A stretch of DNA of 64,000 bases. Origin: Crossiella sp. SN42. Its GTDB lineage: Bacteria > Actinomycetota > Actinomycetes > Mycobacteriales > Pseudonocardiaceae. The DNA is taken from contig NZ_JAMHIV010000009.1 of assembly GCF_023897065.1 (NCBI RefSeq), forward strand, positions 1 to 64,000, given 5' to 3'. The position numbers were made by a program, and so were the translations under genes. Below, piece by piece: positions 1-64,000 of this stretch. The first letter of the stretch is position 1; every line of letters starts with the position of its first letter. Below the pieces are notes generated by a model that saw only the letters and a program-made list of their open reading frames with translations, was not told where the DNA came from and did not search any database.

Positions 1-250
1 CGCCCCCCGCCAAGTACCCTCGGAACCGCGTCAACCGGCAGTGATGACCATGTCGGATACGGCCTTTTGAGAAAGACAGAATCGATCCAACTCACAGTTT
101 GGGCGGCAGACTTGTGACTCTGCGTAGATGCACGCGCGGGGCATCTCGTTACACTTCCGTCCGTGGGGTGGTCTACCTGACCCCAAGGGAGAACTTCCCT
201 GTCGCGTAAAGTAGTCAATACCGGCCGACCCTATGGGGAGTTGAACAAAG
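1..250. other. intergenic leader upstream of ispG
   Basis: No reading frame here has actinobacterial codon bias, and base composition is lower in GC than the genes. A TAAAGT box at 207-212 could be a -10 element for ispG with a leader of about 30-40 nt. A short GGGA/TCCC inverted repeat lies near 187-199. No RNA gene is recognisable. Confidence 0.4.
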
Positions 251-1411
251 ATGACCGTTGACGGTGTCATGCTCGGCATTCCGGCGATGCCTCCGCCTGT
301 GCTGACCGAGCGCCGCAAGACCCGTCAGCTTCAGGTGGGCAAGGTGGGCGTGGGCAGTGACCACCCCGTGTCCATCCAGTCCATGACCACCACGCTGACC
401 TCCGACGTCAACTCGACCCTGCAGCAGATCGCCGAGCTGACCGCGGCGGGCTGTGACATCGTCCGGGTCGCCTGCCCCAGCCAGGACGACGCTGAGGCGC
501 TGCCCGCGATCGCGAAGAAGTCCGGCATTCCGGTGATCGCGGATATCCATTTCCAGCCCAAGTACGTTTTCGCCGCGATTGACGCCGGGTGCGCCGCGGT
601 CCGGGTGAATCCGGGCAACATCAAGAAGTTCGACGACAAGGTCGGCGAGATCGCCAAGGCGGCAAAGGACGCCGGGATCCCGATCCGGATCGGGGTCAAC
701 GCCGGTTCGCTGGACCCCCGCCTGCTGGCCAAGTACGGCAAGGCCACCCCCGAGGCGCTGGTGGAGTCCGCGCTCTGGGAGGCCTCGCTGTTCGCCGAGC
801 ACGACTACCACGACATCAAGATCTCGGTGAAGCACAACGACCCCGTGGTCATGGTGCGCGCCTACGAGCTGCTGGCCGAGCAGTGCGACTACCCGCTGCA
901 CCTGGGTGTCACCGAGGCCGGTCCGGCGTTCCAGGGCACCATCAAGTCCGCGGTGGCCTTCGGCGCGCTGCTCTCCCGGGGCATCGGCGACACGATCCGG
1001 GTCTCGCTGTCGGCGCCGCCGGTGGAGGAGATCAAGGTCGGTACCCAGATCCTGCAGTCGCTGAACCTGCGCCCGCGCAAGCTGGAGATCGTCTCCTGCC
1101 CGTCCTGCGGCCGCGCCCAGGTCGATGTCTACACCCTGGCCGAGCAGGTCACCGCCGGTCTGGAGGGCATGGAGGTGCCGCTGCGGGTGGCGGTCATGGG
1201 CTGTGTCGTCAACGGTCCCGGCGAGGCCCGCGAGGCCGACCTGGGTGTCGCTTCCGGTAACGGCAAGGGGCAGATCTTCGTCAAGGGCAAGGTCATCAAG
1301 ACCGTGCCGGAGTCGCAGATCGTGGAGACCCTGATCGAGGAGGCCATGCGCATCGCCGAGGAGATGGAGCCCGTCGAGGGCGCCTCTCCCGTGGTGACCG
1401 CCGCCGGCTGA
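251..1411 (+). CDS. ispG: 4-hydroxy-3-methylbut-2-enyl diphosphate synthase (IspG/GcpE)
   Basis: Cytoplasmic iron-sulfur enzyme of the MEP isoprenoid pathway; it converts MEcPP to HMBPP. The 386-residue length is normal for the short bacterial form. The N-terminal half is the TIM-barrel-like domain ([14 protein letters not shown]). The C-terminal half carries the three [4Fe-4S] ligands I can place: Cys283 and Cys286 in a CPSC motif and Cys318 in GCVVNGPGE. The ATG at 251 follows a GGGGAG Shine-Dalgarno about 11 nt upstream. The bases before it (1-250) show no convincing coding frame. In mycobacteria ispG follows dxr and rip; those would lie left of the window. A strong hairpin follows the stop, so the gene seems to end its transcript here. 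Confidence 0.97.
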
Positions 1412-1430
1412 GCAAGCCCCAACGTTAGTC

Positions 1431-1471
1431 CGTCATCCCCCGGTGAACTCTTCGTGAACCGGGGGATGACG
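1431..1471 (+). terminator. hairpin terminator after ispG
   Basis: Perfect 14-bp inverted repeat (arms 1431-1444 and 1458-1471) with a 13-nt loop, placed 20 nt after the ispG stop. There is no U-tract, as is common in actinobacteria. Confidence 0.75.
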
Positions 1472-1523
1472 ACCATTGGGTGACCCAGTGCCCTCGGCCG
1501 GGTGTGTTTGGCAGACTTGCAGG

Positions 1524-2360
1524 GTGCTGAAGCTTGCCGGGGCTCGGCTGCTCGAGGAACGGGATCTGCGGGCGGTTCGAGCCGCCCTTGACGCCGACCC
1601 CGTGGCAGCCTGCATGGTCGCCTCCCGTGTCGAGATCGCCGGCTGCGACCCCTGGCGGCTGGGCGGGGAGATGTGGGGGTTCGGCAGCAGGCTGGACGGC
1701 CTCTGCTTCTCCGGCGCGAACCTGGTCCCGCTCTCCGGCGGGTTACCCGCGGTCAAGGCCTTCGCCGACCGCGCGCTGCGCCGCCGCCGCGGCTGTTCCT
1801 CCCTGGTCGGCCCGGCCGAGCAGGTGATGCCGCTGTGGGAGGAGCTCACCCCGGAGTGGGGCCCGGCCCGTGAGGTGCGCGAGGACCAGCCGCTGATGGC
1901 GATGGCCGGTGAACCGGTGGTCGCGCCCGACCCGCTGGTCCGCCCGGTCCGGCCGGACGAGCTGGACCAGTACCTGCCCGCCGCGGTGGCCATGTTCATC
2001 GAAGAGGTCGGCATCGACCCCAGGGCCGACGACGGCGGCGCGAGCTACCGGGCCAGGGTCGCCGAACTGGTCGCGGGCGGCCGGGCCTTCGCCCGGTTCG
2101 AGCAGGGTGAAGTGGTGTTCAAGGCCGAGATCGGCGCGCTGTCCGCGCGGGTCGGCCAGATCCAGGGCGTCTGGGTGCACCCGGACCGGCGGGGCCAGGG
2201 ACTCGGCACCGCGGGTACCGCGGCGGTGGCCGACCGGCTGGTCCGCGGCCTCGGCCGGATCGCCAGCCTGTACGTCAACGCCTACAACACCCCGGCCCGC
2301 GCGGCCTACCAGCGGATCGGGTTCCAGCAGGTGGGGCAGTTCAGCACGGTCCTGTTCTGA
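1524..2360 (+). CDS. GNAT-family N-acetyltransferase with DUF4081-like N-terminus
   Basis: A 278-residue acetyltransferase. The C-terminal third has the acetyl-CoA-binding motif A (VHPDRRGQGLGTAG) followed by the N-A-Y-N...Y...GF tail typical of GNATs. The N-terminal part resembles the actinobacterial DUF4081 module. The same gene type follows ispG in mycobacteria, which suggests a conserved but unassigned role. I chose the GTG at 1524: a CAGACT box lies 6 nt before it, so it is likely leaderless, and an upstream in-frame start at 1476 sits only 4 nt past the ispG terminator stem. The substrate cannot be inferred from sequence. Confidence 0.85.
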   Translation: MLKLAGARLLEERDLRAVRAALDADPVAACMVASRVEIAGCDPWRLGGEMWGFGSRLDGLCFSGANLVPLSGGLPAVKAFADRALRRRRGCSSLVGPAEQVMPLWEELTPEWGPAREVREDQPLMAMAGEPVVAPDPLVRPVRPDELDQYLPAAVAMFIEEVGIDPRADDGGASYRARVAELVAGGRAFARFEQGEVVFKAEIGALSARVGQIQGVWVHPDRRGQGLGTAGTAAVADRLVRGLGRIASLYVNAYNTPARAAYQRIGFQQVGQFSTVLF

Positions 2361-2388
2361 CACAACTGTGTTGGAACGAGAAGACAAT

Positions 2389-2442
2389 CGTCCCGGCCGG
2401 GCTCCGAGTCGGGGCCCATCCGTACTCGACCCGGCCGGGACG
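2389..2442 (+). terminator. hairpin terminator after the GNAT gene
   Basis: Perfect 13-bp outer stem (2389-2401 with 2430-2442), with a second inner pairing CGAGT/ACTCG at 2405-2409 and 2424-2428. It lies 28 nt after the stop of the GNAT gene. The rest of 2443-2641 shows no gene. Confidence 0.7.
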
Positions 2443-2641
2443 ACTACCTGAGCTGGTGGTCCCACCAACCCCCAGGCGGCAGGAACACCGGCATTCAAGC
2501 TATGCCCTGTGCGGAGCGTGGTCGTCGCACTCCCAACCGACTTTTGGCACCAACTCGGGTGGTAGCCCGGGAACGGTCTGCAACTTTTGCGGTATGCCCG
2601 ATGCCATGCGCAGGTACGGGACGGGGTGCGCCGGAGGGCAC

Positions 2642-2647
2642 TAACGT
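2642..2647 (+). promoter_or_regulatory. -10 box for a leaderless histidine kinase mRNA
   Basis: TAACGT ends 6 nt before the GTG start at 2654, and no Shine-Dalgarno is present. This is the spacing expected when transcription begins at the start codon. Confidence 0.5.
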
Positions 2648-2653
2648 TGGTCC

Positions 2654-3865
2654 GTGCGCCTGATCAGATCGGCGATGCGCTGGGCACTGGCGCTGCAACC
2701 GCAGGTCGCCGACACGGTCGTGGCCGCGGTGGTCACCTGCGTTGCCCTGCTGTTGGTCCACCGCGATCCGCCGTTCGGCATCGGTCAGCCGACCGAGCTG
2801 GTCGTCGCGCTGGTGTTCCTGTCGGTGATGCCCAACGCCTTCCGCAGGCTGGCGCCGATCCTGGTGTTCCTGGTGGCCAGCGCGGCCTACGCGGCCTACC
2901 TGCTGTGCGGCTACCCCGACGTGATCACCCCCTTCGGCGCCTGGATCGCGCTGTACACGGTGGCCGCGCACTGCCAGACCAGGGTGTCGGTGCCGGTGAT
3001 CCTGGCCGTGGTCCCCGCGCTGCTGACGCTGATGGTGCTCACCGGCGGGTCCTGGGTGAGCCTGGTGCAGTGGATCATGCACGGCTCGGTGGCCTGGCTG
3101 CTCGGCGCGAGCAGGCACAGCCTCACCCAGCGCAACCACCAGCTCGCCGAGCTGGCCCTGGAGCTGCACGCCGACCGGGAACGCCTGGCCCAGCGCGCGG
3201 TCACCGAGGAGCGGGTGCGCATCGCCCGCGAACTGCACGACGTGGTCGCCCACCACATGTCGGTGATCTCGGTGCAGGCCGGGCTGGCCCGCTACGTCTT
3301 CGACACCGACCGGGCCACCGCGAGCAACGCGCTGGCCACCATCGCCGACACCAGCCGCGAGGCACTGGACGAGATGCGCAGGGTGCTGGCCCTGCTCCGG
3401 CTGCCGGCCGAGGACGACGAGCCGGAGCCGGAGTTCGACCCGCAGCCCGGCCTGGACCGGGTCGAGGAGCTGCTGAACCGGGTGCGCGCGGCCGGGGTGC
3501 CTGCCGAGCTGGTGGTCACCGGCACGCGCCGCCCGTTGCCGCCCGGCCCTGACCTGTGCGCCTACCGGGTGGTGCAGGAGTCGCTGACCAACGTGCTCAA
3601 GCACGCCCTGCCCGCCTCGGCCACGGTGTACCTGCACTACCGGCCGCGCGAGCTGACCGTGCGGGTGGTCGACGACGGCCAGCAGCCCGCCTCGGCCGGA
3701 ACCGGTCCGGTCTCCGGCCACGGCCTTGCCGGAATGCGGGAACGCGCCAGGCTCTACGACGGTAGCCTCACCGCTGGCGCGCACGCGCACGGCGGGTTCG
3801 CGGTGGAGCTGCGACTGCCGCTCGCACCGCCGCTGGAGCAGCCGGGGAGGAATGCGAGCCGATGA
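2654..3865 (+). CDS. NarL-type sensor histidine kinase
   Basis: A 403-residue membrane sensor kinase. Residues about 15-160 form several hydrophobic helices with no recognisable extracellular ligand domain. A HisKA_3 dimerisation domain follows, with the phospho-acceptor His195 in ELHDVVAHH, then an HATPase_c domain with an N-box (QESLTNVLKHA) and a glycine box (GHGLAGMRER). It autophosphorylates and passes the phosphate to the response regulator encoded next, whose ATG overlaps this stop by 4 bp, so the two are translationally coupled. The start is a leaderless-looking GTG. The signal and target genes cannot be inferred from sequence. Confidence 0.93.
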   Translation: MRLIRSAMRWALALQPQVADTVVAAVVTCVALLLVHRDPPFGIGQPTELVVALVFLSVMPNAFRRLAPILVFLVASAAYAAYLLCGYPDVITPFGAWIALYTVAAHCQTRVSVPVILAVVPALLTLMVLTGGSWVSLVQWIMHGSVAWLLGASRHSLTQRNHQLAELALELHADRERLAQRAVTEERVRIARELHDVVAHHMSVISVQAGLARYVFDTDRATASNALATIADTSREALDEMRRVLALLRLPAEDDEPEPEFDPQPGLDRVEELLNRVRAAGVPAELVVTGTRRPLPPGPDLCAYRVVQESLTNVLKHALPASATVYLHYRPRELTVRVVDDGQQPASAGTGPVSGHGLAGMRERARLYDGSLTAGAHAHGGFAVELRLPLAPPLEQPGRNASR

Positions 3866-4542
3866 CCAGCGTCCTCGTCGTGGACGACCAGGTGCTGGTG
3901 CGGGCCGGCTTCGTCGCCCTGATCACCGCCGCGCCGGGGCTGGAGGTCGTCGGCGAGGCCGCCAACGGCCAGGAGGCGATCGACCTGGCCGCCCGCACCC
4001 GGCCGGACGTGGTGCTGATGGACCTGCGCATGCCCGAGGTCAGCGGGGTGGCCGCCACCGAGCAGATCCTGGCCGGTCCGCCGGAGCCGCGGCCGAAGGT
4101 GCTGGTGCTGACCACCTTCGACCTGGACGAGTACGTCTACGCCGCGCTGCGCGCCGGGGCCTCCGGGTTCCTGCTCAAGGACACCCCGCCGGAGCGGCTG
4201 CTGGCCGCCATCCACACCATTGCGGGCGGTGACCTGCTGTTCTCGCCCAACATCACCCGCAAGCTGGTCGAGTCCTACGCCAACCGCGGCACCCAGACCT
4301 GGGCGCCGATCCCGGAGCTGTCCGCGCTGACCAGCCGCGAGGTGGAGGTGCTGCGCCTGGTCGGCCGCGGCCTGACCAATGCCGGCATCGCTGACGAGCT
4401 GGCGGTCAGCGAGGCCACCGTCAAGACCCACCTCAACCGCGCGATGGCCAAGCTCAACCTGTCCAGCCGGGCCCAGGCGGTGGTGGTCGCCTACGAAACC
4501 GGCCTGGTCATCCCTGGTCAATCCCGCACCGCCGGTCGCTGA
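3862..4542 (+). CDS. LuxR/NarL-family response regulator
   Basis: A 226-residue two-domain regulator. The receiver domain has acidic pocket Asp8-Asp9, phospho-acceptor Asp54 in LMDLRMP, the TTFD switch and the conserved Lys in LLKDTPPE. The C-terminal LuxR-type HTH begins at LTSREVEVLRL and includes TNAGIADELAVSEATVKTH. It is the partner of the upstream kinase, with an ATGA overlap between the genes. The stop is followed at 63 nt by the PBP lipoprotein start, so cell-envelope control is possible but unproven. Confidence 0.95.
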   Translation: MTSVLVVDDQVLVRAGFVALITAAPGLEVVGEAANGQEAIDLAARTRPDVVLMDLRMPEVSGVAATEQILAGPPEPRPKVLVLTTFDLDEYVYAALRAGASGFLLKDTPPERLLAAIHTIAGGDLLFSPNITRKLVESYANRGTQTWAPIPELSALTSREVEVLRLVGRGLTNAGIADELAVSEATVKTHLNRAMAKLNLSSRAQAVVVAYETGLVIPGQSRTAGR

Positions 4543-4591
4543 CAACCGGAACCCAGCCTGCCCTTCATCCCCTGTTGACACCCTCGCGCGG

Positions 4592-4597
4592 CATACT
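4592..4597 (+). promoter_or_regulatory. candidate -10 box for the PBP lipoprotein
   Basis: CATACT ends 7 nt before the GTG at 4605. A TTGACA lies at 4575-4580, but only 11 bp separates the two, too short for a normal -35/-10 pair. Confidence 0.35.
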
Positions 4598-4604
4598 GGC
4601 CGCC

Positions 4605-6413
4605 GTGTCCGCTCACCGAGTTGTCAGCGCCACCGCCCTGCTTGTCATCGTGCTCCCGGTCGCGGGCTGCGGTCTGTTCGGCAGCGAGCCCAAACCCGAG
4701 GACGCGGCGCGGACCTTCCTCTCCGCCTTCGCCAACGGGGACACCGCCACCGCGGCCAACAGCACCGACGAGGCGAAACCGGCCAAGGACCTGCTGGACA
4801 AGACCCGCGCCGCGCTGAAGCCGACCGCGGTCAGCGCCACCCTGGACCAGACCGAGGTCTCCTCGGCCGACTCCACCACCGCGAGCAGCGGCTACACCGT
4901 CAAGTGGGACCTCGGCGGCGGCCGGAACTGGAGCTACCAGGGCAAGCTGGAGCTGCGCCGGGCGGAGAAGACCTGGCGGGTGCACTTCTCGCCCAGCGTG
5001 ATCCACCCGAAGCTGCAACCGCAGCAGACCATCGCGCTGCGCGAGCAGCAGCCGCAGCCCGCGCCCATCCTGGACCGGGACGGCAGCCCGCTGCTCAACC
5101 CGGAGAAGGTGGTCGCGGTGCTGCTGGACCGCAAGGCCGCCGGTGACCTGCCCAAGGTGGCAGGCGCGCTGGCCGGCGCGGTGTCCCGCTTCGACAAGTC
5201 GATCACCCAGCAGAGCGTCACCGACGGCGCGAGCAAGGTGCCGGAGGGCCAGGCCTACCCGGTGGTCACCCTGCGCGACGCGGACTACCAGCAGGTCAAG
5301 GGCGAGATCTACGACCTGCCCGGGGTGCGCTTCAGCAGCCAGACCCGGCTGCTGCCGCCCGCGGGCAAGGAGTTCGCCGCCCAGGTGCTGCCCACCGTGC
5401 GCAAGGCGGTGGAGGACCAGATCGCCGGCACCGCGGGCTGGCGGGTGGTCACCCTCAACGCTGGTGGCACCGAGGTGGAGACCCTGCACGAGCAGCAAGC
5501 CCAGCCGGCCAAGGCGGTCACCCTGACCATGAGCCGGGGCGTGCAGGCCGCCGCCGAGGACGCGCTGGAGCCGGTCAAGAACGCGGCCATGCTGGTCGCC
5601 TTCCAGCCCTCCACCGGCGACCTGCTCGCGGTGGCGCAGAACGCCGAGGCGGACAAGGGCGGCCCGCTCGCGCTGACCGGCAACTACCCGCCGGGCTCCA
5701 CGTTCAAGGTGGTCACCGCGGCCGCCGTGCTGCAAGCGGGCACGGCCACCCCGGACACCGTGCTGCCCTGCCCCGGCACCTGGACCATCCAGGGCCGCAA
5801 GATCCCCAACAACGACGAGTTCGACCTGGGCAACGTGCCACTGCACCAGGCCTTCGCCGCCTCCTGCAACACCACCTTCGCCGAGCTGGCCACCAAGCTG
5901 CCCGCCGACTCGCTGACCAGCGCGGCCAAGCAGTTCGGCGTCGGCGTGGACTTCGAGCTGGCCGGGGTGCGCACCCTGACCGGCAAGGTCCCGCCTGCCG
6001 AGCCGGTGGTGGAGCGCGCCGAGGACGGCTTCGGCCAGGGCAAGGTGGTGACCACCCCGTTCGGCATGGCCCTGGTCGCGGCCACCGCGGCCCGCGGCTC
6101 GATGCCCACCCCGAACCTGCTGCGCGGCGCCGAGACCAAGGTGGTCGGCGCGGTGGCGCCCCCGCCGCCGGGCATCGCCGAGCAGCTCCGGCCGATGATG
6201 CGCGAGGTGGTCACCAGCGGCACCGCCAAGAAGCTGAACCGGCTCGGCGAGGTGCACGGCAAGACCGGCACCGCCCAGTTCGGCGACGGCACCCACTCGC
6301 ACGGCTGGTTCATCGGCTTCCGCGGCGACGTGGCCTTCGCGGTGCTGATCGTGGACTCCGGAACGTCCGGACCTGCGGTGGACGCGGCGGGACGGTTCCT
6401 GGGCGCGCTCTAG
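4605..6413 (+). CDS. penicillin-binding lipoprotein (NTF2-like/MecA_N plus transpeptidase)
   Basis: A 602-residue class B-type PBP. It begins with a lipoprotein signal peptide whose lipobox VAGC gives lipidated Cys22. An NTF2-like/MecA_N domain follows (about 35-140), then a linker or dimerisation region and the transpeptidase domain. The three active-site motifs are complete: Ser365-x-x-Lys368 (STFK), Ser420-Cys-Asn422 and Lys553-Thr-Gly. It should crosslink peptidoglycan at the outer face of the membrane. The same gene type stands between ispG and map in mycobacteria. I chose the GTG at 4605 over the TTG at 4575 because it gives a normal-length signal peptide and follows a CATACT box by 7 nt. 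Confidence 0.93.
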
Positions 6414-6459
6414 AGACCCTTCTCCGGCCGGTCCGATCCACTCCTCCGTCCGGGCGTCG

Positions 6460-6465
6460 TAGGGT
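6460..6465 (+). promoter_or_regulatory. -10 box for leaderless map
   Basis: TAGGGT ends 7 nt before the ATG at 6473 and there is no Shine-Dalgarno, so a leaderless mRNA is likely. Confidence 0.6.
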
Positions 6466-6472
6466 GGACCCC

Positions 6473-7330
6473 ATGCCCGTCCGCGCCCCACTCAAGCCCG
6501 GCCAGCAGTCGCCGCGGCGACCCGTGCCCGCACACATCGAGCGTCCCGAGTACGTGGACAAGCCGGCGCCCAAGCGCAACACCGATCCGTGGGTGCAGCC
6601 GCCGGAGATCATCGAGGCCATGCGGGTGGCCGGCAGGCTCGCCGCCCAGGCGCTGGCCGAGGCGGGCAAGGTGTGCGTGCCGGGGGCGACCACCGACGAG
6701 GTGGACGCGGTGGTGCACGAGTTCCTCTGCGACAACGGGGCCTACCCGTCCACGCTGGGCTACCGGAACTACCCGAAGTCCTGCTGCACCTCGCTCAACG
6801 AGGTCATCTGCCACGGCATCCCGGACAGCACGGTGATCGAGGACGGCGACATCGTCAACGTCGACGTCACCGCGTTCATCGGCGGCGTGCACGGCGACAC
6901 CAACGCCACCTTCCTGGCCGGGCACGTCTCCGAGGAGGCGCGGCTGCTGGTGGAGCGGACCAGGGAGGCCACCGCCAGGGCGATCAAGGCGGTCAAGCCC
7001 GGCCGTCAGATCAACGTGATCGGCCGGGTCATCGAGGCCTACGCCAAGCGGTTCGGCTACGGCGTGGTGCGCGACTTCACCGGGCACGGCATCGGCCGGT
7101 CCTTCCACAGCGGCCTGGTCGTGCTGCACTACGACGAGCCGAGCATGGACACCGTGCTGGAGCCCGGCATGACCTTCACCATCGAGCCGATGATCACCCT
7201 GGGCACCATCGACTACGACATGTGGGCCGACGGCTGGACGGTGACCACCAAGGACAAGAAGTTCACCGCCCAGTTCGAGCACACCGTGCTGGTCACCACC
7301 GACGGCGCCGAGATCCTGACCCTGCCGTGA
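6473..7330 (+). CDS. map: methionine aminopeptidase, type Ic
   Basis: Removes the initiator methionine from new proteins in the cytoplasm. The 285 residues include an N-terminal extension of about 40 residues rich in Pro with PxxP motifs, the mark of actinobacterial type Ic enzymes. The five metal ligands are recognisable: Asp in NVDVTAF, Asp in GVHGDTN, His in GHGIGRSFH, Glu in TIEPM and Glu in FEHTVLV. An in-frame GTG at 6464 lies within the -10 region, so the ATG at 6473 is preferred. The stop overlaps the cobQ start by 4 bp (GTGA). Confidence 0.96.
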
Positions 7331-8865
7331 GCGGGGGCCTGCTCATCGCGGGCACCACCTCCGACGCGGGCAAGAGCGTGCTGGTCGCCGGGCTGTGCCG
7401 CTGGCTGGCCCGGCGCGGGGTGCGGGTGGCGCCGTTCAAGGCGCAGAACATGTCCAACAACTCGGTGGTCACCCTCGACGGCGGCGAGATCGGCCGGGCG
7501 CAGGCGGTGCAGGCCGCCGCGGCCGGGCTGGACCCCTCGGTCCGGTTCAACCCGGTGCTGCTCAAGCCGGGCAGCGACCGCAGCTCGCAGGTGGTGCTGC
7601 TGGGCAAGGTGGTCGGCGAGGTCAGCGCGCTGTCCTACCGCGCCCGCAAGGAGGAGCTGTTCGCCACCGTGCTGGCCACCCTGGACGGCCTGCGCGCGGA
7701 GTACGAGGCGGTGGTCTGCGAGGGCGCGGGCTCGCCGACCGAGATCAACCTGCGGGCCAACGACATCGCCAACATGGGCCTGGCCCGCGCGGCGAACCTG
7801 CCGGTGCTGGTGGTCGGCGACATCGACCGCGGCGGCGTGTTCGCCCACCTGTTCGGCACCCTGGCCCTGCTCGACCCGGCGGACCAGGCGCTGGTCAGCG
7901 GCTTTGTCATCAACAAGTTCCGGGGCGATGCCACGCTGCTGGAACCGGGCCTGCGCCAGCTGCGCGCGCTGACCGGCCGCCCGGTGCACGGCGTGCTGCC
8001 CTGGCGCGAGGAGCTGTGGCTGGACGCCGAGGACTCGCTCTCCTACGCCGCCGACGGGGTGGTGGGCCGTCCCGCGCCGCCGGTGGGGGAGCAGTGGCTG
8101 CGGGTCGTGGTGCCCCGGCTGCCCCGGATCTCCAACGCCACCGACGTGGAGGCGCTGGCCGGTGAGCCCGGCGTCTCGGTCCGCTTCGTCACCGAGCCCT
8201 CGCGGCTGGCCGACGCCGACCTGGTGCTGATCCCCGGCTCCAAGTCCACCGTCGCCGACCTGGCCTGGCTGCGCCGCACCGGCCTGGCCGAGGCCATCCA
8301 CCGGCACGCCCGCGCCGGCCTGCCGGTCACCGGGATCTGCGGCGGCTACCAGATGCTGGCCAGGACCCTGCGGGACGAGGTCGAGTCCAAGGCGGGCACC
8401 GTGGCCGGCCTGGCGCTGCTGGACCTGGACATCGACTTCCACCCGGTGAAGACCCTGGCCCGCCCCACCGGCAGCGCGCTGTCGCACCCGGTGCACGGCT
8501 ACGAGATCCACCACGGCCACCCGTCCCGCCGCGCGGGCACCCTGCCCCCGCTGATCACCCTGCCGGATGGCGCGGGCGAGGGCGTGCTGCACGAGTCGAT
8601 CGCGGGCACGCACTGGCACGGCCTGTTCGAGAACGACGAGTTTCGCCGGGACTTCCTGCGCTGGGCGGCCACCCGCGCGGGCCGTACCGGCTTCACCCCG
8701 GCCCCGGACACCGACTTCGCCGCCGCCCGCGCCGCGCAGCTGGACCTGCTGGGCGACCTGGTCGCCGACCACCTGGACACCGACGCCGTGCAGCGGCTGC
8801 TGGAGCGGGGCGCGCCGAAGGGACTGCCGGACCTCCTGCCCGGCGCACCCCCACTGGTCAGCTAG
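7327..8865 (+). CDS. cobQ: cobyric acid synthase (CobQ/CbiP)
   Basis: Glutamine-dependent amidation of adenosylcobyrinate a,c-diamide at four side chains to adenosylcobyric acid. The 512 residues are two modules: an N-terminal dethiobiotin synthetase-like ATPase ([11 protein letters not shown]-loop, then [10 protein letters not shown]) and a C-terminal class I glutaminase with its Cys in GICGGYQML and a downstream His in the [10 protein letters not shown] region. The GTG start overlaps the map stop, so translation is coupled to a housekeeping gene about 38 kb from the main cob block. The 3' end overlaps the convergent hydrolase gene by 8 bp. Confidence 0.95.
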
Positions 8866-9667
8866 CGCCGCCGCCCAGCCGCTCGTGCAGGAACGCCACC
8901 ACGTCATCCCGGGCCGTCATCGCCGAGTTCCCCTCCCGGACCTCCCTGGTCAGCACCGAGTGCGCGTTCCACTGGTACCCCTCCGCGTTCCCCCGGCCCG
9001 AGTCCAGCTCCACCACCCGGAACGCCTCGCCCAACCGCTCGGTCAGCGTCCGGAACCGCTCACCGGGCGACAGCACGTCCCGGCTGAACCGCAGCCCCAT
9101 CAGGCACAGCCCTGACTCCACCGTGCGCGCCGCGATCCGGGACAGCTCCGCCGCCGACATCCCCGGATCCGCCTTCCGCCGCGCGCCCAGCGGCAGTGGC
9201 AGCGAGGGCTGGCTGGCCACCGGGGCCAGCACCACGTCGTCCACCGCCGCGGCCAGCGCGAAACCGCCGGTGAAGCACATGCCGATCACGCCGACGCCGG
9301 GGCCGGGGGTGCGCGCGGCCAGGTCCCTGGCCACCGCGCGCAGGTAGTCGGTGAACGGGCGCTTGGCGTTCAGGGCGAACGCCCGGAACTCCGCGGACAC
9401 GCACGCCTTGGCCATCACGGGCAGGGCGGTGAGCGGGTTCTCCGGTGCGCCGGGAGTGCCGAAGGCGGAGATCACCAGCACGGTGAAGCCGTTGTCCACC
9501 AGGTGGTCGCAGAAGCCGAGCACCGAGGGCGTCATGCCGGGGATCTCCGGCAGCACCACCACACCGGGGCCGCTGCCCTTCTCGTAGCAGTCGTAGGTGG
9601 ATCCGGCCGCGGTGAACGGCGACCGCCGCCACCCGCTCAGCTCGGACGTGGGCGCCTGCTGGCTCAT
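8858..9667 (-). CDS. dienelactone hydrolase-family protein
   Basis: A 269-residue cytoplasmic alpha/beta hydrolase. The DLH-type nucleophile elbow is GMCFTGG, with Cys in place of the usual Ser, and a [11 protein letters not shown] strand-loop near the N-terminus gives the oxyanion site. Such enzymes cleave dienelactones or other small esters; the actual substrate is unknown. I chose the ATG at 9667 because homologous sequence begins just after it. Longer in-frame starts upstream have no coding character. The gene ends inside the last codons of cobQ on the other strand and stands alone. Confidence 0.85.
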
Positions 9668-9902
9668 GAATCCGGTTGTACACCAGCGCTGCTCCATTCG
9701 CGTGGTGCTGTTTCGGGCCAGCGCCAATGCCGGCCGAGCCGTTGACGCGGCCGTAGCGGGTCTGTAACTCTTGCCTCCCGTTACGCAAAAAACTGACATC
9801 ACAGTGGTAATTACGCACAGAGTCCCGTTATTTCCTGCGCAACGTCGCGCATGACCTCCTCCCTGGCTGCCCTGCCTCGGGGACGAGAAACAGAGGACCG
9901 CC

Positions 9903-12900
9903 ATGAGAGTGCAGCGCTCACTGTTCCGACCCATCGCCCTGTTAGCCGCGTTTTCCCTGCTCAGCATGGGTGGCCCCGTCGTGGCCACCGCCGCCCCCGC
10001 ACCGGATGTGGCGATCCGGCAACCGGTGGCGGCCAGCAGCGCCGACGCCGCGCACACCGCCCGCGCCCTCACCGACGGCGACCAGGGCACCTACTGGCAG
10101 AGCGCGGGCGACGCGCTCCCGCAGTGGGCCCAGGTCGACCTCGGCGGCGAGCAGACCATCGACCAGGTCACGCTGAAACTGCCCCCGCGGTGGGCGAAAC
10201 GCGCCCAGACGTTCGCCGTTCAGGGCAGCAGAGACGGGATCGGCTTCGACACGCTGGTCACCTCCCGCACGCACACCTTCGACCCGGCCACCGGCAACAC
10301 GGTCACCCTCGACCTGCCCGCGACCACCACCCGCCACCTGCGGATCGAGATCAGCGCCAACTCCGGCGACCGGGCCGCGCAGCTGGCCGAGCTCCAGGTC
10401 CGCCGGGCCACCCCGTCCACCGTGGACCTGGCCGCGGCGGCCGCCTTCACCGCGAGCAGCCAGCACCAGGACCACGGCGCGGCCAACGTCGGCGACGGGA
10501 ACCAGGGCAGCTACTGGGAAAGCGCGAACAACGCCTTCCCGCAGTGGCTCCAGGCCGACCTCGGCGCCTCGGTCGCGGTCAACCGGCTGGTGCTCAAGCT
10601 GCCACCGAACTGGGAGCCGCGCGGCCAGACCCTCACCGTGCGCGGCAGCGACAACGGCAGCACCTTCACCGACCTGTTGGCCGCCGCGGCGCACACCTTC
10701 AGCCCGCAGGCGCAGAACACGGTGACGCTCACCCTCAACGCCGCGGCCACCACCCGGCACCTCCGGCTGGAGTTCAGCGCGAACACCGGCTGGCCCGCGG
10801 CCCAGCTGGCCGAGTTCGAGATCTACGGCCCGACCACCGGCGACACCCAGGCGCCCACCGCGCCCGGCGAGCTGGCCTACACCCAGCCCGGCGTGGACCA
10901 GATCCGGCTGACCTGGACCGCGGCCACCGACAACGTCGGCGTCACCGGCTACGACATCTACGCCGGCAACACCCTGCGCAGCCGGGTGGCCGGGAACGTG
11001 CTCAGCTACACCGACACCCAGCCGGTGCACGCGACCGTCAGCTACCACGTGCGGGCGCGCGACGCCGCGGGCAACGCCTCGCCCAACAGCAACACGGTCA
11101 CCCGCACCGGCCTGGACAGCGGCACGAACCTGGCCCAGGGCAAGCCGATCACCGCCTCCTCGCACGTGCACAACTTCGTCGCGGCCAACGCCAACGACAA
11201 CAACGCGCAGACCTACTGGGAGGGCGGCGCGGGCTACCCGAACACGCTCACCGTGTCCCTGGGCGCCAACGCCGACGTCAGCTCGGTGGTGCTCAAGCTC
11301 GACCCCAGCACCGCGTGGGGCCGCCGCACCCAGACCCTGGAGGTGCTCGGCCGAGACCAGGGCGGCGGCGCGTTCAACCAGCTGGCCGCATCCGCCCAGC
11401 ACGTCTTCGACCCGGCCACCGGCAACACGGTGACCATCGCCGCCAAGGGCAGGGCCGCTGACCTCCAGCTCCGCTTCACCGGCAACACCGGCGCGCCCGC
11501 CGGGCAGGTCGCCGAGTTCCAGGTGCTCGGCACCCCCGCGCCCAACCCGAACCTGACCGTCACCGGCAGCTCCTGGACCCCGGCCACCCCGGTGGAGACC
11601 GACCCGGTGCGGCTGAACGCGACCGTGCGCAACACCGGCAGCGCCGCCTCGGGCGCCACCAGCGTCAACTTCTACCTGGGGGACAACAAGGTCGGCGCCG
11701 CCGCGGTCGGCGGCCTGGCCGCGGGAGCCAGCACCACCGTCACCGCCGACATCGGCCCGAGGGAGGCGGGCAGCTACCCGCTGACCGCCAAGGTCGACGA
11801 GGACAACGCGGTCGTCGAGCAGAATGAGACCGACAACAGCCACACCAACGCCGGCCAGCTCACGGTGAACCCGGTGTCCAGCTCGGACCTGGTGGCCGCC
11901 TCGGTCAGCTGGACCCCGAACAACCCCACCCCAGGGGCCGCGGTCGAGTTCTCGGTGGCCATCCGCAACCAGGGCAGCATCGCCTCGGCCGCGGGCGCGC
12001 ACGGCATCACGCTGAACGTCCTGGACGGCAACGGAACCGTGGTCCGCACCCTCACCGGCGCGCACCACGGGGTCATCGCCGCCGGTGCCACCACCGCCCC
12101 GGTGAACCTGGGCAGCTGGCCGTCCGCGGCGGGCAGGCACTCGGTCCAGGTGGTGCTGGCCGAGGACGCCAACGAGCTGCCGGTCAAGCGCGCCAACAAC
12201 ACCAGCACCCAGGCCCTGTTCGTGGGCAGGGGCGCGAACATGCCCTACGAGATGTACGAGGCCGAGGACGCGGTCACCGGCGGCGGCGCGCAGGTCATCG
12301 GCCCGAACCGGACCATCGGCGACCTCGCCGGTGAGGCCTCCGGCCGCCGCGCGGTCACCCTGAACAGCACCGGCAGCTTCGTGGAGTTCACCACCAGGGC
12401 CGAGACCAACACCCTGGTCACCCGCTTTTCCATCCCGGACGCCACCGGTGGCGGCGGCCTCGACGCCACGCTCAACGTCTACGTCAACGGCCAGCCGCAC
12501 AAGCCGATCACGCTGACCTCCAGGTACGCCTGGCTCTACGGCGCCGAGGCCAGCCCGGAGAACTCACCCGGCGCGGGCGGCCCCCGGCACATCTACGACG
12601 AGGCGAACCTGATGTTCGGCAGCACCATCCCCAAGGGCAGCAAGATCAAGCTGCAGAAGGACAGCGGCAACACCAGCAGCTACGCGATCGACTTCATCAA
12701 CACCGAGCAGGTCGCGCCGATGGCCAGCCCCGACCCGGCCAAGTACGCCGTGCCCAGCGGCTTTGGCCACCAGGACGTGCAGAACGCGCTGGACAAGGTC
12801 CGGATGGACACCAGCGGCACCCTCATCGGGGTGTACCTGCCCGCCGGTGACTACCAGACCAGCAGCAAGTTCCAGGTCTACGGCAAGGCGGTCAAGATCA

Positions 12901-13907
12901 CCGGAGCCGGGCCCTGGTTCACCAGGTTCCACGCGCCGGCCGGCCAGGCCAACACCGACGTCGGCTTCCGGGCCGAGGGCAGCGCGAGCGGGTCCTCCTT
13001 CGCCAACTTCGCCTACTTCGGCAACTACACCTCGCGGATCGACGGTCCCGGCAAGGTGTTCGACTTCCAGAACGTCAGCGACATCGTCATCGACAACATC
13101 TGGAACGAGCACATGGTGTGCCTGTACTGGGGCGCGAACACCGACCGGATCACCATCAAGAACTCCCGGATCCGCAACATGTTCGCCGACGCGATCAACA
13201 TGACCAACGGCAGCACCGACAACCACGTGGTCAACAACGACTCGCGGGCCAGCGGTGACGACAGCTTCGCGCTGTTCTCCGCGATCGACGCCGGTGGCGC
13301 GGACATCAAGAACAACGTCTACGAGAACCTGACCTCCACGCTGACCTGGCGGGCGGCCGGGGTCGCGGTCTACGGCGGCTACGACAACACCTTCCGCAAC
13401 ATCTACATCGCCGACACCCTGGTCTACTCCGGCATCACCATCTCCTCGCTGGACTTCGGCTACCCGATGAACGGCTTCGGGCCGGGGCCGACGAAGTTCG
13501 AGAACATCTCCATCGTCCGGGCGGGCGGCCACTTCTGGGGCGCTCAAACGTTCCCGGGCATCTGGGTGTTCTCCGCCTCCAAGGTCTTCCGCAACATCCG
13601 GGTGTCCGATGTGGACATCATCGACCCGACCTACAGCGGCATCATGTTCCAGACCAAGTACCGCAGTCCCGGCCGGCCGGAGAACCCGATCACCGACACG
13701 GTGTTCACCAACGTCTCCATCTCCGGCGCCCGCAAGAGCGGTGACGCCTTCGACGCCAAGTCCGGCTTCGGCCTCTGGGCCAACGAGCTGCCGGAACCCG
13801 GTCAGGGCCCCGCGGTCGGCTCGGTCACCTTCACCAACCTCAAGCTCTCCGGCAACCACACCGACATCCGCAACACCACCTCCACCTTCACCATCAACCG
13901 CAACTGA
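9903..13907 (+). CDS. secreted modular GH87-type alpha-1,3-glucanase/mycodextranase
   Basis: A 1334-residue exported polysaccharidase. After a signal peptide (about 1-31) come two discoidin/F5-8C domains (about 35-165, 175-310), an Fn3 domain (314-400), a third discoidin domain (408-545), two CARDB domains (550-655, 660-775), a YEAEDA carbohydrate-binding beta-sandwich (780-935) and a right-handed beta-helix (943-1334). The last two resemble GH87 mutanases. Asp1096, Asp1119 and Asp1120 have the same relative spacing (23, then 1) as the catalytic Asp trio I recall for a Paenibacillus GH87 glucanase. The likely substrate is fungal or biofilm alpha-1,3-glucan; this is inferred. An AGAGGA Shine-Dalgarno precedes the ATG. 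No neighbour is related. Confidence 0.82.
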   Translation: MRVQRSLFRPIALLAAFSLLSMGGPVVATAAPAPDVAIRQPVAASSADAAHTARALTDGDQGTYWQSAGDALPQWAQVDLGGEQTIDQVTLKLPPRWAKRAQTFAVQGSRDGIGFDTLVTSRTHTFDPATGNTVTLDLPATTTRHLRIEISANSGDRAAQLAELQVRRATPSTVDLAAAAAFTASSQHQDHGAANVGDGNQGSYWESANNAFPQWLQADLGASVAVNRLVLKLPPNWEPRGQTLTVRGSDNGSTFTDLLAAAAHTFSPQAQNTVTLTLNAAATTRHLRLEFSANTGWPAAQLAEFEIYGPTTGDTQAPTAPGELAYTQPGVDQIRLTWTAATDNVGVTGYDIYAGNTLRSRVAGNVLSYTDTQPVHATVSYHVRARDAAGNASPNSNTVTRTGLDSGTNLAQGKPITASSHVHNFVAANANDNNAQTYWEGGAGYPNTLTVSLGANADVSSVVLKLDPSTAWGRRTQTLEVLGRDQGGGAFNQLAASAQHVFDPATGNTVTIAAKGRAADLQLRFTGNTGAPAGQVAEFQVLGTPAPNPNLTVTGSSWTPATPVETDPVRLNATVRNTGSAASGATSVNFYLGDNKVGAAAVGGLAAGASTTVTADIGPREAGSYPLTAKVDEDNAVVEQNETDNSHTNAGQLTVNPVSSSDLVAASVSWTPNNPTPGAAVEFSVAIRNQGSIASAAGAHGITLNVLDGNGTVVRTLTGAHHGVIAAGATTAPVNLGSWPSAAGRHSVQVVLAEDANELPVKRANNTSTQALFVGRGANMPYEMYEAEDAVTGGGAQVIGPNRTIGDLAGEASGRRAVTLNSTGSFVEFTTRAETNTLVTRFSIPDATGGGGLDATLNVYVNGQPHKPITLTSRYAWLYGAEASPENSPGAGGPRHIYDEANLMFGSTIPKGSKIKLQKDSGNTSSYAIDFINTEQVAPMASPDPAKYAVPSGFGHQDVQNALDKVRMDTSGTLIGVYLPAGDYQTSSKFQVYGKAVKITGAGPWFTRFHAPAGQANTDVGFRAEGSASGSSFANFAYFGNYTSRIDGPGKVFDFQNVSDIVIDNIWNEHMVCLYWGANTDRITIKNSRIRNMFADAINMTNGSTDNHVVNNDSRASGDDSFALFSAIDAGGADIKNNVYENLTSTLTWRAAGVAVYGGYDNTFRNIYIADTLVYSGITISSLDFGYPMNGFGPGPTKFENISIVRAGGHFWGAQTFPGIWVFSASKVFRNIRVSDVDIIDPTYSGIMFQTKYRSPGRPENPITDTVFTNVSISGARKSGDAFDAKSGFGLWANELPEPGQGPAVGSVTFTNLKLSGNHTDIRNTTSTFTINRN

Positions 13908-13919
13908 CGGGCCACTGAC

Positions 13920-13958
13920 GAACGGGCGCGGCCGTGTCCTCCCCGGCCGCGCCCGTTC
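13920..13958 (+). terminator. hairpin terminator after the GH87-type gene
   Basis: Perfect 15-bp stem (13920-13934 with 13944-13958) and 9-nt loop, 12 nt after the stop. Confidence 0.8.
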
Positions 13959-14023
13959 CCGCTCCGGGCTGACTCCCAGCGGGTTCCCACCTGGCTCCCA
14001 GCCTCGGCGGCCAGCCTGTTCCC

Positions 14024-15838
14024 GTGACCGACCGCACGCGCCAGCCCCGCTGGTCCCGGCCCGCCCTCGCCGCGGTGCTGGCACTGGCCGCGGTGCTCTA
14101 CACCTGGGCCCTGTCCGCCAACGGCTTCGCCAACACCTACTACTCCGCGGCGGTGCTCAGCGCCACCCAGAGCTGGTCGGCCTTCTTCTACGGGTCGCTG
14201 GACGCCGGTGGCTTCATCACGGTGGACAAGCCGCCGCTGGCTTTGTGGGTGCAGGCCTTGTCCGCCAGGGCGTTCGGCTTCTCCAGCTGGAGCATCCTGC
14301 TGCCACAGGCCGTGGCCGGGGTGGCCGCGGTCGCGGTGGTGCACCACGTGACCAGACGCGCTTTCGGCCCGGCGGCGGGCATCCTGGCCGCGCTGGCGCT
14401 CACCCTGACCCCGGTGGTGGTCGCGGTGACCCGGCACAACAACCCGGACACCCTGCTGGTCCTGCTGCTCACCCTGGCCGCCTGGGCGCTGTCCAACGCG
14501 GTCCGCTCCGGCCGCCTGCTGCCGCTGCTGGCCTGCGCGCTGGCCGTCGGCCTGGCCTTCAACACCAAGATGTTGCAGGCCTATCTGATCGTGCCCGCCG
14601 CGGCAGTCGCCTACCTGGTCGGCGTCAGCGGGCCGTGGTGGCGCAAGCTGCTCCGGCTCGGCCTGGCCGGGGTGGTGCTGCTCGGGGTGAGCCTGTCCTG
14701 GCTGCTCGCGGTGGACTCGGTCAACCCGGCCGAGCGGCCCTTCATCGGCAGCAGCACCGACAACACGGTCAGCGAGCTGTTGTTCGGCTACAACGGTTTC
14801 GGGCGTCTGCTCGGCCAGAACCGGGTCGGCTCGCCGGGGCTGAACGCCGGGGGCGGTGGCGGGGGCAACGCCAGCGGCTGGGACCGGCTGCTCAGCGGCG
14901 AGGTCGGCGGCCAGATCGCCTGGCTGTTCCCGTTGGCGCTACTGGGTTTTGCCGCCGCGCTGGTGCTGCGGCGGCAGCGCGCCGAACTTCTGCTGTGGGG
15001 CGGCTGGCTGCTCACCACCGCGGTCGTGTTCTCCACCGCCGCCGGGATCTGGCACACCTACTACACGGTCGCGCTGGCCCCGCCGCTGGCCGTGGTGGCC
15101 GGTGCGGGCGCGGCCGCGCTGTGGCGGCTGCACCGGGACCGCTCGCACTGGGGCTGGCTGCTGCCGGTGACCGTGGGGCTGACCGGGTTCTGGGGCGCGA
15201 CCCTGCTCGGCCGCACCCCGGACTACCTGCCCTGGCTGCCGGTGACCCTCGCGCTGCTCGGCCTGGCCACCTCGGTCGCGCTGGCCATCCCGTTGCTGGG
15301 CGGCCGCTTCTCCCGCCGCGCGACCGCGCTCACCGCGATCACCGGGCTGCTCGCGGCCCTGGCCGGACCCGCCGCCTACGCGGTGACCCCGCTGACCGCG
15401 AAGACCTCGGTGACCTTCCCGATCGCGAAGCCCACGGCCGCGGTCAGGTTCGCCCCGGACCGCGCCGAAGGCCCCAGCGCCGCCGCGCTGGCCCACCTGG
15501 AGTCGCAGTACCGGAATGAGCGCTGGGCGGTGGCCGTGGTGGGCGCGCTGGTCGCCGCCCCGGTCATCCTGGACACCGGCCTGCCGGTGATGGCCGTCGG
15601 CGGCTTCAACGGCAACGACCCCGCGCCCACCACCGCCCAGCTGCAAAACTATGTCCACAGTGGACAGTTGCGGTTCGTCTGGACCACCGGCGCGTCCCCG
15701 ACGCTCCAGTTCGGCGGCGGTGGTGGCGCGGGCACGGCCGTGGTGGACGCGGCCCTGTCCTGGGTCACCGCGCACTGCGCACCGGTGCCGGGGACAGGGC
15801 AGCTCTACGACTGCTACAGCTCGACCCGCACGCCGTAG
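14024..15838 (+). CDS. GT39/ArnT-like membrane glycosyltransferase
   Basis: A 604-residue polytopic membrane protein with about 11-13 hydrophobic helices. The first extracellular loop carries the family signature (YYSAAVLSATQSWSAFF and DKPPLALW), where Asp is the expected catalytic acidic residue. A Gly-rich stretch lies near residue 280, and the C-terminal extracellular domain (from about 475) ends with a short Gly-rich loop. Such proteins transfer sugars from polyprenyl phosphates to proteins or lipids at the outer face. The GTG at 14024 has no Shine-Dalgarno; a CAGCCT box 6 nt upstream suggests a leaderless start. The 3' end overlaps asnB, on the other strand, by 25 bp. Confidence 0.88.
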   Translation: MTDRTRQPRWSRPALAAVLALAAVLYTWALSANGFANTYYSAAVLSATQSWSAFFYGSLDAGGFITVDKPPLALWVQALSARAFGFSSWSILLPQAVAGVAAVAVVHHVTRRAFGPAAGILAALALTLTPVVVAVTRHNNPDTLLVLLLTLAAWALSNAVRSGRLLPLLACALAVGLAFNTKMLQAYLIVPAAAVAYLVGVSGPWWRKLLRLGLAGVVLLGVSLSWLLAVDSVNPAERPFIGSSTDNTVSELLFGYNGFGRLLGQNRVGSPGLNAGGGGGGNASGWDRLLSGEVGGQIAWLFPLALLGFAAALVLRRQRAELLLWGGWLLTTAVVFSTAAGIWHTYYTVALAPPLAVVAGAGAAALWRLHRDRSHWGWLLPVTVGLTGFWGATLLGRTPDYLPWLPVTLALLGLATSVALAIPLLGGRFSRRATALTAITGLLAALAGPAAYAVTPLTAKTSVTFPIAKPTAAVRFAPDRAEGPSAAALAHLESQYRNERWAVAVVGALVAAPVILDTGLPVMAVGGFNGNDPAPTTAQLQNYVHSGQLRFVWTTGASPTLQFGGGGGAGTAVVDAALSWVTAHCAPVPGTGQLYDCYSSTRTP

Positions 15839-17655
15839 TCCACGATCCACCGGTTCAGGCCCAGCAGCGACTCCACCGTGCGCCGGGTCGCGGAATCCGA
15901 GCCGACGGTGACCAGCGGTGAGTCCAACAGGGTCTGGATGTCCTTGCGCGGCACCAGTTCGGTCACCGGCGCGGAGGAGTCCTCGATCACCCTGGCCAGT
16001 TCCTCGCGCAGCGCCTTCTCATACCCCGCGTCCTGGGTGGAGGGGTACGGGCTCTTCTTGCGCTGCACCACCGACTGCGGCAGCACGTCCGCGGTGGCCG
16101 CGCGCAGCAGGCTCTTCTCCTTGCCGTCGAAGGTCTTCATCGCCCACGGCGCGTTGAACACGTACTGCACCAGGCGGTGGTCGCAGAACGGCACCCGGAC
16201 CTCCAGGCCCACGGCCATGCTCATCCGGTCCTTGCGGTCCAGCAGCAGGTTCACGAACCGGGTCAGGTTCAGATAGCTCAGCTCGCGCATCCGCGCTTCC
16301 AGCCCGGTCTCCCCGGCCAGCCTGGGCACCTCCGCCAAGGCCTCCTGGTAGCGCTGCTGCACGTAGTCGCCCAGCTGGAGCCGCTCGGCCAGCCCGCGGT
16401 AGACCGACTCGGTCTGGCCATGCGCCCGCGCGGCGATCCACGGGAAGGTGTTCCCGTTGACCGCGACCGGGTCGTGGAACCACTTGTAGCCGCCGAAGAC
16501 CTCATCGGCGGACTCCCCGGACAGCGCCACCGTCGACCGGCCGCGGATCGCCTTGAACAGCAGGTACAGCGAGAAGTCCATCTCGCCCATGCCGTTGGGC
16601 AGGTCGCGGGCGTGCAGCGCGGCCGCGCGCACCACCGGGTCCATCAGGTCGTCGTTGTCCAGCACGATGTTGGTGTGCTCGGCGGCCACGTGCTCGGCCA
16701 CCTCGGCCACGAACGGCGCGTCCGGGCTGTCCCGGAAGGCGTCGGCGTGGAAGTTGTCGGTGTACCCGGCGAAGTCCACCGAGAACGAGCGCACCGGCCC
16801 CGCGCCCTGCGCGGTCAGCGCCTTGGCTGCCAGCGCGGTCAGCGCGCTGGAGTCCAGGCCGCCGGAGAGCAGCGTGCACAGCGGCACGTCCGCGATGAGC
16901 TGCCGCTCGACGATGTCCTCCAGCAGCTCCCGCACGGTGCGCACGGTGGTGTCCAGGTCGTCGGTGTGCTCGGTGGCCTCCAGCTGCCAGTACCGGGACT
17001 TGCTGATCCCCTTGCGGGACACCGTGACCACTGAGCCGGGCCGCACCTCCGCCAGCCCGCGCAGGATGCCCAGCTCCGGCGTCTTGACGAAGCCCAGCGC
17101 CTCGCGCAGGCCGTCCGCGTCCAGCACCGCCTCGGCCAGCGGGTTGGCCAGGATCGCCTTGGGCTCGGAGCCGAAGAGCACGCCGTCGGCGGTGGGGTAG
17201 TAGTAGAGCGGCTTGATGCCCATCCGGTCGCGCACCAGCAGCAGCTCCTCGGTGCGGGCGTCCCAGATGGCGAAGGCGTACATGCCGTTGAGCCGGTCCA
17301 CCAGGGACGGGCCCCACTCCAGGTAGGCGTTGAGCACCACCTCGGTGTCGCTGGCGGTGCGGAAGAGGTGGCCGCGACGCTGGAGCTCGGCGCGCAGCTC
17401 GCGGAAGTTGTAGACCTCGCCGCTGTAGGTCAGCACCGCGGTGGTGCGCCCCCGCTCCTCGGCAAGCATCGGCTGGCGGCCGCCCTCAAGATCGATGATG
17501 GCCAGTCGCCGCTGTCCGATCGCGGCGTGGCGGTCCAGCCAGAGCCCGGCGTCATCCGGTCCCCGGCAGGCCATCGTCTCGGTCATCGCGGCGGCGGTGT
17601 CGTGTTCCTGGGTCAGGTCGCGCTGGTAGCCGACCCAGCCGGCGATTCCACACAT
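15814..17655 (-). CDS. asnB: asparagine synthase (glutamine-hydrolysing)
   Basis: Makes Asn from Asp, ATP and Gln. The 613 residues start MCGIAGW, so after Met removal Cys2 is the N-terminal glutaminase nucleophile. The class II amidotransferase domain (about 1-200) is followed by the synthetase domain with PP-loop SGGLDSS. Actinobacterial AsnB paralogs can also amidate other substrates such as peptidoglycan precursors, so the substrate is not certain. The Shine-Dalgarno GGGGGA lies just upstream of the ATG. A MarR-type gene is divergent, with a perfect palindrome in the shared region. Confidence 0.93.
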   Translation of the reverse strand: MCGIAGWVGYQRDLTQEHDTAAAMTETMACRGPDDAGLWLDRHAAIGQRRLAIIDLEGGRQPMLAEERGRTTAVLTYSGEVYNFRELRAELQRRGHLFRTASDTEVVLNAYLEWGPSLVDRLNGMYAFAIWDARTEELLLVRDRMGIKPLYYYPTADGVLFGSEPKAILANPLAEAVLDADGLREALGFVKTPELGILRGLAEVRPGSVVTVSRKGISKSRYWQLEATEHTDDLDTTVRTVRELLEDIVERQLIADVPLCTLLSGGLDSSALTALAAKALTAQGAGPVRSFSVDFAGYTDNFHADAFRDSPDAPFVAEVAEHVAAEHTNIVLDNDDLMDPVVRAAALHARDLPNGMGEMDFSLYLLFKAIRGRSTVALSGESADEVFGGYKWFHDPVAVNGNTFPWIAARAHGQTESVYRGLAERLQLGDYVQQRYQEALAEVPRLAGETGLEARMRELSYLNLTRFVNLLLDRKDRMSMAVGLEVRVPFCDHRLVQYVFNAPWAMKTFDGKEKSLLRAATADVLPQSVVQRKKSPYPSTQDAGYEKALREELARVIEDSSAPVTELVPRKDIQTLLDSPLVTVGSDSATRRTVESLLGLNRWIVDYGVRVEL

Positions 17656-17713
17656 GAGAGAGATCCCCCTTCAGCACTGAATTGGTGGGATGTCTCCGAC
17701 GGTAGACCCGATG

Positions 17714-17728
17714 GTTGCGTCACGCAAC
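17714..17728. promoter_or_regulatory. palindrome, probable MarR operator
   Basis: Perfect inverted repeat GTTGCGT-C-ACGCAAC in the region shared by asnB and the divergent marR gene. Its TTGC/GCAA ends suit a winged-helix dimer. Assignment to the adjacent MarR protein is inference. Confidence 0.55.
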
Positions 17729-17770
17729 GGTCGGCTTGGTGTTCCCGGCGGCAGGTGGAAGGGTGGAATC

Positions 17771-18256
17771 GTGACGAACCGGGCCGAACCGAACACGGCG
17801 GACGACCAGCTCACCGGCGCACTCGAACACGAGCTGACCCTGTTCACCCGCAAGGCCTTCTGGCGGTTCTGGACCACCCGATATCCCGAGGTCATCGGCC
17901 TGGACCAGACGACCTACCCCTACCTGGCGGTGATCTCCGCGCGCCCGGGGCTGACCGTCGGCGAGCTGGCCAGGATGTTCAACGTGGACAAGTCCACGGC
18001 CAGTCGTCATGTGGCCAAGCTCACCAGCGCCGAGCTGGCCAGGGTGGTCGACAACCCGCCCAACGCGCGCACCCAGCCGTTGCAGGCCACCGAGGAGGGC
18101 AGACGTCGGGTCGCCATCGTGCAGGCCGACCGCGCCGCCTGGCTGCACGGCGTGCTCGCCGACTGGCCCGAACAGGACCGGCGGGACCTGGCCCGCCTGG
18201 TCGCCCGCCTCAACGCCGACCTGGACGCCCGCGAGCAGCGGACCAGGGGCCGCTAG
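17771..18256 (+). CDS. MarR-family transcriptional regulator
   Basis: A 161-residue winged-helix regulator. Helical dimerisation segments flank the DNA-binding core (TVGELARMFNVDKSTASRHV, then a wing near residues 85-100). I chose GTG 17771 because it follows the purine-rich GGAAGGGTGGA and leaves out 27 non-conserved residues of the longer frame. It is divergent from asnB with a palindrome between them, so it probably regulates itself and asnB. The stop lies 1 bp from that of the convergent hypothetical gene. Confidence 0.87.
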   Translation: MTNRAEPNTADDQLTGALEHELTLFTRKAFWRFWTTRYPEVIGLDQTTYPYLAVISARPGLTVGELARMFNVDKSTASRHVAKLTSAELARVVDNPPNARTQPLQATEEGRRRVAIVQADRAAWLHGVLADWPEQDRRDLARLVARLNADLDAREQRTRGR

Positions 18257-18257
18257 C

Positions 18258-19436
18258 TCAGCGCGGGTCCTCGGCGGCGGCGAGCCGCCGGGTGATCCGT
18301 TCGACCTCCGCCCGGCCGATCGGCAGGTGGTGGTCCCACCTCGACCGCGAGGCGCGGACCCACGCCGACTCCCGCTCGAACCGCTCCCACCGCACGGTGC
18401 CGGCGGCCGGGCAACGCAGCACCGCGATCGCGGCGTCGGCGTCCCACACGTCCTCGACGGTGGTGAAAACCGCGAAGTAGTAGTGGCCGTCCACGGGCTC
18501 GGCCCGCCGCTGGGCCTGCCGGAGGAACACCCGCGCCCGGAACTCGGCCATCCGCCGATCAGGCATCCGGTAGTCGAGCAACCGCAGGGTGTGCCGGTGC
18601 TCGGTCGCCGGTTCCCGGACCACCTCCTCGGCGGATTCGAGGTCGAGCACGTCGATCGGCCGGCGGAACACGGCGTAGTCGCCGGTGAACTCCGCATGCC
18701 GCCGCCGGACCAGCGCCGCCATGTGCTCGACGACCCGCGCCCACTCGGTTTCCGGCACCTGCTCCGGCAGCCGGCTCAGCAGGTCCGAGGAGCGCCACTG
18801 GCCGTCGCCGGTGAACGCCTCTTCCCCGAATTTCGGCTCCGGCCACAGCGGCACCCGGACCACGGCGGAGGGCGCGCCGTCCTCGGTGAGGAGGTGGTGC
18901 GCGTAGTTCTCCGCGAGCTCGCGGTCGCACTCCGACTTGAGGTGCGCGGCCTCGGACGCGCTCACCTGGATGGCCTCGTGGGTCCAGTCCCGGCCGGAGT
19001 TCAGCCGGTCCAGCTTGTCGGTGAAGGACCAGGTGCCGTACCCGTCGTACTGCTCCTCGCGCAACGGCCCCAGCAGCCGGATGAGCATGTACGACTGGTC
19101 GATGTCACAGATGCTGTCCGAGCCCTGGAACGCCGCGTAGTAGCTGAACTCGGTCAGCCCCGAGTTGTGCTCCGCATTGCGGACCGAGTGCACCAGTTCC
19201 GCCAGCCGACGGTTGGCGAGCGGCACGTCGAGCTCGTGCGCGGTCCACCCCGGCTCGTCGGCGACCCGGCTCAGCAGATCGGAGGGCCCCCAGCGCAGCT
19301 CGCGGGTGAACGCCTCCTCCACTGTCCCGGTCGCCCGGACCACGGCGTGCGCCGATCGTTCCCCGTCGACGAAGATCGCCACGTAGCGCGTGTTCTCCGC
19401 CTCGTCGACCTGGTAGTCGCGAGCACCTCGGCTCAT
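18258..19436 (-). CDS. hypothetical protein with about five divergent internal repeats
   Basis: I do not recognise the family. The 392 residues have no signal peptide or membrane segment and are rich in Arg, Glu and Trp. The sequence appears to be about five divergent copies of a 70-80 residue unit. Each starts with an aromatic pair followed by a short strand (RYVAIF, YYAAF, NYAHHL, DYAVF, YYFAVF), then a strand with V-R or L-R, then a W/F..S/D-L-L/x-S-R segment, and ends in an Arg-rich helix. The ATG has a GGGGGGTG Shine-Dalgarno, and two GTGATCA direct repeats spaced 14 bp apart overlap it (19437-19457). It is convergent with marR. Function unknown; a scaffold or immunity-like role would be guesswork. 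Confidence 0.75.
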   Translation of the reverse strand: MSRGARDYQVDEAENTRYVAIFVDGERSAHAVVRATGTVEEAFTRELRWGPSDLLSRVADEPGWTAHELDVPLANRRLAELVHSVRNAEHNSGLTEFSYYAAFQGSDSICDIDQSYMLIRLLGPLREEQYDGYGTWSFTDKLDRLNSGRDWTHEAIQVSASEAAHLKSECDRELAENYAHHLLTEDGAPSAVVRVPLWPEPKFGEEAFTGDGQWRSSDLLSRLPEQVPETEWARVVEHMAALVRRRHAEFTGDYAVFRRPIDVLDLESAEEVVREPATEHRHTLRLLDYRMPDRRMAEFRARVFLRQAQRRAEPVDGHYYFAVFTTVEDVWDADAAIAVLRCPAAGTVRWERFERESAWVRASRSRWDHHLPIGRAEVERITRRLAAAEDPR

Positions 19437-19457
19437 GTGATCACCCCCCAGTGATCA
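19437..19457. repeat. GTGATCA direct repeat at the hypothetical gene's start
   Basis: Two exact GTGATCA copies at 19437-19443 and 19451-19457, each with a palindromic TGATCA core. They span the Shine-Dalgarno of the minus-strand gene starting at 19436 and could be an operator. Confidence 0.35.
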
Positions 19458-19535
19458 GCCGAGCCTAACGCAACGCCCTCGGCCGAGGGCAGGCCCGCCG
19501 GTGGTTCCCGGTCATCCGGCGGGCCGCCGTGGTGC

Positions 19536-20219
19536 CTAGTGCTCGGCGGAACCGAGGGTGGAGAGCAGTTCCTCGATGAAGCCGCCTGCCTCGCGGGCCG
19601 CGCGCTCGGGGTCCTGGTCCCGGACCGCCGCCAGCAGGTCCTGGTGGGAGATGTGCCGGTCGCCGTCCACCTCGGAGTCCACCGTGGTCGCGACACTGGC
19701 CTTCACCGCCTCGGTGAACCCTCGGTACAGCTCGGTGAGCACCGGGTTCTGCGAGCATTCGACGAGCATCAGGTGGAAGGCGGTGTCGGTGACCACCATC
19801 CGCTCCCACTCCCCGGCGGCCAGCGCCGCGTCCCGCTCGGCCAGGGTCTCGGTCAGCCTGCGCAGTTCCTCCTCGCTGCGGCGGACCGCGGCCAGCCGCG
19901 CGCCCTCGACCTCCAGCGCGTGCCGCACCTCCAGCACGTCGCGCAGCTCGGCATCGCACAGCCTGCGCACCGCGCCGGACAGCTCACTGGTCGCGCGCAC
20001 GAAAGTGCCGTCGCCCTGTCGCACCTCCAGCAACCCGGCGTGCGCCAGTGCCCGGACCGCCTCCCGGACCGTGTTCCTGCCCACGCCCAGCGCCGTCACA
20101 AGCTCGGGCTCAGCGGGAATCCGCCGCCCGATCGGCCATTCGCCGCTGGTCACCAGCGTGCGCATCTGGTCGATCACCTGCTCGACGAGGCCGGTGCGTC
20201 GGGTAGTGGCCAACGGCAC
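19536..20219 (-). CDS. GntR-family regulator with FCD (FadR-type) domain
   Basis: A 227-residue regulator with an N-terminal winged helix (about 10-75: IPAEPELVTALGVGRNTVREAVRAL) and an all-helical C-terminal FCD effector domain with acidic and His residues that usually bind a metal and a carboxylate ligand. The GTG start at 20219 is supported by an AAGGA Shine-Dalgarno about 8 nt upstream. It is divergent from an MFS transporter, and the 48-bp space between them should hold both promoters and the operator, so it likely controls the transporter in response to a small acid. Confidence 0.9.
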   Translation of the reverse strand: MPLATTRRTGLVEQVIDQMRTLVTSGEWPIGRRIPAEPELVTALGVGRNTVREAVRALAHAGLLEVRQGDGTFVRATSELSGAVRRLCDAELRDVLEVRHALEVEGARLAAVRRSEEELRRLTETLAERDAALAAGEWERMVVTDTAFHLMLVECSQNPVLTELYRGFTEAVKASVATTVDSEVDGDRHISHQDLLAAVRDQDPERAAREAGGFIEELLSTLGSAEH

Positions 20220-20255
20220 AGTCTCATCCTTTCATCCGGACATCCCATGTTTGCT

Positions 20256-20261
20256 TATAGT
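20256..20261 (+). promoter_or_regulatory. -10 box for leaderless MFS transporter
   Basis: TATAGT ends 6 nt before the GTG at 20268. There is no Shine-Dalgarno. Confidence 0.6.
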
Positions 20262-20267
20262 ACTCGC

Positions 20268-21689
20268 GTGACCGTGACGCCGACCCTCCCTGACGACATC
20301 CGGTCAGCAGCTCAGCCTGCCACTTCCGGCCGCTCCCGTGCAGCTACGGTCGTCGGCGGCAGTTCGCTGTTGATCGTCGGAATCGTGCTTGCCGCGCTCA
20401 ACCTCCGTCCCGCCGTGACCAGCCTCGCTGCCGTGCTGGCGGAGGTCCGTGATTCTCTGGGCGTCTCGGCAGTCTGGGTCAGCGCGGTAACGGCCGTGCC
20501 TACAGTGTGTTTCGGTTTCGCCGGTCTCGTGGCGCCGATGCTCTCCCGCCGCTTCGGCCCGCTGCGCGTGGTGGGCTTCGCACTGGGCCTGCTCGGCCTG
20601 GGACTCGCCCTCCGAGTCCTGGACGGACCTGCGGTTCTGCTGGGCGGCACGCTCGCGGCCTGCTCCTCGATCGCGGTGGCCAACGTGCTGATCCCGGTGG
20701 TCGTGAAGGAGTCCTTCCCCGGACGGCTCGGTTTTGTCATGGGCGTCTACAGCGCCGCGCTCTCCGCCGGTGGCGCCGCCGCGGCCGCCTTCACCGCGCC
20801 GCTGGAGCGGTGGGTCGGCGGCTGGCGGGTCGCGGTCGGGCTGTGGGCGGTGCTCGCGGTGACCGCCCTGGTCGTCTGGGCGGTGGCCCGCCGCCGCGCC
20901 CAGCCCCTGGAGGAAGCGGCCCTCGCGCACGACGCACTCGAACAAGCCGCCCCCGGCCACCCGGCCGCCACCGCGACCGCCGCCGCCACTGCGACCGCCG
21001 CCACCGTCGCCACTGCCACCGCGGCCGCCACCACCGCGACCTCCGCCACCGCCGCGATCCAGGCCACCACCCCCGACCCGGCCGCCGCGTCCACCACCGC
21101 GGCCGCCGGGAGCTCCCGGAGCCTGTTCCGCAGCCCGCTGGCCTGGGCCGTCACCGGCTTCTTCGGCATCCAGTCGCTGGTCGCCTACACCTGGATGGGC
21201 TGGCTGCCGGAGATCCTGCGCGACGTCGCCGGCGTCGACCCGACCACCGCGGGCGTCATGCTCGGCGCGCTGATGGTCATCGGCGTGCCCGCCGCGCTGA
21301 TCATCCCGCCACTGGTCACCCGCCGCCGCGCGCAGTCCGGCTGGGCGGTGGCGATGACCGCGACCTCGCTGCTCGGCGTGCTGGGCCTGCTGTTCGCGCC
21401 CACGCTGTCCCCGGTGCTGTGGGTGGTGCTGCTCGGCGTCGGCATGGGCGGGCTGTTCCCGCTCGCACTGACCTTCATCACGCTGCGCTCACGCACCGTG
21501 GCCGACACCGCCGGGCTCTCCGCGATGGCGCAGAGCCTGGGCTACCTGATCGCCGCGGTCGGCCCGTTCGGCGTCGGCATGCTGCACGGCTGGACCGGCG
21601 GCTGGACCGCCTCGCTGCTGCTGGTCCTCACCGCGATGACCATCCAACTGCTCTTCGGCTACCTGGCCGGCCGCCCCCGCTACGTCTGA
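20268..21689 (+). CDS. MFS transporter, CynX/NimT-like
   Basis: A 473-residue 12-helix major facilitator. The early ALNLRPAVTSLA segment is typical of the cyanate/2-nitroimidazole (CynX/NimT) group. The cytoplasmic loop between helices 6 and 7 (about 220-285) is unusually long and almost pure Ala/Thr, encoded by repeated GCCACCGC-like triplets. I chose the GTG at 20268 because a TATAGT box lies 6 nt upstream; the ATG at 20247 would precede that box. It is divergent from a GntR/FCD regulator and ends at a shared terminator with mtr. The substrate is unknown. Confidence 0.88.
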   Translation: MTVTPTLPDDIRSAAQPATSGRSRAATVVGGSSLLIVGIVLAALNLRPAVTSLAAVLAEVRDSLGVSAVWVSAVTAVPTVCFGFAGLVAPMLSRRFGPLRVVGFALGLLGLGLALRVLDGPAVLLGGTLAACSSIAVANVLIPVVVKESFPGRLGFVMGVYSAALSAGGAAAAAFTAPLERWVGGWRVAVGLWAVLAVTALVVWAVARRRAQPLEEAALAHDALEQAAPGHPAATATAAATATAATVATATAAATTATSATAAIQATTPDPAAASTTAAAGSSRSLFRSPLAWAVTGFFGIQSLVAYTWMGWLPEILRDVAGVDPTTAGVMLGALMVIGVPAALIIPPLVTRRRAQSGWAVAMTATSLLGVLGLLFAPTLSPVLWVVLLGVGMGGLFPLALTFITLRSRTVADTAGLSAMAQSLGYLIAAVGPFGVGMLHGWTGGWTASLLLVLTAMTIQLLFGYLAGRPRYV

Positions 21690-21695
21690 GCGCCG

Positions 21696-21728
21696 GCCCC
21701 GCGACCGCGGTGTGCGCGGTCGCGGGGC
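21696..21728. terminator. bidirectional terminator between the MFS gene and mtr
   Basis: Perfect 14-bp GC-only hairpin (21696-21709 with 21715-21728), 5-nt loop, in the 47-bp gap between convergent genes. Confidence 0.75.
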
Positions 21729-21736
21729 GGCCCGGC

Positions 21737-23110
21737 TCAGATCTTGAGCAGCGCGTTCTCCAGCAGCTCCGGCATGGCCGGGTGGATCCAGTACTGCCCG
21801 CGCGCCATGGTCCGCGCGTCCAGCCCGAAGTGCATGGCCTGGATCAGCGGCTGGATCAGCGTGGCCGCCTGCGGCCCGATGATGTGCGCGCCGAGCAGCA
21901 GCCCGGAGGCCGGGTCGGCGATCAGCTTGCAGAAGCTGGTCGTGTCCTCCATCGCCCAGCCGTAGGCGATGCCGCCGTACTCCTGGGTGACCGCCACGTG
22001 GTTGAGCCCGGCCGCCTTGGCCTGCTCCTCGGTCAGCCCGACCGAGGCGACCTGCGGGGTGGAGAACACCGCGTGCGGCACGAACCGGTGGTCGGTGGTC
22101 CTGGGCGAGTCCGGGTGCAGCAGGTTGTGCTGGACCACCTTCGCCTCGTGGTTGGCCACGTGCTTGAGCTGGTACGGCGAGCTGACATCGCCCAGGGCGA
22201 AGATGCCCGCCACCTCGGTGCGCTGGTGCTCGTCGACCGCGATCCGCCCGTCGGCGTGCGTGCCGACCCCGGTCTTGTCCACATCCAGCAGGTGCGCGTT
22301 CGGGATCCGCCCGGCCGCCACCAGCAGCTCCTCGGCCTCCACCACCTCGGCGCCCTCCGGGCCTTCCAGGTGCAGCCGGACCACGCCGTCCACCCGCTCC
22401 GCGCGCAGCGCCTTGCGGTTGAGCCGCAGGTCCCAGCGCTGGCTCGCCAACTCGGTGAACCGGGCGGAGATGTCCGCGTCCTCAGCCCGCAGCAGCGCGC
22501 CCGAGCGGTTGACCACGGTCACCTGGACGCCGAAGGAGCTGAACACGTGCGCGAACTCGGTGGCCACGAACCCGCCGCCGAGGATCACCATCCGGGCGGG
22601 CAGCTTCTCCAGGCGCATCACGGTCTCGTTGGTGTGGAAACCGACCTCGTCGATGCTGGCCACCGCCGGGATCACCGGACGGCTGCCCGCCGCGATGACG
22701 AACCGGTCCGCGGTGATGGTCACCCCGGTGCCGGTGTCCAGCTGCTTCGGTCCGGTGAACCTGGCCTCACCGGTGTAGACGGTGACGTTCGGGCACTCCT
22801 GCGCGCGGTAGCGGAACCCGCCCTCGGCGATCGGGTCGATCCGGCCGAACACCCGATCCCGGATCTCAGGCCAGTTGACCCCGTGCAGCTCCAGGTCCAC
22901 GCCGAGCTTGGCCGCGGGCTTCGGGCTGCTGGCGAGCTCGGCGGGATGCACGAACATCTTGGTCGGGATGCAGCCGACGTTGAGGCAGGTGCCACCGAAG
23001 ACACCCTTCTCCACGATCGCGATGTTCCAGTCGTCGAACCGCTCGTCGATGATCGAGTTGCCCGAGCCGCTGCCGATGATGACCAGGTCGTAGTGAGGCA
23101 CGCTATCCAT
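21737..23110 (-). CDS. mtr: mycothione reductase
   Basis: NADPH-dependent flavoprotein that reduces mycothiol disulfide, keeping the actinobacterial redox buffer reduced. The 457 residues match the family (about 459 in M. tuberculosis). FAD-binding GSGSGNS is near the N-terminus, the redox-active pair is in [15 protein letters not shown], an NADPH-binding [10 protein letters not shown] follows, and the C-terminal catalytic His/Glu are in the HPAMPELLE region. The ATG at 23110 overlaps the upstream VanZ-RDD gene by 8 bp, so the two are probably co-transcribed. Confidence 0.95.
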
Positions 23111-24266
23111 CCTGCCTGTCGCTCGTGGTCCGCCTGCCATCGGCGGGGTCGCTGACCGCCACGGGCACCCGGGCGTCGATGACCTGCAACCCGGCCAGCC
23201 GCCCGGAGATTCCCCGCTGATCCCGCCCGAAAACCGCCGAAACAGCGTGCGCCAGCAACAACCCGAGCGCCAGCCACAGTGCGATGTCCGCACCGGGCAC
23301 CTCGGTCGGCGCCGCGGCGAACCCGAGCAGCCCGGCCACCCCGCCGAGCCCGATCAGCCAGCGCACCAGCAGCGCCACCGGCCCAGGCGCCCGCGCGCCC
23401 GCCCCCGGCCCCCGGCGCGCACCGTCCCCGGCCGCCACCGGCCGCAGCCGCACGATCACCTGCCCCGGACTCGCGCCCCGCGCCACCATCGTCAGCACCA
23501 GCAAGATCCCCGCGGGCAACCACCACTGCGCCCACGCGGGCACCCACGGCCCCGCGACCCCGCCCAGCCCGGCCACCAGCGCGAACACGTTCCCGGCCCA
23601 CCACACCAGCAGCAGGTCGCACACCATCGCCAGCAACCGCCGCCACCGGGTCACCGGCCGCGGCAGCTCAGCGTCGGCCACCGCCCGCTGACCGGGCACC
23701 AGCCGCAGCAGCGGCGCGAACAGCACGCCCAGCGCCGCGCCGGTGGTGTTGGAGATCAGGTCGTCCACGTCGAAGATCCGGAACGCGCACGGGTAGACCC
23801 ACCAGATCCCGGTCAGCTGGGTCAGCTCGATCAGCAGCGACACGCCCGCGCCGATCAGCGCGCTGGCGAAGAAACCGCGCCGGAACAGGTGCCGGACGAA
23901 CATGCCCAGCGGCACGAACAGGGCCACGTTGAGCGCGAAGGAGCGGAAGCTGCCGTCCGCGGCCACCCTGGGCAGGTCCCGCCAGCCGTGCACCGAGGGC
24001 CACTCGGTGAGCACGTGCAGCGGCTGCCACTGCGCCCGCACGCCGAACTGCTGGCAGAAGTCCGGGCCCACCGGCGGCAGCGGGATCATCACATAGGCGA
24101 GCAGCGCCAGCAGGTAGAGCAGGAAGGCGAAGGCCACCGCCACATCGCCGGCCCCCAGGTCGCCGCGCTTGCGGTAGCGCACGGCGACGTAGGGCACGAA
24201 CAGCACCAGGGCCAGTACGACCGCGGCGATGCCCGCGACCCAGGCCGGTAAGACCCGGACTCCCAT
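23103..24266 (-). CDS. VanZ-like and RDD-like fused membrane protein
   Basis: A 387-residue integral membrane protein. The N-terminal half (about 1-195) has four to five helices with the VanZ-type pattern ([12 protein letters not shown] and an E-x-T-Q helix followed by [13 protein letters not shown]). The C-terminal half (about 205-370) resembles an RDD domain with three helices and a [14 protein letters not shown] segment. VanZ proteins affect glycopeptide or lipoglycopeptide resistance in Gram-positives by an unclear mechanism. The last codons overlap the mtr start. The stop of the PEBP-like gene lies 5 bp upstream, so PEBP-VanZ/RDD-mtr probably forms one operon. Confidence 0.82.
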
Positions 24267-24270
24267 CCGG

Positions 24271-24816
24271 TCAGTGCGCGAAGACCGGGCTGATCACGGC
24301 CCGCGCCAGGGTGTGGAACACCAGGTTGAAGCTGACCACCGCCGGGGTGGCCGAGGCGTCCACGCCCAGGGTCTCCACATCCAGCGCGTGCACCGCGAAC
24401 ATGTACCGGTGCGGGTGGTCCCCGGCGGGCGGCGCGGCCCCGCCGTAGCCCTCCGAGCCGAAGTCGGTGCGCACGTGGAAGGCGCCCGCGGGCAGCCCGG
24501 AACCGTCCGCGCGGCCCGCGTCAGTGGCCAGTTCGGTGACCGAGGCGGGCACGTCCACCACCACCCAGTGCCAGAAGCCGGACGGGGTCGGCGCGTCCGG
24601 GTCGAAGCAGGTCACGGCGAAGCTCTTGGTCTCGGCGGGGAAGCCGCTCCAGCTCAGCTGCGGGGAGCGGTTCTCGCCGGACAGCCCCATCCCGTTGAAC
24701 ACCTGCGCGTTTGTCAGCTGCTCGCCGTCGGCCACGTCGGCGGAGGTGACGGTGAAGGAGCCGACCGGGGGCAGCAGGCTGTAGGGGTCGGGGGCGACGG
24801 GACGTTCGAGGCTCAT
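24271..24816 (-). CDS. YbhB/YbcL-type PEBP-like protein
   Basis: A 181-residue cytoplasmic protein of the phosphatidylethanolamine-binding / Raf kinase inhibitor-like family. Family marks are [10 protein letters not shown], the anion-site [15 protein letters not shown] and [10 protein letters not shown]. The biochemical role of bacterial members is unclear. I chose the ATG at 24816, which has a GGAG 7-8 nt upstream; an earlier in-frame ATG lacks one. It is the first gene of a likely three-gene minus-strand operon with the VanZ/RDD gene and mtr, divergent from glyA. Confidence 0.9.
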
Positions 24817-24903
24817 CGGCACTCCAAGAAATGGGGTCTCGCGGGTCATGGGCACCGCGGCTGCGGATCACCCTATCCACCCCTGTCCTACCCCGTCGCG
24901 CGG

Positions 24904-24909
24904 TAGGAT
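24904..24909 (+). promoter_or_regulatory. -10 box of the glyA leader
   Basis: TAGGAT a few nt before the conserved start of the ZTP riboswitch; transcription would begin near 24915. Confidence 0.5.
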
Positions 24910-24913
24910 CACC

Positions 24914-24992
24914 CCTGTCGCGACTGGCGTGTTCGGGTGGAACCAACCATCGGGGAGCGGCACGGATCGGTGCGCGCCGTACGCCTGGGCGC
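24914..24992 (+). ncRNA. ZTP/ZMP riboswitch (pfl motif)
   Basis: Senses ZTP/ZMP, the alarmone that signals shortage of 10-formyl-THF. The conserved elements are in order: TCGCGACTGGCG (24918-24929), GGTGGAACC, CGGGGAGCG (24951-24959) and the 3' pseudoknot strand CGCCTGGGC (24982-24990). It lies about 40 nt before glyA, which makes 5,10-methylene-THF, a typical partner of this class. Since the next hairpin region and the Shine-Dalgarno follow directly, control may be at translation or termination. Confidence 0.88.
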
Positions 24993-25031
24993 AGCCGGAA
25001 CCCGTTGCCGTGCCGCGAGGAGGACTCGTCC

Positions 25032-26303
25032 ATGCACCAGCCCGCCCTGCCCCACCTCACCCATGCCGACCCGGTGCTCGCCGAACTCGTGCAGGCCGAA
25101 GCCGGCCGCCAGTTCGAGAAGCTGCGCATGATCGCCTCGGAGAACTACGTCTCCGAAGCGGTGCTGGAAGCCACCGGCACCGTGCTGACCAACAAGTACT
25201 CCGAGGGCTACGCCGGCCGCCGCTACTACGAGGGCCAGCAGCTGGTCGACCCGATCGAGACCATGGCCGTGGACCGGGCCAAGGCGCTCTTCGGCGTGGA
25301 CCACGCCAACGTGCAGCCCTACTCCGGCTCCCCGGCCAACCTGGCCGTCTACCTGGCCTTCGCCGAACCGGGCGACACCGTGATGGGCATGGCACTGCCC
25401 TCCGGCGGCCACCTCACGCACGGCTGGAGCGTCTCGGCCACCGGCAAGTGGTTCCGCGCCGTGCAGTACGGCGTGCGCAAGGAGACCGGCACCGTGGACC
25501 TGGACCAGGTGCGCGACCTGGCCCGCGCCGAACGGCCGAAGCTGATCTTCTGCGGCGGCACCGCGATCCCGCGCACCATCGACTTCCCGGCCTTCGCCGA
25601 GATCGCCAACGAGGTGGGCGCCATCCTGGTCGCCGACATCGCGCACATCGCGGGCCTGATCGCCGGTGGCGCGCACCCCAGCCCGGCCGGGCACGCCCAG
25701 GTCATCAGCACCACCACGCACAAGACGCTGCGCGGCCCGCGCGGCGCGATGCTGATGTCCGACGCCGAACACGCCAAGGCACTGGACAAGGCGGTCTTCC
25801 CCGGCCTGCAGGGCGGCCCGCACAACCACACCACCGCCGCCATCGCGGTCGCCCTCGGCGAGGCCTCCGGCCCGGCCTTCCGCGAGTACGCGCACGCCGT
25901 GGTGGCCAACGCCAAGGCACTGGCCGAGGCGCTGCTCGCGCGCGGCTTCGAGCTGGTCTCCGGCGGCACTGACAACCACCTGATCCTGGCCGACCTGACC
26001 AACAAGGGCATCGGCGGCAAGCCCGCGGCCAAGGCGCTGGACCGGGCGGGCGTGGAGCTGAACTACAACACGGTGCCGTTCGACCCGCGCAAGCCGTTCG
26101 ACCCCTCCGGCATCCGGCTGGGCACCGCGGGCATCACCACCCGTGGCCTGGGCGTGGAGCAGATGCCGCAGGTCGCGGAGTGGATGGACCGCGCGGTGAC
26201 CGCGGCCGGGGAGAACGACGAGGCGGCCATCGAGCGCATCGCGGCCGAGGTCGCCGAGCTGATGGCCGGTTACCCGATGCCGGGCTGGGCCCCGCAGGTC
26301 TGA
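25032..26303 (+). CDS. glyA: serine hydroxymethyltransferase
   Basis: PLP enzyme that interconverts serine and glycine and charges THF to 5,10-methylene-THF. The 423 residues are the usual length. Marks are SENYVSEAVLE at the N-terminus, NKYSEGYAGRRYYEG, and the PLP-binding Lys231 in TTTHKTLRGPRG. The ATG at 25032 is set by GAGGAGGA 7 nt upstream and lies after the ZTP riboswitch, which should raise expression when formyl-folate is low. A strong hairpin follows the stop, so the gene is a single-gene unit. Confidence 0.97.
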   Translation: MHQPALPHLTHADPVLAELVQAEAGRQFEKLRMIASENYVSEAVLEATGTVLTNKYSEGYAGRRYYEGQQLVDPIETMAVDRAKALFGVDHANVQPYSGSPANLAVYLAFAEPGDTVMGMALPSGGHLTHGWSVSATGKWFRAVQYGVRKETGTVDLDQVRDLARAERPKLIFCGGTAIPRTIDFPAFAEIANEVGAILVADIAHIAGLIAGGAHPSPAGHAQVISTTTHKTLRGPRGAMLMSDAEHAKALDKAVFPGLQGGPHNHTTAAIAVALGEASGPAFREYAHAVVANAKALAEALLARGFELVSGGTDNHLILADLTNKGIGGKPAAKALDRAGVELNYNTVPFDPRKPFDPSGIRLGTAGITTRGLGVEQMPQVAEWMDRAVTAAGENDEAAIERIAAEVAELMAGYPMPGWAPQV

Positions 26304-26318
26304 GCTGACAAAAGAAAG

Positions 26319-26352
26319 ACGGACCCCCGCCGGTGGCACGGCGGGGGTCCGT
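26319..26352. terminator. terminator after glyA
   Basis: Perfect 14-bp stem (26319-26332 with 26339-26352) and 6-nt loop. An additional complementary pair GAGCTGAC/GTCAGCTC (26302-26309, 26351-26358) flanks it. It lies between the convergent glyA and pspC-like genes. Confidence 0.8.
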
Positions 26353-26376
26353 CAGCTCAGGTCAGCTCAACGCGGT

Positions 26377-26580
26377 TCAGTACTTCTCCGGCGAGCGCAT
26401 GAACAGCGCCAGCAGCAGGTAGAGCAGGAACTGCGGGCCAGGAAGCACGCACGAGACCACGAACAGCAACCGCACCGTGCCGGGCTTCCAGCCGAAGTAC
26501 TCGGCAAGGCCACCGGCCACGCCGAAGAACACACTGTTGCGCGACCGGGCCAGCCGTCGCGACCTGATCGGGGCGGACAT
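26377..26580 (-). CDS. PspC-domain small membrane protein
   Basis: A 67-residue protein that is essentially one PspC domain: a basic N-terminus (RSRRLARSR), the signature GVAGGLAEYFGW and one C-terminal hydrophobic helix. PspC domains act in envelope-stress sensing in enterobacteria; small actinobacterial members are poorly studied. The ATG at 26580 has AGGAGG 8 nt upstream; a longer in-frame start at 26628 adds residues with no family similarity. It is convergent with glyA. Confidence 0.88.
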   Translation of the reverse strand: MSAPIRSRRLARSRNSVFFGVAGGLAEYFGWKPGTVRLLFVVSCVLPGPQFLLYLLLALFMRSPEKY

Positions 26581-26725
26581 CGTGAGTACCTCCTGGGGTC
26601 GGGCCGCTCGCTGCGGCCGCTTCCCCATTCACATTCCCCGTTTCGCGGCCCGCGTACCTCAGGGGAGACCCCGATATTTTCACTCCGGGTGACGGCCGAC
26701 ACTGGGGGCGGCTGCCCCGCGGCCG

Positions 26726-27673
26726 CTACAGCGCCGTGCGCGAGGTCAGCCAGTTCCCCGCCTCGGCCAGCGCCCGCTCCCGCACCGAGGGCGCGGACAG
26801 GAACACGTCGTGCAGCGCCCCCGGCACCGGCGTCACGGTCACCTCCCGGCCCAGCCGCGGCGCCCACCTGGCGATCTGCTCCACGTCGAGCACGGTGTCC
26901 GCGTTGCCCGCCGCCTGCTCCCACACCTTGCGGTGCAGCAGGCTCTTGTCCGAGCACAGCACCAGCACCGGCGCGCCCACGTCCAGCCCGGCGTGCACCT
27001 GCGCGTGCCCCCGGCGCACCGCGCGCAGCCAGCCCATCCGCACCGGGAAGTGCTCGATCGGCTTCCAGGCCAGGTTGTAGTCCCACTCGCCGTGGTGGGC
27101 GCGCAGCAGGCTGTGCGCGTAGGTCGGCGCCAGCGTCGGCTTGACCACCAGCTTCGGCAGCCACCGGCCGACCAGCCGGACGATCGCGGTGCCGATGGTC
27201 CGGTTGAACCAGGGCTCGGCCAGGTCCAGCCACGGGCTGTTCAGCACCATCGCGTCCAGCGGCAGCCGACCGCGCCGGGCATCGGCCCACAGTGGGGTGA
27301 TCAGCCCGCCGGTGGAGTGCGCCATCACCACCAGCCGCTCGTGCCCGTCCTGCCGGATCAGCTCGGCGGCGGCGTCCAGCTCCTCGAAGTGCTCGGCCAG
27401 GTCGGTGACGTAGTTCGGCAGCTGGGCCGGCAACAACGACCGGCCATAGGCGCGCAGGTCCAGCGCGTAGAAGTCATAACCGAGTTCACTGAAGAACTCC
27501 GCGACGTGGGTCTGGAAGAAGTAGTCGCAGAAACCGTGCACGTAGAGCAAAGCGCCCTTACCGGGAGACTTCGCCGGGTAGCGCACCAGCGTGGCCACCG
27601 AGTCCACATTCCGGACCGCGGCCAGCTTGATCGTCCGCGCGCTATAGGCCTCACCCAGGAAGTCCGCTGTCAC
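26726..27673 (-). CDS. alpha/beta hydrolase (serine, lysophospholipase-like)
   Basis: A 315-residue alpha/beta-fold hydrolase. The oxyanion strand is LLYVHGFCDY, the nucleophile elbow is MAHSTGGL, Asp is probably in a VLCSDKS strand, and the catalytic His is in GALHDVFLS near the C-terminus. The fold resembles monoacylglycerol lipase and lysophospholipase-like enzymes; the substrate is unknown. I chose the GTG at 27673 because a CAGACT box lies 6 nt upstream on this strand, so it is probably leaderless; the long upstream extension of this frame has no coding character. It is divergent from the large LuxR regulator. Confidence 0.85.
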   Translation of the reverse strand: MTADFLGEAYSARTIKLAAVRNVDSVATLVRYPAKSPGKGALLYVHGFCDYFFQTHVAEFFSELGYDFYALDLRAYGRSLLPAQLPNYVTDLAEHFEELDAAAELIRQDGHERLVVMAHSTGGLITPLWADARRGRLPLDAMVLNSPWLDLAEPWFNRTIGTAIVRLVGRWLPKLVVKPTLAPTYAHSLLRAHHGEWDYNLAWKPIEHFPVRMGWLRAVRRGHAQVHAGLDVGAPVLVLCSDKSLLHRKVWEQAAGNADTVLDVEQIARWAPRLGREVTVTPVPGALHDVFLSAPSVRERALAEAGNWLTSRTAL

Positions 27674-27796
27674 AGGGACAGTCTGTACCACAAAATCCAA
27701 TGTGGACTGGCCCGCCGTCCCAGCGGTTCTTAGGCTTCCACCATTCAGCACTCGCACCGCCGCGAAGCCCCGGAAGTGGCCTTCGAGGAGCAGCCG

Positions 27797-30706
27797 ATGA
27801 CGCGCCAGCGACCATGGACGCCCGAGCGCGACCGCCTCCTCGCCGGGCGTCGCGCCGAGCTGGCCGGCCTGCGCGCCCTGCTGGCCGACGCCGCCGCCGG
27901 CCTGCCCCGCGCGGTCCTGGTCACCGGCGCCGCGGGCATGGGCAAGACCACCCTGCTGCGCGCGCTCACCGAGCAGGCCGAGCAGGACGGCCTGCTGGTG
28001 CTCAGCGCGCAGGCCGCCCCGGTGGAGCGCGACTTCGCCTTCGGCGTGGTCCGGCAGCTGCTGGAACCGGTGCTGCTCACCGCGCCCGCGGAGAGCCGGC
28101 AGCACCTGCTGGCCGGACCGGCGGTGCTGGCCGAACGGGTGCTCGGCTGGGAGGGCCTGCACGGCGAGCGGCCCGCGCTGGACACCTACGCCGCCCTGCA
28201 CGGCCTGTTCCGCTTCACCGCCAACCTGGCCGCGACCGCGCCGCTGGTCATCGCGGTGGACGACGTCGAGGCCGCCGACCCGCCCTCGCTGCGCTGGCTG
28301 GCCTACCTGCGCCGCCGGCTGCACGGCCTGCCGGTGCTGCTGGCCGTCACCCGCGGCGCGGGCCGGGAGGTCGCCGACCCGGCCGCACTGGACGACCTGG
28401 TCACCGCGGGCCGGCCGCTCACACTCACCGGCCTGGCCACCGGGGACTGCGCCGAGCTGCTCACCGCCGCCTTCGGCGAGCCGGTCGAGCCCGAGTTCGC
28501 CGCCGCCTGCGCCACGGCCACCGGCGGCAACCCGTACCTGCTCGGCGAGCTGGCCCGTGCCGTGCGGGCCGCCGGCGTGCCGCCCACCGCGGCGCACGCG
28601 GCCGAGGTGCCCGAGTTCGGCGAGCGGCAGATCGCCCAGCTGCTGCTGCCACGCCTGCACGCCCAGTCACCCGAGGTGACCCGCCTGGCCAGGGCGCTGG
28701 CCGTGCTCGGCGCGGCCGAGCTGGACCTGGCCGCCGCGGCCGCCGGACTCGACCCGGCCGAGGCCGCCGAAGCCGCCCGCGAGCTGACCGGGCTCGGCGT
28801 GCTCGCCGACGGCAAACCGCTGACCTTCGCCCAGGGCCTGGTCGCGGGCGCGCTCGCGGCCGAGGTCAGCGCGGCCGAACAGCAGATCGCGCACGCCCGC
28901 GCCGCCCGGCACCTGCACGCCACCGCGGCCCCGGCCGAACAGGTCGCCGCGCACCTGGCCGCCACCGGACCCGGCGCGGTCACCGGCGACTGGATCACCG
29001 GCACCCTCATCCGCGCGGCCCACGGCGCGGCCGCCAACGGCGCCCCCGAGCTGGCCGTGCGCTGCCTGCGCCGCGCCCTCGCCGAACCCCAGCCCGCCGA
29101 GGACCTGGCCGAGCTGCGCCTGGAGCTCGCGCTCACCGAGCTGCAGGTCGACCCGGACACCGCCGCGGCCCGCCTGGCCGAGCTGACCGGCGAGGACACC
29201 GACCCGGTGCTGGCCGCCAAGGCCGCGCACGCGCTGGCCCAGGAGCTCGGCGAGGCCGACCGGCACGCCGAGGGCATCGCCCTGCTGGAGCGCGCCGCTG
29301 CCAGGGTCGAGCCGCACGAGGCCGACCTGGCCAGGCAGCTGCGGCTGTCCGTGCTGTGCCTGCACGTCGACGACTGCCACGTCCAGCCCGATCTGCCGCA
29401 CCGCCTGGCCGGACTGCGCGGCGCGGCAGGCTCGATGCGGGCCAGCCGGTTCGCCGACACGCTGCTCGCCTTCCAGGCCGCGGTTGGCGGCCCCAGCGCG
29501 GCCGAGGCCGAGCCGCTGGTGCTGCGCGCCTGGGCCCAGCGCGGCGGCACGCCGGTCGCCGGTCCCGGCGCCGAGCTGGCCGAACGCTGGGAGTTCGCCT
29601 ACCTGGTCGCCGGACTGTTCGTGCTGGAACGCCTCGACCTGGCCGAGGCGCACTGCACCGAGCTGCTCACCGCGGCCCGCCGCCTCGGCTACTCGCTGCG
29701 CGCCGCCGCCGCGCTCGGCCTGCGCGCCCAGGTCCGCTGCCGCCGCGGCGCGCTGGCCGAGGCCGAGGCGGACGCCCGCGCCGCGCTGGCCGTGCTGGAC
29801 GAGCTGCGCACCGGCACCCGCAGCGCCACCCTGTTCGCGGTGGCCACCCTGGTGGAGATCCTGCTCGAACGCGGCGAGGCCCCGGCCGCCGCGGACCTGC
29901 TGCACGACCGCGGCCTGGCCGACGAGCTGCCCGCGGGCTGGCGCTACAACTACCTGCTGCTGGTCCGAGGCCTGCTGCGGGCCTCCCTGGGCGACCTCAG
30001 CGGCGGCCTGGCCGACCTCGAACAGGTCGGAAAGCGCTTCCTGGACCGGGGGGTCACCGACCGCGCGCTGCTGCTGTGGCGCTCCTGCGCGGTCCCGCTC
30101 TACCTGGTCACCGGCCGGCGCGCGGAGGCCGAACGGCTCGCCGCCGAGGAGCTCGCGCTGGCCCGCCGCTGGGGCGGACCCGGCCCGCTGGGCGTCGCGC
30201 TGCGCACCGCCGCGCTGACCGCGCCGGAGGCCGAGCGGACCACCCTGCTGACCGAGTCGGTGCGTCACCTGGAGAACTCCCCGGCCCGCCCCCAGCTGGC
30301 CCGCTCACTGGCCGAGCTGGCGCTGCACCTGGGCGCCCAGGGCAAGACCACCCAGGCCGGCGCGCTGCTGCGGCGCGCGCTGCGGCTGGCCGAGGACTGC
30401 GGCGCGGACGTGCTCGCCGACTCGATCCGCCGCCAGGCCGCCGGCCTGGGCGAACCGCGCCGCGGCGCGGCGGTGGACGGCGGCGAGCTGACCCCGCACG
30501 AGCTGCGGATCGCCGAGCAGGTGGTGCGCGGCCGGACCAACCGGGAGATCGCGGAGGGCTTCCTGGTCACCTCGCGGGCGGTGGAACAGCACCTGACCAG
30601 GATCTACCGGAAGCTGGGCATCGCCCGCCGCTCGCAACTGGCCGCCGCCCTGCTGAGCAGGAGCGGCGGCCAGTCGTGGGTCCGGCGTGCGCCAGGCGGC
30701 GATTAG
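27797..30706 (+). CDS. LAL-type LuxR ATPase regulator
   Basis: A 969-residue regulator of the large ATP-binding LuxR type. An N-terminal AAA/NACHT-like ATPase has Walker A GAAGMGKTT (about residue 46) and Walker B LVIAVDDVE. A long Ala/Leu/Glu-rich helical, probably TPR-like, region follows (about 350-880), then a C-terminal LuxR HTH (LTPHELRIAEQVVRGRTNREIAEGF split across the usual helices). Such proteins often activate secondary-metabolite or sugar-use genes. The ATG at 27797 follows GAGGAG by 6 nt. No biosynthetic cluster is adjacent, so the target is unknown. The last codon overlaps by 4 bp the stop of the convergent small secreted gene. Confidence 0.92.
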   Translation: MTRQRPWTPERDRLLAGRRAELAGLRALLADAAAGLPRAVLVTGAAGMGKTTLLRALTEQAEQDGLLVLSAQAAPVERDFAFGVVRQLLEPVLLTAPAESRQHLLAGPAVLAERVLGWEGLHGERPALDTYAALHGLFRFTANLAATAPLVIAVDDVEAADPPSLRWLAYLRRRLHGLPVLLAVTRGAGREVADPAALDDLVTAGRPLTLTGLATGDCAELLTAAFGEPVEPEFAAACATATGGNPYLLGELARAVRAAGVPPTAAHAAEVPEFGERQIAQLLLPRLHAQSPEVTRLARALAVLGAAELDLAAAAAGLDPAEAAEAARELTGLGVLADGKPLTFAQGLVAGALAAEVSAAEQQIAHARAARHLHATAAPAEQVAAHLAATGPGAVTGDWITGTLIRAAHGAAANGAPELAVRCLRRALAEPQPAEDLAELRLELALTELQVDPDTAAARLAELTGEDTDPVLAAKAAHALAQELGEADRHAEGIALLERAAARVEPHEADLARQLRLSVLCLHVDDCHVQPDLPHRLAGLRGAAGSMRASRFADTLLAFQAAVGGPSAAEAEPLVLRAWAQRGGTPVAGPGAELAERWEFAYLVAGLFVLERLDLAEAHCTELLTAARRLGYSLRAAAALGLRAQVRCRRGALAEAEADARAALAVLDELRTGTRSATLFAVATLVEILLERGEAPAAADLLHDRGLADELPAGWRYNYLLLVRGLLRASLGDLSGGLADLEQVGKRFLDRGVTDRALLLWRSCAVPLYLVTGRRAEAERLAAEELALARRWGGPGPLGVALRTAALTAPEAERTTLLTESVRHLENSPARPQLARSLAELALHLGAQGKTTQAGALLRRALRLAEDCGADVLADSIRRQAAGLGEPRRGAAVDGGELTPHELRIAEQVVRGRTNREIAEGFLVTSRAVEQHLTRIYRKLGIARRSQLAAALLSRSGGQSWVRRAPGGD

Positions 30707-31095
30707 CCGATTGAGATCAGTCCGGCGAGCCCGGCAATCTTGATCCTGATACCGAGGATGTTGATCCGGAGACCAAGGTTGATGTTGACCTTCAGCCCGA
30801 CCCTGATCGAGCCCAGGTCGACCCGGACACCACCCTTGAGGATCGTGCAGCCCGACCCGACCCTGAGTTTGATGATCTCGCCGGTGTCCAGCCTGACCTT
30901 GATGGCGCCCTTGAGGACGGCGACCACCTCGGCGTCCTCGTAGTCGTAGTCATCGTGGTCGGCCGCGGCGGCGACCGTGCTGGTCGCTGCCGGTGCAGGG
31001 GTCGCTGCCATGGCTGGTGCGGCGATGAGGAACAATCCTGCTGACATCGCGGTGGCGGCAACGGTGGCGACGGTTCGTCTGGTGAAGGATCGCAT
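30703..31095 (-). CDS. small secreted beta-rich protein A
   Basis: A 130-residue exported protein of unknown role. The N-terminus MRSFTRRTVATVAATAMSAG and the AMA-AT cleavage region form a clear signal peptide. An acidic DHDDYDYEDAE stretch follows, then about 75 residues of alternating hydrophobic/basic strands (VRLDTGEIIKLRVG, VKVNINLGLRINIL). The beta pattern resembles DUF5666-type domains, but I do not claim membership. It appears related to the protein encoded at 31303-31626. I chose the ATG at 31095 because it starts the signal peptide; the longer frame to 31161 adds unrelated residues. Confidence 0.72.
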   Translation of the reverse strand: MRSFTRRTVATVAATAMSAGLFLIAAPAMAATPAPAATSTVAAAADHDDYDYEDAEVVAVLKGAIKVRLDTGEIIKLRVGSGCTILKGGVRVDLGSIRVGLKVNINLGLRINILGIRIKIAGLAGLISIG

Positions 31096-31302
31096 TGTCC
31101 TGGCTCCCTCGTTCCTAGCGTGAGCCCAGATCGGGCTCAACTCCCAGTGAACATTCATCACTAGGGAGATGGCAGGGTGGATGGGCCATTCTCATCCCAT
31201 TCGTCATTACCCACAGGTATGCGAACGGCCGAGAGTGACCGAGATCCACCAAATCGGTTGACCACGGTCACTCTCGCCGGTGGTTCGATTGCGATATTTG
31301 GG

Positions 31303-31626
31303 TCAGAGCACGATCACCAGGTTCGCCAGCAGCGAGCCCGCGACGCTGATGCCGCGGACGTTGACCTTGCCGCCGACGGCCAGCGAGCCCTCGATCCGGG
31401 TGTCCTTGCCCAGGTGCACGTCCACGGTGGCGCCGGAGGCGAGCTTCAGCGTGAGCTTCTTGGTGGTCGCCGACAGCACGGTGGCGCTCGAGAGGTGGAA
31501 GCCGGCCGACTGCTCGGCGGCGGTGGCCGCCGGGGCGGCGGAGGCGATGCCGCCGGTCAGCAGCAGACCGGCGGAGAGGGCGAGCGCGGAGGTGCCTGCC
31601 GCCAGGAACTTGGTCACGTTGCGCAT
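31303..31626 (-). CDS. small secreted beta-rich protein B
   Basis: A 107-residue exported protein. The signal peptide ends at IASA-AP (about residue 31). The mature part has the same strand pattern as the neighbouring protein A: VLSATTKKLTLKLASGATVDVHLG, then KVNVRGISVAG and a hydrophobic tail, all without the acidic stretch. No Cys, so no disulfides. GGGAG lies 7 nt upstream of the ATG. The two genes lie in tandem on the minus strand 207 bp apart, which suggests duplication. Role unknown; possibly a cell-surface protein. Confidence 0.72.
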   Translation of the reverse strand: MRNVTKFLAAGTSALALSAGLLLTGGIASAAPAATAAEQSAGFHLSSATVLSATTKKLTLKLASGATVDVHLGKDTRIEGSLAVGGKVNVRGISVAGSLLANLVIVL

Positions 31627-31985
31627 TGTTCACTCCCATTAATTCGGAGATTTTGTCATTGCCATGCCGGGTCGCGGTCCGACGGGAGAATCAGAACAGT
31701 GCGCGGTAATCGCGGACAAGACCGGCGACCGAAGCCGCAGAAAAGCGGAACCGCACTTCGGAATAGGTGTAGTTCTCACCTTCGCTGAATTTCCTCAGTA
31801 CTTCGGCCATCCGCACCCGGCTGCGCCGTCCAGGTCCGAAGGCTGGGCCGCCCGGCCTATTCGGACTACCGAAGTGCCGGACCCTGAGTTGTCCCTGAGT
31901 TGTCCCTGAGACCGACCGCACGAGCGCGCACGCGTCTGTACGCTCGAATGCAGTACCGCTTTACACCGACTAACGGGGGTTGACG
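31627..31985. other. divergent intergenic region with clustered CCGAAG elements
   Basis: No supported gene. CCGAAG or its complement CTTCGG occurs at 31729, 31756, 31801, 31836 and 31869, and a TTCGG-acta-CCGAA inverted repeat spans 31860-31873. The pair at 31729-31761 can form a stem enclosing a CCGC/GCGG hairpin. An 11-bp direct repeat lies at 31882-31910. The region must hold the promoters of secreted protein B (minus) and of the M48 gene (plus). Confidence 0.5.
31882..31910. repeat. 11-bp direct repeat upstream of the M48 gene
   Basis: CCCTGAGTTGT occurs at 31882-31892 and 31893-31903, followed by a partial third copy CCCTGAG at 31904-31910. A one-turn period suggests a regulator site about 75-100 bp before the M48 gene start. 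Confidence 0.55.
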
Positions 31986-33080
31986 ATGGCGGACGACGCG
32001 GCCCAGGTGCCCGTGGCGACTGGGCGCACCCGGTTCCCACAGATCAGCCCGAGGGCCTACGAACACCCGGCCGACCGGGGCGCCCTGGCCACCGCACGCG
32101 CGGTGCCCGGCTTCCCGGCCGTCCTCAAGGCGATCTACGGCGCCCTTCCGGAGCGCAGCGAACGCCTGCTCGCCCTGGCGACCTCGATCAAGGTCTCGGA
32201 GAACCAGTACCCGGAGCTGCACCGCCTCCGGGTCGAATGCGCCACCGCGCTCGACCTCGAGCAGGTGCCCGACCTCTTCGTCGCGCGCGACCCGCACCCC
32301 AACAGCTACGCGATGGGGATGGACGAGCCGTTCATCGTCATCACCACCGGACTGGTCGAGCTGCTGGACGAGGAAGGGCTCCGGTTCGTGCTCGGCCACG
32401 AGATGGGCCACATCCTGTCCGGGCACGTCCTGTACTACACGATCCTGCGCCGCCTGATCGGCCTGGCCGCGGGCATGGCCTGGATGCCGGTCGGGTACTG
32501 GGGCCTGCGCGCGATCATCCTCGCGCTGCAGGACTGGCACCGCCGTTCCCAGCTCTCCGCCGACCGCGCCGGCCTGCTGTGCGTGCAGGACGCGGCCGTG
32601 GCGCTGCGGGTGCACATGATCCTCTCCGGGGTCACCGACCCCACCAAGATCGACACCGCCGAGTACCTCAAGCAGGCCGCCGACTACGACGGCGTGGAGG
32701 ACGTGCGCGACAGCGTGCTCAAGCTCATCCACCTGGACGGGCTCACCCACCCGCTGCCCGTCGTGCGGGCCGCCGACCTGCAGCAGTGGGCGGCGAGCGA
32801 GCAGTACCGCGACATCCTGGCCGGGAACTACCCGCGCCGCGGCGACGACAGCACCACCTCGAACTGGAAGGACGACATCAAGGGCGCGGCGAAGTCCTAC
32901 AAGGAGGCCATCACCTCCTCGGCGGACCCCCTGGCCAAGGTCCTCAGCGAGGTCGGCAACCTGGTCTCGGACACCGCGGGCAAGGTGTGGAACTCCTTCA
33001 CCGGCGGCAACCGCGGCGACAGCAACCGCGGCGACAGCGGCGGCGACGCGGGCAAGGCCTCCGGCCCGTCCGCGAACTGA
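31986..33080 (+). CDS. M48-family metallopeptidase-like protein
   Basis: A 364-residue zinc-metallopeptidase homolog. The HExxH motif is in LGHEMGHILSGH (near residue 138), followed by one or two hydrophobic segments. The expected third ligand Glu lies in an E-x-x-AD motif; here the sequence is SQLSADRAG, with Gln in place of that Glu. The C-terminus has an NRGDSNRGDSGGD low-complexity tail after a helical segment. I chose the ATG at 31986; a TTG at 31980 is two codons upstream. Whether the protein is an active protease is uncertain. It is followed by a strong terminator and then minisatellites. Confidence 0.85.
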   Translation: MADDAAQVPVATGRTRFPQISPRAYEHPADRGALATARAVPGFPAVLKAIYGALPERSERLLALATSIKVSENQYPELHRLRVECATALDLEQVPDLFVARDPHPNSYAMGMDEPFIVITTGLVELLDEEGLRFVLGHEMGHILSGHVLYYTILRRLIGLAAGMAWMPVGYWGLRAIILALQDWHRRSQLSADRAGLLCVQDAAVALRVHMILSGVTDPTKIDTAEYLKQAADYDGVEDVRDSVLKLIHLDGLTHPLPVVRAADLQQWAASEQYRDILAGNYPRRGDDSTTSNWKDDIKGAAKSYKEAITSSADPLAKVLSEVGNLVSDTAGKVWNSFTGGNRGDSNRGDSGGDAGKASGPSAN

Positions 33081-33102
33081 GCCGAGCGCTCCCACGGAAC
33101 AC

Positions 33103-33136
33103 AACCGCCCGTTGAGCCCCGGCTCGGCGGGCGGTT
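33103..33136 (+). terminator. terminator after the M48 gene
   Basis: AACCGCCCG pairs with CGGGCGGTT (33103-33111, 33128-33136), and the loop contains a GAGC/GCTC inner stem. Confidence 0.7.
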
Positions 33137-33183
33137 CCGCTGCGCGCGACTCCCGCGCTGGCCCGACCCCAGCGCTGTGTCTG

Positions 33184-33285
33184 CCCCGTGCTGTGCCCGA
33201 CCCCCGCGCCGCCCGGCCCCCGTGCTGTGCCCGACTCCAGCGCTGCCCAGCCCCCGTGCTGTGCCCGGCCCGCGCGCCCGACACC
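33184..33285. repeat. 34-bp tandem repeat, three copies
   Basis: Three consecutive copies (33184-33217, 33218-33251, 33252-33285). Each starts CCCCGTGCTGTGCCCG; the second halves diverge. It is strongly C-rich on the plus strand and intergenic. It does not encode a supported protein. Confidence 0.75.
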
Positions 33286-33322
33286 CGGCTCCGCGTTCGT
33301 CGCCTGGCCCGCGCGCCCACCG

Positions 33323-33510
33323 CTCGACCCCGCGCCCGTCCCTTGGCCCCACGTCCGTCGCTCGACCCCGCGCCCGTCCCTTGGCCCCGTGCCCGTCGCT
33401 CGACCTCGCGCCCGCCGCCAGCCCCACGTCCGTCGCTCGACCTCGCGCCCGCCGCCAGCCCCGAGCCCGCCGCTCGGCCTCGCGCCCGCTGTCCGACCCC
33501 GCGCCCGCCG
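33323..33510. repeat. 37/38-bp tandem repeat, five copies
   Basis: Copies at 33323-33360, 33361-33398, 33399-33435, 33436-33472 and 33473-33510, with a partial sixth after. Each begins CTCG[AG]CC[CT]CGCGCCCG. It lies in the 474-bp gap between the convergent M48 and M15 peptidase genes. Continuous spacing without spacers rules out CRISPR. The gap otherwise holds only the M48 terminator. Confidence 0.8.
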
Positions 33511-33554
33511 TCCGACCCCGCGTCCGTCGCCCGGCCGCCGGCCTCCGGCCCCGC

Positions 33555-34457
33555 TCAGTCCCCGGTGGCGGAGAAGTGCATGTAGTCCTTGGGTGTCCGC
33601 CAAGTCCCGCCCCAGGTCCACCCGATCGCGCCAAAGGCCTGCACCACCGCGTCCCCGGCGTGGATCATGCCGGGCTTGCGCTGCCGCCGGTCCACGTACG
33701 CCGAGGCCAGCTCCGGCAGCACCAGGTCCCCGCGCAGGTAGGGGTTGGCGAACGGGTTGAGGTCCACCGCGAGGCCCTTGGCGTGTGCGGACCAGCGGGT
33801 CTGCCCACGCGCCGGGCGGCAGACGAAGCCGTTGGTGTTGTTGCCGTCGCCGGTGGGCGGGGCGTCCAGCTCGGCCTTGGCGGTCACCCGCATCTCCTCG
33901 ATCGGGAACCGGGCCGCGTACAGCCGCTCGAACACCGCGCGCACCTTCTCCGCCACACCCGCGGCCAGGATCAGCTCGCCGGTGTGCGGCCGGTCGTCGA
34001 ATCCCCAGAACGACACGGTCAGGTACCGCAGCTCGTCCTTGCCGACCGGGCAGTCCGGCTGCCAGGTGCTGCGCGCGAGCACCTCGGCCGGCACCGGGAC
34101 CACGACCGAGGCGAACCGCCCGTCCTTCGGCGGCGGCAGCCGGTCCGCGCTGGGCAGTCTGCGCTGGGCCAGTTCGGGCGGGGTGGGCAGCACCTGCCCG
34201 AAACCATCCGGCCGCTTGGGCAGCGGTCGCGCGCCGACCGTCCACATCGGCGGCGGGGGAGCGGGCCGCTGCTCACCGCCGGGCGGGGCGCTGCTGGGCG
34301 GCGGGGTGCTGGCTGGCGGGGTGCTGGTCTCGAACCGGAACGTCAGCGGCGGCGCGGGCGTGCTGGTGGTCACCGGCTCCGCCGGCCCCTGACAAGCGGT
34401 CAGTGCCACCGCGAGACCCAGTGCGACCGCCGTGCCGGCCCAGCTTCCGCTCCCCAC
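33555..34457 (-). CDS. M15 D,D-carboxypeptidase-like lipoprotein
   Basis: A 300-residue lipoprotein. The signal peptide ends in lipobox LTAC (lipidated Cys22). A long Pro/Thr/Ser-rich linker (about 25-75) spans the envelope. The C-terminal M15 (VanY/Hedgehog-like) domain has the zinc signature SAHAKGLAVDLN, with His and Asp ligands, and a final His in DYMHFS. It likely cleaves D-Ala-D-Ala or related peptidoglycan peptides outside the membrane. The GTG at 34457 begins the signal peptide. Convergent with the M48 gene across the minisatellites. Confidence 0.88.
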   Translation of the reverse strand: MGSGSWAGTAVALGLAVALTACQGPAEPVTTSTPAPPLTFRFETSTPPASTPPPSSAPPGGEQRPAPPPPMWTVGARPLPKRPDGFGQVLPTPPELAQRRLPSADRLPPPKDGRFASVVVPVPAEVLARSTWQPDCPVGKDELRYLTVSFWGFDDRPHTGELILAAGVAEKVRAVFERLYAARFPIEEMRVTAKAELDAPPTGDGNNTNGFVCRPARGQTRWSAHAKGLAVDLNPFANPYLRGDLVLPELASAYVDRRQRKPGMIHAGDAVVQAFGAIGWTWGGTWRTPKDYMHFSATGD

Positions 34458-34594
34458 CCGTCCAGCATGGCATGAACCGCGCCTACACCCGTTCAGCGTA
34501 GTAATCCCTCGACCAAACGACGGAGTATGCTTCCCCGTGCGTGCGCTGGGTGCCCGATCAGTCGCACAGCGTGCCGATCGTGAGAGGTATGTCG

Positions 34595-35437
34595 ATGACG
34601 AACACCGAACCGCCGCGCAACCGGTGGTGGCTGCTGGCGCCCGCGGCGGCGCTGGTGCTCCTCGGCGGACTGGTCTACTCGGTGCTGAGCCCCGCGTCCG
34701 CGCCGGAGGCCCAGCGCGACGACGTGCAGCTGCGCTCGGCCCGGATCGTCGGCGGCACCACCACCAACACCTCGGCGCACCCGTGGGCGGTCTACCTGAC
34801 CGGCCGCGCGGGCAACCAGTACTGCGGCGGCACCCTGATCGCGCCGACCAAGGTGCTCACCGCCGCGCACTGCGTGGTCAACCGCGCGCCCGCCGACATC
34901 AGGGTGGTCGCCGGGCGCACCGACACGCAGAGCCGCACCACTGGCCGGGTGCTGCCGGTCAACCGGATCTGGACGCACGCGGAGTTCGAGTCGGTGTTCA
35001 ACGGCGACGACCTCGGCGTGCTCACCCTCGGTGAGGCCTTCGACGTGCCGACCCTGCCGCTGGCCGAGCACAACGACCCGCGCTACCGGCCGGGCACCAA
35101 GGCGACCGTGGTCGGCTGGGGCGCGACCAAGGAGGCCGGGCCCACCTCCCGTTACCTGATGCAGGCGACCGTGCCGGTGCTGCCGGACACCAGCTGCGCC
35201 CGGCCCTACCGCACCTACGACCCGGCCGAGATGTTCTGCGCCGGGTACGACAAGGGCGGCATCGACGCCTGCCAGGGCGACTCGGGCGGTCCGCTGGTCG
35301 CCGAGGGACGGCTGATCGGGATCACCTCCTGGGGCGAGGGCTGCGCCCAGCAGAACAAGCCCGGCGTCTACACCAAGATCGGCAACTACCTCGACCTGAT
35401 CAACGCCCAGCTCGGCCAGCGCCGCGCGCCCAGGTGA
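34595..35437 (+). CDS. trypsin-like serine protease A (S1), membrane-anchored or secreted
   Basis: A 280-residue S1A protease. A hydrophobic segment (about 12-33) is a signal peptide or anchor, followed by a short propeptide and mature N-terminus IVGG. The triad is His in TAAHC, Asp in DDLGVL and Ser in GDSGGP. Asp six residues before that Ser (IDACQGDS) predicts cleavage after Arg/Lys. The CSA-type disulfide Cys residues are present. I chose the ATG at 34595 because AGAGG lies 7 nt upstream; an ATG at 34589 is too close. First of four tandem paralogs. Confidence 0.9.
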   Translation: MTNTEPPRNRWWLLAPAAALVLLGGLVYSVLSPASAPEAQRDDVQLRSARIVGGTTTNTSAHPWAVYLTGRAGNQYCGGTLIAPTKVLTAAHCVVNRAPADIRVVAGRTDTQSRTTGRVLPVNRIWTHAEFESVFNGDDLGVLTLGEAFDVPTLPLAEHNDPRYRPGTKATVVGWGATKEAGPTSRYLMQATVPVLPDTSCARPYRTYDPAEMFCAGYDKGGIDACQGDSGGPLVAEGRLIGITSWGEGCAQQNKPGVYTKIGNYLDLINAQLGQRRAPR

Positions 35438-35683
35438 AAATTCAGTCCGACTGGTAAACGCCGCGTTTCCGATCATTACGTCTTCACGCAACAACAGATT
35501 AACCACGCCGTCCTGAGCTGGGTTCTGCCTGCTCAGCAGTGGTCCGCACGGCCAGAAACTGATTAGGCCGAACGGGTCACGACGAAGGGCGGTTGTCGGC
35601 GCAAACACTCCTCGCGTTGCCTACAGCGCAACCCGGCCACCTGGGCTGGGACCTCGTACGAGGGCACGGGGAAGGAGTGACCG

Positions 35684-36484
35684 TTGGCGACCACCCTGCA
35701 TCGCCTGGTCAAGTTCATCGGGGTCGCGGCAGCCGCCGTGACCCTCGGCCTGGCGCCCGGCGCCATGGCCAGCGCGGCACCGCCGCCGGAGACGACGGTC
35801 GACCCGTTGATCGTCGGCGGCACCGCGGCCACCACCCAGCAATACCCCTGGACCGTCGCGCTGCTGCTCGATGGCCAGCAGTGGTGCGGCGGCACGCTCG
35901 CCGCGCCGAACAAGGTCGTCACCGCCGCGCACTGCACCGCGGGCAAGGCCGCCTCCCGCTGGCAGATCGTGGCCGGCCGCACCGACCTGCGCACCAGCCA
36001 GGGCCACACGGCCAGGGTGACCAAGATCTGGCAGCACCCGAACTACCGCAGCGTCACCCAGGGTGACGACGTGGCGGTGATGACGCTGGACCGCAGCCTC
36101 AACTACACCACCCTGCCGCTGGCCAAGCCCGCGGACTCGGGGCTGTACCAGGCCGGCACCCAGGCTCGCGCGCTCGGTTGGGGCGACACCACCGGCAACG
36201 GCGACTACTCCGACACGCTCCGTCAGGTCGTCGTGCCGCTGACCTCCGACCAGACCTGCTCGAGCGCGTACTCGGAGTACAAGAGTGCGTCCATGGTCTG
36301 CGCGGGCTACCCGCAGGGCGGCAAGGACACCTGCCAGGCCGACTCCGGCGGCCCGCTCGTGGTGAGCGGCAAGCTGGTCGGAATCACCTCCTGGGGTGAG
36401 GGTTGCGCACAGGCCGGCAAGCCCGGTGTGTACGCCCGCGTGTCCAGCTACTACAGCCAGCTGGCTGCGCAAATCGGCTCTTAA
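35684..36484 (+). CDS. trypsin-like serine protease B (S1), secreted
   Basis: A 266-residue secreted S1A protease; signal peptide (about 1-34, ending ASA-AP), short propeptide and mature LIVGG. His (TAAHC) and Asp (DDVAVM) of the triad are present. The Ser motif is QADSGGP, with Ala replacing the Gly of GDSGGP. That Gly (193 in chymotrypsin numbering) donates one oxyanion-hole NH, so activity may be altered. Asp at the S1 pocket bottom is kept (KDTCQADS). The TTG start is supported by GAAGGAG 6 nt upstream and the signal peptide. Confidence 0.88.
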   Translation: MATTLHRLVKFIGVAAAAVTLGLAPGAMASAAPPPETTVDPLIVGGTAATTQQYPWTVALLLDGQQWCGGTLAAPNKVVTAAHCTAGKAASRWQIVAGRTDLRTSQGHTARVTKIWQHPNYRSVTQGDDVAVMTLDRSLNYTTLPLAKPADSGLYQAGTQARALGWGDTTGNGDYSDTLRQVVVPLTSDQTCSSAYSEYKSASMVCAGYPQGGKDTCQADSGGPLVVSGKLVGITSWGEGCAQAGKPGVYARVSSYYSQLAAQIGS

Positions 36485-36492
36485 CAGGCACG

Positions 36493-36549
36493 GAGTGGCC
36501 CGCCGCCCAATTGGCCCACACCGAACGACCGTTGTGTGGCGGGTCACTC
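36493..36549 (+). terminator. possible hairpin between proteases B and C
   Basis: 12-bp stem with one G-U pair (36493-36504 with 36538-36549) and a long loop with its own CCACAC/GTGTGG pair. Confidence 0.45.
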
Positions 36550-36610
36550 CTCTGTTGCTCTTGGTATGCGTCTCCCACTCGTTCGAGGGCACGAGAAAAG
36601 GAGCCCCACC

Positions 36611-37414
36611 ATGGCGGTAACCCTGCGTCGCCTTGGCCGAATGCTCGGCATCGTCGCCGCGGTCGCGGCGGTCAGCTTCTCCTCCGCGGCGGCCGTGAAC
36701 GCCTCGCCGTCATCCGACGTCGACCCGTTGATCGTCGGCGGCACCCGGGCATCGATCAGCGAGCACCTGTACACGGTGTACCTGGCCTCCGGCAGCTCCG
36801 GCTCCGGCCAGTTCTGCGGCGGCACCCTGGTCGCGGCGAACAAGGTCGTCACCGCGGCGCACTGCACCAAGGGCCGTTCCCCGTCGAGCACCTTCGTGGT
36901 GCACGGCCGCGAGGACAAGCAGAGCACCGCGGGCACCGTCGCCCGGGTCACCAAGATCTGGGTGCACCCCAGCTACGCCACCGCCACCGCGGGCTACGAC
37001 GTCTCGGTGCTGACCCTGGACCGCAACATCAGCGGCCCGACCGTGCCGCTGGCCACCCCGTCGGACACCGCGCTCTACGCCGCGGGCCAGAGCGGGCTGA
37101 TCCTCGGCTGGGGTACCACCAGCTCGGGCGGCTCCGCCTCGCGCTACCTGCTCAAGGCGAACGTGCCGCTGACCTCGGACCAGACCTGCAAGACGGCGTA
37201 CTCGCAGTACAGCAACACCTCGATGGTGTGCGCCGGTCTCCCGCAGGGCGGCGTGGACACCTGCCAGGGTGACTCCGGCGGCCCGCTGATCGTCGGCGGC
37301 AAGCTCATCGGCGCCACCTCCTGGGGCCGTGGCTGCGCTTCGCCGAACTACCCCGGCGTGTACGCCCGGATCGCTCCGTACCACGCGGTGCTGAGCCAGC
37401 AGATCGCCTCTTAG
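36611..37414 (+). CDS. trypsin-like serine protease C (S1), secreted
   Basis: A 267-residue secreted S1A protease. Signal peptide (about 1-36), short acidic propeptide SSDVDP, mature LIVGG. Triad: His in TAAHC, Asp in YDVSVL, Ser in QGDSGGP. The S1 pocket Asp is in VDTCQGDS, predicting trypsin specificity. Six Cys fit three disulfides. An AAAAGGAG Shine-Dalgarno precedes the ATG by 7 nt. It is most like protease B in its N-terminal signal/propeptide region (SSDVDPLIVGG versus TVDPLIVGG), suggesting a recent duplication. Confidence 0.92.
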   Translation: MAVTLRRLGRMLGIVAAVAAVSFSSAAAVNASPSSDVDPLIVGGTRASISEHLYTVYLASGSSGSGQFCGGTLVAANKVVTAAHCTKGRSPSSTFVVHGREDKQSTAGTVARVTKIWVHPSYATATAGYDVSVLTLDRNISGPTVPLATPSDTALYAAGQSGLILGWGTTSSGGSASRYLLKANVPLTSDQTCKTAYSQYSNTSMVCAGLPQGGVDTCQGDSGGPLIVGGKLIGATSWGRGCASPNYPGVYARIAPYHAVLSQQIAS

Positions 37415-37450
37415 CCCCTGCCGCAAGGCCACAACTGAATATCCCTGCAC

Positions 37451-37490
37451 CCCGATGGGGCGGTCCGTGCACGCGGGCCGCCCCATCGGG
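37451..37490 (+). terminator. terminator after protease C
   Basis: Perfect 13-bp stem (37451-37463 with 37478-37490) and 14-nt loop. Confidence 0.75.
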
Positions 37491-37609
37491 CTGTCTCCGG
37501 CTTGTCCAGCCAAGGTCACCCGCGTGGGTTGCGTTCGCCGACTCGACTTGTCCGCCCGCGCCACCGGGGCTGTCCTGGGGGAGGGGAGGCGAGCAGACGG
37601 GAGCGGACG

Positions 37610-38413
37610 ATGAGGTCTGGCACGCGTGCACGGCTCGGTTGGTCCGGCATCCGCGCGGCGATCGTGGGAGTCCTGCTCCTGTGCGCCGCGCCCGCACCCG
37701 CGCTCGCGGACCCCATTCCGCCGCCGGACACCCAGGTGGTCGGCGGCACCAGGGCCTCGATCTTCGAGTTCCCTTGGACGGTCGCGATCGCCAAGGCCGA
37801 GGGCCCGGTCATCTGCGGTGGCACCCTGGTCACGCCGACCATGGTGCTCACCGCCGCGCACTGCGCGGTCGGCCGCCAGCCCAAGGACCTGCTGGTCATC
37901 GCGGGCCGGGAGGATCTCCTGGCGCTGGGCGGCGAGGTCCGCGCGCTCACCGGGATCTGGATCCACCCGTTCTACACCGACGTGCGGGCGGGTGACGACG
38001 TCGCGGTGCTGCGCCTGGCCCTGCCGCTGGCGCTGCCCACCCTGCCACTGGCCACCCCGGCCGACGCCCTGCTCTACGGCCCGGGCTCCTACACCACCGC
38101 GCTGGGCTGGGGCCGCACCGCCGAGGGCGGCTTCCCGTCCCGCTACCTGCTCAAGGCCGCGCTGCCAGTGGTCAGCGACCCGCTCTGCCAGTCCGTGCTG
38201 GCTGGATTCGAGGCAGGCTCGATGATCTGCGCCGGCTACGCCAACGGCGGCGTGGACACTTGTCAGGGCGACTCGGGCGGCCCGCTGGTGGCCGGCGGCA
38301 AGCTGGTCGGCGTGACCTCCTGGGGCATCGGCTGCGCGCGCCCGTTCCAGCCCGGCGTGTACGTGCGGGTCAGCACGTACCAGCCGCTGCTGGACCTGGT
38401 GCTCAGGTCCTAG
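37610..38413 (+). CDS. trypsin-like serine protease D (S1), secreted
   Basis: A 267-residue secreted S1A protease. Signal peptide ends ALA-DP (about residue 35); mature start VVGG rather than IVGG. Triad residues: His in TAAHC, Asp in DDVAVL, Ser in QGDSGGP. The S1 Asp is in VDTCQGDS. The start ATG follows a purine-rich GGGAGCGGACG stretch. A strong terminator separates it from protease C, so it has its own promoter. It is the most divergent of the four copies. Confidence 0.9.
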   Translation: MRSGTRARLGWSGIRAAIVGVLLLCAAPAPALADPIPPPDTQVVGGTRASIFEFPWTVAIAKAEGPVICGGTLVTPTMVLTAAHCAVGRQPKDLLVIAGREDLLALGGEVRALTGIWIHPFYTDVRAGDDVAVLRLALPLALPTLPLATPADALLYGPGSYTTALGWGRTAEGGFPSRYLLKAALPVVSDPLCQSVLAGFEAGSMICAGYANGGVDTCQGDSGGPLVAGGKLVGVTSWGIGCARPFQPGVYVRVSTYQPLLDLVLRS

Positions 38414-38429
38414 CAGCGGCTGTCAGTGC

Positions 38430-38819
38430 TCAGTCCTCGACGGCCTCACGTGCCTGGAGAACCGCGTTCAGCGCCCAGCTGACCACCGCGACGATGATCG
38501 CGCCGAAGAACGCGGGCCAGAACCCGGTCACCTCGAACGGCAGGCCCAGCTTGCCCGCGGCCCAGCCGGTCAGCCAGAACAGCAGGCCGTTGACCACCAG
38601 GCCGATCAGGCCGAGGGTGAGCAGGTAGAAGACGCAGCCGACCAGCTTGACCACCGGCTTGATGATCGCGTTGACCAGACCGAAGACCAGGCCGACCAGC
38701 AGCAGCGTGCCGATCTTCGCGCCGACCGAGACCGGGCCGGGCCCGATGTCGATGCCGGGCAACGCGGTGGACACCCACAGCGCCACGGCGGTGATCACTA
38801 CCTGGAGAACGAAGAACAC
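38430..38819 (-). CDS. four-helix membrane protein, phage holin IV/YvlD-like
   Basis: A 129-residue membrane protein with four hydrophobic helices and an inner GLVNAIIKPVVK loop typical of the YvlD (DUF360) / phage holin superfamily IV group. Such proteins are small chromosomal membrane proteins of uncertain role; there is no phage context here. The GTG at 38819 follows AGGGAG by 7-8 nt. It is convergent with protease D and may be co-transcribed with the LysE-type gene 39 bp upstream. Confidence 0.85.
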   Translation of the reverse strand: MFFVLQVVITAVALWVSTALPGIDIGPGPVSVGAKIGTLLLVGLVFGLVNAIIKPVVKLVGCVFYLLTLGLIGLVVNGLLFWLTGWAAGKLGLPFEVTGFWPAFFGAIIVAVVSWALNAVLQAREAVED

Positions 38820-38858
38820 GGGCGGCTCCCTGAGTCGGACGGCGGCGGGCCGTGCGGC

Positions 38859-39500
38859 TCAGCTGCCGAGTACGAGCCCGACCGACATGGTCAGGAAGGC
38901 TACCGCGCAGAAGGCGTCCAGCCCGTTCAGCACCGCCGGACGCGCCAGCCGTTCCTGCAGCCTGCTGGCGGCCAGCACGATCGCCAGCTCCCAGGCGAAG
39001 GCCAGCACCAGGAACACCGCGGCGAGAACGCCCAGCTGGAGCACGGGGTTGCCGGCCGCGCCGAGGAACTGCGGCAGGAACGCCAGGCAGAACAGCAGCA
39101 TCTTCGGGTTGGTGATGTTGCACAGGAACCCGCGCAGGAACGGCCCGTTGCCCGGCCGCTCGTCCTCCCGCTCCCCGGCGGTCGCGGTGCGCAGCTCGCC
39201 GCGCGCCCGCCACAGGCCGCGGATGATCGAGTAGGCGAGGAAGCCGAGGTAGGCCGCGCCCAGCCAGCGCAGCGCGGTGAGCACGCCCGGCGAGTGGCTG
39301 ATCAGCAGGCCGAGCCCGGAGACCACCAGCGCCACGTGCACCAGCGCCGCCGAGTGGATGCCGGCCAGGGCCAGCAGCCCGGCCCGGGTGCCCTGGCGCA
39401 GCGAGGTGCGCAGCAGCAGGAACGCGTCCACCCCCGGCGTCAGCACCACGACGGCACAGGCGATCAGGAACGCGGGCAGTTGGGTCAGGTCCAGGGACAT
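38859..39500 (-). CDS. LysE-family amino-acid exporter
   Basis: A 213-residue six-helix inner-membrane exporter of the LysE/RhtB group. The signature PGVDAFLLLRTSLRQGTRAG follows the first helix, and the central loop contains GFLCNITNPKMLLFCLAFLPQF. It exports amino acids or derivatives; the substrate is unknown. I chose the ATG at 39500, with GGGAGG 4-5 nt upstream; upstream in-frame starts lack similarity. It is divergent from a GNAT gene. Confidence 0.9.
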   Translation of the reverse strand: MSLDLTQLPAFLIACAVVVLTPGVDAFLLLRTSLRQGTRAGLLALAGIHSAALVHVALVVSGLGLLISHSPGVLTALRWLGAAYLGFLAYSIIRGLWRARGELRTATAGEREDERPGNGPFLRGFLCNITNPKMLLFCLAFLPQFLGAAGNPVLQLGVLAAVFLVLAFAWELAIVLAASRLQERLARPAVLNGLDAFCAVAFLTMSVGLVLGS

Positions 39501-39635
39501 GTCGCCTCCCATCGTGGTGAGCAGGACAACCGAGGGTCGATCCATGATCAAACAGGCAATCTTTCGCCTTGATGGAACCTTAACAGGAAGACTTGCGGTC
39601 TTTGACGCGGAAACTACGTGTGTTCCCTCACCTGG

Positions 39636-39641
39636 TAGGAA
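39636..39641 (+). promoter_or_regulatory. -10 box for a leaderless GNAT gene
   Basis: TAGGAA ends 7 nt before the GTG at 39649; no Shine-Dalgarno. Confidence 0.5.
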
Positions 39642-39648
39642 CGGCGGG

Positions 39649-40086
39649 GTGAGCACCCCGCACCGAGCCACCGGCGACCAGCTGGACGTCACCACCCTCT
39701 ACGCCCTGCTGCGCCTGCGCGTGGACGTCTTCGTGGTCGAACAGGAAAGCCCCTACCCGGACCTGGACGGCCGCGACCTGGACCCGTCCACCCGCCACCT
39801 CTGGTTCGCCGACACCGACGGCGAACCCCTGTCCTACCTGCGCCTGCTGGTGGAACCGGACGGCCGGACCATCCGCGTCGGCCGGGTGGTCACCAGGGCG
39901 GACGCCCGGGGCAAGGGCCTGTCCCGCGAGCTCATGCGCGCCGCGCTCGACGACATCGGCGACGCCCCGTCCGTGCTGGACGCCCAGACCACGGTGACCA
40001 GGTTCTACAGCGCTTTCGGCTACCAGGTCACCGGCCCGGAGTTCCTGGACGGCGGCGTCGCCCACGTCCCGATGAGCCGCCCCTAG
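39649..40086 (+). CDS. ElaA-like GNAT acetyltransferase
   Basis: A 145-residue single-domain GNAT of the ElaA type, marked by L-R-V-D-V-F-V-V-E-Q early on and R-V-V-T-R-A-D-A-R-G-K-G as motif A. From memory, mycobacteria have a comparable gene (Rv2851c) just before their chelatase-cobO-cobB genes, which begin 5 kb further on here. The GTG at 39649 looks leaderless. Substrate unknown. The next gene, on the other strand, ends directly after it. Confidence 0.87.
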   Translation: MSTPHRATGDQLDVTTLYALLRLRVDVFVVEQESPYPDLDGRDLDPSTRHLWFADTDGEPLSYLRLLVEPDGRTIRVGRVVTRADARGKGLSRELMRAALDDIGDAPSVLDAQTTVTRFYSAFGYQVTGPEFLDGGVAHVPMSRP

Positions 40087-41208
40087 CTACAGGCCCCGGG
40101 CAAGGAACCCGCCGGCGGACGGGGTGAAGAACGGCGAGAACCCCTGGCAGTCGTGCACCGGCTCCGACCCCGGCAGCCCCCACAGCCACCCGATGCGGTC
40201 CCCGCGCGCGCCGTCGTAGACGGAGAAGGACACCCTGAGCCCGACGTGCGCGGGATCGGCGCTGGCCCGCACCACCCCGGTGGCCATGCCGACCCGCCCG
40301 CCGACCACCAGGCAGGTGATGTCACCGCTGAAGTCGGCGACCAGCGCGCCGTCCGGCTTGTGGTGGGTGACGTGGAACCGCCCGGTGGCCGAGTCCGGAG
40401 TGCTGCCGGGCGCGACCGCCGCGCGCACGGAGAACATCAGCGGGTCGTTGAGGAACACCGGGTCCTTGCTGGTCCCGCGCACCGTCCCGGCGAGCACGTG
40501 CCCCCGGTCGCCACCGCCCGCAGCCGCGAGCCCGCCCCCGGCCACAGTCTTGTTAGCGCGCCCACCACCGGAAGTCTTGTCAGTGGCCCCGCCACCCGAA
40601 GCCTGGCCAGCGAGCCCGTCACCGAAGGCTTTGTCAGCGCGCCCGCCACCCCCGCCACCCGAGGTCTTGTCAGCGCCGTCCACCCCCGGCACCGGCCCGC
40701 GCACCGAGAAGTCCCCGTCCCGCAGCCGCAACACCGGCGCCGTCCCCTGCAACCGGCTCACCGGCTGCCCGAAGAACCCCCACACCCACCCGATCCGGTC
40801 CCCGCGCGCGCCTTCGTCCTGCACCGTCAGCGAGATCGGCTTGCCCACGAACTCCACCTGCGGCGCCCCGGGATGCTCGGCCCAGGTGATCTTCCCGTTG
40901 ACCACCCCGACCTGCCCGACCGCGTGCGCGCCGGTGACCTCGCCGGAGAACCGGGCCAGCAGCGCGCCGTCCGGCTTGTGGTGGGTGACCTTGAAGTGAC
41001 CGGTCGGCTGCATCGGATCGGTGGCACTGGCCTCGATCTCGAACCGCACCGGATCACCGGCCATCGAGCCGAACTCGGGTCCGAGCGTGCCGCCCGCCGA
41101 CCCGCTGATCCGGATCGGCGCCTCGGCCGCGAAAGCCGGGGTCACACCGGCGAGCACCGCCGCCGTGGTCAGCCCGGCCACCAGTAAACCGCGTGTTGTC
41201 CTTGTCAT
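40087..41208 (-). CDS. secreted duplicated-domain protein of unknown function
   Basis: A 373-residue exported protein. A signal peptide (about 1-28, ending AFA-AE) is followed by two copies of a roughly 120-residue beta domain (about 32-165 and 245-365). The shared marks are H-F/H-x-V-T-H-H-K-P-D-G-A-L, a G-x-V-G strand and D-G/E-G-A-R-G-D-R-I-G-W-x-W-G. A Gly-rich linker (about 175-240) with repeated DKTSGGG-like elements joins them. I do not recognise the family. Such paired domains suggest a surface or matrix role. It starts at ATG 41208 and is separated from the next upstream gene by a terminator. Confidence 0.75.
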   Translation of the reverse strand: MTRTTRGLLVAGLTTAAVLAGVTPAFAAEAPIRISGSAGGTLGPEFGSMAGDPVRFEIEASATDPMQPTGHFKVTHHKPDGALLARFSGEVTGAHAVGQVGVVNGKITWAEHPGAPQVEFVGKPISLTVQDEGARGDRIGWVWGFFGQPVSRLQGTAPVLRLRDGDFSVRGPVPGVDGADKTSGGGGGGRADKAFGDGLAGQASGGGATDKTSGGGRANKTVAGGGLAAAGGGDRGHVLAGTVRGTSKDPVFLNDPLMFSVRAAVAPGSTPDSATGRFHVTHHKPDGALVADFSGDITCLVVGGRVGMATGVVRASADPAHVGLRVSFSVYDGARGDRIGWLWGLPGSEPVHDCQGFSPFFTPSAGGFLARGL

Positions 41209-41256
41209 GCCCCGAGCCTCGCGGCCCGGTCGCGGCCTGGATTCCCGCCGCGGCGT

Positions 41257-41288
41257 GATGGTGCTCCCCCGCCCGAGGGAGCACCATC
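41257..41288 (-). terminator. terminator after the class A-like serine hydrolase
   Basis: Perfect 12-bp stem (41257-41268 with 41277-41288) with 8-nt loop, 61 nt downstream of the minus-strand gene ending at 41350. Confidence 0.7.
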
Positions 41289-41349
41289 CGCCCGGACCTC
41301 AGGGGCCGATTCCGGGTCGGTCTCTGAGATCCCGTCTGGTCACCGCTGG

Positions 41350-42387
41350 TCAGCCGCCGTTACTGGGCTGGTAGACGGGCTGGCGGTGGGTGCGCGCGGC
41401 CGCGCAGGTGATCCGGGAGACCGCGTCGACCATGCTGCGGCCGAGCTTCACCCTGGCCCGCAGCGCCGGGTGGGTGGTGCTGTAGTCGTTCAGGTTCGCC
41501 GCCGCGTCCCCGCGGAACTCCCCGGAGGCGAACAGCGAGTAGGTGACCATCGGCTTGCCCTCGGCGTCGAAGACGATGCCGGCCTCGTTGCGGCCGTCGT
41601 TGAACCACCCGGCCTTGGTCGCCACCCTGGCGCGCTCGGCCGAGTTCAGCTCCAGCCGGATCCCGTCGGTGAACGCGGCCATCGAGCGCAGCAGCGTCAG
41701 CACGTACTGGGTGGAGGCGGCCGAGACCAGCGTGCCGTCGACCAGCTTGCGCAGCAGCGTGTGCGTCTCGCGCGGGGTGGTGGTGCCCAGGAAGAACCGG
41801 TTCGGGTTCGCCACCGGCTTCACCTGGGTGTGCGTGAAGCCCTTGGCGCGCAGGATCTCGTTCAGCTCCGCGGCCGGGCAGACCAGGCCGCACAGGCGGA
41901 CCGCGGTGTTGTCCGAGACGGTCAGCAGGTTCGCCATCGCGTGACCCAGCGTCACCGAGCTCGGGTAGGCGCCGTCGAAGCCGAAGATGCCGTCGCCGTC
42001 CTTGCTGACGATGGCCGCGGTGACGTCCACCCGCTGGTCCAGGGTGAGCAGCCCGCGGTCGATCTTGTCCAGCACCGCGGCGGCCACCGCGATCTTGTTG
42101 ACCGAGTAGGCCTCCACCACCCGGTCCGCCTCGTCCTCCACCGCGGCGACCGGGGTGCCGTCCGGGTCGGTCACGCTGATGAAGGAGGACCAGGTGCCAC
42201 CCGCGCGGTGCGCCTCCCGCCGGTACACGCGCTCGATCCGCCGCCGGGCCTGCGCCGCGGAGGCAGGAATGACGCTCTCGTCGTCGATGGGGTCGGTCTG
42301 CGCCGACGCCAGCGGTGTGCTGCCCAGTACGGCGCCCGCCGCCGCCACGGTCCCCAGACCGAGCGCGCGCCTCCGGTTGATGGTCAT
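41350..42387 (-). CDS. secreted serine hydrolase, class A beta-lactamase-like fold
   Basis: A 345-residue exported protein with a twin-arginine-like signal (INRRRALGLG, then a hydrophobic stretch to ASA-Q). The class A beta-lactamase/transpeptidase-like fold shows SVNK as SxxK, VSDNT as SDN and KAG in place of KTG. I see no omega-loop Glu that would give a true beta-lactamase, so esterase or penicillin-binding activity is as likely. I chose the ATG at 42387, which starts the signal peptide; the frame extends upstream without sense. It stands alone between terminator-bounded genes. Confidence 0.82.
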   Translation of the reverse strand: MTINRRRALGLGTVAAAGAVLGSTPLASAQTDPIDDESVIPASAAQARRRIERVYRREAHRAGGTWSSFISVTDPDGTPVAAVEDEADRVVEAYSVNKIAVAAAVLDKIDRGLLTLDQRVDVTAAIVSKDGDGIFGFDGAYPSSVTLGHAMANLLTVSDNTAVRLCGLVCPAAELNEILRAKGFTHTQVKPVANPNRFFLGTTTPRETHTLLRKLVDGTLVSAASTQYVLTLLRSMAAFTDGIRLELNSAERARVATKAGWFNDGRNEAGIVFDAEGKPMVTYSLFASGEFRGDAAANLNDYSTTHPALRARVKLGRSMVDAVSRITCAAARTHRQPVYQPSNGG

Positions 42388-42495
42388 GCGCGGCAGCCTA
42401 GGGCCATTCGAGTGAGGATCAAGGAGATGTCGAATCCCTTGTCCTGACTGTCCTTCCATCGGGCACGGATGGAGTAGCCGACACCGCTGTTCGCG

Positions 42496-43659
42496 TCAGT
42501 CGCCCGGTCGCGGGGCGGTGCGCGTGATCACCGCGACCGCGCGGTCCAGCTCCGCCGCCGACAGGTCCGCCCGCGCGGTCAGCCGCAGCCGCGACACCTG
42601 ATCCGGCACCGACGGCGGCCGGAAACAGCCGACCTGCACGCCCTCCGCCCGGCACCGCCCGGCCCACGCCACCGCCTCCACCGGCGAGGGCGCGCGCACC
42701 GACACCACCGCCGCGCTCGGCGAGCTGACCGCCAGCCCGGCCGCGCCCAGCCGCTCCGCCAGCTCCCGCGCCACCGCCCGGGACCGCCCGGCCAGCTCCG
42801 GCTCGCCGCGCAGCACCCGCAGCGCGGCCAGCGCGCCACCCGCGCAGGCCGGGGCCAGGCCGGTGTCGAAGATGAACCCGCGCGCGGTGTCCACCAGGTG
42901 CGCGATCACCCGCCGCGGCCCGAGCACCGCCCCGCCCTGGCTGCCCAGCGACTTGGACAGCGTGGTGGTGACCACCACGTCCGGCGCCCCGGCCAGCCCG
43001 GCCGCGTGCACCCCGCCGCGCCCGCCCTCGCCCAGCACGCCCAGCCCGTGCGCGTCGTCGACCACCAGCGCCGCGCCGTGCGCCCGGCAGGCCGCGGCCA
43101 GCTCGGCCAGCGGCGCCAGGTCGCCGTCGACGGAGAACACCGAGTCGGTCACCACCAGGGCGCGCTTCTTCACCCGCTCGGCCAGCAACCGGGCCACCCT
43201 GGCCGGATCGCGGTGCCCGGCCTCGGCCGTCTCGGCGCGGGACAACCGGCAGCCGTCGATCAGCGAGGCGTGGTTGTGCGCGTCCGCGACCAGCACCGTG
43301 CCCGGCCCGGACAACGCGGTGAGCGCGCCGAGGTTGGCCAGGAAACCGGAGGAGAAGACCAGCGCGGCCTCCGCCCCGCAGTGCTCGGCCAGCTCGTGCT
43401 CCAGCTCCGCGTGCAGCTCGGTCGAGCCCGTGACCAGCCGCGATCCCGTGGCGCCCGCGCCCCAGCGGCGGGCGGCGGCCGCGGCGGCCTCGGTGATCCG
43501 GGGGTCCCGGGTGAGGCCGAGGTAGTCGTTGGAGGCCAGGTCCAGCAGGTCCGCGGACCCGGCGGCGCGCGGCCGCAGCGAGCGGGTCAGCCCGGCCTTG
43601 GCACGGGCCCGCGAGCGGGTGTCCAGCCAGCCGAAGACGTCGTTGGTGGTCGAGGTCAC
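42496..43659 (-). CDS. bioF: 8-amino-7-oxononanoate synthase
   Basis: PLP enzyme that condenses pimeloyl thioester with alanine, the first step of biotin ring assembly. The 387 residues have the alpha-oxoamine synthase marks: SNDYLGLT near residue 44, TGSRLVTG, DDAHGLGVLG and the PLP Lys in TTTLSKSLGSQGG. Related enzymes (Kbl, HemA) share these, but length and context fit BioF best. GTG start at 43659. It is divergent from a cytochrome P450 38 bp away; no bioA, bioD or bioB is in the window. Confidence 0.85.
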   Translation of the reverse strand: MTSTTNDVFGWLDTRSRARAKAGLTRSLRPRAAGSADLLDLASNDYLGLTRDPRITEAAAAAARRWGAGATGSRLVTGSTELHAELEHELAEHCGAEAALVFSSGFLANLGALTALSGPGTVLVADAHNHASLIDGCRLSRAETAEAGHRDPARVARLLAERVKKRALVVTDSVFSVDGDLAPLAELAAACRAHGAALVVDDAHGLGVLGEGGRGGVHAAGLAGAPDVVVTTTLSKSLGSQGGAVLGPRRVIAHLVDTARGFIFDTGLAPACAGGALAALRVLRGEPELAGRSRAVARELAERLGAAGLAVSSPSAAVVSVRAPSPVEAVAWAGRCRAEGVQVGCFRPPSVPDQVSRLRLTARADLSAAELDRAVAVITRTAPRPGD

Positions 43660-43684
43660 GCCCGGAGTGTCGCATCAGCCGGGC

Positions 43685-43690
43685 TACCGT
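43685..43690 (+). promoter_or_regulatory. -10 box for a leaderless P450 gene
   Basis: TACCGT ends 7 nt before the GTG at 43698 with no Shine-Dalgarno. Confidence 0.55.
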
Positions 43691-43697
43691 TCTGCCC

Positions 43698-44927
43698 GTG
43701 CGGGCAGCGCGGCGTTCCCTCGACGACCTGGACCTCTTCGGTCCGGGTTTTGTCAGCGACCCCTGGCCGCACCTGGCCGAGCTGCGCGAGCGCGCCCCCG
43801 TGCACCACGACCGGCACACCGGGCTGTGGTTGGTCAGCAGGCACGCCGACATCCGCGCCGTGCTGGCCGACCCCGCCGGGTTCGTGCCGGACAACGCGCT
43901 CACCGCGATCACCCCGGTCCCGCCGCCGCAGCTGCGCGTGCTGGCCAGGGCCCGGTTCTCGCTGCCGCCCACGCTGGCCAACAACGGCACCGACAGCCAC
44001 ACCGGCCTGCGTCGCCTGGTCGCCGGCTACTTCACCCCGGCCAAGGTGCGCGCCGCCGAACCCCGCATCCGCGCCCTCGCTGACGAGTACCTGGACCGCC
44101 TGCCGGCCACCGGCGAGTTCGACCTGGTCGCCGGGCTGGCCGCGGAGCTGCCCTGCCGGGTGCTGCTGGAGCTGCTCGGCATCACCGGAGTCGACCTGCC
44201 GGTGCTCAAGGCGTGGAGCGCGGCCTCGCTGGAACTGTTCTGGGGCCGCCCCGGCCCCGGCCGCCACCAGGCCCTCGCGGAGGCGGCGGGGGAGTTCCAC
44301 CAGTGGCTGGCCGCCCGCATCCGCGCCGCCACCCCCGGCAGCCCCGACCTGTTCGGCCAGCTCGCCGCGCACCGCGCGCCCGGCGACCGGCCGCTGCGCG
44401 TGGCCGAGGCGGTCGGCGTCTGCTACTTCCTGCTCATCGCCGGTCAGGAGACCACCAGCCAGCTGCTCAGCACCCTGCTGCACCGGCTCATCCCGCGCAC
44501 CGACCTGTGGTCGCGCCTGGCCGCCGGTGACCAGGAGCTGGCCGCGGCCTGTGTGGAGGAGGTGCTGCGCCGCGAACCGCCGGTGAACACCTGGCGCCGC
44601 GTCGCCGCCCGCCCGGCCACCCTGTCCGGGGTGCGGGTGCCACAGGGCGCGCACCTGCTGCTCCTGCTCGCCGGCGCGGGCTCGGACCCGGAGGTCTTCA
44701 CCGACCCCGAGTCCTTCTGCCCGGCCCGCCCCGACCCGCGCCGCCACCTGGCCTTCGGCCACGGCCGCCACTTCTGCCTCGGCGCCGGACTGGCCAGGAC
44801 GGAGGCCGCCGTGGTGCTCACCGAGGTGGCCCGGCGGCTGCCGCGGCTGCGTCTGCTGGAGCCGGAACCGCCGATGCTCGGCCTGCTCTCCTTCCGCGCC
44901 CCGCTGCGCGTGCTGGCCAGCCGATGA
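43698..44927 (+). CDS. cytochrome P450
   Basis: A 409-residue soluble bacterial P450. The I-helix oxygen-binding motif is AGQETT, the ExxR motif is in EEVLRREPP, and the haem-ligand Cys is in FGHGRHFCLGAGLAR. It needs an external ferredoxin and reductase, neither of which is adjacent. It is divergent from bioF, as a BioI-like P450 would be in a biotin setting, but the sequence does not prove that, and a role in secondary metabolism is equally possible. The start is a leaderless-looking GTG. Confidence 0.93.
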   Translation: MRAARRSLDDLDLFGPGFVSDPWPHLAELRERAPVHHDRHTGLWLVSRHADIRAVLADPAGFVPDNALTAITPVPPPQLRVLARARFSLPPTLANNGTDSHTGLRRLVAGYFTPAKVRAAEPRIRALADEYLDRLPATGEFDLVAGLAAELPCRVLLELLGITGVDLPVLKAWSAASLELFWGRPGPGRHQALAEAAGEFHQWLAARIRAATPGSPDLFGQLAAHRAPGDRPLRVAEAVGVCYFLLIAGQETTSQLLSTLLHRLIPRTDLWSRLAAGDQELAAACVEEVLRREPPVNTWRRVAARPATLSGVRVPQGAHLLLLLAGAGSDPEVFTDPESFCPARPDPRRHLAFGHGRHFCLGAGLARTEAAVVLTEVARRLPRLRLLEPEPPMLGLLSFRAPLRVLASR

Positions 44928-44989
44928 CAAGCGTGATCAGCGAGACGGCCTGAGCCGCCCGATCGTGTGCGACGATGCGAACTGCTTTG

Positions 44990-45091
44990 TCAGCGAGGGG
45001 TGAGCGAGGAACCCGGTGCGAGTCCGGGACGGTCCCGCCACTGTGACCGGAACGGTTTCGTCAGGAACGGTTCCGGGAGTCAGGAGACTCG
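44990..45091 (+). ncRNA. cobalamin (adenosylcobalamin) riboswitch
   Basis: Conserved elements in order: GAGGAACCCGGTGCGAGTCCGG (starting 45006; given as its parts GAGGAA, CGGTG and AGTCCGG), CGGTCCCGCCACTGTGA (45030-45046) and the closing GAGTCAGGAGAC (45077-45088). These are the B12-box core and the junction. It should turn the chelatase-cobO-cobB mRNA off when AdoCbl is high. Confidence 0.93.
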
Positions 45092-45125
45092 TCCCCCTCG
45101 GCCTCCCGACCCGGGCGTGGACACC

Positions 45126-45140
45126 CGAGGAAGGACCTCG
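45126..45140 (+). promoter_or_regulatory. Shine-Dalgarno-sequestering hairpin
   Basis: CGAGG (45126-45130) and CCTCG (45136-45140) bracket AAGGA, the Shine-Dalgarno of the chelatase gene at 45144. It would be the output domain of the riboswitch if control is translational. Confidence 0.5.
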
Positions 45141-45143
45141 CGC

Positions 45144-47132
45144 ATGACCGTCGGCTACCCGTTCTCCGCTGTGGTCGGACACCCCGACCTCCGGCTCGCC
45201 CTGCTGCTCAACGCCGTCCACCCCGGTATCGGCGGGGTGCTGGTGCGCGGGGAGAAGGGCACCGCGAAGTCGACCATCGTGCGCGGCCTGGCCGCCCTGC
45301 TGCCACCGGCCGAGGTGGTCGAGCACTGCCGCTTCGCCTGCGACCCGGCCCGCCCCGACCCGAACTGCCCGGACGCCCCGCACGACGGCGCGGCCACCAC
45401 CCGCCCGGCCCGGCTGGTCGAGCTGCCGGTTGGCGCCACCGAGGACCGCCTGGTCGGCTCGCTGGACCTGGAACGCGCGCTCACCGAGGGTGTCCGCGCC
45501 TATCAGCCGGGCCTGCTCGCGGCCGCGCACCGCGGCGTGCTCTACGTGGACGAGGTCAACCTGCTGCACGACCACCTGGTCGACCTGCTGCTGGACGCCG
45601 CCGCCATGGGCCGCGCGCACGTCGAACGCGAAGGCGTGTCCATCTCGCACGCGGCCAGCTTCCTGCTGGTGGGCACGATGAACCCGGAGGAGGGCGAGCT
45701 GCGGCCGCAGCTGCTGGACCGCTTCGGCCTCACCGTCACCGTGCTCGCCGCCCGGGACACCGACACTCGCACCGAGGTGGTCCGCCGCCGACTGGCCTAC
45801 GAGGCCGACCCGGCAGGGTTCGCCGCCCGGTTCGCCCCCGACGACCGCGACCTGGCCGCCCGCATCGCCACCGCCCGCGCCGCTTTGTCAGCGGTCGTGC
45901 TGCCCGATGTGGAGCTGCGCCGGATCGCCGCGCTGTGCGCCGCGTTCGAGGTCGACGGCATGCGCGCGGACCTGGTGGTGGCCCGCACCGCGCTCGCGCA
46001 TGCCGCCTGGCGCGGCGCGGCCGAGGTCGACGCGAGCGACATCGAGGTCGCCGCCCGCCTCGCCCTGCCGCACCGCAAGCGCCGCGACCCCTTCGACGAG
46101 CCCGGCCTGGAGGAGGAGCAGCTCCAGCAGGCCCTCGCCGCCGCGGCCGAGGAAGCCGAACCGCCGCCGCCGGACCCCGATGACGACCCCAACGGCCCCG
46201 GCGGCGGCCAGGACCACGGCGAGGACGCCACTCCGCCCGCCGACGGCCAGCAGGCCGCTACTGACAACCAGTCCAGCCCTTCCGGCGACCAGCCCTCGGG
46301 CGGCGGCGAACAGGCCCCGGCCGCCCCGGCACCCGCCTTCCGCGCCCGCCTGCTCCAGGTCCCCGGCCTCGGCGAGGGCGCGCCCGGCCGCCGGTCCCGG
46401 TCCCGCTCGGAGTTCGGCCGGGTGGTCCGTCCGTCCACAGTGGACGGCCACGGCCTGCACCTGTCCGCCACCGTCGCCGCGGCCGCCCCGCACCAGGCCG
46501 GTCGCGGCCGCACCGGACCCGGCCTGCTGCTGCGCGGTGAGGACGTGCGCCGCGCGGTCCGCGAGGGCAAGGAGGGCAACCTGGTGCTCTTCGCGGTGGA
46601 CGCCTCCGGCTCGATGGCCGCCCGCAAGCGGATGTCCGCGGTCAGCGGCGCGGTGCTGTCCCTGCTCCGGGACGCCTACCAGCGCAGGGACAAGGTCGGT
46701 CTGGTCACCTTCCGCGGCGGTGGCGCCGAGCTGACCCTGCCGCCGACCTCCTCGGTGGACGCGGCCGCCGCCCGGCTCAAGCGGCTGCGCACCGGCGGCC
46801 GCACCCCGCTGGCCGAGGGCCTGCTGCGCGCCCGCAAGACCCTGGCCGCCGAACGCCTGCGCGACCCGCGCCGCCGTCCGCTGCTGGTCGTGGTCACCGA
46901 CGGCCGCGCCACCGTCGGCGTGCACGGCGACCCGGTCCGCGACGCCCTGCGCGCCGCCGCGCTGCTGGCCGCCGACGGCGTCGCCGCGATCGTGGTGGAC
47001 TGCGAGCACGGCATGGTCCGCCTCGGCCTGGCCGCCCGGCTCGCGCTCGCCCTGGGCGCGACCTGCCTGAGCCTCGACGAGTTGTCCGCCGACCGCATGG
47101 CAGGCGTCGTGCGCGCCGCCCGCGCGGCCTGA
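45144..47132 (+). CDS. AAA/VWA chelatase (Mg/Co-chelatase ChlI-ChlD-like fusion)
   Basis: A 662-residue protein joining a ChlI-like AAA+ ATPase (Walker [11 protein letters not shown]; Walker B LYVDEVN; sensor GTMNPEEGE) with a C-terminal VWA domain whose MIDAS is DASGSM. The linker (about 315-450) is Pro/Ala/Gln-rich. From context it probably partners CobN for aerobic cobalt insertion, as the mycobacterial ortholog (next to cobO/cobB) is presumed to; cobN is not in the window. It is the first gene after the cobalamin riboswitch, with SD AGGAAGGA about 8 nt before the ATG. Confidence 0.9.
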
Positions 47133-47148
47133 GCCGGGAGGAAACCCG

Positions 47149-47763
47149 ATGCCCCAAGGACAGCCGACCAGTGTGCCCGCCGACGGCCTGACCACCCGGC
47201 AACGCCGCAACCGGCCGCTGCTGGTGGTGCACACCGGCGAGATGAAGGGCAAGTCCACCGCCGCGTTCGGCATGGCGCTGCGCGGCTGGAACCAGGGCTG
47301 GTCCATCGGCGTGTTCCAGTTCGTCAAGTCAGCCAAGTGGAAGGTCGGCGAGGAAGAGGCCTTCCGCGCGCTCGGCCGCCTGCACGAGCAGACCGGCGAG
47401 GGCGGCGCGGTCGAGTGGCACAAGATGGGCGAGGGCTGGTCCTGGACCCGCAAGAAGGGCACCGAGACCGACCACGCCGAGGCCGCCCGCGAAGGCTGGC
47501 AGGAGATCGCCCGCCGCCTCGCCGAGGCCCGGCACGGCATGTACGTGCTGGACGAGTTCACCTATCCCATGCACTGGGGCTGGGTCGACGTCGAGGAGGT
47601 CGTGGCCGCCCTGAGCGATCGCCCCGGGCACCAGCACGTGATCATCACCGGCCGGTACGCGCCGCCCGCGCTGCTGGAGGCCGCCGACCTGGTGGTGGAG
47701 ATGACCAAGGTCAAGCACCCGATGGACGCCGGGCAGAAGGGACAGCGGGGGATCGAGTGGTAG
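47149..47763 (+). CDS. cobO: cob(I)yrinic acid a,c-diamide adenosyltransferase
   Basis: Adds the 5'-deoxyadenosyl group to cobalt. The 204 residues are typical CobO/BtuR-type: the P-loop is GEMKGKSTAAFG, followed by a VFQFVKSAKWKVGEEEAF stretch and a conserved FTYPMHWGWVD. A GGAGGAAACCCG leader sets the ATG at 47149, 16 bp after the chelatase stop. The stop overlaps cobB. Order chelatase-cobO-cobB matches mycobacteria. Confidence 0.96.
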   Translation: MPQGQPTSVPADGLTTRQRRNRPLLVVHTGEMKGKSTAAFGMALRGWNQGWSIGVFQFVKSAKWKVGEEEAFRALGRLHEQTGEGGAVEWHKMGEGWSWTRKKGTETDHAEAAREGWQEIARRLAEARHGMYVLDEFTYPMHWGWVDVEEVVAALSDRPGHQHVIITGRYAPPALLEAADLVVEMTKVKHPMDAGQKGQRGIEW

Positions 47764-49115
47764 CCCGGCTGGTCATCGCCGCCCCCGGCTCCGGCGCCGG
47801 CAAGACCACGGTGGCCACCGGCCTGATGGCCGCGCTGCGCAGGCGCGGACTGCGGGTCGCGCCGGGCAAGGTCGGCCCCGACTACATCGACCCCGGCTAC
47901 CACGCGCTGGCCACCGGTCGTCCCGGCCGCAACCTGGACCCGGTGCTCTGCGGCGAGGACCGCGTCCGCCCGCTGTTCGCCCACGGCGCGCGGGAGGCCG
48001 ACCTGGCCGTCATCGAGGGCGTGATGGGCCTGTTCGACGGCCGCCTGGGCACCCCGGGCCACGGCTCCACCGCGCACGTGGCCACCCTGCTGGACGCGCC
48101 GGTCGTGCTCGTGGTCGACGCGCGCGGGCAAAGCCGCAGCCTGGCCGCGCTGCTGCACGGGTTCCGCAGCTACGACCCGGCTGTGCGGATCGCCGGGGTG
48201 CTGCTCAACAAGGTCGGCTCCGAACGGCACACCCAGGTGCTCAGCGAGGCCTGCGCCGAGGTCGGCCTGGACGTGCTCGGCAGCCTGCCCCGCGACCCGG
48301 CCTTCGAGCTGCCCTCCCGGCACCTCGGCCTGGTCACCGCCGCCGAACACGGCCGCGCCGCCACCGAGGTGGTGGACGCCCTCGCGGACAAGGTCGCCGG
48401 CGCGGTCGACCTGGACGCGGTCCTGCGCCTGGCCCGCTCCGCCCCGCCCCTGCCGCCCGCGACCTGGGACCCGGGCCTCGACCCGGACCCGAGACGACCG
48501 GTCATCTCCATCGCCGGCGGCGCCGCGTTCACCTTCGGCTACGCCGAGCACGCCGAGCTGCTCACCGCCGCGGGCGCGGAGGTCGCGGTGTTCGATCCAC
48601 TGCGCGCCGAGTCCCTGCCCGAGGGCACCGCCGGACTCGTGCTGCCCGGCGGCTTCCCGGAACAGCACGCCGAGGAGCTCTCCGCCAACGCCCCGCTGCG
48701 CGCCGCGGTCGCCGCGCTGGCCACCGCGGGCGCGCCCGTGCACGCCGAATGCGGCGGCCTGCTCTACCTGGCCCGCGAGCTCGACGGCCGCCCCATGTGC
48801 GGCGTGCTGCCCGCCGACGCCCGGATGACCCCCAAGCTCACCCTGGGCTACCGGGACGCGGTCGCGATCACCGACTCCGTGCTGCAGCAGGCCGGAACGC
48901 GCCGCACCGCACACGAGTTCCACCGCACCGAACTCGTCCCGGCCGCGAGCGACACGGCGGCCTGGGCCTGGCGGCAGGACGGCCACCCGCGCGCCGAGGG
49001 CTACGTGCTCGGCGGCGTGCACGCCTCCTACCTGCACACCCACCCCGCCGAGGACCCGGCCGCGATCGCCCGCTTTGTCAGGCACTGCGCAGAGTTCGCC
49101 ACCCGTGAACCCTGA
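47757..49115 (+). CDS. cobB: cobyrinic acid a,c-diamide synthase
   Basis: Glutamine- and ATP-dependent amidation of (hydrogeno)byrinic acid at the a and c side chains. The 452 residues show the N-terminal ATPase (APGSGAGKTTVATG; VGPDYIDPGYH) and a C-terminal glutaminase with Cys in HAECGGLLYLA and LPGGFPEQHAEEL. The GTG at 47757 overlaps cobO by 7 bp, so coupling is likely. A 297-bp gap to cobM follows. It fits the aerobic route used by CobM and CobL here. Confidence 0.95.
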   Translation: MVARLVIAAPGSGAGKTTVATGLMAALRRRGLRVAPGKVGPDYIDPGYHALATGRPGRNLDPVLCGEDRVRPLFAHGAREADLAVIEGVMGLFDGRLGTPGHGSTAHVATLLDAPVVLVVDARGQSRSLAALLHGFRSYDPAVRIAGVLLNKVGSERHTQVLSEACAEVGLDVLGSLPRDPAFELPSRHLGLVTAAEHGRAATEVVDALADKVAGAVDLDAVLRLARSAPPLPPATWDPGLDPDPRRPVISIAGGAAFTFGYAEHAELLTAAGAEVAVFDPLRAESLPEGTAGLVLPGGFPEQHAEELSANAPLRAAVAALATAGAPVHAECGGLLYLARELDGRPMCGVLPADARMTPKLTLGYRDAVAITDSVLQQAGTRRTAHEFHRTELVPAASDTAAWAWRQDGHPRAEGYVLGGVHASYLHTHPAEDPAAIARFVRHCAEFATREP

Positions 49116-49317
49116 ACGCCGGATCGAGGGTCTAGACCGGCCCGCATTAAGCCAAAGCCATCGATTGCCCGACACACACAGTCACGACTGTCCTAGGTGG
49201 ACAACCACAGCTCCGGCAAATCGGCGCAGCGGCGGCTACCTGAAGTGGCGATCTTGACTTAGCGGGGACCGGGCTGCGAGTGGCCGGGATCGCAGGCGGT
49301 AACGTCGTCGCCTACTC

Positions 49318-49372
49318 GCCGGGGGCTCGGTGCACACCGACTCGCGACCCCGGCGCCAAGTCCGAAGTGGAC
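49318..49372 (+). promoter_or_regulatory. structured leader candidate upstream of cobM
   Basis: GCCGGGG pairs with CCCCGGC (49318-49324, 49348-49354), enclosing a TCGGTG-CA-CACCGA hairpin (49327-49340). A GTCC/GGAC hairpin follows (49360-49372), about 40 nt before the cobM start. It lacks the cobalamin B12-box, so it is not the standard riboswitch. The rest of 49116-49412 shows only an isolated TTGACT (49254-49259) and a TAACGT (49300-49305) as possible promoter elements. Confidence 0.4.
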
Positions 49373-49412
49373 AGAGAAGTCCTTCCGCCTGCCGCGGGAG
49401 AGGGGAACAGTT

Positions 49413-50846
49413 GTGAGTGGTCGGATCTCGTTCATCGGCGCGGGGCCCGGTGCCGCCGACCTGATCACGTTGCGGGGCGCGCGACGGATCGCCGAGGCGG
49501 ACATCGTGGTGTGGTCGCCCGCCGTGGTCGACGCCGACTGCGTGCGCGAACACGCCGGCCCGGACGCCGAGCTGGTCGACTGCTCCCGGGTGAACCACGA
49601 ACAGGTCCTCGAGGTCTACCGCAGGGCCGCGGTGAAGAAGCAGTCGGTGGTCCGCCTGCACTCCGGCGACGCCGCCCTGTGGGGCGCGGTGCAGGACCAG
49701 TACGACGCCGCGCAGAAGATCGGCCTGGAAGTCGAGATCATCCCCGGCGTCTCCGCCCTCGCCGCCGCGGCAGCCGGCGCCGGGCGTGAGCTGAGCCCAC
49801 TCGCCGACTCCGCCCCCGTGGTGCTGACCAGGCCCGAGGGCGACACCGGCGCCCTGCCCGACGGCGCCAAGCTGCGCGAGCTGGCCGCCCACGGCGGCAC
49901 CATGGCCGTCGCCCTGTCCGCGGCCCGCACCGAGCAGCTGGTCGAGGAACTGCGCGCGGGCGGCTACGCCGAGGACACCCCGGTCGTGGTGGCCTACAAG
50001 ACCAGCTGGCCCGACGAGCTCCTGGTGCAGACCACCCTCGGCGATCTGGCCGGCACGGTCAAGGACCACAAGCTCTGGCGCCAGACCCTGTTCCTCATCG
50101 GCCAGGTCCTGCGCCCCGGCAGCCAGCGCGCCCGGCTCTACCAGCCCGGCACCCGCCCCACGAGCTACCGCCGCGGCGACTTCACCGCCCGCCGAGCCGA
50201 ACGCCTCGCCGCCGCCCAGCCCCCGGACCAGGTCGTCGAGGCCGAGGCCCCGGCCGCCACCCCCAGCACCCGCTGGTCCGGCCGCGACCAGCTCGAGTCC
50301 ACCCGCTCCTCCCGCGCAGGCGCTCGCTACCGCACCGGCGCCTCCAAGCGCGCCGCCGCCGCGGCCGCCACCCGCTCCGGCCAGGTGACCCTGGCGCTGC
50401 ACGAGCGGAAGCGCGCTCCCCAGGCCGACGCCGGCACGCAAACCCCTGCGGCCCAAGAACTTCCGGCCACGCACGCGGCTGACACCGGCCCACGGCCCGT
50501 CGGCGCTCAGTCCAACGATGGCCAACTTGCCGGAACCCGGCCCGCCAGCGCCGAGTCCGCGAGCACCCGGCCAACTAGCGCCCAGTCCTCGAGCCCGCAG
50601 TCCGCGAGCGCCCGGCCCGCCAGCGCCTCGGACGCGAGCCCCCAGCCCACTTCCCCCGCCCCGGCCCCACGAGTCGAGACCGTCAAGGTCGCCGTCTCCG
50701 TCGAGGCGCCCCACAGCGAACCGCAGGCGGCCACCCCGGCCAAGCCCGCGGTGAAAGCGCCCGCGGCGGCCAAGTCCACCGCGGGCAAGAGCAAGGCGAA
50801 GTCCACCGCCACCCGGCGGACCAAACGGACTCCGCGGAACAGCTGA
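49413..50846 (+). CDS. cobM: precorrin-4 C11-methyltransferase with long disordered C-terminus
   Basis: SAM-dependent methylation of precorrin-4 at C-11 in aerobic B12 synthesis. The first about 250 residues are a normal tetrapyrrole methylase: FIGAGPGAADLITLRG, VRLHSGDAALWGA and IIPGVSALAAAAA. CobM and CbiF normally end there, but this protein goes on to 477 residues with a tail rich in Ala, Ser, Pro, Thr and, at the end, Lys/Arg (KSTAGKSKAKSTATRRTKR). The tail keeps the local GC-rich codon bias, so it is probably translated, not a frameshift artefact. A GTG start at 49413 follows AGAGGGGAACAGTT. It may be a nucleic-acid-binding or disordered tail. Confidence 0.9.
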   Translation: MSGRISFIGAGPGAADLITLRGARRIAEADIVVWSPAVVDADCVREHAGPDAELVDCSRVNHEQVLEVYRRAAVKKQSVVRLHSGDAALWGAVQDQYDAAQKIGLEVEIIPGVSALAAAAAGAGRELSPLADSAPVVLTRPEGDTGALPDGAKLRELAAHGGTMAVALSAARTEQLVEELRAGGYAEDTPVVVAYKTSWPDELLVQTTLGDLAGTVKDHKLWRQTLFLIGQVLRPGSQRARLYQPGTRPTSYRRGDFTARRAERLAAAQPPDQVVEAEAPAATPSTRWSGRDQLESTRSSRAGARYRTGASKRAAAAAATRSGQVTLALHERKRAPQADAGTQTPAAQELPATHAADTGPRPVGAQSNDGQLAGTRPASAESASTRPTSAQSSSPQSASARPASASDASPQPTSPAPAPRVETVKVAVSVEAPHSEPQAATPAKPAVKAPAAAKSTAGKSKAKSTATRRTKRTPRNS

Positions 50847-51025
50847 CCCGATGACGGCCGACGACGACTTAGCGGGACGCGCGGCGTCACCGCCGCCGGC
50901 CTGCCGCCACTCGGGTACTTCAACGGTTCATCGGCGAGCCGAGCCAGCGGATCCGGCGCGGCGTTGCCATGATCGACTTCAGGGCGGCCGGTGGTGGCCG
51001 TAACCGAGGCGGAGTGGGTGGCGAC

Positions 51026-52234
51026 ATGACGGTCACGGTGGTCGGCGTCGACGGCGGTCCCCTGGTCCCCGACGCGCAGAAAGCCCTTGCCGACGCGCGT
51101 TTGGTCATCGGCAAGCGCCGGTTGCTGGAACTCCACGCGCCCGAGGGGGCGCGCCGGATCGAGCTCGGTCCGGCCGGGCCCGCGCTCGCCGCACTCGGCG
51201 CGCTCACCGACGAGGACGGTCCCGCCGTGGTGCTCGACCACGGCGACCCTGGTTTCTTCGGCGTCCTGCGGGAGATCCGGGCGCACAACATCCGCGCCCA
51301 GGTGGTGCCCGCGCTGTCCACCGTGCAACGCCTGCTCGCCCGCGTCGGCCGTCCCAGCGACGACGTCACGGTGGTCAACGCGCTCGGCCGCGAACTGCGC
51401 AAGGCGCTCAACGTCTGCCGCGCCCGCCCCGCGGTCGCGGTGTTCACCGAGGGGGTGGCCGGTCCCGCCGAGATCGCCGCCGGTCTGCTGGGCTGGCGGC
51501 GCACCCTGATCGTGGCCGAGGACCTCGGCGGCCCCGATGAGAAGGTCACCTCGATCTCCCCGGCCAAGGCCGCGAAGCGCCGCTGGAAGGACCCGAACCT
51601 GGTGCTGTGCCTGACCGATCCGGGTCTGGTGCCGGAACCGGGCTGGTACCTCGGCGGCGAGCCGGTGCCCGCGGTCGGCGGCTGGGCACTGCCCGAAGAG
51701 GCCTTCGCCCACCGCGACGGCATGGTCGCCGGCGCCGAGGTGCGCGCGGTCGCGCTGGCCAGGCTCGCGCCGCGGCCGGGCATGCTGGTGTGGGACGTCG
51801 GCGCGGGCTCCGGCGCGATCGGTGTCGAATGTGGACGGTTGGGCGCCGCGGTGATCGCGGTCGAGCGCAACCCGGTGCACACCATGCGGATCGTGGCCAA
51901 CGCGGTCAACCACGGCGTGGACGTCCGCACGGTCGAGGGCGAGGCCCCCGCGGTGCTCTCCGGCCTGCCCACCCCGGACGCGGTGTACGTCGGCGGCGGC
52001 GGCCCCAAGGTCGTCGAGGCCTGCGCCGCGGTCGGCGCGGAACGCGTCGTGGTCGGCCTCAACGCCCTGGACGAGGTCGCCTCCTGCCGCAACGCGCTGC
52101 GTGCCGGCGGCTACCAGGTCGACGGCTGCCAGCTCACCGCCGCCCGCCTCAGCACCCTGGCCGACGGCTCCAGCACCCTCACCGCGGTCAACCCGACCAC
52201 CCTGCTGTTCGGCCGCCGCGAGGACGCCGGATAG
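51026..52234 (+). CDS. cobL: precorrin-6Y C5,15-methyltransferase (CbiE-CbiT fusion)
   Basis: Two-site methylation of precorrin-6B at C-5 and C-15 with decarboxylation of the C-12 acetate. The 402 residues join a CbiE-type tetrapyrrole methylase (about 1-205; HGDPGFFGVL, VPALSTVQRL) and a CbiT Rossmann methyltransferase (about 225-402; WDVGAGSGAIGVE). I chose the ATG at 51026, where family similarity starts; an ATG at 50969 would add 19 unrelated residues. A 179-bp gap separates it from cobM; the next gene starts 9 nt after its stop. Confidence 0.92.
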   Translation: MTVTVVGVDGGPLVPDAQKALADARLVIGKRRLLELHAPEGARRIELGPAGPALAALGALTDEDGPAVVLDHGDPGFFGVLREIRAHNIRAQVVPALSTVQRLLARVGRPSDDVTVVNALGRELRKALNVCRARPAVAVFTEGVAGPAEIAAGLLGWRRTLIVAEDLGGPDEKVTSISPAKAAKRRWKDPNLVLCLTDPGLVPEPGWYLGGEPVPAVGGWALPEEAFAHRDGMVAGAEVRAVALARLAPRPGMLVWDVGAGSGAIGVECGRLGAAVIAVERNPVHTMRIVANAVNHGVDVRTVEGEAPAVLSGLPTPDAVYVGGGGPKVVEACAAVGAERVVVGLNALDEVASCRNALRAGGYQVDGCQLTAARLSTLADGSSTLTAVNPTTLLFGRREDAG

Positions 52235-52237
52235 CGT
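52232..52237 (+). promoter_or_regulatory. -10 box overlapping the cobL stop
   Basis: TAGCGT includes the cobL stop codon and ends 6 nt before the GTG at 52244. It could give the fusion gene its own leaderless mRNA. Confidence 0.4.
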
Positions 52238-52243
52238 TGGCGC

Positions 52244-54592
52244 GTGATCGGGCTGTTCGCGGCGAGCGCCGCCGGAAGGCAAGCCGCCGCTGAACTCGCC
52301 GGCCGCCTCGGCCCGGCCGCCGTCCTCGCCGACGGCCCCATCCGCCCCGCCCTGGAACGCCTGTGGCCCCAACTGGACGCCGCGGTCTTCCTGCTCGCCA
52401 CCGACTCGGCCATCCGCCTGGTCGCCCCCCTGCTGCGGGAACGCCACAACGACCCGGCCGTGGTCTGCGTCGACGAGGCCGAACGCTTCGCGGTGGCCCT
52501 CATCGACGGCCCAGCTGGCAACGCCCGCGACCTGGCCGCGCAGGTGGCCGAGATCCTCGGCGGCACCGCAGTGGTCACCGCCGCCGACCACGCCACCGGC
52601 ACCACCCCGCTGGACGACCTGGTCGAACTCCTCGACGCCGCGGTGGACGGCGACCTCACCGCCTGCGGCGCCGCCGTCCTGGCCGGCGAACGCGTCCGCC
52701 TGGCCAACCCCCTCGGCTTCCCCCTGCCCGCCCTGCCGTCCAACATCCTGCTCGCCAACGCCCCCCTCGGCGACGAGAGTCCACAGTGGACGATCCTGCT
52801 GGACGACCGCCTGCCCAGCCCTGAACCCGACGGCCACGTGCTGCGCATCGTCCCGCGCACCCTGATCGTCGGTGTCGGCTCCACCAGCGGCGTGTCCACC
52901 ACCGCCGTCACCACCGCGGTCGCCGCCCTGACCGACGAGCACCGCCTGGACCACCGCGCCATCCTCGCCTTCGCCACCGTCGAGGCGAAGGCCACCGAAC
53001 CCGGCATCCTCGAAGCGGTCGAGGACCACGGCTTCTGGACCGCCCGCACCCCCCGCCTGCTGCACTACGCGGCCACCACCCTGGCCACCATCCCCGTCCC
53101 CAACCCCAGCCCGCACACCCACACCACCACCGGCACCCCCAGCGTCGCCGAGGCCGCCGCCCTGCACGCCGCCGCCACCCTCGCCCACGGCGCCCCCACC
53201 GAACTCGCCGCCGAGAAAACCATTCGTGGCAACGTCACCGTCGCCGCCGCCCGCATCCGCCCGCGGGGCCGCCTGGCCGTGATCGACCTCGGCCCCGGCA
53301 ACCCAGACCTCCGCGTCCCCCGCGCCGAAACCGAACTCCGCAAGGCCGCCGTGGTGGTCGGCACCGAGGACACCCTCAACCAGGTCCGCACCCTGGTCCG
53401 CCCCGGCACCGAACTCTGGTCCAGCGGCAACCCGGAGGAAGCGGCTCGGCAGGCAGTCGAGCTGGCCACCGCCGGCCGCGCCGTGGCCCTGCTGAGCCCA
53501 ACAGCCCCAGCCACCGGCCCAGAAGTCACCGTGGTCACCGTCCCGGGCCTGTCCCCAGCAGCGGTCGCGGCAACCACATTGTTGAGCACCCCAGCCACCG
53601 CGTCACCCAGCGACAGCGCGCACCAGACCGCCGAGCCACCCCACCCGGCCGCCACCCCGGACAGCAACACCGAGCCGACCACGAGCGCCGACCCAGGTCC
53701 GGCCAGCACCCAGCCCGGCAACACCCCAGCGCGCCCGGACACACCGGCGCACGCGGGCGCACCATCGCTCGCAGACACTCCAGTGTTCGCAGAGACGTCG
53801 CCCGACGCGGAGGCACCACCCCACGCGGAGGCACCACCCCACGCGGAGGCACCACCGCATGCAGATGCACCGCCCCACGCGGAGGCACCACCCCACGCGG
53901 AGGCACCACCGCATGCAGATGCACCGCCCCACGCGGAGGCACCACCCCACGCGGAGGCACCACCGCATGCAGATGCACCGCCCCACGTGAAGGCACCACC
54001 GCACGCAGAGGCACCACCGCATGCGGAGACGCCGCCGCACGCGGACATGTCACCGCACACCGACATGCCGCTGCAGACGGGCACCCCACCGCATACAGGT
54101 GCGCCACCGCACCGAGGCCCGCAAGTAGCCCCCGACACGGCGTCAGCCCTCGGTGCGGCACCGCATCCCGGCGCCTCGTCACACCCCGGCACGGCACCGC
54201 GTCTCACTGCGGCGCTCGCCCCGGGCGCGGCGTCGGATGTGCAAGCAGCACCTCATGGCGGCGCGACCGCGCCCGGCGGCCACATCGAGCTGACCCTGTC
54301 CGCGACCGAACCATGGCCCGTACAGGAACAGCGTCTCCGTGTGCTCGCCGCGAGCGATCTGCCGTTGCGGCTGAGTCCCACGACCGCCTGGCGAACCTGG
54401 GCGGACGAGGTCCTCACGGTATTGCTGGAGTCCCGTGGACCGAACACCCCTGCCGGTGTGGTCCGCGATCCGGGCCGGCCCGATCAGACCGCCCGGTGGA
54501 TTCCGCTGGCCGAGTTGGACCCGGCCGATTTCGACGCTAGCACCGCCGTCGTGATCGGTGTTCCGGTTGTCCACAGGGGTGCGGGCCGCTGA
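52244..54592 (+). CDS. CbiG-CobJ fusion with a low-complexity insert splitting the CobJ domain
   Basis: A 782-residue protein. Residues about 1-325 are CbiG-like (LATDSAIRLVAPLL; PVPNPSPHTHTTTGTPSVAEAAAL). Residues about 342-447 look like the N-lobe of a CobJ/CbiH C17-methyltransferase (DLGPGNPDL; VPGLSPAAVAA). Residues about 448-679 are Ala/Pro/Thr/His-rich low complexity with H-A-E/D-A-P-P repeats. Residues 680-782 resume the C-lobe (PAGVVRDPGRPDQT; TAVVIGVPVV). The usual GGDPG loop is absent (LSPTAPATG in its place), so methyltransferase activity is doubtful. The frame is open throughout. GTG start at 52244, 9 nt after cobL. Confidence 0.82.
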   Translation: MIGLFAASAAGRQAAAELAGRLGPAAVLADGPIRPALERLWPQLDAAVFLLATDSAIRLVAPLLRERHNDPAVVCVDEAERFAVALIDGPAGNARDLAAQVAEILGGTAVVTAADHATGTTPLDDLVELLDAAVDGDLTACGAAVLAGERVRLANPLGFPLPALPSNILLANAPLGDESPQWTILLDDRLPSPEPDGHVLRIVPRTLIVGVGSTSGVSTTAVTTAVAALTDEHRLDHRAILAFATVEAKATEPGILEAVEDHGFWTARTPRLLHYAATTLATIPVPNPSPHTHTTTGTPSVAEAAALHAAATLAHGAPTELAAEKTIRGNVTVAAARIRPRGRLAVIDLGPGNPDLRVPRAETELRKAAVVVGTEDTLNQVRTLVRPGTELWSSGNPEEAARQAVELATAGRAVALLSPTAPATGPEVTVVTVPGLSPAAVAATTLLSTPATASPSDSAHQTAEPPHPAATPDSNTEPTTSADPGPASTQPGNTPARPDTPAHAGAPSLADTPVFAETSPDAEAPPHAEAPPHAEAPPHADAPPHAEAPPHAEAPPHADAPPHAEAPPHAEAPPHADAPPHVKAPPHAEAPPHAETPPHADMSPHTDMPLQTGTPPHTGAPPHRGPQVAPDTASALGAAPHPGASSHPGTAPRLTAALAPGAASDVQAAPHGGATAPGGHIELTLSATEPWPVQEQRLRVLAASDLPLRLSPTTAWRTWADEVLTVLLESRGPNTPAGVVRDPGRPDQTARWIPLAELDPADFDASTAVVIGVPVVHRGAGR
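53822..53983 (+). repeat. three exact 54-bp tandem repeats inside the CbiG-CobJ gene
   Basis: Identical copies at 53822-53875, 53876-53929 and 53930-53983, each coding HAEAPP-HAEAPP-HADAPP. Degenerate 18-bp units extend on both sides (from 53804 to about 54109). The exact identity implies recent amplification. Confidence 0.95.
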
Positions 54593-55071
54593 GGAAATCG
54601 CGCTGGCGAGAACCGGTCGCGTGCGCGAGTTCAGCCGAATGTGTACCCGGGCGGCGGGAACTCGCTGGTTCGGTCATTTCTGTGGCCGTGACCGTGGTGT
54701 GATCGTCGCTGCTCGTGTTTCCACAGGGTCCGGCGAATCCAACTTCCGTGCAGTTGACCAGCTAGTTGGCCGCGTGTTGGCATTGAGTCAGCACCGGGAC
54801 GTAGTCGGGCCAGACTCGGGGAGGTCGAGAAACGGGCCTGTCACGGCAGGCAAGTGGTGGCCACTGCGGCACGAGCAGTGGCGAAATGATTATCCGAAGC
54901 CCCCCGACGCCACGGTGCCGAAGAACGAAGTGTGAAGTGGTAGTCCGCGACGCGTTCGCGGCGGGCGGTCAATTCCGCATCCAGTGTGCTGATCGCGCCG
55001 AAGAGAGACCGCTCTGCCTGCCCCATCCGCCGCCCGGGGCAGGCAGAGCTTTTTCTGTTTCCGAATGAGAC
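54593..55071. other. gap downstream of the cobalamin genes
   Basis: 479 bp of lower GC than its neighbours. A frame at 54558-54935 starts within the preceding gene and lacks codon bias, so I do not call it. The only clear element is a U-tailed hairpin at 55011-55054. An unrecognised small RNA or the 3' UTR of the cob transcript could occupy the region. Confidence 0.4.
55011..55054 (+). terminator. canonical U-tailed terminator
   Basis: Perfect 14-bp stem (55011-55024 with 55036-55049) followed by TTTTT at 55050-55054 on the plus strand. It ends 18 bp from the minus-strand hxlR-type gene and could also serve that strand, though without a U-tract there. It is the only hairpin with a clear U-tract in the window. 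Confidence 0.85.
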
Positions 55072-55467
55072 TCAGCTTTGCCTGGCGGGTTCCGTCGCCT
55101 CGGACTCGGCCGCCTCGGCCGCTTTGGCCGCGGCGTAGGCGGCCTTCTGCTCTGGCGTGGAGTGCCGGTGCGCCCAGTCGCCGAGCAGGGTCACCACGTC
55201 GGCCAGTTCGCGCCCCTTGTTCGTCAGCCGGTACTCGATGCGCACCGGCCGGGTCGGCTCCACGTGCCGGGTGACGATGCCCTCGCTCTCCAGCTCCTTG
55301 AGCCGGATCGACAGCAGCCGGTCGGTCAGGTCGGGGATGGTCTCGGTCAGCTCCGAGAAGCGGGTCCGGCCGGCCAGCATGGCGCGCACGATCGCCCCGG
55401 TCCACCGGCGACCGAGCACCTCCATGGCGTCCTGGAACTGCGGACAGTAGGGGGTGATCTGGTCCAT
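55072..55467 (-). CDS. HxlR-family transcriptional regulator
   Basis: A 131-residue winged-helix dimer of the HxlR (MarR-like) family. Cys8 in PYCPQF is the N-terminal redox Cys used by thiol-sensing members such as HypR/YodB. The core RRWTGAIVRAMLAG and the helix ETIPDLTDRLLSIRLKELE give the HTH. The Ala-rich C-terminus is likely flexible. It is divergent from an Old Yellow Enzyme gene, a common pairing for electrophile or oxidative stress response, with a CTTAC/GTAAG inverted repeat between them. Confidence 0.92.
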   Translation of the reverse strand: MDQITPYCPQFQDAMEVLGRRWTGAIVRAMLAGRTRFSELTETIPDLTDRLLSIRLKELESEGIVTRHVEPTRPVRIEYRLTNKGRELADVVTLLGDWAHRHSTPEQKAAYAAAKAAEAAESEATEPARQS

Positions 55468-55500
55468 TTGTGCAGCTTACCTCCGATTAGCGCCTTCCGC

Positions 55501-55542
55501 TTGACAAGCTCACCTTTCGTCAGCATGCTTACGATAGGTAAG
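55501..55542 (+). promoter_or_regulatory. promoter and operator of the OYE gene
   Basis: TTGACA at 55501-55506 and CATGCT at 55524-55529 are 17 bp apart. The inverted repeat CTTAC-GATAG-GTAAG at 55528-55542 overlaps the -10/start region, a fitting repressor site for the divergent HxlR protein. Confidence 0.5.
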
Positions 55543-55568
55543 TCAGTGGGCAACCTTGGAGGAAGTAC

Positions 55569-56636
55569 GTGAGCATCCTGTTCGAGGAGACGAAGGTCGG
55601 CGGTCTGGGCTTGGCGAACCGCATCGTCATGTCCCCGATGACGCGCAACCGTGCCGACCGGGCCGGGGTGCCCACCGACCTGATGGTCACCTACTACGCC
55701 CAGCGCGCGGGCGCCGGACTGATCGTCACCGAGGGCACCCAGCCGTCGGCGATCGGCCAGGGCTACGTGACCACGCCCGGCCTGCACACCGAGGAGCAGG
55801 TCGCGGGCTGGCGGCGGGTCACCGACGCGGTGCATGACAAGGGTGGACGCGTCTTCGTCCAGCTCATGCACACCGGCCGTGTCGGCCACCCCGCGCTGCA
55901 CGACGGTGAGCCTCAGGTCGCGCCGTCGCCGGTGCTCCTGGAAGGGCAGACCTACACCTACGAAGGGCTGCTCGACAACGAGCCGCCGCGCGAGCTGACC
56001 ACTGCCGAGATCGAGCAGACCATCCGCGACTTCGCCGAGGCCGCGCGCAACGCGATCCGGGCCGGCGCCGACGGCGTCGAACTGCACGGCGCGAACGGCT
56101 ACCTGATCCACCAGTTCCTGGCCGGCAACACCAACCAGCGCACTGACAAGTACGGCGGCTCGGTGGACAACCGCATCCGGTTCGCCGTCGAGGTCACCAC
56201 CGCGGTCGCCGAGGCCATCGGCCCGGAGCGCGTCGGCCTGCGCATCTCGCCGGCGAACACCTTCAACGGGACCGCCGAGACCGACACCGAGGAGCTGTAC
56301 CCGGCGCTGCTGCGCGAGATCGCCTCGCTCAACCTGGCCTACCTGCACATCGTGGAGAGCGCGGGCCGCGAGTTCACCCAGAAGCTGCGCGCGCAGTGGC
56401 CAGGTGTCGTCATCCTCTCCCCGGTGAACGGCGGCCTGCCGACCGGCAAGGAGCACGGCGAGCAGGCGATCGCCGACGGCGCGGGCGACCTGGTCGCCTT
56501 CGGCAGGCAGTTCCTGGCCAACCCGGACCTGCCGGAGCGGTTCCGCACCGGCGCGGAGCTGAACGAGGCGGACCCGGCCACCTTCTACGGCGGCGACCAC
56601 CGCGGCTACACCGACTACCCGGCGCTGACCGGCTGA
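55569..56636 (+). CDS. Old Yellow Enzyme-family alkene reductase
   Basis: A 355-residue FMN-dependent ene-reductase that reduces electrophilic double bonds with NAD(P)H. Family marks are an N-terminal RIVMSPMTRNRA, LHGANGYLIHQFL with the substrate-binding His-x-x-Asn, and the FMN-binding FGRQFLANPDLPERFR near the C-terminus. The GTG at 55569 follows GGAGG. Divergent from the HxlR regulator, which likely represses it until electrophiles appear. Physiological substrate unknown. Confidence 0.93.
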   Translation: MSILFEETKVGGLGLANRIVMSPMTRNRADRAGVPTDLMVTYYAQRAGAGLIVTEGTQPSAIGQGYVTTPGLHTEEQVAGWRRVTDAVHDKGGRVFVQLMHTGRVGHPALHDGEPQVAPSPVLLEGQTYTYEGLLDNEPPRELTTAEIEQTIRDFAEAARNAIRAGADGVELHGANGYLIHQFLAGNTNQRTDKYGGSVDNRIRFAVEVTTAVAEAIGPERVGLRISPANTFNGTAETDTEELYPALLREIASLNLAYLHIVESAGREFTQKLRAQWPGVVILSPVNGGLPTGKEHGEQAIADGAGDLVAFGRQFLANPDLPERFRTGAELNEADPATFYGGDHRGYTDYPALTG

Positions 56637-56664
56637 TCGGCGCGGGCTGGTTGATCGACGTTGA

Positions 56665-56715
56665 CCGGCTGACAAAGCTGGCCGACTGACAAAGCTGGTC
56701 GGCTGACCGAGCTAG
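56665..56715. repeat. 17-bp tandem repeat, three copies
   Basis: Copies at 56665-56681, 56682-56698 and 56699-56715 of a [CT]CG[GA]CTGAC[AC][AG]AGCT unit, after the OYE gene. The first two differ by 1 bp. Confidence 0.7.
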
Positions 56716-56773
56716 GAGCTGACGGGCCGCGACTGACGAACTGGCGGCCGCCAACCAGCCAGGCTAAAACGAC

Positions 56774-56802
56774 GGAGGGGCGACCGTGTAGGTCGTCCCT
56801 CC
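56774..56802. terminator. terminator downstream of the OYE gene
   Basis: 12-bp stem with one G-U pair (56774-56785 with 56791-56802), 5-nt loop. Confidence 0.7.
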
Positions 56803-56911
56803 TCGCCATGTCAGCACGGTGAATATTCCACTCGACGGGTGGCTATGGTCATCGACACAGCTCGGTGACGTGATCGTGGACTTCGCCGCGCGCCGGGGCA
56901 TGCTGTCTGCC

Positions 56912-58174
56912 ATGCACGCAGAGCACCACTATCTGGCCGGGCTGGACCTCACCGGCCGCCGGGTTGTCGTCATCGGCGCCGGGACCGTCGCCCAGCGCCG
57001 CCTGCCCAGGTTGGTCGCGGTCGGCGCGGCGGTCGAAGTGATCGCCCCCGAGGCGACTCCCGCGGTGGATGCCATGGCCCAGTCCGGCGAGATCACCTGG
57101 ACCCGGCGACGCTACGCCGAGGGCGACCTGGACGCCGCCTGGTACGCGCTGGCCTGCGCGGACGACCCGGAGGTCAACGCCGCGGTGGTCGCCGAGGCCG
57201 AGGCGCGGCGGGTGTTCTGCGTGCGCGCCGACATCGGCGCCAAGGGCACCGCGGTCACGCCCGCGATGGGGGAGCACGACGGGCTGCTGCTCGGGGTGCT
57301 CTCCGGTGGACGGCCGCTGCGCTCCGCGGCGGTGCGCGACACCGTGCTGGACGCGTTGCGCACCGGGCTGCTCGACGACGCCCACGAGCGCACCGCCGAG
57401 CGGGCAGGCGAGGACAGCGTGGCCGGTGAGCTGCCGGGTGTCGCTCTGGTCGGCGGTGGTCCCGGCGACCCGGAGCTGATCACCGTGCGCGGCCGGCGGC
57501 TGCTGGCCAGGGCGGATGTGGTGGTCGCCGACCGGCTGGCCCCGCGTGAGCTGCTGGAGGACCTGCCGCCGCAGGTCGAGGTCGTCGACGCGGCGAAGAT
57601 TCCGTACGGGCGCGCCGCCAGCCAGGAGTTCATCAACCGGACCCTGATCGAGAACGCGCTGGCCGGGAAGTTCGTCGTCCGGTTGAAGGGCGGCGACTCC
57701 TACGTCTTCGGGCGCGGTTTCGAGGAGCTCATCGCCTGCGCCGAGGCCGGTGTGCCGGTCACCGTGGTGCCGGGGGTGACCAGCGCGTTCGCCGTGCCGG
57801 CGCTGGCCGAGGTGCCGGTGACGCATCGCGGGGTGGCGCACGAGGTGGTGGTGGTCTCCGGGCACGTCGCACCGGATGACCCGCGTTCGCTGGTGGACTG
57901 GTCGCTGCTGGCGCGGATGCGCGGCACGCTCGTGCTGCTGATGGCGGTGGAGCGGGCCGAGGTGTTCGCCGCCGCGCTGGTGGAGCACGGCAGGCCCGCG
58001 GACACGCCGGTCGCGGTGATCCAGGAAGGCGCGACGCGGAGTCAGCGCGTGCTGCGCTGCACGCTGGACCGGCTCGGCGCGGCGATCAAGGACGAGGACA
58101 TCCGGCCGCCCGCGATCATCGTGGTCGGGCCGGTCGCGGGACTCGCCGCGGAGCTGCCCGGCCGCTCCGGCTGA
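56912..58174 (+). CDS. cysG: siroheme synthase / uroporphyrinogen-III C-methyltransferase (CysG-type)
   Basis: A 420-residue fusion. Residues about 1-165 are the NAD-binding precorrin-2 dehydrogenase-ferrochelatase module (VVVIGAGTVAQRRLPRL). Residues about 175-410 are SUMT (VGGGPGDPELITVRG; RLKGGDSYVFGRG; VPGVTSAFAVPALA). It turns uroporphyrinogen III to precorrin-2, the branch point to both siroheme and B12. In mycobacteria cysG follows cobB directly; here cobM, cobL, cbiG-cobJ and the OYE pair lie between. I chose ATG 56912, where a CATGCT box ends 7 nt upstream. An in-frame ATG lies at 56900. Confidence 0.9.
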   Translation: MHAEHHYLAGLDLTGRRVVVIGAGTVAQRRLPRLVAVGAAVEVIAPEATPAVDAMAQSGEITWTRRRYAEGDLDAAWYALACADDPEVNAAVVAEAEARRVFCVRADIGAKGTAVTPAMGEHDGLLLGVLSGGRPLRSAAVRDTVLDALRTGLLDDAHERTAERAGEDSVAGELPGVALVGGGPGDPELITVRGRRLLARADVVVADRLAPRELLEDLPPQVEVVDAAKIPYGRAASQEFINRTLIENALAGKFVVRLKGGDSYVFGRGFEELIACAEAGVPVTVVPGVTSAFAVPALAEVPVTHRGVAHEVVVVSGHVAPDDPRSLVDWSLLARMRGTLVLLMAVERAEVFAAALVEHGRPADTPVAVIQEGATRSQRVLRCTLDRLGAAIKDEDIRPPAIIVVGPVAGLAAELPGRSG

Positions 58175-58304
58175 TCGCGCGCCGGCACCCCCGCGTCACG
58201 CCGAGCGGCGAACCGCGGGGGAGTCGAGCGATCCGCGTGCTGAGCGATCCGCGCGGCAGGCGCATGAGCGCTGGCCTGGACCCCAAACGCGACACACAAC
58301 GAGA

Positions 58305-58340
58305 ACGGCCCCGGCGCCAGATGAATGGCGCCGGGGCCGT
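58305..58340. terminator. terminator between cysG and the helicase
   Basis: Perfect 14-bp stem (58305-58318 with 58327-58340), 8-nt loop, between convergent genes. Confidence 0.8.
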
Positions 58341-58361
58341 CCCCGTCAGTACTGCTGTTGG

Positions 58362-60407
58362 TCAGCGACCCGCGCTCGGGCGGCGGGCGGCGCCGCCGGT
58401 GTGCCTGCGCGGCTGCCAGCCGCCGCGGTTGGCGCTCGGGCGGCCCTCGCCGCGCCAGCCCTCGCCGCCGGCGCGCCGGTTGTCGCCACCGGAACGGTTC
58501 TCGGTGCGGTAGCGGCTGTCGCCACCACCACTGCCGCCGGTGCTGTGCCGGCTCTCGGAGCGGGTGTTGTCGTAACGGCTCTCGCCACCGGCGCGGTTGT
58601 CCGAGCGGTAGCGGTTGTCGCCGCCGCGGTAACCGCCGGTGCGCTCACCGGTGCCGCGGTTCTCGCCGTAGGAGGAGCGGTTCTCGCCGTAGGAGCCGCC
58701 GCTGCGGTTCTCCGGGTAGCGGTTGCCGTAGGAGCGGTTCTCCCGGTAGCCACCCTCGCGGGTGTCCCTGGCCGCGCCGTCCCTGGGGGCAGCGTCCCTG
58801 GCGGCGCCGTCACGGTAGCCGCCCTGCCGCGGGCCGCGGTGGTCGTCGTTGCGGCGGTAGTTGTCGCCGCCCCGGTAACCCTCGGCGCTGCGGTAGCCGC
58901 CGCCGTTGCCCCGGTACTCGCCACGCTCCTGCGAGCGGTTGTCAGCGCCGCGGTTGGCCTCGAACCGGCTCTCGCCGCCCTCGCGTCGCGCGTCGGTGAA
59001 GTCGCGGCGGGAAGCCCCGCCACGCTCGTCAGTGCTCGGCTTGAAGCGGTTCGGACGACCGCCCTGGCCACGGTCATTCCAGCTGCTGCGACCGCGGTAG
59101 CCGCCGCCCTCGCCACGCTCGGGCCGGTCGCCGAACTTGCGGCGGCCCTGCGGGCGCTCCGGCTCGTCCGGGATCGCCACGCCACTGGGCTCGCGGGCGC
59201 CGGTCAGCTCGATCAGCGCCTGGTCGCCGGGGCGGACCTTGGTGGTCACCGGGCTGACGCCGGCCTTGCCGGTCATCGCCTGCACCGAGCGGCGCTGGTT
59301 GTGCAGCACCAGGGTGACCACGGTGCCCGACTCGCCGGCGCGCGCGGTGCGACCCGCGCGGTGCAGGTAGTCCTTGGGGTCGGCCGGGGGGTCCACGTGC
59401 AGGACCAGGCTGACGTTGTCGACGTGGATGCCGCGGGCGGCGACGTCAGTGGCGACCAGCACCGGGGCGATGCCCTCGCGGAACTCGGCCAGCGTACGGG
59501 TGCGCGCGCCCTGGGTCTTGCCGCCGTGCAGCGCGCCGGCGCGAACGCCCAGGCTGCGCAGCTTCTTGGTCAGGCGGTCCACGGTGTGCTTGGTCCGCAC
59601 GAACATGATCGTGCGGCCCTCACGGGCGCCGACCTCGGCCACGATGGTGTTCTTGTCCTCGGCCGAGATCAACAGCACGTGGTGGTCCATGGTGGTCACG
59701 CTCGCCGAGGAAGGCGCGGTCGAGTGCGTGACCGGGTTCTTCAGGTACTGACGGACCAGCTTGTCCACGTCACCGTCGAGGGTCGCGGAGAACAGCAGCC
59801 GCTGACCATTCGGGTCGACCAGGTCGAGCAGCTCGCGGACCTGGGGCAGGAAGCCCATGTCAGCCATCTGGTCGGCCTCGTCCAGCGCGGTCACGGTGAC
59901 CTCGGACAGGTCCGCGGTGCCCTGACGCACGTGGTCGGCCAGCCGGCCGGGCGTGGCGATCAACAGGTCGACGCCGCGGCGCAGCGCGCTGATCTGCTTC
60001 GGGAACGAGGTGCCCCCGACGACCATGCGGCAGCTGAGGCCGAGCGCGTCGGCGTAGTCGGTGAGCGAGTCCTGCACCTGCATGGCCAGCTCACGGGTCG
60101 GCACCAGCACCAGGCCACGCGGCTGGCGGGGCTTGGCGTGCGAGCCGGCCAGGCGGGTCAGCATCGGCAGGCCGAAGGCCAGGGTCTTGCCGGAACCGGT
60201 CTGACCACGGCCGAGCACGTCCTTGCCGGCGAGCGCGTCCGGCATCGCGGCGGCCTGGATCGGGAACGGGGTGAGGATGCCCTTGCGCGTCAGCGTCTGC
60301 ACCAACTGGATGGGCAGGCCCAGCTCGCTGAAGGAAGGAACCGCCTGCTCGACGACGCCGGCAGCGTCCTCAGGGCGAACGGGACTGACAGATGTGTCAA
60401 CGGACAC
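58362..60407 (-). CDS. DEAD-box RNA helicase with RGG-type C-terminus
   Basis: A 681-residue ATP-dependent RNA helicase. The core (about 25-400) has the Q motif (FPIQ), motif I GQTGSGKT, motif Ia PTRELA, motif II DEAD, motif III SAT, motif V ATDVAARG and motif VI HRAGRTAR. The last 240 residues are Gly/Arg/Asn/Tyr/Ser-rich with many RGG, GYR and ENRS units, an RNA-binding disordered tail. GGAGG precedes the GTG at 60407. Two inverted repeats in the upstream leader suggest post-transcriptional control, as is common for cold-shock helicases. Gene name not assigned (RhlE/DeaD-type). Confidence 0.93.
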   Translation of the reverse strand: MSVDTSVSPVRPEDAAGVVEQAVPSFSELGLPIQLVQTLTRKGILTPFPIQAAAMPDALAGKDVLGRGQTGSGKTLAFGLPMLTRLAGSHAKPRQPRGLVLVPTRELAMQVQDSLTDYADALGLSCRMVVGGTSFPKQISALRRGVDLLIATPGRLADHVRQGTADLSEVTVTALDEADQMADMGFLPQVRELLDLVDPNGQRLLFSATLDGDVDKLVRQYLKNPVTHSTAPSSASVTTMDHHVLLISAEDKNTIVAEVGAREGRTIMFVRTKHTVDRLTKKLRSLGVRAGALHGGKTQGARTRTLAEFREGIAPVLVATDVAARGIHVDNVSLVLHVDPPADPKDYLHRAGRTARAGESGTVVTLVLHNQRRSVQAMTGKAGVSPVTTKVRPGDQALIELTGAREPSGVAIPDEPERPQGRRKFGDRPERGEGGGYRGRSSWNDRGQGGRPNRFKPSTDERGGASRRDFTDARREGGESRFEANRGADNRSQERGEYRGNGGGYRSAEGYRGGDNYRRNDDHRGPRQGGYRDGAARDAAPRDGAARDTREGGYRENRSYGNRYPENRSGGSYGENRSSYGENRGTGERTGGYRGGDNRYRSDNRAGGESRYDNTRSESRHSTGGSGGGDSRYRTENRSGGDNRRAGGEGWRGEGRPSANRGGWQPRRHTGGAARRPSAGR

Positions 60408-60417
60408 AGATGACCTC

Positions 60418-60436
60418 CGAGACGTGGCACGTCTCG
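60418..60436 (-). promoter_or_regulatory. inverted repeat abutting the helicase Shine-Dalgarno
   Basis: CGAGACGTG-G-CACGTCTCG, 9-bp arms around one base. It overlaps the GGAGG of the helicase by one base. It could hide the ribosome-binding site when folded or bind a dimeric protein. A second hairpin CCGCCAT/ATGGCGG lies at 60447-60462. Confidence 0.5.
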
Positions 60437-60670
60437 GGGATGCCCCCCGCCATGGATGGCGGTTCGGGAGCTGATCGCAAGGACGAGCCCGGCGCGTTGC
60501 GCGCCTCTGGTGGGTGTGGTTGGCACCACGGGCCGTTCAGTGTGGCTGGGCGGGGACATATGTCATCCGCCCGATCGCGGTACTCGATCAGTGTAGCTGG
60601 TGTCCGAACAAGCTCCGCACCGATCCAGCTCCTAGTGAGCGAGCTAACGTCAGCACTGGTCAGCGGAGCG

Positions 60671-60705
60671 GTGGTCCGGTGGACGCGACGTGTCCACCGG
60701 ACCAC
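60671..60705 (-). terminator. terminator after the RIO kinase gene
   Basis: Perfect 14-bp stem (60671-60684 with 60692-60705) and 7-nt loop, 18 nt past the stop. Confidence 0.8.
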
Positions 60706-60722
60706 CCTGACAACTCAGCCGA

Positions 60723-61589
60723 TCACCGGATTCCGGCCTCTCTGGCCAGCAGCTCGACCAGCCATTCCGGGTCGGCCACCGCGGGCGGCATGCCGCGGCT
60801 GACAAACCAGTCGCACACCCCGCGCACATCGCGTTCCAGGTAGCTGCTCGCCGCCGGGTTGGCGACCAGGTCCACCGCCTGCGGCAGGTCGATGAGCATC
60901 AACCGTCCCTGGTGCACGAGCAGGTTGAACGCGGACAGGTCGCCGTGGGTCAGGCCTTGTCCGGCCAGCTCCAGCAGCGCCTGGACCAGCTGCCGCCACA
61001 GGCCACGCAGCTCGTCCGGGTCCGGGCGCAGCTGGGCCAGCCGGGGCGCGGCGGTGCCGTCGGGCTCGCCGAGGAACTCCAGCAGCAGCTCGGTGTTGGC
61101 CAGCTGCACCGGGTACGGCACCGGCACCCCGGCCAGCCACAACCGGCTGAGCACGGCGAACTCGGCGACCGCCCACTGCTGGCTGATCACATCGCGGCCG
61201 AAGGAGGTGCGCTGTTGCATCGCGCGCATCTGCCGCGACTCGGCGACCTTGCGGCCGTCCAGGTAGCCGGCGTCGCGGTGGAACATGCGGTGCTCGCGGG
61301 CCCGGTACCGCTTGGCGGCCAGCAGACAGGAGGTCCCGTCCGCACCGGTCCGCTCGATCAGGTGCACGTCGGCTTCCTTGCCGGTCTTGAGCACACCCAG
61401 CTCGACGTCGGTGACGTCCGGGTCGGTCACCAGCCATTCCGGGATCGGCGCGGGTCCGCGTTCGGACCGGGAGAGCTCCTCGAACCGCCGTCGCCGGGTC
61501 GCGTCGCGCGGCTCCTCGTCGTCGAAGCGCTTCTTGCGACGCGGGGTGCGGGTGGAACTGAAGGCGTTGTCGTACTCGTGCCTGCGCAC
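60723..61589 (-). CDS. RIO-type serine/threonine protein kinase
   Basis: A 288-residue RIO1-like kinase. The catalytic loop is LTHGDLSAFNLLV and the metal-binding Asp is in LIDLPQAVD, both RIO-type. The P-loop region is LKTGKEADVHLIE and an AAKRYR strand carries the likely Lys. RIO kinases act in ribosome maturation in archaea and eukaryotes; the bacterial role is unclear. The GTG start at 61589 has AGGAG about 7 nt upstream. It sits upstream of the helicase gene on the same strand, so a link to RNA or ribosome biology is possible. Confidence 0.9.
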   Translation of the reverse strand: MRRHEYDNAFSSTRTPRRKKRFDDEEPRDATRRRRFEELSRSERGPAPIPEWLVTDPDVTDVELGVLKTGKEADVHLIERTGADGTSCLLAAKRYRAREHRMFHRDAGYLDGRKVAESRQMRAMQQRTSFGRDVISQQWAVAEFAVLSRLWLAGVPVPYPVQLANTELLLEFLGEPDGTAAPRLAQLRPDPDELRGLWRQLVQALLELAGQGLTHGDLSAFNLLVHQGRLMLIDLPQAVDLVANPAASSYLERDVRGVCDWFVSRGMPPAVADPEWLVELLAREAGIR

Positions 61590-61636
61590 GCTGGGTCTCC
61601 TAGGTGACTACACCCCAGCCGCGCGCGGAAAAGAGG

Positions 61637-61765
61637 TCAGCGACCGGCGGGGAGAACGGGTGGGCAGCGGCGGACCGCGCCCATGGCGACAGTCAGTTCC
61701 ATCTGTCCCACCTCCTCGACCCAGCCGGTGTGCTCACCGGCGCCGGTGCGTGCGAAGGGCAGCAT
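61637..61765 (-). CDS. possible small protein (42 aa)
   Basis: ATG at 61765, stop at 61637; residues begin MLPFARTGAGEHTGWVEEV and end in RRCPPVLPAGR. Codons have mostly G/C third positions like real genes here. No Shine-Dalgarno before 61765, but a strong GAGGAGG precedes an in-frame ATG at 61702, which would give only 21 residues. A TTG 24 nt further upstream is also in frame. I do not recognise it and rate it speculative. Confidence 0.25.
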   Translation of the reverse strand: MLPFARTGAGEHTGWVEEVGQMELTVAMGAVRRCPPVLPAGR

Positions 61766-61815
61766 GCCGACCGCCCGCGCGCCGCACAACCGAATTACTT
61801 GTCAGCGGCGACTCC

Positions 61816-62559
61816 TCAGCCGCTGACAATCACATCCAGCGCCAGGTCCCCGGCCCGCTCCACCCGCATACCCGCCGCCACCGCGACCTTGCGCACCGCC
61901 TCCACCGTCCCCGGCTCGGACCGGGACACCGCCAGCGCCCGCGCCAACCTGCCCTTGTGCGACTTGTTGTGGTGGCTGACCACGGTCCGCTTGCCGCGCG
62001 CGTCCTCGGTCAGCACCCGCACCGCCACCGCACCCGGCACCTTCGCCAGGTTCGCGTAGACCCCGGACCGCAGATCCACCACCAGCCCGTGCACCGCGGC
62101 CAGCGCGGGCTCCAGCGCGGGCCGCCACAGCGACCCCAGCGGCCCGATCGCGGGCAGCACACTGCCGCCGGAGAGCCGGTAGGCCGGAATCCGATCACCC
62201 GCGGCGAGCACCCCGAACAGCGCCGAACCCACCGCGAGCCGGGCGTTCGCCCTGGCCAGCTCCGCCTTGGTGAACGCGGCCACGTCCAGGGCGTCGTAGA
62301 GCACCCCGGTGTAGCGCCGCAGCGCGGGCAGCGTCGGCGCGCGCCGCAGCTCGGCGTTGCGCTCCACCTCACCGGTCTGCCGCGCGGACAGGCCCAGCGC
62401 GGCCAGGCTGGCCGGCACATCGGCGGACAACTCCACCAGCGCGTCCACCAGCTTCTCCCGCACCGGGTTCAGCTCGGGCGCGAACAGCCCGTCCACCGCG
62501 AGCGCGGGCCCGTCGCCACCGGGCGCCTTGGTTTCCGAAGGGGGGAGCAGAACCAGCAC
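61816..62559 (-). CDS. yaaA: YaaA-family peroxide-stress protein
   Basis: A 247-residue YaaA (DUF328) protein. The N-terminal LLPPSETK motif and a VVDLRSGVY strand plus a SHHNKSHKGRLARAL segment fit the family. In Escherichia coli YaaA limits intracellular iron and oxidative DNA damage under peroxide stress. The GTG at 62559 follows a TAGGGT box at 62566-62571 (minus strand) by 6 nt, so it is probably leaderless; a TTG at 62562 is one codon earlier. It is divergent from the GNAT gene. Confidence 0.88.
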   Translation of the reverse strand: MLVLLPPSETKAPGGDGPALAVDGLFAPELNPVREKLVDALVELSADVPASLAALGLSARQTGEVERNAELRRAPTLPALRRYTGVLYDALDVAAFTKAELARANARLAVGSALFGVLAAGDRIPAYRLSGGSVLPAIGPLGSLWRPALEPALAAVHGLVVDLRSGVYANLAKVPGAVAVRVLTEDARGKRTVVSHHNKSHKGRLARALAVSRSEPGTVEAVRKVAVAAGMRVERAGDLALDVIVSG

Positions 62560-62565
62560 CAACGC

Positions 62566-62571
62566 ACCCTA
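62566..62571 (-). promoter_or_regulatory. -10 box for leaderless yaaA
   Basis: TAGGGT on the minus strand, 6 nt before the GTG at 62559. Confidence 0.5.
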
Positions 62572-62634
62572 TCCGGGGACGGCGCCGGGAAATTCAGTCG
62601 TCACCTCCTCGAGTGGTCCCTACCTTCCTTAGTC

Positions 62635-63651
62635 ATGCGGACCTCCGGCACGGACCTCGTCCATCGGCCCCTCACCACGGCCGACACGCCGGCCTGGGCC
62701 GAACTGAGCGCGGCCGTGGCCAAGACCGACCCCGGCGCCGAGGAGTTCTTCGCGAGCGAGCTCGCCGAGGACCTGACCGTGCCCGGCTTCGACCCGGCCG
62801 CCGACTCGCTCGGTGTCTTCCACGGCGAGATGCTGGTCGCGGTCGCCCTGGTCCACCGCAAACCCACCGGCGAGCCCGAGCTGTGGTACCGGCTGGACGC
62901 CGACGTGCACCCCGACTACCGCCGCCGCGGCATCGGCGCCAACCTGCTGCGCTGGCAGCGCGAACGCGCCAGGCAGATGCACCGCGACAGCGGCAGCACG
63001 CTGCCCGGCTTCGTCGCCGCGGGCCGTCACCAGGACGCCGCGGACCACGAGAAGATCCTCACCGCGGCCGGCATGGAGCCGGTGCGCTGGTTCTTCGACA
63101 TGGAATGCGACCTGACCACACCCCCGGCCGCCGCGCCGATGCCCGGAGGCCTGCACCTGACCGACTTCCCGGTCAGCGAGGACGAGGCGGTCCGGCTCGC
63201 CCACGTGGAAGCCTTCGGCGACCACTGGGGCAGCCCGTACGCCGACCCCGAGCACTGGCAGCACCACTTCGTCGGCTCCAGCCAGTTCCGCCGCGACCTG
63301 TCCAGGGTGGCCTACGACGGCGACCAGATCGCCGGGTACGTGCTCTGCTTCCAGGGCGAGCACGACCGCGCCGCCCATGGTCAGGAACGGGTGTGGCTCG
63401 GCGACATCGGCGTGCGACGGCCCTGGCGCCGCCGCGGCCTGGCCGCCGCGATGATCGCCGACGTGCTCGCCCGCTTCGTCGAGGCCGGGGTGCCGCGCGC
63501 GGTGCTCGGCGTGGACGCGGACAACCCGACCGGCGCGCTCGGCGTGTACCGGCGCGCCGGGTTCGTGGTCACCCAGCGCTGGGTCAGCCACGGCGAACGA
63601 CTCGCGCCCGCCACCGACGAGCCGCGACCGCCGGCGCGCGACCAGCGCTGA
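62635..63651 (+). CDS. two-domain GNAT acetyltransferase
   Basis: A 338-residue tandem GNAT, with one fold at about 8-160 (motif A VHPDYRRRGIGANLL) and one at about 175-325 (IGVRRPWRRRGLAAAM, NPTGALGVYRRAGF). The layout resembles mycothiol synthase MshD and its paralogs, but the specific MshD residues are not evident, so I leave the substrate open. The ATG at 62635 lacks a Shine-Dalgarno; TACCTT at 62621-62626 is 8 nt upstream, consistent with leaderless expression. The next gene is convergent. Confidence 0.88.
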   Translation: MRTSGTDLVHRPLTTADTPAWAELSAAVAKTDPGAEEFFASELAEDLTVPGFDPAADSLGVFHGEMLVAVALVHRKPTGEPELWYRLDADVHPDYRRRGIGANLLRWQRERARQMHRDSGSTLPGFVAAGRHQDAADHEKILTAAGMEPVRWFFDMECDLTTPPAAAPMPGGLHLTDFPVSEDEAVRLAHVEAFGDHWGSPYADPEHWQHHFVGSSQFRRDLSRVAYDGDQIAGYVLCFQGEHDRAAHGQERVWLGDIGVRRPWRRRGLAAAMIADVLARFVEAGVPRAVLGVDADNPTGALGVYRRAGFVVTQRWVSHGERLAPATDEPRPPARDQR

Positions 63652-63658
63652 GCCGTCC

Positions 63659-64000
63659 TCAGCTCGCGGCGGTCAGCTCGCCGTGGTCGGCGATGCAGAA
63701 CTCGTTGCCCTCCGGATCGGCCAGCACGGTCCAGGCCAGGCCCGGCACCTCGTGCGTGGCCAGCACCTTCGCGCCCAGCCCGACCACTCGCTCGATCTGC
63801 CCGGCCGGGTCCACGCCGCCGAGGTCGATGTGCACCCGGTTCTTGCCCGCTCGTTCCTCGGGCACCTTCTGGAACCCGAGCACGGTCGCGCCGGGCACGG
63901 GCGGCGCGGTGACCACGTAGTCGCCGTAGTCGACCGAGACCGAGGTGCCCAGCACCTGGGTCCAGAACCCGGCCAGCGCCTGCGGATCCGCGCAGTCGAT
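63659..64000 (-). CDS. VOC (glyoxalase-like) domain protein, cut by the window end
   Basis: The last 114 residues of a vicinal-oxygen-chelate protein; its 5' end lies beyond position 64000, and the frame stays open to the window edge. Marks are FWTQVLG (first helix of the fold), HIDLGG with a metal-ligand-type His and the final D-P-E-G-N-E-F-C-I strand with a Glu. The C-terminal half of the family is complete. Such proteins are dioxygenases, glyoxalases or antibiotic-binding proteins; function unknown. It ends 8 bp after the convergent GNAT stop. Confidence 0.88.
   Translation of the reverse strand: MDCADPQALAGFWTQVLGTSVSVDYGDYVVTAPPVPGATVLGFQKVPEERAGKNRVHIDLGGVDPAGQIERVVGLGAKVLATHEVPGLAWTVLADPEGNEFCIADHGELTAAS

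Follow-up and report, generated by a model that had tools for sequence, protein, structure and literature searches.

The last gene of a cobalamin operon in Crossiella sp. SN42 is an inactivated form of the CbiG-CobJ fusion, which is itself common in actinobacteria, and we consider it probable that a bifunctional B12 enzyme, after redundancy of its activities, turned into a selected non-catalytic protein that is perhaps CobE-like. The gene lies in the stretch of 64,000 nucleotides analyzed here (hereafter the window). The genome holds a separate B12 set that makes the fusion redundant, conserved motifs have been lost from both halves of the protein, and the reading frame, selection and the place of the gene in the operon have been retained.

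The fusion gene is a single open frame on the forward strand, running from a GTG at 52244 to a stop codon at 54592 and encoding 782 amino acids (Table 1). Both domains that define membership of CbiG passed the Pfam cut-offs, CbiG_N at residues 37-114 (80.7 bits, cut-off 25) and CbiG_C at residues 207-336 (87.5 bits, cut-off 27), and TP_methylase matched residues 344-419 (28.9 bits, cut-off 27.8). The NCBIfam CbiG equivalog, run on this protein only, reached 105.3 bits at best, under its cut-off of 326. Both CobJ lobes were found, separated by an insert of 228 residues, and the NCBIfam model cobJ_cbiH (TIGR01466) gave the whole protein 69.3 bits, far under the cut-off of 246.35, in two stretches of which residues 658-773 was the better. 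Because each lobe scored singly also matches this model (37.6 bits, E 1.7e-9, and 37.9 bits, E 1.4e-9), residues 680-782 are CobJ-derived, and the solved CobJ-type structures 2zvb and 3nut likewise have their best sequence match in the C-lobe region; a C-lobe unrelated to CobJ, which the first-pass annotation had named as one result that would overturn its reading, is ruled out by these scores and matches. The layout given in that annotation (one frame with a CbiG-like part, a CobJ N-lobe, a low-complexity stretch and a CobJ C-lobe) was confirmed by the frame and the profile matches, except that the CbiG part reaches approximately residue 336 and does not end at 325. Third-position GC drops from 0.90-0.96 across residues 1-380 to 0.64-0.76 across residues 481-783, which cover the insert and the C-lobe.

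Table 1. Cobalamin-related features of the window and parts of the CbiG-CobJ fusion.
Feature	Position	Strand	Basis and remarks
Cobalamin riboswitch ahead of operon	44962..45110	+	Rfam RF00174, 58.7 bits, gathering score 31.5
ChlI/ChlD-like chelatase subunit	45144..47132	+	Pfam Mg_chelatase, AAA_lid_2, VWA; start probably at 45144
cobO, corrinoid adenosyltransferase	47149..47763	+	Pfam CobA_CobO_BtuR, 199.4 bits
cobB, cobyrinate a,c-diamide synthase	47760..49115	+	Pfam CbiA + GATase_3
cobM copy (second in genome), eroded motifs, basic low-complexity tail	49413..50846	+	TIGR01465, 238.4 bits (cut-off 259.65); motif census; tail composition
cobL copy (second in genome), CbiE and CbiT halves	50969..52234	+	TIGR02467 (CbiE), 115.1 (cut-off 92.9); TIGR02469 (CbiT), 68.4 (cut-off 78.3)
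CbiG-like part of fusion, residues 1-336	52244..53251	+	Pfam, motif and structure-sequence matches; without GGHxGG motif; C-terminal domain CobE-like (residues about 204-336)
CobJ-like N-lobe, residues 342-450, without SAM loop	53267..53593	+	NCBIfam profile, motif census
Low-complexity insert, residues 448-675	53585..54268	+	Composition: acidic, 10% His, 25% Pro, 24% Ala
In-frame 18-bp/54-bp tandem repeat within insert	53801..54045	+	Repeat search; residues about 520-601 (about 82 residues), 13.6 copies
CobJ-like C-lobe, residues 676-782 (CobJ match to about 774)	54269..54589	+	NCBIfam profile, motif census, structure-sequence matches
cysG-type uroporphyrinogen methyltransferase, not contiguous with operon	56819..58174	+	TIGR01469, 263.2 bits (cut-off 185)

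The motifs of the fusion were compared in a census of 97 rows, from which L145, L146 and L147 were dropped as copies of G001, G019 and G014, leaving 67 intact and 27 inactivated fusions. The SAM loop of CobJ relatives, SGD(A/P)G(V/I)(Y/F), was found in 66 of the 67 intact fusions, (F/Y)NP(R/A)S in all 67 and GGHxG(G/R) of the CbiG N-domain in 64, and each of the three was found in none of the 27 inactivated fusions. The SAM-loop motif is absent from the fusion of the window, as previously noticed in the first-pass annotation, which had taken GGDPG as the reference form where CobJ relatives read SGD(A/P)G(V/I)(Y/F). At the place of the CbiG GGHxGG the window has IDGPAGNAR, so a conserved motif of the CbiG half has been lost too, a point absent from that annotation, and wherever the CobJ half is inactivated in the census, the motif of the CbiG N-domain is gone too. 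The putative catalytic roles of these motifs are suggested by their conservation, and the loss of the SAM loop and NPRS bears out, at the level of sequence, the earlier proposal that the CobJ half is inactive.

Near-invariant sites were counted over the rows of the same census, 27 inactivated and 67 intact; the L175-L224 loci, which are mostly Streptomyces, supply 50 of the latter. The fraction of these sites that inactivated fusions retained was highest in the middle of CbiG (0.92) and in CbiG_C (0.90), followed by CbiG_N (0.69), the CobJ N-lobe (0.67) and the CobJ C-lobe (0.57). Losses focus on motif residues, the heaviest being H90 (kept in 1 of 11), K67 (3 of 27) and CobJ LDQY (0-2 of 21), and many glycine and proline sites are retained; the retained residues probably hold the fold. 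A CobJ model built from six intact CobJ domains gave bimodal scores, 382-453 bits for intact and 0-270 bits for inactivated rows.

A search of the 9.72-Mb genome (82 contigs) returned one CobJ over the cut-off, an intact CobI-CobJ fusion on another contig (C7:137888-139363; 278.8 bits as a genome match and 320.5 bits as a protein against TIGR01466), and the second CobJ that had been expected elsewhere was thus located. Both its CobI and its CobJ are over the NCBIfam cut-offs; adjoining it are CobH (350.5 bits, over the cut-off) and CobG (216.9 bits, under the cut-off of 234.8), and CobK lies near it on the opposite strand (340.7 bits, over the cut-off). Approximately 9 to 11 kb past this fusion there are a second CobL with both halves over the cut-off (156.4 bits for TIGR02467 and 118 bits for TIGR02469) and CobM (300.7 bits, over), while CobF was found at C1:254982 (313 bits, over). 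The genome therefore holds a separate oxygen-dependent set composed of CobG, CobH, CobI-CobJ, CobK, CobL, CobM and CobF. As PMC7242693 reviews it, CobG of the oxygen-dependent route forms a gamma-lactone and CobF then takes away the carbon that is extruded, whereas CbiG opens a delta-lactone in the anaerobic route; with this set present, and given the difference between CobG/CobF and CbiG chemistry, the two activities of the window's fusion are not needed.

Across the family, the state of the fusion goes together with whether or not a genome has a second CobJ, a relation that the first-pass annotation did not contain. The scan of relatives took the best 80 of 490, so that the distribution is a sample, and the first survey covered 41 genomes (the own genome and 40 relatives), of which 34 have a single CobJ over the cut-off and seven have none. 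Seventeen carry the fusion or at least the whole CbiG part, not counting G005, G008 and G009, which have little beyond CbiG_C; in five of the 17 an intact fusion is the sole intact CobJ, and in 12 the fusion is inactivated and one intact CobJ lies elsewhere. A second survey, which covered 26 of the 27 genomes reached via named loci (L149 left out) and overlaps the first by one genome, Gandjariella (G019 = G041), gave 11 intact and 15 inactivated fusions, five of the latter with the CbiG part only, under the same rule with no exceptions and no genome with two intact CobJ. CobG presence was judged by match extent, since sulfite reductases match the model too and most CobG matches are under the cut-off; on this basis CobG-type matches accompany inactivated fusions in 11 of 12 and 13 of 15 genomes (pieces only in G010 and G053) and intact fusions in 0 of 5 and 0 of 11. 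No CobG-type match was found in G021 or in either Kutzneria genome in the two surveys.

Intact fusions occur, among others, in Streptomyces, Micromonospora, Pseudonocardia, Gandjariella, Solihabitans and four Saccharopolyspora, and inactivated ones in Crossiella, Allokutzneria, Saccharopolyspora rosea, Umezawaea, Saccharothrix, Actinosynnema, Lentzea, Kibdelosporangium and Kutzneria. The inactivated forms are diverse: in Allokutzneria, S. rosea and G004 the protein is full length with contiguous lobes and the motifs gone; in Lentzea, Saccharothrix, Actinosynnema, Umezawaea and others it ends about 90 residues into the CobJ N-lobe; in Kutzneria and Kibdelosporangium it ends after CbiG with no CobJ half in frame; and in G021 a stop codon stands immediately past the CbiG part, again with no in-frame CobJ half. 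The split of the CobJ lobes by an insert was found in Crossiella, where the SAM loop is missing and the frame is open in all four genomes. A tree of CobO and CobB from 19 genomes (the fragment of G014 has no such genes) needs two changes of state at the fewest, but its starred branches force only one and it leaves the backbone unresolved, so that inactivation may have occurred once or several times. The records titled Rhodococcus rhodnii NRRL B-16535 (L168) and Candidatus Melainabacteria (L147) have Kibdelosporangium-like and Pseudonocardiaceae-like loci, respectively, and look mislabelled.

Selection within Crossiella was estimated as Nei-Gojobori dN/dS from four genomes and five of their six pairs. 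Values for the fusion were 0.03-0.16 in CbiG_N, 0.14-0.33 in the middle of CbiG, 0.24-0.57 in CbiG_C, 0.23-0.56 in the CobJ N-lobe and 0.27-0.50 in the C-lobe (up to 0.38-0.50 in comparisons with G003). The cobM copy gave 0.11-0.32 in its core and 0.44-0.74 in its tail, the cobL copy 0.04-0.22, and other genes of the region 0.04-0.28 (cobO), 0.17-0.24 (cobB) and 0.08-0.16 (cysG); in the second set, CobI, CobJ, CobK, CobL and CobM gave 0.07-0.31 (0.07-0.22 for the working CobJ) and CobG 0.20-0.45. Simulated neutral evolution yielded medians of 0.92-1.73 with 2.5% bounds of 0.44-0.92. Judged against the working genes and these bounds, CbiG_N and the cobM and cobL copies are therefore constrained like working genes, and both CobJ lobes are relaxed yet not free on point estimates with wide bootstrap ranges, that of the N-lobe against G003 (0.34-0.93) overlapping the neutral simulation. 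Neither the broken frame nor the neutrality of a pseudogene was found, CbiG lying far below and the CobJ lobes mostly below the neutral bounds. Among the pairs listed for other genera, Lentzea (L160, L161, L163) and the nearby G010 gave 0.06-0.14 for CbiG_C and 0.07-0.17 for the truncated CobJ remnant, Kibdelosporangium (L167/L168) gave 0.02-0.07 and Kutzneria (L171/L172) 0.16-0.36. Cross-genus comparisons comprised 245 inactivated and 1909 intact pairs with dS of 0.1-0.9, and we relied on the within-genus pairs because dS flattens across genera. The earlier suggestion that the CobJ domain is structural or inactive thus holds for inactivity, the motifs being lost, and a structural role is possible since the lobes look constrained.

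The insert between the lobes differs in length among the Crossiella genomes, with 228 residues in the window, 219 in G002, 43 in G001 and none at that site in G003, which instead has a low-complexity stretch of 56 residues in an earlier loop. Its dN/dS is 0.52-0.98, and the copies of the 54-bp repeat are 93% alike; the insert probably grew through tandem duplication. Since neither length nor sequence is conserved, the insert is read as a tolerated, fast-evolving and weakly constrained linker and not as a selected module, and the former proposal that it mediates assembly with other proteins found no support in these values. Its net charge is -21 against +17 for the tail of the cobM copy in the window; this complementarity of charge is recorded as an observation only; the tails of relatives span -6 to +28 and one of them occurs in G019, a genome with an intact fusion.

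The fusion closes a run of genes led by a riboswitch and composed of the chelatase, cobO, cobB, the cobM copy, the cobL copy and the fusion, and the cysG-type gene lies 2.2 kb downstream behind an FMN oxidoreductase gene. Erosion is also seen in the adjoining copies of cobM and cobL, a point that the first-pass annotation had not reported: the cobM copy and the CbiT half of the cobL copy are under their cut-offs, the CbiE half is over, and the copies on contig C7 are all over. Because its CbiE half is over the cut-off, the cobL copy may still be active. In inactivated lineages the cobM copy retained 0.76 of its near-invariant sites (24 rows; GAGPG kept in 24 of 24, K145 in 0 of 9, A36 in 4 of 24) and the cobL copy 0.81 (27 rows), with its CbiT glycine motif mostly kept. 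Stops in eight of 27 cobL matches were considered as a sign of decay and discarded, as all eight stand either ahead of the probable start or where the gene naturally ends.

Some features of the neighborhood may be recorded in their own right. The tail of the window's cobM copy has about 227 residues and a net charge of +17, tails of 90-388 residues (net -6 to +28) occur in 15 of the 19 proteins compared, including one from a genome with an intact fusion, and the cobM of contig C7, one of the 19, has no tail. In L063, L064 and L065 (G024, G023 and G010) the cobL copy aligns with that of the window only from residue 113-150 on, the CbiT half being kept and much of CbiE lost. A ZMP/ZTP riboswitch (61 bits) was found at 24910-24997 of the window, and immediately ahead of the B12 operon, at 42496-44927, an aminotransferase-like gene (class I/II) on the reverse strand stands back to back with a cytochrome P450 gene on the forward strand, a pair that presumably resembles the biotin-type BioF/BioI pair. 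A scan for phage families returned no matches.

With regard to what the fusion may do, the CobE crystal structures 2w6k (E 4.1e-5) and 2w6l (E 2e-5) match residues 198-338 by sequence, this CbiG_C domain is the sole one found in the own genome, and in G005, G008 and G009 the CbiG_C domain alone remains, in place after cobL; on these grounds, a CobE-like role of the CbiG C-terminal domain would be the most likely form of an accessory function. The stand-alone CbiG_C that follows the cobL copy in L072 (G005) continues in frame into a cysteine-rich, ferredoxin-like stretch. Within Crossiella the most constrained part of CbiG is CbiG_N, with CbiG_C less constrained, opposite to what a simple CobE reading would lead one to expect. 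Moreover, 10 of the 41 genomes combine an intact CobJ with the complete lack of a CbiG_C domain, so that a CobE-like part is dispensable, and hydrogenobyrinic acid has been made with CobG and without CobE (PMC5282855).

Taken together, the ancestor was probably a CbiG-CobJ fusion of the kind that serves many actinobacteria as sole CobJ, and with a second B12 set present both its CobJ step (ring contraction and C17-methylation) and its CbiG lactone opening became redundant. Motif and SAM-loop residues were lost from both halves while residues that probably hold the fold were kept; the product would be a protein that assists corrin synthesis without catalysis of its own, and in it the CobJ lobes may serve as a folded appendage or contact surface. 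We infer that the protein is made, that its role is non-catalytic and which domain carries that role; our confidence in this general reading stays only somewhat above even, because the support for CobE is weighed against the constraint on CbiG_N, the genomes free of CbiG_C and the result in PMC5282855. A broader version, in which possession of a second B12 route made the neighboring CobM, CobL and CbiG-CobJ copies, family-wide and perhaps several times, into co-selected non-catalytic paralogues that assist the working enzymes, e.g., by passing unstable corrin intermediates along through contacts of the CobJ-derived lobes, the disordered acidic linker and the basic CobM tail, is speculative and rather doubtful.

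Slow pseudogene decay, by which a functionless CobJ half would stay in frame only through GC-rich sequence and selection on the upstream CbiG, is possible but unlikely. The lower third-position GC of the insert and C-lobe, the dN/dS of the insert and that of the C-lobe against G003 agree with it, as do the loss of the C-lobe in other genera and of the whole in-frame CobJ half in G021, Kutzneria and Kibdelosporangium. However, the point estimates of both lobes are mostly under the neutral 2.5% bounds, the frame is open in all Crossiella genomes and the Lentzea CobJ remnant is as constrained as the working Crossiella CobJ, so that the selection test weakens plain decay as a full account. That CbiG_N and the two copies, cobM and cobL, are under purifying selection equal to that on the working set, and that the cobM copy keeps GAGPG and the cobL copy most of the CbiT glycine motif, could also reflect a divergent CobJ/CbiG that acts on another corrinoid intermediate through altered residues; such an activity is improbable given that the SAM loop, NPRS, CbiG GGH and nearly all of CobJ LDQY are gone from inactivated fusions and that up to 228 residues separate the CobJ lobes. 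An assembly or sequencing artefact, which the first-pass annotation had kept in view, might be suspected from the closely similar repeat copies in a draft of 82 contigs, but it is extremely improbable, because the SAM loop is also absent from the other three Crossiella genomes, of which G002 and G003 are single-contig, and the insertion at that site differs among them (219, 43 and 0 residues), that of G002 being similarly long and of low complexity.

Searches of the literature returned no corrin-pathway pseudoenzyme, no paper combining Crossiella and cobalamin and no description of an inactivated CbiG-CobJ fusion, although subscription papers were mostly outside the search and an earlier description is possible. 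The favored reading, a redundant enzyme retained as a non-catalytic protein, gains interest from the graded states of this one fusion (intact, inactivated at full length, split by an insert, truncated, or reduced to the CobE-like domain), a comparative set that makes testable the role of CobE and whether enzymes of redundant pathways persist as non-catalytic partners. Besides, a label such as 'precorrin-3B methyltransferase' on inactivated fusions would be wrong.

Among known systems, pseudoenzymes in general likewise keep the signature of the fold, lose catalytic motifs and remain under selection, as described in PMC5106787 and PMC10211241. CobE is a small stand-alone protein (chains of 145 and 142 residues in 2w6k and 2w6l), whereas the domain here lies within 782 residues and stands alone only in relatives such as G009. 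The CobI-CobJ fusion, found here on contig C7 and known as cobIJ of mycobacteria (PMC8192938), has a CobJ domain homologous to the two lobes of the window, but it is over the CobJ cut-off, fused to CobI and placed beside cobG and cobH. The closest counterpart is the actinobacterial CbiG-CobJ fusion of Streptomyces, Micromonospora, Pseudonocardia and four of five Saccharopolyspora, which has the same domain order and, as the fusion or part of it, follows cobL in the mapped loci, as in the window; its intact members have contiguous CobJ lobes, the SAM loop and mostly GGHxGG, whereas the fusion of the window has lost all three and gained an insert.
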